A stretch of DNA of 26,625 bases from a virus. The notes under the pieces were generated by a model. The model did no database searches. It worked only from the letters and a program-made list of their open reading frames with translations, and was not told where the DNA came from. Within the stretch, counting starts at the first letter, position 1, and each line of letters starts with the position of its first letter. Made by a program: the position numbers and the translations under genes. The stretch spans positions 1 through 26,625 of IMG/VR virus record IMGVR_UViG_3300017759_000057; one strand, given 5' to 3'. Shown piece by piece: positions 1-26,625 of the stretch.

Positions 1-1
1 A

Positions 2-241
2 AAGTATGTTGATAATACCCCTGTTGGTGTTCAACCTGCTTGGAAAGATTGGGGCGGAAAACTAGAACAAGAGATTTACTGCTCAAAGAAGAAGGTAAAG
101 AATGAATTACATTTCTTTGCTGAATTGATTGGTTCAAGAACTAACGGTAACTTGGTTGGAAAGAAATGGACTGTGCGTGAAGGAACTCCCCCTAATATTC
201 AATGGAATGGTATTCCTGAATTAAGGGAGGGAAAGATTTGA
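2..241 (+). CDS. C-terminal part of an unrecognised protein (5' end outside window)
   Basis: An open frame runs from the window edge to a TGA at 239-241, giving the last 79 residues of a protein that starts upstream. The visible part is Trp- and Lys-rich, with no Cys pairs, membrane segment or motif I recognise. Its 3' end carries the Shine-Dalgarno sequence (AGGGAGG, about 224-230) for the next gene, and its stop overlaps that gene's TTG start, so the two are probably translationally coupled. It lies at the head of the visible replication operon, so a DNA-metabolism role is possible, but that is context only. Confidence 0.6.
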   Translation, partial: KYVDNTPVGVQPAWKDWGGKLEQEIYCSKKKVKNELHFFAELIGSRTNGNLVGKKWTVREGTPPNIQWNGIPELREGKI

Positions 242-429
242 ACCCAATGTGGAAACAACAAGTCGGTAAAAGTTTTGTAATAGCGTCTAAAGTAGGAGAA
301 GTTTTTTCAAGGAGAAAACTACAACTAACTGACTATATTTCTCCTAATTTTTTCTTTGTTGATAAAATAGAAGGAATTACAATAATAATTAAAAATAACA
401 ACATAATGCAAATGGAAGAGATAAAATGA
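238..429 (+). CDS. Small hypothetical protein, 63 aa, TTG start
   Basis: The frame begins with a TTG that overlaps the upstream stop (TTGA) and sits 7 nt after a strong AGGGAGG, which decides the start. The next in-frame ATG is three codons later and is less well spaced. The product is 63 residues with a hydrophobic beta-like stretch near residues 47-52. No known domain is recognised. Its last codons carry a GGAAGAG ribosome binding site, and its stop overlaps the ATG of the sliding-clamp gene (ATGA). This chain of overlaps is the main support for the gene being real. Confidence 0.55.
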   Translation: MNPMWKQQVGKSFVIASKVGEVFSRRKLQLTDYISPNFFFVDKIEGITIIIKNNNIMQMEEIK

Positions 430-1193
430 AATTCGTAGTAAATAATAAACAAATGGAGAAAGCACTTTCGGACATACAAGGTAAAGGAAAGTATCTAGGT
501 AATGGTGGGCTAAGTTCATCAAAAATGGGAACATACTTCTATATGACATTAACAGACAATGTACTGGAAATATGGAACGGAGATATGACATTTGGATTAA
601 ACATTACAGTTGAAGTAACTGGAATAAGAAACGGTGCTTTTATTGGCGATGCCGCATTAATTATACCTTATCTCAAAAAGTTTGGTGAAGATGTATTGTT
701 TGATGTTGGTGACTTTTTGAAACTTACTTCGGGTAATAGAAAGGCTTCTTTGCCAATGGTAGTTAATCATCCAAATATGGAATCTATTTCCCGTATTAGG
801 GAAATGGTGAAGCACATATCCTATGAAGAAGAATTAGATAAACTTTGGTCTTTTGGAGCGCATAATTTTGAAGGTGCATTTAAACTGAGTAGTGAAACAT
901 TTAAAGAAGCATTAGGGCTTTGTGAATTAGTGAAGAGTGGTGTTTATAAATTAAATTATCTTGGTGGTAATGTAACCTTTTCAAGTAGAACAACTGCTTC
1001 AAATCAATATGAACAAACAATTCAATTAGCATTAGCGATGGGAGAAGATGCAACCCTTGAGTATTCGGGGCCTTTGCACAATTTCTTTGATAAAGAACAA
1101 ATCTTAAACTTTTATATTAAGGATGAATTTCCTTTACTTATTGTAGCAAACGATAGAAAAATATTGAAAGCCCCGTATTCGGGTGGTAATTAA
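426..1193 (+). CDS. DNA sliding clamp, PCNA-like processivity factor
   Basis: The product is a 255-residue protein of typical PCNA length. It is predicted to encircle DNA and tether the polymerase at the viral replication fork. Support is its length, a beta/alpha pattern suited to repeated clamp domains, a clamp-like strand-helix segment at residues 70-100, and a C-terminal strand pattern (residues 227-251, with FPLLIV then KAPY) like the last strands of PCNA and beta clamps. The gene lies immediately before the PolB N-terminal fragment, with 1 nt between its stop and that gene's ATG. The PolB C-terminal fragment ends in a PIP-box-like peptide, the expected ligand of a PCNA. Sequence similarity is weak by eye, so assignment to PCNA rather than another clamp rests on context. 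Confidence 0.65.
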   Translation: MKFVVNNKQMEKALSDIQGKGKYLGNGGLSSSKMGTYFYMTLTDNVLEIWNGDMTFGLNITVEVTGIRNGAFIGDAALIIPYLKKFGEDVLFDVGDFLKLTSGNRKASLPMVVNHPNMESISRIREMVKHISYEEELDKLWSFGAHNFEGAFKLSSETFKEALGLCELVKSGVYKLNYLGGNVTFSSRTTASNQYEQTIQLALAMGEDATLEYSGPLHNFFDKEQILNFYIKDEFPLLIVANDRKILKAPYSGGN

Positions 1194-1194
1194 A

Positions 1195-2832
1195 ATGATA
1201 ATTAGTAAATGTATAGATGATAAACATATTTATTCTGCATGGAGAGAAAACGGAGAGCGTAAGTTTAACTTAGAAGCGTTTGACCCTTATTTCTTTATTG
1301 AAGATAGTGAGTTTGAACATGAGAAATATTCTGCTAGTAAGCATATTACTAGGCCCTTTAAATATGAAAAGGGTGATTGGGTTTCTTTAAAAGGAAAGCC
1401 ATTGAAAAAAGTAATAGTAGAAAAAGCCAGTGATATTTACAAGGCTCGTAAAATGTGGAATACTACTTATGAAGCAGATGTACCTTTTGGCTTTCGATAT
1501 GCCATTGATAAGGTAGATAACATGCCGGAATATAAACTGCGTAAATGGTACTGGGATATGGAATGGCAACAAGGTGGAGAACATCATGATAAGATTACTA
1601 CTATTGTAATGTATGATAATTATGATAAAGAGTATTATCAGTGGGCTTGGTTTCCTAATTATGAAGGAGAAGAGTATTTACACTTTAATAATGAAAAAGA
1701 AATGATTGAATCCTTTATTCGAGTTATGGTAGATAAAGACCCTGATATGTTAATAGCATGGTTTGGATTGAAATTCGATTTGCCTAAATTGCTTGAAAGG
1801 TGTTGTGCATTGGACATCAACCCTATGCTTATGTCTCCAATTAACCGAATAGAAGGCGTTAAGAAAGCCGGAAATGGGTTTGTTTTCAGTAAGGTTGAAA
1901 GTGGATTCTCGCCCATACAACAACCATTAGGGGGCCGCATAACCCTCAATTTAGACCTAGCCTTTGAGAGACAGTGGAATGATTCACAAAGAGGAACATT
2001 ACCCTCAATGAGTCTTGAATATGTTTCTCAAACATTATTCGGTGAAGGCAAATCAAAGGAAACTATTTTTGAAGACCCCAATGAATTTTATCGTAGGGGT
2101 TGGCTTGAAGATACAGAAGCATATTTAAAATATGCTATAATAGATGTTGAATTACTTGTAAGAATAGATGAAACAAACTTCTGTAGTGAGGCTATTATTG
2201 CTTTACAAAGATTGCTCAAAGCACCGTTTGAAGCGTGTTTTTATGCAAGCCATATGGGTTCTATTTACTTTATGCGTAATGCAGATTGGATTTGTAAGAC
2301 TGGAAGTAAAGTCGATAAAAGAGAAGAATATGAAGGTGCTATGATATACGACCCTCTTAGTGAAGGTACAAATGGATTACATCTTAATGTAGCGGCTTTT
2401 GATTTTGCCGGATTGTACCCATCAATGATGATTGCTAGAAAGATTTCTTGGGAAACTAAAAGTGAAGAACAGACTGAATTTGCAGTTAATATTGCAACTC
2501 CAAGAGACTTTAGCCCTGTAGAAAGAAAGCACATGTTGTATTATAAAACAGATAAATTAGGACTATTGCCGAGAGCAGTTCTTGAATTGAAAGAGTTGCG
2601 AAATGAATATAAGCGTCTTATGCGAGATGCAAGAGAAAGTGGAGATGATTTAGAAGCAGTTAAGTGGCATAATAATCAAATGGCTGTAAAGCGTTTAATG
2701 GCATCTTTTTATGGCATTGTTGCATTTCAAGGGTTTGGTTGGGCCGATGTTAATTTGGCCGCAAGCATTACTGCGAGTGCAAGAGAAGCAATTAGATTAG
2801 CGGCGTTTAAGGCAAAGGAGATGAAAGTATGA
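1195..2832 (+). CDS. polB-N: Family B DNA polymerase, N-terminal subunit (exonuclease, motifs A and B)
   Basis: The product has 545 residues and covers the N-terminal domain, 3'-5' exonuclease and the first part of the palm and fingers. Exo I is WDME (D121, E123), Exo II ends KFD (D195), and Exo III is YAIID (D317). Motif A is DFAGLYPS (D403). Motif B is KRLMASFYG (K499), with Ala where Asn is usual. The frame then ends with AKEMKV and a TGA, so motif C, the rest of the palm and the thumb are missing here and are encoded at 4781-5665. ATG 1195 is preferred to the in-frame GTG at 1183, which would overlap the clamp gene without a ribosome binding site. All exonuclease acidic residues are present, so proofreading is expected. 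The split lies between the fingers and motif C, so activity should need both subunits. Confidence 0.9.
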   Translation: MIISKCIDDKHIYSAWRENGERKFNLEAFDPYFFIEDSEFEHEKYSASKHITRPFKYEKGDWVSLKGKPLKKVIVEKASDIYKARKMWNTTYEADVPFGFRYAIDKVDNMPEYKLRKWYWDMEWQQGGEHHDKITTIVMYDNYDKEYYQWAWFPNYEGEEYLHFNNEKEMIESFIRVMVDKDPDMLIAWFGLKFDLPKLLERCCALDINPMLMSPINRIEGVKKAGNGFVFSKVESGFSPIQQPLGGRITLNLDLAFERQWNDSQRGTLPSMSLEYVSQTLFGEGKSKETIFEDPNEFYRRGWLEDTEAYLKYAIIDVELLVRIDETNFCSEAIIALQRLLKAPFEACFYASHMGSIYFMRNADWICKTGSKVDKREEYEGAMIYDPLSEGTNGLHLNVAAFDFAGLYPSMMIARKISWETKSEEQTEFAVNIATPRDFSPVERKHMLYYKTDKLGLLPRAVLELKELRNEYKRLMRDARESGDDLEAVKWHNNQMAVKRLMASFYGIVAFQGFGWADVNLAASITASAREAIRLAAFKAKEMKV

Positions 2833-2833
2833 G
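2812..2833 (+). repeat. 22-bp direct repeat, copy 1 (polB-N end / gene junction)
   Basis: This 22-base stretch, running from GCAAAGGAG through ATGAAAGTATGAG, is identical to bases 3184-3205. It encodes the AKEMKV C-terminus of polB-N, supplies the ribosome binding site, and overlaps the start of the next gene. The two copies bracket three tiny genes. Confidence 0.9.
2821..2829 (+). repeat. 9-bp direct repeat ATGAAAGTA, left flank of polB insertion
   Basis: ATGAAAGTA here is repeated at 4781-4789. Removing the 1,960 bp from one copy to the other restores one continuous polB frame (AKEMKV-VYGHTDS). Confidence 0.85.
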
Positions 2834-2978
2834 AACTAATATTCTTAACGGAGGTTGGTCGCTAAATCCTCCTAATCCAAAATTTAGATGTTGGAAATGT
2901 GATAAATATAAAGTATCAAAGAAAATGAATAAATTGGGTAATTATTGCTTACAGTGCTATAAGGAGATGAAAATATGA
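2829..2978 (+). CDS. Small zinc-knuckle/ribbon protein, 49 aa
   Basis: The ATG overlaps the polB-N stop (ATGA) and follows AAGGAG at 2816-2820. The 49-residue product has two CxxC pairs (C21/C24 and C40/C43) separated by a basic loop, typical of a small zinc ribbon that could bind nucleic acid or protein. It ends KEMKI, because its last codons form the junction motif for the next gene. No specific family is recognised. It lies wholly inside the block that splits the polymerase gene. Confidence 0.65.
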   Translation: MRTNILNGGWSLNPPNPKFRCWKCDKYKVSKKMNKLGNYCLQCYKEMKI

Positions 2979-3112
2979 AATATGTTACCCAAACAGTTCT
3001 TGATGAAGAATACTATAAACTTTCTAAAGTAATCAAGAAAAACCTAGACCCCCTTTCTAAAGACGAATTAATTTATTTACTAATTAGGTATTTGATAGAG
3101 GTGAAAGTATGA
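2975..3112 (+). CDS. Small hypothetical protein, 45 aa
   Basis: The start overlaps the upstream stop (ATGA) after AAGGAGATGAAA. The product is a predicted helical 45-residue protein with an acidic/basic N-terminal half and an amphipathic helix near residues 30-41. It ends IEVKV, again the coded form of the junction motif GAGGTGAAAGTATGA. No homology is recognised. The case for a gene rests on its position in an unbroken chain of overlapping frames. Confidence 0.55.
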   Translation: MKYVTQTVLDEEYYKLSKVIKKNLDPLSKDELIYLLIRYLIEVKV

Positions 3113-3204
3113 AATGTAAAAAACCAATAAAACACAACCCTCAATTTGAAGGAAAGATTAACTGCAAACAATGTGAAAGAGAAGCAAAGGAGATGAAAGT
3201 ATGA
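3109..3204 (+). CDS. Tiny Cys-containing protein, 31 aa
   Basis: The start overlaps the upstream stop (ATGA). The 31-residue product has C3, H9 and a CxxC pair at C19/C22, which could make a single zinc knuckle. Its last residues, AKEMKV, match the end of polB-N because both are coded by the same 22-bp repeat. The gene could therefore have formed around the repeat. Function unknown. Confidence 0.5.
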   Translation: MKCKKPIKHNPQFEGKINCKQCEREAKEMKV

Positions 3205-3205
3205 G
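3184..3205 (+). repeat. 22-bp direct repeat, copy 2 (junction before GIY-YIG gene)
   Basis: This stretch is identical to 2812-2833. It carries the ribosome binding site and overlapping start of the GIY-YIG nuclease gene. Confidence 0.9.
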
Positions 3206-3824
3206 TTGCGTATATTTTATTAGACATAAGACTACTAAACCTATTAAGATAGGTTATACCGAAAAAGAAACACCCTTAGATAGAATTGCTACTATGGAAA
3301 CAGGTAGTCCTTTTGGAATTGAATTATTGGGCTTTATTGAAACAAATAATGCTAAAAAACTAGAAGTAGAACTACATGAAAAATATGATTCTTTTAGAAC
3401 AAAAGGTGAATGGTTTGATATTTCTGAAGAAGAGGTAAAATCTATTCTTAAAGAACATAGCACAATAAATATAAATTCTCTTCAAATACTTAGGGCTTTC
3501 TTAATTAAAGAAAGGTTAACTCCAAAAGAAGTGACTGACATAGTTAAATGGCATAAACAATATTATAGCCACCCAATAGATGAAGAAGTTCTTAGTTCAA
3601 GAAAAGAGTCGTTTAGTTTGGCAGTTAGTAAGTTTTACAAGGAAAAACTTATTCCTAAAAATGAACAGATTGCTACAAAAGTCATAGTGACTTGGCTTTG
3701 TAAAGAACTTAACTTAAGTCGTTCACAAGTTTATAAATATATGAAAGAGTATAGAAGTGAATTTTTTATAAATAAGAAAAAGGGAAGAGCGTCTTTTTTG
3801 TTGCTTAAGGAGTTGAAAGAATGA
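3201..3824 (+). CDS. GIY-YIG family nuclease (T5orf172/MUG113-like) with C-terminal HTH
   Basis: The product has 207 residues. The N-terminal ~80 residues match the T5orf172/MUG113 branch of GIY-YIG nucleases: VYFIR (Y5), IKIGYT (residues 16-20), R28 after the second strand, then ELH (E57, H59), R66 and GEWF (69-72). GIY-YIG enzymes cut DNA through a Tyr/Arg/Glu site. The C-terminal part has a likely helix-turn-helix (about 158-182, with LNLSRSQVYKYMKEY) that could give sequence specificity. It is the only recognisable enzyme in the block that interrupts polB, so a homing-endonuclease role is attractive. Many T5orf172 proteins have no known role, so homing is inference. It starts at an ATGA overlap, ends LKELKE, and overlaps the next gene the same way. 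Confidence 0.8.
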   Translation: MSCVYFIRHKTTKPIKIGYTEKETPLDRIATMETGSPFGIELLGFIETNNAKKLEVELHEKYDSFRTKGEWFDISEEEVKSILKEHSTININSLQILRAFLIKERLTPKEVTDIVKWHKQYYSHPIDEEVLSSRKESFSLAVSKFYKEKLIPKNEQIATKVIVTWLCKELNLSRSQVYKYMKEYRSEFFINKKKGRASFLLLKELKE

Positions 3825-4012
3825 AATTATTAGAAAGATGGATATATGAAGCGATGTTTGAATTTAATGGAATATTTACCGTTGACGAATTAAGAGACAA
3901 AATTGTAGCAAAGAAAGGCAATAGTATTTATATTGGAAGCAATACACAAATTGCATCTTATTGTAAAAAGTACGGTACGCTTGTTGCTCCTAGAACATAC
4001 AGGAGGAAATAA
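3821..4012 (+). CDS. Small winged-helix-like protein, 63 aa, paralogue A
   Basis: The start overlaps the nuclease stop (ATGA) after AAGGAG. The 63-residue basic protein has a helix-turn-helix-like pattern: RWIYEA, then FTVDELRDKI, then GNSIYIGS and IASYCKKYG, ending YRRK. It aligns along most of its length with the next gene's product, sharing W-x2-EA, FT-x2-E, KI, GNS-x-YI-x-S and a Tyr six residues further on. The pair looks like a tandem duplication. A small DNA-binding regulator is likely from charge and fold pattern, but this is not proven. Its 3' end supplies AGGAGG for the next gene. Confidence 0.6.
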   Translation: MKLLERWIYEAMFEFNGIFTVDELRDKIVAKKGNSIYIGSNTQIASYCKKYGTLVAPRTYRRK

Positions 4013-4013
4013 C

Positions 4014-4232
4014 ATGACAAAGATAAATGGGCGAATGAAAAAATGGGTTAAAGAAGCAATTCAAAACCAAGAAGAACCATTTACTGCAAGTGAGATATAT
4101 TCAAAGATTTTAGAAGACAGGGGCAATAGTATGTATATTACTAGCGTATATTCTGTTGGTGCTTACTTGAGTCAAATATGCGAAAAGAAAAAAACAAAAG
4201 AAAAAAATTTATATTGGAGAAGAGAAAAATGA
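4014..4232 (+). CDS. Small winged-helix-like protein, 72 aa, paralogue B
   Basis: The ATG at 4014 is chosen because AGGAGG (4001-4006) lies 7 nt before it; an in-frame ATG at 3933 would overlap paralogue A by 80 nt. The product is 72 residues and very basic at the end. It shares with its upstream neighbour W-x2-EA, PFTASEI, KI, GNSMYI and a following Tyr-containing helix. It is a probable DNA-binding protein by analogy with small winged helices. Its stop overlaps the next ATG. Confidence 0.6.
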   Translation: MTKINGRMKKWVKEAIQNQEEPFTASEIYSKILEDRGNSMYITSVYSVGAYLSQICEKKKTKEKNLYWRREK

Positions 4233-4399
4233 GAACTAAATTTGTAACAGTTAAAGTATCATATGATACAGAAGAGACTTGGGATATTACTTTACAAGAA
4301 GTAAAAGAAATATTTCAAATGATGAATAACTTGAAGCGTCACGCTATCATTGTAAATATAGAACAAGGTGTGAATAAGAATGATGATGGACAGGACTAA
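4229..4399 (+). CDS. Small hypothetical protein, 56 aa
   Basis: The ATG overlaps the preceding stop after GGAGAAGAG. The 56-residue product begins with a beta strand (TKFVTVKVSYD), then a helix with LQEVKEIFQMM, then a strand (HAIIVNIE), a small alpha/beta arrangement. No family is recognised. It overlaps the next small gene by 20 nt in another frame. Confidence 0.5.
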   Translation: MRTKFVTVKVSYDTEETWDITLQEVKEIFQMMNNLKRHAIIVNIEQGVNKNDDGQD

Positions 4400-4511
4400 T
4401 CAGTTATTAGAAGAATTGCTCGCTATGATAGCAAGGTCAAATAAGATATTGATGATGGTAAATATCGTGAACATAGCAACCATTATAACAATAATTACGG
4501 TGGTAATATGA
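4380..4511 (+). CDS. Single-pass membrane peptide, 43 aa
   Basis: Start ATG 4380, the first of three consecutive Met codons, about 9 nt after an AGG-containing purine run. The N-terminal half is charged and helical. Residues 24-43 are almost wholly Ile/Val/Thr/Met and form one predicted membrane helix reaching the C-terminus. The stop overlaps the ATG of the following coiled-coil gene. Function unknown. Confidence 0.45.
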   Translation: MMMDRTNQLLEELLAMIARSNKILMMVNIVNIATIITIITVVI

Positions 4512-4672
4512 ATAAACTAGAGAAAATGGAAAAGAAAATAAAGATGCTAGAAGAGGAAGTGGAGGATTTGTACTCTATAAATAAAAAACTATTAAAGATG
4601 TATAAAGCAATACAGGAACTACAAGACCAGTTTGACTCTCCCGCTATGAAATTTATATATTATTTGGAGTGA
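4508..4672 (+). CDS. Coiled-coil peptide, 54 aa
   Basis: The ATG overlaps the previous stop (ATGA), with GGTGG upstream. The 54-residue product has heptad-like Leu/Ile spacing and alternating Lys/Glu through residues 3-42, strongly suggesting a coiled coil. It follows a small membrane peptide in overlapping frames. That order resembles small phage accessory pairs, but no specific role can be given. Confidence 0.5.
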   Translation: MNKLEKMEKKIKMLEEEVEDLYSINKKLLKMYKAIQELQDQFDSPAMKFIYYLE

Positions 4673-4676
4673 TAAA

Positions 4677-4784
4677 ATGTTTTTACTTATTAAAATACTA
4701 GTACGCTTTATTATTAACGATTTGAAAACATTCTATAATGGAGTAATTATGATTATTAGTGAAGGTGTGGAGGCTCAAAAATGA
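4677..4784 (+). CDS. Tiny hydrophobic peptide, 35 aa
   Basis: Start ATG 4677 lies just after TTGGAGTGATAAA, which gives GGAG at good spacing. Most of the 35 residues are hydrophobic (FLLIKILVRFII, then VIMII), suggesting membrane association. Its main visible importance is that its end carries GGTGTGGAGG and its stop overlaps the ATG of polB-C, so it may provide translational coupling for the polymerase C-terminal subunit. Confidence 0.4.
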   Translation: MFLLIKILVRFIINDLKTFYNGVIMIISEGVEAQK

Positions 4785-4789
4785 AAGTA
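4781..4789 (+). repeat. 9-bp direct repeat ATGAAAGTA, right flank of polB insertion
   Basis: This is the second copy of ATGAAAGTA (see 2821-2829). It now provides the start codon and first residues (MKV) of polB-C. Confidence 0.85.
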
Positions 4790-5665
4790 GTATATGGACA
4801 TACTGATTCTATTTATGTTCAAATAGATTCAGTTGAAGAAGCACAAGCGGCTATAAAAGAAATAGAATCTTCAGTGAGAGAACATTTTCCTAATGTAATG
4901 GGTCTTGAAAAACATCCTGTTGTTTTGGAATTTGAAAAGTATTATTCCGCATTGGGTGTCGGAGCAACAAAGAATAGAAATGCCGGTATGATTACTTGGG
5001 ATGATGGAGAGTGGTTAGAAAAACCAAAATTTACAATGACTGGATTTACTGCTAAGAGAGTAAGTGAAACTCCTTTTGCTAAAGAAATACAATTATCTAT
5101 TCTAAAAAAGTGGGTTACAAAAGAACCATTAGGTAAAATAAATATTCATTTATTTGAAATATATCGTTCTGTTAAGAATGGAGAAATACCCATTTCTTCC
5201 TTAGTAAAACGAAGCAGATTAAAAAGTGAGAGATTTAAAGTAAAGTGTGTAGAATGTAATTCTAAATATAACTTAGAAGATTGTATTAATTTTAAATGGT
5301 GTAAAAAATGCGGCACCGAAACAAGTAGATTTGTTACCTTACAAAACAAAAGACCTAGCGTAGGTTCAGGTATTGCCGGTGTTTTGTATGCTAAACAAAA
5401 GTTAGATATGACATTTGATGATTCATATTTATTTCTAAAAGTCAACCACGACGATACATTTATCAACCCGTTGACTAAGGAGGAAAAAGCAGTACAGTAT
5501 ATATCCGGCACAACCTATGAAGACTTCAATGATTATGAACCGGATTGGCTTCACTACGCAGAACAGGTCTTGAAAAAGGCAGAGCCCGTTTATAGGGCTA
5601 TGGATTGGGACTTATCAAGCATAAGAACAGGAAAATTACAAACAAAATTGGATGAGTGGTTTTAA
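4781..5665 (+). CDS. polB-C: Family B DNA polymerase, C-terminal subunit (motif C, thumb, PIP box)
   Basis: The product has 294 residues and starts directly at motif C, YGHTDS (residues 5-10), with His in place of the first Asp of the usual DTD. KNRNAGMITW (64-73) matches the KKRYAG-type DNA-binding motif, and TGFTAKR (87-93) follows as expected. A Cys4 zinc ribbon (C156, C159, C174, C177) is inserted in the thumb region. The last eight residues, QTKLDEWF, fit a PIP box (Q-x2-L-x2-WF), so the fragment should bind the clamp encoded at 426-1193. GTGGAGG 7 nt before the ATG is a strong ribosome binding site. With polB-N it makes a complete polymerase of about 840 residues. The next gene starts immediately after its stop. 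Confidence 0.9.
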   Translation: MKVVYGHTDSIYVQIDSVEEAQAAIKEIESSVREHFPNVMGLEKHPVVLEFEKYYSALGVGATKNRNAGMITWDDGEWLEKPKFTMTGFTAKRVSETPFAKEIQLSILKKWVTKEPLGKINIHLFEIYRSVKNGEIPISSLVKRSRLKSERFKVKCVECNSKYNLEDCINFKWCKKCGTETSRFVTLQNKRPSVGSGIAGVLYAKQKLDMTFDDSYLFLKVNHDDTFINPLTKEEKAVQYISGTTYEDFNDYEPDWLHYAEQVLKKAEPVYRAMDWDLSSIRTGKLQTKLDEWF

Positions 5666-6571
5666 ATGAATAATGATGAAAAATATAATGCAGTAATTTC
5701 TGCTATGAGCGAATACACCTATGACTGGAAACCGGAGAATTATGATGACCCGACTAAACCTATATTGAAAATAACTAAGTCTTCTCTTGGGTCATTCGAT
5801 TGGTGTAATAAAAAGTACGACTTTTCTTACATTCAAAGATTACCTCAAGACCAAACGGAGGCTATGCGTAAAGGAACGGTTTTACACAACCATAGAGAGG
5901 ACTTTTTTAATGACTTTGATATTAAGAAAGCAGAAAGCATGACACCTCTTGAGGTTGAACAATATGTTAATGCTTTAACTCCCATTGATGAGTATTATGA
6001 TATCTCACTAAATGTAGCATCCTTTGAAACTAAGAGGTACTTAGAATCAAGAGCAGAAAATAAGACAGATGAGTATTTGCCGGTTTGTAATGAAGGTATG
6101 TTTGATGCCGAAATAACTATTGATGCAAATACAAACCCTAAATTTCCTTTGACTAGAGACTACAAGATACATATTCAAGGTATTATTGATAGGATTTTTA
6201 TGGAGAATGGTGGCTATGTACCTTTTGAATACAAAACTGGGCCTTGGAAGGATTATAAAGCAACAGGAATGCGTAAAGAAATGGCATTTTATCAATTACT
6301 GATTGAGAATGCAGAACCGGAAGTATTGATTAAGAATGGATTACAACCAAATGTGCCTGTAACTCATTGGGGTTGGTACTATCCTGTTTCTAATTATGTC
6401 TTTGCACAACCTGTAAAGTCTAGGTCTATGACTTCTGTTATGAATAATATAGCAAAACTAATTTGGGCCTATGAACAGAAGCAGTTTCCTACTAAGTTCT
6501 TTTGGAAAACATGTTCTTTTTGTAGTTTCTTTGGAATATGTGATGCAGCACAAGAAGATACATGGGTGTGA
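5666..6571 (+). CDS. RecB/Cas4-like PD-(D/E)XK nuclease with Fe-S cluster cysteines
   Basis: The product has 301 residues. The nuclease core shows GTVLH (H74), GIIDRI (D175), EYK (E188, K190) and Q210 in the QLL segment, the H-D-ExK-Q arrangement of the RecB/Cas4 family. Four cysteines, C47 and C283-x2-C286-x5-C292, match the AddB/Cas4 layout for a 4Fe-4S cluster that pins the two ends of the domain. Related proteins resect or trim DNA ends, here probably in viral recombination or replication. The ATG directly follows the polB-C stop, with no strong ribosome binding site, so translation may depend on the upstream gene. No CRISPR genes are near, so a Cas4 adaptation role is unlikely. Confidence 0.8.
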   Translation: MNNDEKYNAVISAMSEYTYDWKPENYDDPTKPILKITKSSLGSFDWCNKKYDFSYIQRLPQDQTEAMRKGTVLHNHREDFFNDFDIKKAESMTPLEVEQYVNALTPIDEYYDISLNVASFETKRYLESRAENKTDEYLPVCNEGMFDAEITIDANTNPKFPLTRDYKIHIQGIIDRIFMENGGYVPFEYKTGPWKDYKATGMRKEMAFYQLLIENAEPEVLIKNGLQPNVPVTHWGWYYPVSNYVFAQPVKSRSMTSVMNNIAKLIWAYEQKQFPTKFFWKTCSFCSFFGICDAAQEDTWV

Positions 6572-6575
6572 TTAT

Positions 6576-6707
6576 ATGGACAATATACATAAAGTTGCTA
6601 AAGATGCAATAACAATTTTATTACATCTTGGCAAACATGATGAAGATATACAAGGATATGCAGAAGCACTTCTAAATAGATTCGAGGCGATAAAGTATGA
6701 ACAATGA
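6576..6707 (+). CDS. Small helical protein, 43 aa
   Basis: The ATG at 6576 is 4 nt after the nuclease stop; the in-frame start at 6471 would lie inside the nuclease gene and is not preferred. The 43-residue product is fully helical in pattern (AKDAITILLHLG, then YAEALLNRFEAIK). Its stop is overlapped by the next gene, which starts at 6697. No family is recognised. Confidence 0.5.
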   Translation: MDNIHKVAKDAITILLHLGKHDEDIQGYAEALLNRFEAIKYEQ

Positions 6708-7071
6708 AATAATTAAAATAAAGGTATTGGCTAGGTCTTGGACATTTAGCGAAATATCAAATCTCAAAAAGACAATTGATTCTTTATGTAATGAAATATA
6801 TAGCGAATCAAAACTCATTGAAAGATTTGAACTTATCCGAGAGGTAAAAATAAACGAAGGTTTCGTAGGGCATACTTTTGAAGATGTAATGCGGGATGCA
6901 ATAAAAATTAAACTCTCCGGTGAAATTGCCGGAGTAATTAGAGATATGCTAGATACAGCAACAGTAGATTTTGGAGGGAATAAAAATGAAATATCCGAGG
7001 GAAGTATGGGCAGGGAGCCACATAAAGAACGCACCACAAATGAAAAGAAGAATAGCATTCTCGAAGAATGA
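6697..7071 (+). CDS. Hypothetical protein, 124 aa, overlapping the primase start
   Basis: The frame begins at ATG 6697, inside the end of the previous gene and behind GAGGCGATAA. Residues 1-95 look like a genuine alpha/beta protein (an IKIKVLARSW strand, then charged helices). The last ~28 residues are read out of frame over the first 86 nt of the primase gene, and their composition (GREPHKERTTNEKK) is that of a shadow frame. No function is recognised. The 3' end contains the primase ribosome binding site. Confidence 0.5.
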   Translation: MNNEIIKIKVLARSWTFSEISNLKKTIDSLCNEIYSESKLIERFELIREVKINEGFVGHTFEDVMRDAIKIKLSGEIAGVIRDMLDTATVDFGGNKNEISEGSMGREPHKERTTNEKKNSILEE

Positions 7072-8038
7072 TTACATTGATTTTGTAAATGCACAAAACA
7101 ATAGGACTAATGTATATACTACTGTATATGATTTTGAACACTTTTCGGAAACTGCAAAAATAGATTCGTCAGTAATATTAGATAGAATTTTTCTAGATTT
7201 TGATGCACATGGAGAAAGAATCGAAAAAGCATTTCGTGATGTTAAAGTAGTTATGGAATTAGTTTTAGAACAAGAATTTGAATATACATTATTTTTCTCA
7301 GGTCGTGGTTTTCATATGTTTATTTTTGGTGAAGAAGTTGAGGACATGAGAAGTATTCAATATTTCTTTAGGGAAATAAAAACATATTTGATTTCAAAGG
7401 TGGGTAATGATATCACTCTTGATGATAGGGTCGGACAAAAGACTCGATTAAGAAGAGTACCGAATACTGTAAATATGGCATCTTCTGATAATAACGGCAA
7501 TCCTTACTATTGCATACCTCTACTTGAAAAAGACCTTTCAAAAGACATAAACCACATTCTTTCTTTAGCATCAACTATGCGCCTTTTACCATTCAAAAAA
7601 GGTGGCAAAAACAAGGTCAAGTTTCCCAATGCACCCCCCATCGAAGAGGTTGAAGGCGAGATTTCTGTACCCTCCCACAATGGAAAATTACCGATACTAC
7701 CATGTTTGCACAATGCTATCATGGTAGAAAATCCCTCTCATATGGCAAGAGCGTACCTCGTTTCTTGGTATAGAGATTTGTTGACACAAAGAAGAAAATT
7801 AATAACAACCGAACAAAAGAAAAAAGTATTAGAGATAATAGTATCAGAAATTAAAAACTTAGTAGATAATAACGAAGGAATATGGCTAGACTGGAATGAA
7901 AACGAAACAAGAAAACATGCACGATTTACAGTGTTTGGGAATTACAAAACCCCTTTCTGTAAAACTGTGCTAATCCCCGATGGATATTGCGTGGGGAAGT
8001 GTTGGCGATATCCAACCTTTTTAGATAAGGAGGAATAA
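6986..8038 (+). CDS. Archaeal-type DNA primase, PriS-like catalytic domain with PriL-like Fe-S C-terminus
   Basis: The product has 350 residues. The catalytic part shows LDFD (D71, D73), SGRGFH (105-110) and RRVPN (157-160), the motifs of the AEP/PriS superfamily that makes primers. The C-terminal part (about 235-345) resembles the PriL Fe-S domain: LPC (C240), HMAR, ARFTVFGNY, then C325, C335 and C339, a set of four Cys that could hold a 4Fe-4S cluster. A single chain thus combines both heterodimer functions. ATG 6986 is chosen for its spacing from TGGAGGG at 6971-6977; an in-frame TTG at 6971 is inside that site. It is followed by AAGGAGGAATA and the XPF-like gene. Confidence 0.85.
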   Translation: MKYPREVWAGSHIKNAPQMKRRIAFSKNDYIDFVNAQNNRTNVYTTVYDFEHFSETAKIDSSVILDRIFLDFDAHGERIEKAFRDVKVVMELVLEQEFEYTLFFSGRGFHMFIFGEEVEDMRSIQYFFREIKTYLISKVGNDITLDDRVGQKTRLRRVPNTVNMASSDNNGNPYYCIPLLEKDLSKDINHILSLASTMRLLPFKKGGKNKVKFPNAPPIEEVEGEISVPSHNGKLPILPCLHNAIMVENPSHMARAYLVSWYRDLLTQRRKLITTEQKKKVLEIIVSEIKNLVDNNEGIWLDWNENETRKHARFTVFGNYKTPFCKTVLIPDGYCVGKCWRYPTFLDKEE

Positions 8039-8039
8039 T

Positions 8040-8735
8040 ATGTTAATTATAGACAGTAGAGAAAAAGAAGGTTCTAGATTAGTAAAACTAGTCGAGAATA
8101 AAGCGAAGGCCCTAAATATTCAAACAGAAAAAAAGTGGCTTGAAATAGGTGATTATGTATTTGATGATGTTTGTTTTGAAGCAAAGTCAACAACTGATTT
8201 CCTAGGTTCAGTAATAAGTAAAAGACTTTGGACACAAATAGATAACATGGATAGGCATTACAAAACAAATGTAGTTATTATTTATGGCACGATTGAAGAT
8301 GCAATCTTTGATGTAAAGAAGTATTCAAAATCTAATATTCAAGAACCTGCAAGAAGTATTATGTTAAATAATAAATTCTTAGGTGCAATAGGTAGAATAA
8401 CATTAGATACAGACATAAAGGCTTTTTGGGTTCCCACTGAAGAAGAAGCGTCACTAATTATTACAGCAATATGTAAAATGAAACCTATACAAAGGGATGT
8501 AATAAGACCTGAAATATTTAAGCGGATTTCGACTGATGATTTAAGACTTGATGTTCTCACAAGTATTAAAGGAGTATCAATCAAAAAAGCCAAACTCTTA
8601 ATAAAAGAGTATGGTTCTATTATGGAAATAGGAGAACAAACAGAAGAGGAATTGCAGTACCTCGATGGCGTAGGGCAAGTTTTAGCAACACGCATTTTAA
8701 ATACTCTAAATTCTGAAAAGAAGGTGAAAATATGA
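8040..8735 (+). CDS. XPF/MUS81-family ERCC4 nuclease with HhH domain
   Basis: The product has 231 residues, close to the short crenarchaeal XPF form without a helicase domain. The ERCC4 nuclease motifs are DSRE (D5, R7, E8), GDY (37-39) and FEAKS (E47, K49), the last a variant of the usual ERK with Ala in the middle. A tandem helix-hairpin-helix region follows at about 175-220 (IKGVS and LDGVGQ turns). Such enzymes cut 3' flaps and branched DNA at replication forks. AAGGAGG lies 3 nt before the ATG. Archaeal XPF often ends in a PIP box, but none is visible here: the protein ends EKKVKI, coded by the operon's junction motif. Confidence 0.85.
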   Translation: MLIIDSREKEGSRLVKLVENKAKALNIQTEKKWLEIGDYVFDDVCFEAKSTTDFLGSVISKRLWTQIDNMDRHYKTNVVIIYGTIEDAIFDVKKYSKSNIQEPARSIMLNNKFLGAIGRITLDTDIKAFWVPTEEEASLIITAICKMKPIQRDVIRPEIFKRISTDDLRLDVLTSIKGVSIKKAKLLIKEYGSIMEIGEQTEEELQYLDGVGQVLATRILNTLNSEKKVKI

Positions 8736-10309
8736 ATAATGATGAATATGATGAAGAATATGGAAATGAAATTTATGAAGATTATAAACAGGCGAGTGCT
8801 GTTTTTAAACAAAGCCTACCGGAGGTAGTAAAAGACTTTCAAGAAAAAGCGATGAATATATCGCACTTTAATGAAACTCCTGCTGTGATTAGTTTCTTTA
8901 CAATATTAGGGCAAATATGTAAAGATTTTATTGCAATACCTTTTGAAGAAGAATATGAAGATACTAGAATACATTTTCTTCACATTCAAACTTCGGGTAC
9001 AGGTAAAACAACATTGTCTAATTTTGTTCAACCAATTGCTAGAAATGTCTTTGAAAAAATAAACGAAAAACAAAAGCATCCATTTAATATGAATGTAGAA
9101 GTTCCTCTAAAAAATGAAAATGGTAACATTGAAAAAGATGCTAACGGTAATCCTATAATGCACTATGAAAGAAAAAGGTTTGATGTTTTTTCTGTTCAAG
9201 TAGCAACATCCGCCGCACTTGTTGGACATTACGCTATTCAAGATGAAATGGAAACAGACGATAATGGTAACTCTAGATTTACCGGACAAAAAATCCAAGT
9301 TAAAATGAATGGTGCTTTAGAAGGAAGTGGCTTGGCTCATTGGGATGAATTTGAAAGGTCTGGTATTTTTAGCCCTAATTCTCATCAAGTGGATATGGTT
9401 GTATTTTTAAATACTATGCTAAATACATTACATGGTGATTCTTGGGTCATGAAAAAACAACTTAAAGAAGGAGATACAGTTGAAACATTCGGAGAGCGTT
9501 CAGTATTAGCCATGACTTATCCTCCAACTGAATTAAATAGAATTATGACAGAAACAGGTTTGCTCCAAAGAATGCTTTGTTATATTCGAGAAGTTCCCGA
9601 ATCAATTCAACATAATATACGAAAGAAGAAAATTAGCAAGTTTGGAAAGTTTAAAGATAGACAAGGGGCTATGGATAATTTTTCAGATAAGTTTATAGAA
9701 ATGTATGACTTAGTATTAGAAAGATATGAAGAAATGAAAAAGGAAGGAAACTCAGATATTGAAACAAAATGTAATATGATGGTTTATACTAAAGATGCAA
9801 ATGACTATCTTGATTTGGAATATGAAAATATGATTGGTTACATAAATGACTGTGGATTGTTTGTGAGAGAAGTATCAAACCTGTTTATTAACAGGCTATA
9901 TATCATTACTTGCAAATTAGCAGTATTGTGTTCAGTGGCCCAAGCACCTTATATTAAAGATGAATCAAAGAGATTTCAAGTAACAAGTCAAAATGTTAGA
10001 CAGGCAGGGGCCATCACCCGACAATGTTATATGTCATTGGTAGAATGGCTTGAACGGAGCCTAAAGGAGAAGCGTATGGCCTCTCCCGTTTTCAATACAA
10101 AGCCATTTAAAGAAAAATACGAAGAGATGGCTAAAAAGACAGAAGATGGTTGGGTGAATAGAAAATTATATTTAGCAGAAATGAGAACTATAATTAAGAA
10201 AGGGGCTACAAGAACACATGAAATATTTAATCAACATGTAGCATCTAAATTTGAAATAAAATATATTGGTAGAGGTCAATATATTAAACTAAAGGAAGTG
10301 AAAATATGA
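8732..10309 (+). CDS. P-loop replicative helicase candidate (DUF3987/MCM-like layout)
   Basis: The product has 525 residues. Walker A is TSGTGKTT (G89-T94). Walker B is LAHWDE (D205, E206). SVLAMTYPP at 257-265 fits a sensor-1 strand, and LLQR (R280) fits an arginine finger. Residues 475-525 look like a winged helix. The N-terminus is very acidic. Position after primase and before an exonuclease suggests the fork helicase or primase-helicase partner. The Walker A lacks the GDPGxxKS form of classic MCM, and the overall layout recalls DUF3987-type phage ATPases, so the family remains open. The start overlaps the upstream stop (ATGA) behind GAAGGTGAAA. Confidence 0.7.
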   Translation: MNNDEYDEEYGNEIYEDYKQASAVFKQSLPEVVKDFQEKAMNISHFNETPAVISFFTILGQICKDFIAIPFEEEYEDTRIHFLHIQTSGTGKTTLSNFVQPIARNVFEKINEKQKHPFNMNVEVPLKNENGNIEKDANGNPIMHYERKRFDVFSVQVATSAALVGHYAIQDEMETDDNGNSRFTGQKIQVKMNGALEGSGLAHWDEFERSGIFSPNSHQVDMVVFLNTMLNTLHGDSWVMKKQLKEGDTVETFGERSVLAMTYPPTELNRIMTETGLLQRMLCYIREVPESIQHNIRKKKISKFGKFKDRQGAMDNFSDKFIEMYDLVLERYEEMKKEGNSDIETKCNMMVYTKDANDYLDLEYENMIGYINDCGLFVREVSNLFINRLYIITCKLAVLCSVAQAPYIKDESKRFQVTSQNVRQAGAITRQCYMSLVEWLERSLKEKRMASPVFNTKPFKEKYEEMAKKTEDGWVNRKLYLAEMRTIIKKGATRTHEIFNQHVASKFEIKYIGRGQYIKLKEVKI

Positions 10310-10527
10310 AATACGAAAATACATATGTCGTTTTTGACATAACGAAAGGCCCGAAGGTAATAATAGAAACTCTCGATACTTATGGTGATGAGGGTTGGGA
10401 ATGTTGCAGTATGCTATCAGTAGCAAATACTAATATTGTAGCATTCCTAAAGCGCAAAATTGGCGGAGAAGAACATGTCGATGAAGAAAGCGCAAAGATT
10501 TCTAAACTTTGGTCTAACGGTTCGTGA
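10306..10527 (+). CDS. DUF4177-like small protein, 73 aa
   Basis: The ATG overlaps the helicase stop after AAGGAAGTGAAA. Residues 5-51 match the DUF4177 pattern: an opening beta strand (TYVVFD), a helix ending in YGDEGWE, and a closing strand that ends FLKRK. The function of DUF4177 proteins is unknown, though they are common in phages. The remaining 20 residues are charged. Its stop overlaps the exonuclease start. Confidence 0.6.
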   Translation: MKYENTYVVFDITKGPKVIIETLDTYGDEGWECCSMLSVANTNIVAFLKRKIGGEEHVDEESAKISKLWSNGS

Positions 10528-11126
10528 TGTTTATGTCAGTATTAGCACTAGATATTGAAACTAAAAACATGTCACATGAAATTGGTGGATTTGCCAATAC
10601 TCATATGTTTCAAGTTTCAACAGTCGCTACTTGGGATGGAAACACAGGAACGGTTTATGTTGATGAGCCGGTTGGTTCTTTTGCTAAAAGTGGGCATATA
10701 GTTAAATCATTACAAGAATTAAAATATGATTTAGATGACCATTTTCAAAAGGGTGGAAAATTACTAGGTCATAATATAGTAGCGTTTGATTTACCCATTC
10801 TTAGAGACTCAATGGATATATACTGTATTCATAAATATTTAAACAATAAACAATACATTGATACTAGTAAAGACTTATTAAAGGGACACGGTGAAAGATT
10901 TCAACTAAAAAACTTAGTTAAATGTACGATGGATGATTTCAAACTCATGGATAGTGCAGATGCTCCTAGGTTATGGAAAATGGGTAAATATGACGAAGTA
11001 GTAGAATATTGTATGAAAGACACACAGTTAGTATATGACTTGTGGGGATATGGAAAAGAGAATGGTATTGTTAAAGCATTCTCTATTGAAAAAGAAGAAT
11101 TTATAGATTTAGGAGTTGAATGGTAA
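10527..11126 (+). CDS. DEDDy 3'-5' exonuclease (DnaQ/RNase H-fold)
   Basis: The product has 199 residues from ATG 10527, which overlaps the upstream TGA; a GTG at 10524 and an ATG at 10533 are alternatives. Exo I is ALDIET (D9, E11), Exo II is GHNIVAFDLP (D88), and Exo III is YCMKD (Y161, D165), making it DEDDy. IDTSKDLL at 111-118 matches the extra Asp-containing strand of predicted YprB-like/DnaQ-like exonucleases. PolB-N already carries its own proofreading domain, so this enzyme more probably handles primer removal, DNA repair or host nucleic acid. Its last codons carry GGAG for the next gene. Confidence 0.8.
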   Translation: MFMSVLALDIETKNMSHEIGGFANTHMFQVSTVATWDGNTGTVYVDEPVGSFAKSGHIVKSLQELKYDLDDHFQKGGKLLGHNIVAFDLPILRDSMDIYCIHKYLNNKQYIDTSKDLLKGHGERFQLKNLVKCTMDDFKLMDSADAPRLWKMGKYDEVVEYCMKDTQLVYDLWGYGKENGIVKAFSIEKEEFIDLGVEW

Positions 11127-11281
11127 TGTCTACAGCAGAATGGTTCGGACTCTTTATTTTCTTAATAGTAGTTTCTCTACTATTCTTTGCCGCATTCGGT
11201 GGTTCTAATATCACCGAACAAAGCGTCGATGAATATATTAAGAGACTACTTAGAGAAGATAAAGAAGGCGAAAACAAATGA
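11126..11281 (+). CDS. Small membrane protein, 51 aa
   Basis: The ATG overlaps the exonuclease stop (TAATG) behind GGAG. Residues 6-25 form a single strong hydrophobic helix rich in Phe, Leu, Ile and Val, followed by a charged C-terminal tail of about 25 residues. It is likely anchored with the tail in the cytoplasm. Function unknown. Confidence 0.6.
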   Translation: MSTAEWFGLFIFLIVVSLLFFAAFGGSNITEQSVDEYIKRLLREDKEGENK

Positions 11282-11421
11282 GTTTAAAACAAACTTGTAA
11301 GTATTGCGGAGAAGGTACTCTAGCGAAGCGTATCTTAGGTTTTTATGTTGGTTCTAGTGACCAAGTTAAATTGTGGGAATGTAGAGAATGCTTTAGTATT
11401 TGGAGTGTTAAAACAAAATAA
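11278..11421 (+). CDS. Zinc-ribbon small protein, 47 aa
   Basis: The ATG overlaps the previous stop (ATGA). Cys pairs C7/C10 and C35/C38 make a classical zinc ribbon with a 24-residue loop. It is the last gene of the rightward operon. It is like many small viral zinc proteins and has no assignable function. Confidence 0.6.
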   Translation: MSLKQTCKYCGEGTLAKRILGFYVGSSDQVKLWECRECFSIWSVKTK

Positions 11422-11429
11422 ATTAAATA

Positions 11430-11477
11430 GTGGGTCGGCTCTTTTGAGTCGGCTCACTTTTTTTTGTGATTTTTTTT
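11430..11477 (+). terminator. Hairpin plus two T8 tracts ending the rightward operon
   Basis: GTGGGTCGGCTC (11430-11441) pairs with GAGTCGGCTCAC (11446-11457) over all 12 positions, three of them G-U, around a TTTT loop. T8 at 11458-11465 follows, and a second T8 is at 11470-11477. The hairpin is fully paired only in rightward RNA; in the opposite strand the wobble pairs become A-C mismatches. It lies 8 nt after the last rightward gene, between the two converging operons. Confidence 0.75.
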
Positions 11478-11511
11478 GGTCTTTAAAATTTAATAGTTAT
11501 TTCATTTGCAT

Positions 11512-11595
11512 TTAAAATACATCTTCAGATAAAAACCAAGTCGTAATAAAGCCAAAAATAAGACTAATTATAAAAGCAATAGATAAAGGTATCAT
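11512..11595 (-). CDS. Possible tiny membrane peptide, 27 aa
   Basis: A leftward frame lies 22 nt downstream of the last tail gene. It begins ATG behind AAGGTTG (7 nt spacing) and encodes 27 residues, of which about residues 2-20 are one hydrophobic helix. It would be the last gene of the tail operon. Lysis or membrane functions are sometimes found at such positions, but the size makes this uncertain. Confidence 0.35.
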   Translation of the reverse strand: MIPLSIAFIISLIFGFITTWFLSEDVF

Positions 11596-11617
11596 TTTAA
11601 AACAACCTTAAAAATAA

Positions 11618-12076
11618 TCACAATATTGCTATATCTACTATGAATAGAGTTGTCGTTGTTCCTGCTGTATTAGTTACTGCCAATTCAATTTCGTAAGTGG
11701 ATTGATGAGATGCTTGACCACTACCATTTATTGTAAAAACAGGGTCAAATCCTGCACTTGTCCCACTAGTAGGGGAAAAGGCAGTAACTAAATTATCAGG
11801 GTTACTTCCTTCTGTCAAAGACCAAGCAATAGAAGTTTCTGTTCCTGTCCAATTACCATTGAAACCTAATGTTACACTATCTCCTGCCGATACAGGTACA
11901 AGTTCTGGGGGAACATCGTCTTCTGCGAATCCACCAATAGTTACAGTTATTCTACTATTAGTTGCTCCGAAATCATCTCCTGCTGCTCCATTACCCGAAT
12001 CATCTTTACTAAATAAGTCACTAACTGCCGAAACCGATGCACCATAAGCATAAGAATTAATAATTATAGTTCCCAT
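11618..12076 (-). CDS. Ig-like/PKD-type tail-associated structural protein, 152 aa
   Basis: The leftward gene follows the tail fibre. ATG 12076 is preferred because ATAGGAC lies about 9 nt before it; an ATG at 12097 in the same frame would give 159 residues. The C-terminal ~95 residues have the alternating strand pattern and turns of an Ig-like/PKD beta sandwich (SAGDSVTLGFNG, IAWSLTEG, STYEIELAVTN). Such domains decorate tails and capsids and may bind carbohydrates. There is no Cys, signal peptide or enzyme motif. It overlaps the end of the tail fibre gene. Confidence 0.65.
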   Translation of the reverse strand: MGTIIINSYAYGASVSAVSDLFSKDDSGNGAAGDDFGATNSRITVTIGGFAEDDVPPELVPVSAGDSVTLGFNGNWTGTETSIAWSLTEGSNPDNLVTAFSPTSGTSAGFDPVFTINGSGQASHQSTYEIELAVTNTAGTTTTLFIVDIAIL

Positions 12077-12080
12077 AGTA

Positions 12081-14315
12081 TCATGTCCTATATCCATAAA
12101 GTGTGACCTTTAAACCTTTACCGGCTGTCGAAGAGCCTATTTGGTCTATATCAAAAGTAATTAAAGCATCATTCGCTAAAGCGGGGCCAGCACCACCAAT
12201 AACTGCGGCAGTTGCAGCAGTTAAAGAAGTTTTTTCACCTGCATCTATTGATAGTTTAGTAGTTAAAATAGTAGAACCTGCTTCATTAATATCTACAACT
12301 ATTGTTGAACCCACTGGGGCAGTATTTACAGTAGCCTTAACTGATGTTAATGTCATAGCAAAAGGCATATTAAAAGTAGCCTTTGAAGTTCCAGTTGCTA
12401 AGTTAGTGCTTTCATCCGACAAGGAAATAATAAATACTTCTTCATCTAAACGGATATCATTACCAGCGTCATTAGTAAAATATAATTGATTTGGCGTAGC
12501 GTCTTTAACCCAAAGTTGTCCATAAGAGTCTAAGTCAGCAGTAGCCGCCGATTGTTCTTTAAACATCATTGAACCTTCAAGAGATAATTTAGAAGTATGG
12601 GCAGAAGTAGGAGTAACTCCAATTCCAACCTTATCTTCTCCTGCATCACAAATAAGAAGTTCTGCATCACCATTACCTTCTACTCTAAAATCAACATCTT
12701 TAGAATCTTCATTTATTACAGTTTCTCCTGCTACAATAGAAATTCTTTTATTCACTGTGTTGTTTTTTGCTGTTCTTATGTGTAATTTTCCGTCTTCGGA
12801 ACCTGTAGTTACAGTCTGCGCTTCGGTGAATATGTCTGCATAAGTAAAAGTAGCAAGAGTTCCCGAACCATTATCATTTTTACCTTGAAATTTTAAATGT
12901 CCTAAATCATCACCATTTGCAGGAGAAGGTGAATCTCTAAAGAATACAACATCGGGTGCAGCAGAACTCCCACTTTCGGTTGATTCTATTAGTATTTGGG
13001 CAGTTGAAGCACTTGAACTTTGAATGTGTAATGTCGCTGAAGGAGAAGTATTGCCAATTCCTACATTACCGGATGAACCTTGAACAAAAAAGGCATGAGA
13101 TTTAGTTCCGCCTTCAACACGGAAATCAATATCTATTTGCCCTTCATTTATACTTACTTCACTACCACCCATCCTCATATATTCAACTAAATCTGTTCCT
13201 GCTCTAGCAAGACTAAACAGCATTCTTCCATCTTCTGTGCCTCCTGTTTCATCTAACATATCAGCAAAAATACTAGCGTAACTGTGGACATTTCCTCCAT
13301 CATCTTTTCCTTTCCACTTAATATGTCCTATATCTAAAGAACTACCTGTAGGGGTGGCACTTCTAAGAAAAACAAGTTCAGGTTCATTAGCATCTGTTCC
13401 AGTGTTTTCTATTAAGATAGTAGGTTTAGACGCCGCAGTAGACGCTAGATGAAGCATTTCACTAGGAGATGAAGTTCCAATACCAATACTATCACCATCA
13501 AAAGTAATATTAGAAGAAACTAGGTTTTTACTAGCATCAGTAGCAACTGCTTTACTTGCAGTTAAACCACTAAAATTAGCACCAGTAGCAGCAATAGCAT
13601 TATTAAAGATTGCTTTACCCGCTTCGGACATATCTAATGTTAATGCAGTTATTCCACTACCACCATCGTTTCCTTTAAAAATAATATCTTTATCTGAGAC
13701 AGCAGAAGTAATTTCTGTATCGCCACTATTTGAAGCAATAGATAAAGTTTCAGTGTAGCCCGAAGAATCATATCCTACACTTAATGTATTCTCTTTTTTA
13801 CTTGTTGTGAAGTATTGAACCATTCTTGTTGATGTTGAAGTATCATCATCGGCAGAACCCCCAACAATTTTAATCAAAGCGATAGGAACATCACCGTCAA
13901 CAAAAGCAGGAACAGCATTAGTTGTTGTATTAACACCTCTTAATACCATAGTGTCATTACTTCCACCACCATCAATAGCAACTAAAAACAAATACATGTC
14001 AGAAGAAACTGGAGTAATATCTACTGCACCAGTTCCCGAATTATATGAAGTATTCATGTTAGTTGCAGATAAAGCATCTACTGTGTGTAATTTGCCATCT
14101 CTATATACTTTACCGGCAGTAACAGCAATAGTTGTAAAACTACCACCATCAGCAAAAGTAATATTAAAATCACTTGCGGTCTTAACTGCATAGTTTCCTC
14201 TAAGTGCTTGACTTAATGCTTTTACTAATCCAGTATGAGGAAAATCTATTGAGTCAGTTATTTGTGTTGTTGGCGTACCGGAAAGGGTGCTGTAAAAATA
14301 AGGATTATTAACCAT
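12081..14315 (-). CDS. Tail fibre with tandem repeats, 744 aa
   Basis: The product has 744 residues, rich in Ser, Thr, Gly and Ala and without Cys in most of its length. The first ~175 residues form a virion-attachment-like beta region. Residues 276-416 and 417-561 are two divergent copies of a ~143-residue repeat opening with IGIG-x-TSPS or VGIG-x-TSPS and containing LDIGHIKWKGK / LGHLKFQGK and DIDFRVEG / DVDFRVEG. A third opening (VGIGVTPT) follows at 563. This is typical of phage tail fibres with beta-helical shafts. The last ~100 residues (MPFAMTLTSV onward, ending LYGYRT) resemble a compact beta tip domain common in marine phage fibres; it probably contacts the host. No S74 chaperone-protease motif was seen. 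GGAGGT lies 8 nt before the ATG. Confidence 0.85.
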   Translation of the reverse strand: MVNNPYFYSTLSGTPTTQITDSIDFPHTGLVKALSQALRGNYAVKTASDFNITFADGGSFTTIAVTAGKVYRDGKLHTVDALSATNMNTSYNSGTGAVDITPVSSDMYLFLVAIDGGGSNDTMVLRGVNTTTNAVPAFVDGDVPIALIKIVGGSADDDTSTSTRMVQYFTTSKKENTLSVGYDSSGYTETLSIASNSGDTEITSAVSDKDIIFKGNDGGSGITALTLDMSEAGKAIFNNAIAATGANFSGLTASKAVATDASKNLVSSNITFDGDSIGIGTSSPSEMLHLASTAASKPTILIENTGTDANEPELVFLRSATPTGSSLDIGHIKWKGKDDGGNVHSYASIFADMLDETGGTEDGRMLFSLARAGTDLVEYMRMGGSEVSINEGQIDIDFRVEGGTKSHAFFVQGSSGNVGIGNTSPSATLHIQSSSASTAQILIESTESGSSAAPDVVFFRDSPSPANGDDLGHLKFQGKNDNGSGTLATFTYADIFTEAQTVTTGSEDGKLHIRTAKNNTVNKRISIVAGETVINEDSKDVDFRVEGNGDAELLICDAGEDKVGIGVTPTSAHTSKLSLEGSMMFKEQSAATADLDSYGQLWVKDATPNQLYFTNDAGNDIRLDEEVFIISLSDESTNLATGTSKATFNMPFAMTLTSVKATVNTAPVGSTIVVDINEAGSTILTTKLSIDAGEKTSLTAATAAVIGGAGPALANDALITFDIDQIGSSTAGKGLKVTLYGYRT
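12633..13490 (-). repeat. Two tandem ~143-aa coding repeats in the tail fibre
   Basis: Units are coded by about 13068-13490 and 12633-13067. They share order and spacing of motifs but are clearly diverged in sequence, so this is an old duplication. Boundaries are approximate. Confidence 0.7.
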
Positions 14316-14316
14316 T

Positions 14317-14664
14317 TTATTCTACCTCCAAAAAGAAAAAGAGTTCTAGTGTTTCACTTGTTCCGAATGGGCCAAGTCCATCAAAATTATGTCGAATCAA
14401 TAAGTTACCCGAAGAATCAAATATTCCTGCTTCTCTAATAACTGAACTTGACATTCCAGCAGCATTTCCAGAAATACTCAAATGAACCTCAATAGTATTT
14501 TCATCCGACTTAGTTGCTACTAAAGAAACTGTTGTTCCCAAATCAACATCTAAAGCAGTTTGTGTAGAATATGTTGAATTACCACCAACTCCAATTTTAC
14601 CATTATTTACTAATGTGCCTTGTATGTGAGTTGCAATCAATTCTTTCATTTTATCAGTTATCAA
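14317..14664 (-). CDS. Small tail/baseplate protein, 115 aa, TTG start
   Basis: The TTG start overlaps the stop of the giant upstream gene (TTGA) and lies 7 nt after GGAGG, which decides the start. The 115-residue product has an N-terminal helix (MKELIATH) and a beta-rich remainder with SSVIREAGIFDSSGNLL and an acidic strand at the end (LELFFFLEVE). That pattern resembles small phage tail proteins between baseplate and fibre, perhaps an adaptor for the fibre encoded next. No exact family is recognised. Confidence 0.6.
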   Translation of the reverse strand: MITDKMKELIATHIQGTLVNNGKIGVGGNSTYSTQTALDVDLGTTVSLVATKSDENTIEVHLSISGNAAGMSSSVIREAGIFDSSGNLLIRHNFDGLGPFGTSETLELFFFLEVE

Positions 14665-17600
14665 AATTCTTCCTCCAATAAATCTGTCGTTGTTGTGCCA
14701 GCCCCTACAAACCCAAGTGTGAAGGTTCCCGTATTTAAAGCCCCGCTAAATCCTAGTTTTGTTCCTGCTGTGGATGCTCTTTTTTGAGCAACAAACTTAA
14801 TCAATTTTAAATTAACATCATCTAAGAAATTTAATTCTATTTTATCAGGAACATCACCTGCTGTTTCTGCTAATGCTTGTTGTTGAGTTATTTGTATTTC
14901 GGCAAACCTATCTTCTAACTGTTTGCTATATCTACCCAACTCTAGAATTAACATTCCTCTCATAGTATGAGTTATTTGCAATACTAAATATTCTGCAAAC
15001 TTTATATTTTCTCTAGGCAATTCTAAAGACACAATATCTCCTGCTTTTAATTGGCCTAATCCCTTATGCCCAACTTCAACTTTAAGTTTAGAATTAAATT
15101 CACCATGTAGTTTCAACAGTTCATTTGCTCTTTTATTAACTTCTTCCTGTGTTACTAATTGAGCATCATATTCTCTTAAAGACTTTACACCTATTTTATT
15201 TATGCTTCTTAAGTTTTTCTTTGTGCTTTTGTGTTCATTACCAACAACAGTTACGCTATTGCTAAAGTTATACATTGTATTTAATTTTTCTACTCTAAAA
15301 ACATCAATGTTAGTATTTTCAGTACTTATATTAACTCCCGAAAAGTTATCAACGCTAGTTTTATCAACAATCGTTAAAACTCCATTTACTTCCGTCAATA
15401 CTTTATTCTTTTTACTCATGATAAAACTGATTGCTTGAAATAGATTCACTCCTTTAAAATCGGGTGCTAAAAAGAAAGGATATACTGTATTCTTTGTTAA
15501 AGAAAAATTAATATTATTTTCTTGAAGCATTTCTTCAATAAGGTCTTCTGCTTCCCTACAGATGCTAACACCTGTACCTATGGTCGCTCTTTTAACACTG
15601 TTAGGTATTCTTCCTTCAACTTTCAATTCTATAATTTCCGAAACAGAAGGAATGCCTAGCATTTCTTTTTGTTCTCCAATTGACATATAATAACCAATTG
15701 ATGTGCTGTCTTTACTAAATGTAATTCCAGTAACATTAGTATTTTCTCCATCTGCAATGCATATTGTTTCTTTTGATAATCCATCGTCATTTAGATTCCA
15801 GATATTTGTTAATTTATCCGGTGTTCTTATTACTACATGGTCTGCTGTCGAAACATCATTAGGGTCAGCAACTACATACATAGATAAAACTGCTTCTCCT
15901 TCACCTGCTAATGTTCTTTTACCGGAACCTCCTTGAACAAAATAACTATTTGGAGTATCATACATTTTTTCACTGTAAGGTTGTTTTGTGTACCTTGACG
16001 AAAGTTCATTTAGTTTTATATCATTAGGGCTAAAATCATAAAAGCAAGTATGATTAGGTTGAAGTATTCTATAAAAAATATCTCCGGAAGCAACAGTATC
16101 ATCTAATGTAATAATATGAATATTTTCTATAGCGTTTGTTATATCTATTTCATGAGACATAACATAAATTAACTTGTCGGGAGTTACACCATTTAAACTC
16201 TCTCCATCTGAGTGAGTACCTAAAGATATGCTATCTTCATCATTTACAATATATTTTCCATTTTCGGGTGCTAAATAACAACCCGTTAAATCTACCATGT
16301 CTAACCAAGGGAAATTTGAGGAACCTAATACTATTCGGACAACTGTTGTATTATTTGGTCCTTTGTCAGTAGATAATACATCTGCTGCGCTATTTATTTT
16401 AACTAACGCTTTGAAGCCAAATATCACACCATCTGCATCAGTAGATTCATTTGTTCTCGAAGTTCCTGTGTCTTTTCTACTAGCATAGTCTCCATCTAAA
16501 GAAATACCGTATATTCCAAATTCGTCTTCTACTGTTCTTAAACTCATTCCTAGAACCCTTGGGCAGCACATCCCAATATCTGCATTAGCAGTTGTTCCTT
16601 CTTCGATATTAAATCTATCAAAAATTATTGGCATATGGTGTTTATATAGCCTTTCTCCTAATAGAGTGCTACTTGTTCCAAATCCATTACTTGTTTGTAA
16701 TAATTCAGTGAATCCGCTTCTAAAAGTATTTAATACTAAAGAAGGTTGTCCACTACCTGCTAATTTTACAGCAGCAGAATCCGAATCAATATCAATAGGC
16801 AACCATAAATTAGGTTGTCTTGCACTTGCATTTATTGTTCCTGCTAGAGTATTACTGCTATATTTAGTATGAAAGTCACTACCGGATTTCCCATACTTAC
16901 TTGAAGTAGTATTTGTCATAATTGCACTTTTAAGCAAATGTATGTCGTCATCAAAATTAATAAAAGTATCTTGTTTTCCATGGCCTTTAATTGGCCCATA
17001 CCCACTATCTGCATTTGTCAATCTTACTGCTGGTATGATGAATAATGGCGTATCTGTTCCACTTGCAGCAACATAATAATCTGCTCCACCGCTACCATCA
17101 TGGATTGTTTTAAATATATTCTCATCACAAGTAATATCAGTAGTTGAGACACTAGCAACAACTCCCATAAATTTACCTGCGGAATCAACAATAACATCAT
17201 TAGCAGAAACAACTGGATTTCCACTACATCTAATTACTTTTGAAGAAGGTATAGAACGAGCATATATGGCATTAGTAGAAGCATCTAATACTGCGCTCTT
17301 TCCATGCATTGTATATTGAAATGAAGGAACTACTCTATTGTTACTTGGTGGATTTTCTGGGTCGAATTGATTAAAGCAAAAATCAAAAACAACTTCTGTT
17401 AGTCTCATTATTGAAAAGTTTTTAAATGTAGGGTTTGCTGAACCTACAGATTTACTTGATGATTTTATTGCACCAAAAGAATATGCTGAATCTTTAGAAG
17501 TAATTCTTTTTGTTTCTCCGAGAACATTAGTTTTAGTGTCGGCAGAATCTACTAATAAATTTTCATCCATAAACATTATGCTATATTTAGTCAAATCCCT

Positions 17601-20600
17601 AGTATTATTAGGATTGAATAAACTATCTATCCTACTTCCAGAATAGGGTAGTAAATCACAATTAGAAAACAAAAACATCCTTGATGCTTTCGGGTCTTTG
17701 TTGTCTAAAACATCTTGTGCTATGTATGGGCTTCTTCCTAATGGTGTAGAATTATAAAGAGTTGGATTAGAGGGAATATAGAAACTATTTGAATAAGGAT
17801 AAATATTTGCGCTGAATCTAAGTTGATTAAGGAATCTAGAACCAGTTGGTGAATCAAAACCTCTCGATTCTATTAAACTATGTCCTATTGAACCTTGAAA
17901 ATCAGGGCAGGTAATATCAGTTCCTATAATATTATCTTCTAATACTCCATCAATATAAAAACCCGGATTAAATCTATATGCTGTAGAATAATATTTAACT
18001 TTGCTTAATTTTTCTCCGTAGAAATTAAATTCTTCCGAACTTGTGTAGCCAGTAATACTAGAATTAACTAAGTTAAAATTACCTTTTTCTATGTTCATTA
18101 ATCTATAATAAGGACTACCAAACTTATGTGCATAAGAAGTTCTCGCTAAATCTGAATTATATGCTAATGGATAATCAAAAAGGCTTAATGTATTATCGGG
18201 AACAGTTGTAGAAGTTGCAGAATTAGCAGCACCAATTGTAGGATGTAATAAACCAACCATTTTTCCTGTATGTAAATGACCGCCATTTAAGAAATTCAAT
18301 TCATAATTTTGTTTAGAACTCCCAGAATTGGTTCGCTCACCAAAATCTAATGATTCAACTACTGAATTTACTGCAATATTATTAACATTTCTATCTAAGT
18401 AAATTTTTTGATTTGTACCGTCGTGTTCCGAACCAACAAAGAAACCAACAAAAGTACCCGCAACATAGATAGATTTCCCATACTGTTCTCTAGGTGAAGT
18501 TAATGTACCTAAAGCAGTTCCGCTTGACGCAACATCTTGTAAAAAGTTTTGTTCGGAAGAAACAGCAGCACATTTAAAAAATCTATTTCTTCCCGTTAAA
18601 AGAGTATCTAACTGATTTGCATAGTTTATATCAACCCTACCTAAAGTTAATGGCACATAAGGAGCAACTAAAACTGTAGTATCAAATTTACCACGCTTAA
18701 TACCTATTACTGTAAAATCCATTAATGTATTTATTGTTTCAAAGGTTGAAAAACTACTATGTGCATTATTATCTAATCTTGCTTGAAATGCTGAATCGCT
18801 TTTCATTTTAGTTGCAGAACTTAAATAGTAACCTCTTGCTTCGGAATCGCTAGAAATAGATGTTCCAATTAACTTACTACTTTCTTGACCATCTATGGTT
18901 GTTCCTGTACCTGCGCCGGAATGGGCAATAATAGTTCCACTGTCAAAATATAGTCCTTTATTTGATACTCCATCTAAACTAGAAACCGACTCAACTAGTG
19001 AATTAGAAGCAAGGGCTTTATTGAATATATAATTTTTTGTAGATGAGGTGTAAAGAGTCATAGTTCCTTCTGCTCTAGGAAAGTCTTCTAAAACTACTGT
19101 ATTTGCACCTGATGTAGCGGTAGTGGTTCTACCAATATAACTCATCATTCCATTATTATATTCGCCAAATAAAGATGTTCCAGCCGATATTGAAACTGTT
19201 GCTGCTACTGAGATATCTGCTGCTGTTTTTAAAGCAATAGTTTTACTTCCTAAATCATAAGTAATTGCCGCCTGTACTCCATTATCCGAATCATCTAAGA
19301 GAGTAGTTAATTTATTGTATGGACTATCACTAGAATAAATCATATCTTTTGAAAATAAAGTATTTTTATCAATTATATTTGAAATTAATTTTCTAGATTG
19401 GCTGTTAGCAACAATTGTCATTAAGTTAGTTCCATTTTCTATTGAGTTTTCTATGCTTTCTATTTCACCGTTTAATCTTTCTATTTCAATTGTATAATTA
19501 CCCGATGCATAAATTAATTGATTAGTTAAACTATACGAAGAATTATTAAAATCAAGAGTTAATAATTTCTTTTTAGCATCGGAGGAAGTTACAGTTGCTT
19601 CAAGTGACTCTAATTTAGAATTACCTAAAACAACATATAAAACAGAACTACGATTATCTATTATTGGATAATCTGTTAATAGTGTTTTATCTGTTTGATT
19701 ATATGCTCTTCTATAAATAACATCATTTTCTGTAAGAGCATATGTGGTAGTTGTGAATGCGGATTCTGTTTCTAGTCTTGTAAAGTCTTCAAAGGTTATA
19801 TCTTGTGAAAATGTAGAAAATGAATCTATGGTTTTAACAATTAATATTCTTTCCCCTACTCTTACTTCATCTCCAACATTTATAAAAGAAGAAATATCAA
19901 AATCAGTTTTAATTGTATATTCTGGATGAGAACTTACTGCTGTAACCTTAACGGGTAAAGCAATCCAATCAAAGAAATTTGCTCGATGTACTTGGTGTCT
20001 TATTCTTATTGGTGAAAACTCCGGTATTTTAGAAGATAACATTCTAGAACTATCGACAATTTTAACTTCACCATATCCACCCCTAGCCCCTATTGATTCT
20101 TCTATAAAACAATCAATTGTGTTTTCTGTTGAATTAGATATTGTCGGAGAAAAGTCATAGTGTAAATATCTTTTTGGCCCAGTGTAGTCTGCACCACCGC
20201 TATGATTTCCATATTGGGCTCCATGTGATTCATCGTCTTCTCCTTCGGAATCCCTTCTAGCATTTACAAAACAAGAATCTCTATCAAAGGGGTTAAATGC
20301 AGTATTAGTAACTCCTTCGTTACTAGTATGTACTAATGGGTCATCTTGTTCTTTTAACTTATCAACCAATTGCACATTCATAGAAAACTTACTAATATCT
20401 ACAACGCTAGTACCGAACTCAGGAATAGTAGTAAAAAAACTTCTTTCGTCTATTATAGTAGATTCCAAACCAGTATTGAATTTAATACCGTATTTTTCGT
20501 TGTGATTCAGTTCTCCTTTCTTATCTAAGTATTCGTCAAAAAAGTAAAATAAAGGTCTTGAGCATATTAAAGAGTCACTTAAGGAAGGACTTATTCCTGC

Positions 20601-21518
20601 CGAAATTGCATGTGGATGATTAAAAGTAGGTATAGGAAAAGAATAAAGTTTGAACTTAGTACCAATAGGAATTTCATTACCTAATTTTGGCTCAAAGTCA
20701 AAAGAGTCACCAGTTGAATCATCGCTATGAATTTCAGTAATTCTAGCAAAGTGGTGTTTTTTATAATCATCGGAGTGAATTAAAACAAAGTAATAATTAT
20801 CGGTAATATTTTCAACATGCCCTATTTGAGTTGGACTAAAAGCAAAACCAGTGCTATTGTTATTATCATGGCACTTTATCCTAAAACCACTAGTTGTTTC
20901 CAAATTAGACATTTGTTGTCCAAGCCTTAAGTTTTTAGTGCCGGTAGAAGTAGCAGGGTTACTCACAACAATATTAGTAGAATTAGTAATGAAGTTTATA
21001 ACCGTATTATCAGGAAAACTAAGGTCTGTGCTTTGTATTGATTGCCCTACAAATAAGCCACTAGTTGAACTAACTGTGACTGATGTACTTTCATTTGCGG
21101 TAGTCGCACTATTTAAAGAAGTAACTCCTAAAGCAGTAAAAGTTCTTGTAGATGAGGGAATATCATTTCCACTATCAGTTAGTACATTAGGATAAATAGC
21201 GGTAAAGTTTTGTTTTAAAGTAGAAGCAGTAGTAACTTTAAGTTTAGGGTTAGTTGGACAATTATAGGCGACTTCTTCAAAGGTTCTATCCGCAGTAGTT
21301 GAATCTGTTGCAGAAGCACTTAATGTTACTTGTCTTGAACCGTCAGTTGATTTGGCGGTAATCGTTGTTAAAGAAGGAATACCATCGCCAGTAACAAACA
21401 TACCACGATAAACTTGATTAAATACAGTAGTGTTCGCTAAAGTTAAAGTTGTATTACCACCAGTAGTACAAGATAAAGTTAAAACAGATGGATTTTTAGA
21501 AATGGCAACTATTGTCAT
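14661..21518 (-). CDS. Giant baseplate/tail hub protein, 2,285 aa
   Basis: The product has 2,285 residues in one unbroken frame, starting ATG in an ATGA overlap behind GAGGAGAT. The N-terminal ~200 residues contain beta modules of the type GMFVTGDGIP...TLSASAT and GLFVGQSIQ...NPATST. The centre is a long beta-rich region with many Asn, Ser and Tyr and no membrane segment. At about residues 2000-2220, the pattern DFKGVNLFQAISFI, LTEVNGVLTIVD, NSVTVVGNE and LKAGDIVSLELPR resembles phage baseplate hub/late-control proteins (gpD or gp27 fold). It is therefore probably the hub at the tail tip with a large receptor-facing extension. Domain limits cannot be set by eye. Confidence 0.7.
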   Translation of the reverse strand: MTIVAISKNPSVLTLSCTTGGNTTLTLANTTVFNQVYRGMFVTGDGIPSLTTITAKSTDGSRQVTLSASATDSTTADRTFEEVAYNCPTNPKLKVTTASTLKQNFTAIYPNVLTDSGNDIPSSTRTFTALGVTSLNSATTANESTSVTVSSTSGLFVGQSIQSTDLSFPDNTVINFITNSTNIVVSNPATSTGTKNLRLGQQMSNLETTSGFRIKCHDNNNSTGFAFSPTQIGHVENITDNYYFVLIHSDDYKKHHFARITEIHSDDSTGDSFDFEPKLGNEIPIGTKFKLYSFPIPTFNHPHAISAGISPSLSDSLICSRPLFYFFDEYLDKKGELNHNEKYGIKFNTGLESTIIDERSFFTTIPEFGTSVVDISKFSMNVQLVDKLKEQDDPLVHTSNEGVTNTAFNPFDRDSCFVNARRDSEGEDDESHGAQYGNHSGGADYTGPKRYLHYDFSPTISNSTENTIDCFIEESIGARGGYGEVKIVDSSRMLSSKIPEFSPIRIRHQVHRANFFDWIALPVKVTAVSSHPEYTIKTDFDISSFINVGDEVRVGERILIVKTIDSFSTFSQDITFEDFTRLETESAFTTTTYALTENDVIYRRAYNQTDKTLLTDYPIIDNRSSVLYVVLGNSKLESLEATVTSSDAKKKLLTLDFNNSSYSLTNQLIYASGNYTIEIERLNGEIESIENSIENGTNLMTIVANSQSRKLISNIIDKNTLFSKDMIYSSDSPYNKLTTLLDDSDNGVQAAITYDLGSKTIALKTAADISVAATVSISAGTSLFGEYNNGMMSYIGRTTTATSGANTVVLEDFPRAEGTMTLYTSSTKNYIFNKALASNSLVESVSSLDGVSNKGLYFDSGTIIAHSGAGTGTTIDGQESSKLIGTSISSDSEARGYYLSSATKMKSDSAFQARLDNNAHSSFSTFETINTLMDFTVIGIKRGKFDTTVLVAPYVPLTLGRVDINYANQLDTLLTGRNRFFKCAAVSSEQNFLQDVASSGTALGTLTSPREQYGKSIYVAGTFVGFFVGSEHDGTNQKIYLDRNVNNIAVNSVVESLDFGERTNSGSSKQNYELNFLNGGHLHTGKMVGLLHPTIGAANSATSTTVPDNTLSLFDYPLAYNSDLARTSYAHKFGSPYYRLMNIEKGNFNLVNSSITGYTSSEEFNFYGEKLSKVKYYSTAYRFNPGFYIDGVLEDNIIGTDITCPDFQGSIGHSLIESRGFDSPTGSRFLNQLRFSANIYPYSNSFYIPSNPTLYNSTPLGRSPYIAQDVLDNKDPKASRMFLFSNCDLLPYSGSRIDSLFNPNNTRDLTKYSIMFMDENLLVDSADTKTNVLGETKRITSKDSAYSFGAIKSSSKSVGSANPTFKNFSIMRLTEVVFDFCFNQFDPENPPSNNRVVPSFQYTMHGKSAVLDASTNAIYARSIPSSKVIRCSGNPVVSANDVIVDSAGKFMGVVASVSTTDITCDENIFKTIHDGSGGADYYVAASGTDTPLFIIPAVRLTNADSGYGPIKGHGKQDTFINFDDDIHLLKSAIMTNTTSSKYGKSGSDFHTKYSSNTLAGTINASARQPNLWLPIDIDSDSAAVKLAGSGQPSLVLNTFRSGFTELLQTSNGFGTSSTLLGERLYKHHMPIIFDRFNIEEGTTANADIGMCCPRVLGMSLRTVEDEFGIYGISLDGDYASRKDTGTSRTNESTDADGVIFGFKALVKINSAADVLSTDKGPNNTTVVRIVLGSSNFPWLDMVDLTGCYLAPENGKYIVNDEDSISLGTHSDGESLNGVTPDKLIYVMSHEIDITNAIENIHIITLDDTVASGDIFYRILQPNHTCFYDFSPNDIKLNELSSRYTKQPYSEKMYDTPNSYFVQGGSGKRTLAGEGEAVLSMYVVADPNDVSTADHVVIRTPDKLTNIWNLNDDGLSKETICIADGENTNVTGITFSKDSTSIGYYMSIGEQKEMLGIPSVSEIIELKVEGRIPNSVKRATIGTGVSICREAEDLIEEMLQENNINFSLTKNTVYPFFLAPDFKGVNLFQAISFIMSKKNKVLTEVNGVLTIVDKTSVDNFSGVNISTENTNIDVFRVEKLNTMYNFSNSVTVVGNEHKSTKKNLRSINKIGVKSLREYDAQLVTQEEVNKRANELLKLHGEFNSKLKVEVGHKGLGQLKAGDIVSLELPRENIKFAEYLVLQITHTMRGMLILELGRYSKQLEDRFAEIQITQQQALAETAGDVPDKIELNFLDDVNLKLIKFVAQKRASTAGTKLGFSGALNTGTFTLGFVGAGTTTTDLLEEEF

Positions 21519-22918
21519 ATGTCTATCTCCTCAAATCTTAGATAAAGTAAAGTATCGTCATAATTAGGTAATAAATTTCTAATGCTGAATGATTTTCTTG
21601 GTTTATTTACAACAGACAATTCATGTAAAATTCCCATAAATTGTTTATTTGTAGTAGAACTACCTGCCCCAACAGAACCACCTGTTGCTCCAATATAAAT
21701 ATCACTTGCTCCAAAGGAGAAGGTTCCTGTTCCAGAAATTGCATTCGTTTGGCTACCGCCGGAATCAAATAGTTTTAATTTTTTACCATTTAAAAATAAT
21801 TCTATGCTTTTATTTGAAGAGTTGAAAGAACAACCTATGTGAAACTGTTGGTTTATGTATGCTGCATCTCTCTCAATCGGGAGGTATAAGTCAGTTGTCG
21901 TACTACTAATAGAAGCAGTATGCGAGCCACCTGTGACCCCTAAACTACTTGCATTAACAGCAGTAACACGGCCCAAGGAAACGAAGTCAAAGCCATCTTT
22001 GACATAAACAACTTCACCGACTGAAACTATGGCTGTTCCACCACTACTAATTTGATTTACTAAAGGACTATGTGCATCACTACCATTAAAATTATCAAAA
22101 GTAGCAATTTTTTTATATTGTAATAAACCGTTAGAATCGAAACCTACTTTATCACTAGCATCATTATAGAAAAATTGCCTACCACTATTAGCAGTAATTA
22201 TATTATTACTTGTTAAGGTTGTCGTGGTTGTTCCAATTGTTATTGCTACTTTTAATTTATATTCCGCAGGTTGATTAACATTGGTGCTTGTATTATTTAA
22301 TAATGAAAGACTTAATCCCGAACTATTAAACACCATCATTTCGTGTGTTATTCTTGCTGCGTTTGTTAAATATTTTGAAGATTGATAATCTGTTTGGGTT
22401 GGCGCAGAAGAAGTTCCATCTAGAGAAGAAGTTGGTGGAGAAGGCATAATTTTATGTGATGATGGAGTAACAAAATAAACTCTTGCGTTTGTTCTATTAC
22501 TACTTGTAATGCTATCCCTAGAAATTGTTATTCTTGTAGCACTTGTTATTTCACTAATAAAAGTTTCTTCTCCAAAATCTGAATTGTTCACAACTCTCAT
22601 ACCCACCTTTAATTTAGCAGTTGAATCCATATCAATGATAGTTCTAGCACTTGTTGTATAATCACAAGTATCATCAATTATTTCACTGGGCCTATCCTTT
22701 CCACCAAATTCTGCTGACTTAGTTGCTTGTCCATCACCATTTACATCAAATGGAGTCAAAACAGTTTCAAGTGTGAAAGAATCTTCGTGCGAAAATAAAC
22801 CATATCCCAAATCATATGTAGAGTTGGGAACATTATCGCTATAATCAATCTTTAAATGACCATTACACATAACGGGAAAAACCAAACCCCTTTGTTTTCC
22901 AGTTAAAATTTTATACAA
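21515..22918 (-). CDS. LamG/concanavalin-like tail protein, 467 aa, TTG start
   Basis: The TTG start at 22918 lies 5 nt after GAGGTG, and no ATG is suitably placed. The C-terminal ~120 residues have the LamG/concanavalin A-like pattern: FHIGCSFNSS, IELFLNGKKL, SDIYIGA and GILHELSVVNKPR, suggesting glycan binding on the virion. Residues around 58-65 (DVNGDGQA) look like a lone EF-hand-type calcium loop. Another module near 103-140 (VGMRVVNNSDFGEETFIS) resembles the beta modules at the start of the next protein. The stop overlaps the start of the giant hub gene. Confidence 0.7.
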   Translation of the reverse strand: MYKILTGKQRGLVFPVMCNGHLKIDYSDNVPNSTYDLGYGLFSHEDSFTLETVLTPFDVNGDGQATKSAEFGGKDRPSEIIDDTCDYTTSARTIIDMDSTAKLKVGMRVVNNSDFGEETFISEITSATRITISRDSITSSNRTNARVYFVTPSSHKIMPSPPTSSLDGTSSAPTQTDYQSSKYLTNAARITHEMMVFNSSGLSLSLLNNTSTNVNQPAEYKLKVAITIGTTTTTLTSNNIITANSGRQFFYNDASDKVGFDSNGLLQYKKIATFDNFNGSDAHSPLVNQISSGGTAIVSVGEVVYVKDGFDFVSLGRVTAVNASSLGVTGGSHTASISSTTTDLYLPIERDAAYINQQFHIGCSFNSSNKSIELFLNGKKLKLFDSGGSQTNAISGTGTFSFGASDIYIGATGGSVGAGSSTTNKQFMGILHELSVVNKPRKSFSIRNLLPNYDDTLLYLRFEEIDI

Positions 22919-22927
22919 AATAACACC

Positions 22928-23560
22928 TCAAGGAAAGACTCTTGCTAATTCAAATTCTAATGAGAAAGAAAGGTCATGTGATTCTGCTTCAAAATTACAA
23001 GTGAAACTACGAACAAACCCAAGCAAACCAGTATCGGTTGAAGTTTCAGGAAATCCTTCTAAAGGAATAGGAACTAATTCATTTTCAAGAGTATTTGCAG
23101 AACCTCTTGAATGAAATGTTAGCGGTACTAAAACTCCCGTACTTCTATCATTAACATCGACTCCACTCCTAGTAGCATAGTCATTTCCTACAAAAGAAGG
23201 CATTAATATTAGCAATTCGGAGAAGGCTTGGTTTCTTGCAAAACTTGTAGCGTCAACACCGGAAGCAATCATTTGTGCAACTTCATGGGCAGTAAATGTT
23301 CTTGATGTTGCTACTCCGGCAATAGTTTTTTTAATAACTGTATCGCTAATAAAACCACTAAGAGAAATTGTTTTATTTGCAACCCCTATATCTAAAGCAA
23401 CTTGTTCAGATTCACCAGTAAAAAATGTCGTAAAAGGAACAGGTAATGCAGGTTGTGTTTTAGTTACACTTATTCCTACGGTGCTTACATCTAAAGGTAT
23501 TGTATCTACTGTTAAATCAGTACCAGTAAAATTTTGGGTTTTAAGATATACATAAGTCAT
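22928..23560 (-). CDS. Probable distal tail protein, 210 aa
   Basis: The product has 210 residues, beta-rich without Cys except C188. It lies directly after the tape measure gene, where distal tail or baseplate wedge proteins usually sit. ATG is preceded by GAGGTGAAAA, and the upstream stop is part of that site. The strand pattern at the start (TDLTVDTIPLDVSTVGISV) and end (SHDLSFSLEFELARVFP) suits a tail ring protein. No family motif is certain, so the name rests on gene order. Confidence 0.55.
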   Translation of the reverse strand: MTYVYLKTQNFTGTDLTVDTIPLDVSTVGISVTKTQPALPVPFTTFFTGESEQVALDIGVANKTISLSGFISDTVIKKTIAGVATSRTFTAHEVAQMIASGVDATSFARNQAFSELLILMPSFVGNDYATRSGVDVNDRSTGVLVPLTFHSRGSANTLENELVPIPLEGFPETSTDTGLLGFVRSFTCNFEAESHDLSFSLEFELARVFP

Positions 23561-23569
23561 TTTTTCACC

Positions 23570-25606
23570 TCAAATTAAATTACCGAAAGGAACTCTTCTA
23601 TTTATTTTATTGCCAATCATTTTACCTAATTGTTCTGCAACTCTTCTCATTTCGGCATCGGAAGTATCTTTAGCATTGATAGTGATATTAAAAACATTAG
23701 TATCTCCACCAACCATTCTTTTAGATTGGGAATTAGAATACACCCTTGAACCAGCATTTAAATTTAAAAGTTCAGGCCCTCTTTCTCCTACTAATGATAA
23801 GCCACCATGAGAAGTACCGCCATTAGCAAACTTTCCTTTTATGGTTCCAAATACTCCTTCTTCTTTTAGACTATCTTTTATTGAGTTATAACCACCTTTT
23901 ATCTTTTTTACTGGATTTAAGAAATCTCTTATTTGAACGGACAAACCTATCAATTTTCCACCCGCATTTTTAATAGAAGTAAGTAGTTGTTCTTTTCTTA
24001 CTTCTATACTAAATGAGTTTTTAAGTTCTGCAAAGAACTCAGTAAAACCAAAAATAATATCATTCTTTGTTTTTATTAAGAAATTTATAGCATCATTATA
24101 CAATGTAGTAAAGTAATGTTGTATTCCAGCAAGGAAATCATTTATATAATCCTCTATATGTTGAAATTTTTCATCAAAGTTATCATTTAACCAATACGCT
24201 ACACTAAATAAAGCCGCTAGAACAGCAACTCCAATAAGAACAGGTAATGCAAAAGTAGCAGCAATTGACAACGCTAATCCAATTAAAAATTGGACAACAA
24301 TTAAAGCCACTACTACTAATGCTACTTTCATTATAATACTAGTAACTTTTCTTCTAAAGTCAGGGTCTTTGTAGAATTTATAGACAGCATCCATAAGCAA
24401 ATCAAATCCGGCTACTAACGCTAAGAAACCTGCTTCTAAAAGTATTCTTCCAGTTTTCTTAAGAACTTGAATCCCTTTGTCTACAAATTTTCCAGCATAG
24501 TCTAAGGCTTTTGTATAATCACCGTTGATAAAAGCAGAAACCATTTTCCAACCAACTTTTAAGAAATCGAAGACCATTAAGCCTAACTCCTTTATGTCGT
24601 CTATCACCCCAAACTCTTTCAATATTTTAAAATATCTTTCTAAGAATTTAACTATAATAAATATTGCTACTATAGCAACCATTCCAAGAATTAAATATTT
24701 AAATAGCATTGACATAAGAGGCTGTAGTTTCATAGTAAATTTTCTCATTTTCATTCTAAACGCTATTGCATCTTTTGAAAAAGGATTAAATCCAGCATAA
24801 AATAACTTAACTGTTTTAGTTATTCCTAAAAGAGGAAACAATAACATTTTAGCACTTTTTAAATTATCAGTAACTCCCTTTGCATTTGCTCTTGCAGCAT
24901 CCTTTCTTACTGCTCTACCTGCTTTTAATTGGTCTCTTTTTTGAGCAAATCTTTCTTTAATATCTGCTGCTAATGCTGCACCTGCTCTACGAAAATCTCC
25001 CTTTCCTTCATTCTTTGCTTTCATTTTTGCTAACAGTACAGCATCTTTTATTCTATTCTTGTCAAAAGCATATTGAATTTTAGCAGTTTTTTGTATCTGT
25101 AATTTTTCTTCGTCTAATAAAGAGTTGCGATTCTTCATAAATTTTATCGCTCTTAACATAGATTTTTCTCTATCACCAGTGGCTTGAAATACACTTTGAT
25201 ATGCTTCCGAAAATACTAATGCTTTTTGGTCGGTGTCAGCCAATTTTTTTGTTCCTTTAATTAATTCATATTGACTGTCATTAATTTCTACCATTACTTC
25301 ATTTAATTTCTCATAGCCTTTTATTTTATCTAAAAGTGACTTTGCTGCCTCAGATTGGGCTTTCATATTTGCTTTTGACCGAGTTTCAAAACCAGCCAAA
25401 ATAGAAAGATATGCTCTTATTTTATTTTGTGTACTCCATAAAGGAGTACCGGAGACTAAACGACTAAATGTAGTCCAAGCCTTTCCTGCGCCTTCTGTAC
25501 TAGCCGCCGCAGAAGTAAGAGTCTTGGTTAATCCCTTAAACTCAATACCTGCGCTAATTGTTCCAGTTCTAAGAGTTTCTAAAGAATTAATAACATCATT
25601 AACCAT
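23570..25606 (-). CDS. Tail tape measure protein, 678 aa
   Basis: The product has 678 residues. The N-terminal half is highly helical and charged (80-290). Membrane-like helices occur at about 301-320 and 424-472, as in tape measure proteins that enter the host membrane during DNA ejection. The C-terminus has the characteristic FANGGTSHGG, then LVGERGPELL (606-614), then NVFNITINA and a final amphipathic helix, as in many tape measure proteins. At about 1.5 angstroms per residue the tail would be near 100 nm, an estimate from the family rule. The ATG is 1 nt after the chaperone stop, behind GGAGTAGG. Confidence 0.85.
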   Translation of the reverse strand: MVNDVINSLETLRTGTISAGIEFKGLTKTLTSAAASTEGAGKAWTTFSRLVSGTPLWSTQNKIRAYLSILAGFETRSKANMKAQSEAAKSLLDKIKGYEKLNEVMVEINDSQYELIKGTKKLADTDQKALVFSEAYQSVFQATGDREKSMLRAIKFMKNRNSLLDEEKLQIQKTAKIQYAFDKNRIKDAVLLAKMKAKNEGKGDFRRAGAALAADIKERFAQKRDQLKAGRAVRKDAARANAKGVTDNLKSAKMLLFPLLGITKTVKLFYAGFNPFSKDAIAFRMKMRKFTMKLQPLMSMLFKYLILGMVAIVAIFIIVKFLERYFKILKEFGVIDDIKELGLMVFDFLKVGWKMVSAFINGDYTKALDYAGKFVDKGIQVLKKTGRILLEAGFLALVAGFDLLMDAVYKFYKDPDFRRKVTSIIMKVALVVVALIVVQFLIGLALSIAATFALPVLIGVAVLAALFSVAYWLNDNFDEKFQHIEDYINDFLAGIQHYFTTLYNDAINFLIKTKNDIIFGFTEFFAELKNSFSIEVRKEQLLTSIKNAGGKLIGLSVQIRDFLNPVKKIKGGYNSIKDSLKEEGVFGTIKGKFANGGTSHGGLSLVGERGPELLNLNAGSRVYSNSQSKRMVGGDTNVFNITINAKDTSDAEMRRVAEQLGKMIGNKINRRVPFGNLI

Positions 25607-25607
25607 T

Positions 25608-25820
25608 TTACCTACTCCTACTCTTACGCTCCATTTCTTTTTGCATTTTTTCCATTTCTTCTGATTTTATAGTTTCAAAAGTCATATGAACTTGTAATAG
25701 GTCTTTTACTAAATTTACTGGCATTTTATAAACTTCTAAGGGGCTTATCGCTAAGGCTTTAGATAAAGTATAAACGGTGATTAAGGACATTATATCAGGA
25801 GAAGAATCCTTCCCTCTCAT
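25608..25820 (-). CDS. Tail assembly chaperone, C-terminal (gpT-like) part, 70 aa
   Basis: The 70-residue helical protein contains LSKALAISPLEVYKMP and ends with a charged helix, as in tail chaperone extensions encoded just before the tape measure gene. It has its own ATG with AAGGG upstream. The same frame is open without a stop back into the end of the preceding chaperone gene, where a slippery A AAA AAG lies at 25838-25844. It can thus be made as the C-terminal part of a -1 frameshift fusion of about 197 residues. The fusion would bind the tape measure protein and recruit tail tube subunits. Confidence 0.7.
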   Translation of the reverse strand: MRGKDSSPDIMSLITVYTLSKALAISPLEVYKMPVNLVKDLLQVHMTFETIKSEEMEKMQKEMERKSRSR

Positions 25821-25828
25821 ACAATCCC

Positions 25829-26200
25829 TTATTCTTCCTTTTTTACTTCATCCTCCTGCATCATAGCCATTGGATTAGGCAGGATTTCTTTTAATTGATT
25901 ACCGACATATGGGCTTAATCGTAGCATGTCGAGAGTTGAAAGTGATGGCTCAGTCTTTTCAATAAAGTTTTCAACCATGTATCTATACATGGCCTGTAAA
26001 TCAATATCAAAAGATTGAGTTCTTTGGTCTATCTTCATAACTGCATTAAGGGCTTTTTCGGCTTCTAGCCAAGTAGGTTCCTTAATCCAGACTTTTAAAT
26101 ATTCATCTGATTCGGGAGACACTTTAACATAGTGTTCCTTCGCTTCTACAAGTGCAAATAAAGCACTCTTTTCTTTAACAATTTTTTTACTGTTTAACAT
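25829..26200 (-). CDS. Tail assembly chaperone, N-terminal (gpG-like), 123 aa
   Basis: ATG 26200 is chosen since AAGGTGG lies 5 nt before it; the frame is open further up, but without a good start. The 123-residue product is mostly helical, with SALFALVEAKEHYVKV near the start and an acidic end (MMQEDEVKKEE). Position between tail tube and tape measure genes matches the gpG family. Its last codons GTA AAA AAG form a slippery site that would shift ribosomes into the downstream frame. Confidence 0.7.
   Translation of the reverse strand: MLNSKKIVKEKSALFALVEAKEHYVKVSPESDEYLKVWIKEPTWLEAEKALNAVMKIDQRTQSFDIDLQAMYRYMVENFIEKTEPSLSTLDMLRLSPYVGNQLKEILPNPMAMMQEDEVKKEE
25838..25844 (-). promoter_or_regulatory. 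Programmed -1 frameshift site A AAA AAG
   Basis: In the minus-strand message the zero-frame codons are GTA AAA AAG GAA GAA TAA, so A AAA AAG is in register for tandem -1 slippage. The -1 frame then reads GRIRDC and runs into the next chaperone frame without a stop. AGGAGG (25852-25857) lies 7 nt upstream, like the Shine-Dalgarno stimulator of E. coli dnaX. Confidence 0.75.
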
Positions 26201-26255
26201 ATTATCCACCTTCAAAAACCAACAAACAAACAAACGGTGTGTTGGTGGAATATGA

Positions 26256-26378
26256 TTACTCTAATTTAGAATCCTTTTTTGGAGTCACCTTCGGAGTATC
26301 TTTCTTAGCCGGTTTCTTTTTAGAAGCCGCTTTTAATCTTTCTTGAATCAAAATTCCTTTTTCGCTCTTTGAAACCAT
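26256..26378 (-). CDS. Lys-rich small protein, 40 aa
   Basis: ATG 26378 follows AGGGGTG by about 5 nt and lies 4 nt after the tail tube stop. The 40-residue product is strongly basic, with a Lys/Pro/Ala tail (SKKKPAKKDTPKVTPKKD), resembling a disordered histone-tail-like peptide. It is coded between tail tube and chaperone genes. It may be a virion or DNA-interacting peptide; function unknown. The 55 nt after it hold only the next ribosome binding site and an AAAC-rich stretch. Confidence 0.5.
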   Translation of the reverse strand: MVSKSEKGILIQERLKAASKKKPAKKDTPKVTPKKDSKLE

Positions 26379-26382
26379 ATAA

Positions 26383-26625
26383 TCACCCCTGTAAAACCCA
26401 ATGTGTTTTAACTGTGCATGAATTTAATGTTCTTGGCATTACAGTTCCTTCTACTGTAATTGGCCCTTTATCATCAGGAATAGTAAAGTTAGCAGAACTT
26501 AAGTAATAATCTTGCAACTTAATAAGAATTTGTTCACCATTTGCCTTATCAAATTGTAAAGTAAGCAAAGTTGAAGCGGTATCATCTACTTCTGTTTGGT
26601 TTAATAATTGTTCAAATAACTTATC
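26383..26625 (-). CDS. Probable major tail tube protein, C-terminal 80 aa (5' end outside window)
   Basis: An open frame enters from the right edge and ends at 26383. The 80 visible residues are beta-rich: LLTLQFDKANGEQ, ILIKLQDYYLSSANFTI, and a closing strand pair with TVEGTVMPRTL and VKTHWVLQG. This suits the last strands of a tail tube protein, and the gene order (tube, chaperones, tape measure) supports it. An internal TTG at 26568 is not needed as a start, since the frame is open to the window edge. Confidence 0.6.
   Translation of the reverse strand, partial: DKLFEQLLNQTEVDDTASTLLTLQFDKANGEQILIKLQDYYLSSANFTIPDDKGPITVEGTVMPRTLNSCTVKTHWVLQG

Follow-up and report, generated by a model that had tools for sequence, protein, structure and literature searches.

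Family B DNA polymerases (PolBs) encoded by two genes have been described in viruses and in archaea. In the ICTV profile of the Aoguangviridae (magroviruses, Poseidoniales virus YSH_150918), the figure labels PolB-NTD and PolB-CTD and a PCNA is listed; the split of the magrovirus PolB itself is already on record (PMC10768690). YSH_150918 is an archaeal tailed virus whose 92-kb, AT-rich genome has the genes for replication and for the virion in two opposed clusters (PMC10768690). In Aeromonas phages 25 and 44RR, the polymerase gp43 is encoded by the adjacent genes 43A and 43B, and the halves of the phage 25 enzyme are reported to co-purify and to be active (PMC2988022). Two cellular archaeal cases are known as well. 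The PolB3 of Methanobacteriales consists of two proteins with no intein left, and the PolB of Nanoarchaeum equitans is encoded by two genes carrying a split intein (PMC4104785).

The window analysed here, a 26,625-bp virus fragment, carries a PolB of this two-gene form. The first gene, polB-N (1195..2832, plus strand, 545 aa), encodes the N-terminal domain, the 3'-5' exonuclease, motif A (DFAGLYPS) and the fingers with motif B (KRLMASFYG), and matches Pfam PF00136 and PF03104. The second, polB-C (4781..5665, plus strand, 294 aa; PF00136), encodes the remaining palm with motif C (YGHTDS) and a thumb with a Cys-rich insertion. Both halves match the family B PolB profile in order, with exonuclease and palm motifs. 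An earlier note on this DNA had described a PolB split into two co-directional open frames, and both are confirmed at these coordinates, each with PF00136. Positions 28-195 of the PF00136 profile are matched by polB-N and positions 220-371 by polB-C; in profile searches against solved structures, polB-N aligns with Deep Vent polymerase (residues 10-523) and polB-C with yeast Pol delta (residues 692-825). Because the halves cover different segments of PF00136 and of solved PolBs, the break is placed between motif B and motif C. The block of 1,960 bp that the note had set between the genes includes one copy of a 9-bp repeat and the TGA stop codon; counted exactly, 1,948 bp separate the stop of polB-N and the start of polB-C.

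The preferred reading, held at a probability of about 0.82, is a single fission between motif B and motif C, a gap that was filled later, and a non-covalent two-protein polymerase. A family B polB gene would have been split a single time, in an ancestor shared by a large, probably magrovirus-like group of archaeal viruses, with the break between motifs B and C and each half becoming its own cistron. A small fission of the frameshift type presumably preceded the filling of the gap. The 3' end of polB-N would then have become a ribosome-binding and start signal for the gene behind it, and the gap would have gathered small early genes that come and go. The two proteins most likely join non-covalently as one polymerase, a predicted assembly and activity to which polB-N would contribute exonuclease, motif A and fingers, and polB-C motif C and thumb; with the motifs divided in this way, neither half alone would have a complete active site. 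The computations show a single origin, a conserved site, selection on both halves, one PolB, a variable gap and a start signal at the polB-N end.

Searches gathered more than 300 related loci. Records with both halves comprise 250 split and 32 intact cases, counted over overlapping and non-independent records. The split site is identical in all split relatives, and the intact sister genes are uninterrupted frames of ~800 aa (e.g. L188, 1439-3838). Some loci give two polB-N domain hits; most of these lie in a single frame and do not represent a second split. A tree of 100 representatives unites all 85 split genes in a single clade, with ten intact genes as its sister group, and in a mixture-model tree of 36 sequences the 29 split PolBs again form one clade (support 100/100). 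Haloviral and other outgroups have an intact PolB, and no re-fusion is seen in the PolB trees. At the level of these trees, one fission accounts for the data.

The earlier note had proposed one precise 1,960-bp insertion, the removal of which, together with one repeat copy, would restore the ancestral gene; close relatives were expected to show the codons rejoined exactly in this way. The relatives do not bear this out. Among 2.9 million viral contigs, none contains the exact rejoined codons, and the predicted product AKEMKVVYGHTDS is two residues shorter than the junction of intact relatives, E-L-G-Y-x-V-x-YGHTDS (ELGYxVIYGHTDS in the intact gene of the sister clade, EELGYEVIYGDTDS in the haloviral locus L344). 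Furthermore, the split is older than the window's insert, since relatives are split at the same site with gaps ranging from none to ~2.5 kb and with varying contents.

The direct repeat ATGAAAGTA at both edges, which had been taken as the duplication left by the insertion, occurs at 2821 and 4781 and in a third copy at 3193. Its left copy sits within a longer element, AAAGGAGATGAAAGTATG (2814..2831, plus strand), that spans the last polB-N codons and overlaps the ATG of the next open reading frame (ATGA). This element is found at 2814 and 3186, with a one-mismatch copy at 2960, and the ATG that closes each copy starts the following small ORF. Among 85 representative split loci, only four carry the same 9-mer on both gap edges, and in 79 a shared suffix/prefix of at least 3 bases is absent. 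The C-terminal residues of polB-N vary among relatives (AKEME, AKELEV, AKEMKI, AKEI and others). A Shine-Dalgarno core lies within the last 24 nt of polB-N in 76/85 split loci; the corresponding frequencies are 5/32 for intact loci and 20% for control windows. For the Glu of AKE, the codon GAG is used 68 times out of 83, compared with 23% in the gene body; these biases indicate selection on a start signal at the polB-N end. In 152 of 211 loci, near-copies included, the stop codon of polB-N and the start codon that follows share an ATGA. Because of the extra copies, their ATG ends, the sharing in 4/85 loci, the variable polB-N ends and the Shine-Dalgarno and GAG biases, the repeat is read as a putative translation-coupling signal that coincidentally meets the polB-C start. 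A target-site duplication is ruled out by the third copy, the AAAGGAGATGAAAGTATG context and the 4/85 sharing. One of the two conditions under which the earlier note would have given up its reading, relatives with differently placed splits and no 9-bp repeat, is borne out by half: the repeat is absent from relatives, and the position of their splits is the same.

Upstream of polB-N lies a gene for a PCNA-like sliding clamp (426..1193, plus strand), which has no Pfam family and is assigned by its operon position and by polB-adjacent homologues; a PD-(D/E)XK nuclease gene (5666..6571, plus strand; Pfam PDDEXK_1, 2.9e-13) follows polB-C. The gap between the halves opens with three small ORFs (2829..3204, plus strand; 49, 45 and 31 aa) that form a chain of start/stop overlaps and end in KEMKI, EVKV and KEMKV, respectively; the first two of them each occur in just two sampled inserts. 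Next is an ORF overlooked in the earlier note, which encodes a GIY-YIG endonuclease-like protein (MUG113/T5orf172) with a C-terminal HTH-like part (3201..3824, plus strand; Pfam 4.5e-16 and 4.7e-11; PHROG homing endonuclease 1.6e-8). A small ORF (3821-4012) precedes four cassette genes, all on the plus strand: D, a wHTH-like small protein (4014..4232), C, of the VTVKVSYDTEETWDI family (4229..4399), B, a small and probably membrane-located protein with a hydrophobic C-terminal stretch (4380..4511), and A, a coiled-coil-like small protein (4508..4672). In a census of 146 non-redundant gaps these are the commonest genes (A in 107, B in 106, C in 93 and D in 69), and their order before polB-C is often D-C-B-A. 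The gene content turns over quickly; the polB-N genes of the window and of L005 are 99% identical and the contents of their gaps differ.

The GIY-YIG ORF invites the explanation that a homing-endonuclease element inserted precisely and split the gene, comparable to what was proposed for nrdA of phage Aeh1, and phage 25 also has a GIY-YIG ORF between 43A and 43B. Nevertheless, only three of the 146 inserts, the window's included, contain GIY-YIG ORFs and four contain HNH-like ones, so that an endonuclease is not a shared ancestral content of the gap. Split genes with zero gap exist, a conserved flanking repeat is missing, and the split is far older than the window's insert. An origin by endonuclease insertion is therefore very unlikely, and the GIY-YIG-like ORF is a passenger of the window's insert. 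No described Rfam intron family scores within 2600-5000. The break could, on the other hand, be what an intein left behind when it was lost, as was proposed for the PolB of Methanobacteriales, an archaeal precedent (Makarova 2014, PMC4104785). Neither edge carries an intein extension across ~100 loci, polB-N ending in AKEM and polB-C starting with MKVVYGHTDS, which agrees with the earlier note that no intein is left here, and the intact sister genes contain no intein-like part. Loss of an intein is accordingly given little credence.

A rearrangement is the more serious competitor to fission followed by filling. In this account, a small-gene cassette left the PCNA-polB interval and entered polB, or polB-N moved upstream past the cassette (e.g. 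by tandem duplication and complementary deletion), and the entry of the cassette itself caused the split. The distance between the PCNA-like gene and polB fits such an event: it amounts to 640-2675 bp, with small genes in between, in all 22 intact loci scored, versus a median of 4 bp to polB-N in 226 split loci. Four small-gene families (C, g10 and two others) are common to the PCNA-polB interval and to split gaps, in L281 cassette gene C immediately precedes the intact polB, and in intact loci small ORFs within the interval match gap families more often (15/88) than small ORFs outside it (2/190). A one-step relocation fits these data about as well as fission first; either the small genes settled in the junction after the fission or a single relocation did both. 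Two loci, L162 and L180, have no gap at all and an ATGA overlap of stop and start. The L162 junction GAATTAGAATGAAAGTAGTATATGGT has 8 nt after the Leu codon versus 9 in intact genes, which would fit the loss of a single base that created the overlap. In the mixture-model tree, L162 belongs to a small-gap sub-clade and L180 stands beside the large-gap sub-clade (sister, 91/85), and the two split sub-clades have mostly different gap genes. Against relocation, L180 is gapless and has its genes C-B elsewhere, the second sub-clade, with its largely different gap genes, includes the zero-gap L162, and no intermediate carrying two polB-N copies was found. The zero-gap state of L162 and L180 could also reflect secondary loss of the gap. 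Since L180 is gapless and keeps C-B ~6.6 kb upstream of polB-N, the balance tips towards fission first, and relocation is regarded as possible, though doubtful.

In the virus L084, polB-N is 99% identical to that of the window, and polB-C is 98% identical to that of L221 and 54% identical to that of the window; the switch point lies in a 24-bp stretch at the polB-N end. Tree tests reject a common history of the two genes (p 7.5e-9 and 1.8e-42), values that are indicative, as the groups were picked after the identities were known. The pairing in L084 may be an assembly error. A further apparent exchange, a two-by-two pattern among L039, L040, L104 and L261, is discounted as a probable artefact of assembly, since L040 and L104 share a single contig of 184,733 bp, about twice the usual genome size, and have ~900 bp in common near the crossover. 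It is tentatively conceivable, if rather unlikely, that the fission made the two halves exchangeable modules and that viruses keep recombining at their junction, with the short and conserved ribosome-binding motif as crossover point, so that polB-C is swapped along with neighbouring early genes and subunits of lineages with 54% identity cooperate.

Returning to the two-protein polymerase, both halves are under strong purifying selection, to judge from dN/dS ratios of ~0.1 in most pairs tested (range 0.02-0.24). Split genes can be pseudogenes, and the halves could in principle be decaying remnants in a virus that uses another polymerase. The selection on both halves speaks against this, as do the persistence of the split across deep divergence and the lack of a second PolB. 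An intact one elsewhere in the genome, which the earlier note had regarded as a sign of decay, is found neither in the 26.6-kb record of the window nor in 17 related split contigs, each with exactly one polB-N and one polB-C and 15 of them >90 kb or nearly so. Decay is consequently extremely improbable. Single-chain AlphaFold models, from which an interface cannot be read, are confident for the exonuclease, the N-terminal domains and the thumb and of low confidence beside the break (polB-N 373-417 and 507-545; polB-C 3-9 and 49-94). These poor palm models fit a palm that is completed upon assembly, but shallow alignments could equally produce them. With Foldseek, the polB-C model matches PolB structures. 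An obligate two-subunit polymerase is thus the best-supported reading of the sequence data, in line with the earlier suggestion that a two-subunit enzyme is likely.

The virus group probably infects ocean archaea. A host scan of 84,980 prokaryote genomes gave one match, a contig of a 'Maricaulis' MAG that is probably a mis-binned virus. Here, a replicative polymerase is broken in the middle of its palm and has been kept so across a deeply diverged clade, with the sister clade intact. It offers a natural test of how far an enzyme core tolerates permanent fission, of why repair never occurs, and of whether such a gap turns into a landing site for new genes.

Compared with the known systems, the window's polymerase differs from that of N. 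equitans, which can be rejoined by trans-splicing through its intein parts, whereas the halves studied here are without such parts at either edge (~100 loci). The split PolB3 of Methanobacteriales resembles it in consisting of two proteins, but belongs to the cellular PolB3 lineage. Phages 25 and 44RR share a viral PolB in adjacent genes; in their gp43, however, the break separates motif A from motif B, and 43B contains both motif B (KILINSLYGAL) and YIDTDS, in contrast to the window's split between motifs B and C. The Aoguangviridae profile is silent on where the gene is broken, how the split arose, what the gap contains and whether halves are exchanged (PMC10768690); in the accessible literature, neither the single origin nor the filling of the gap nor the exchange seems to be described, and an earlier description of such details is possible. 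It is this family that the window resembles in layout and in its 33% G+C, by comparison with published descriptions, and its layout agrees likewise with what has been published for the Magrovirales (AT-rich genomes of 90-110 kb that encode PCNA, PolB and a nuclease and have a morphogenesis cluster opposed to them).

A 22-bp sequence, GCAAAGGAGATGAAAGTATGAG, occurs in two identical copies, of which the first (window 2812-2833) lies at the polB-N end and the second (3184-3205) immediately precedes and enters the GIY-YIG endonuclease-like ORF. This repeat is a possible recombination footprint. Separately, a putative crossover between two virus lineages was noted at the polB-N end of L084 (about 9615-9638), a related locus whose polB-C is only 54% identical to that of the window.

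The thumb of polB-C carries a Cys-rich insertion (residues 156-177; window 5246-5311) that resembles a zinc ribbon. Among the genes that the script could measure, it contains four to six cysteines in 51/51 split representatives, and none were found in the 7/7 intact genes.

Two contigs are anomalous. IMGVR_UViG_3300021958_000021 (184,733 bp, ~2x the usual length) carries two different split PolBs (L040 and L104) and probably represents two genomes fused during assembly. NZMJ01000151.1 (L347), a contig of a 'Maricaulis' bacterial MAG encoding a 48%-identical polB-C, is probably viral and mis-binned.

Elsewhere in the window, a 525-aa ORF (8732-10309) with a P-loop-like GTGKT motif occupies the place where a replicative helicase is expected; it has zero Pfam matches.

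Motif C of polB-C (window 4793-4810) reads YGHTDS, with His replacing the usual first Asp. Split PolBs share this form with the sister clade, whose genes are intact, and with two further PolB loci (L157 and L227), although a His at this place was already demanded by the scan pattern; three haloviral genes, in contrast, have YGDTDS.
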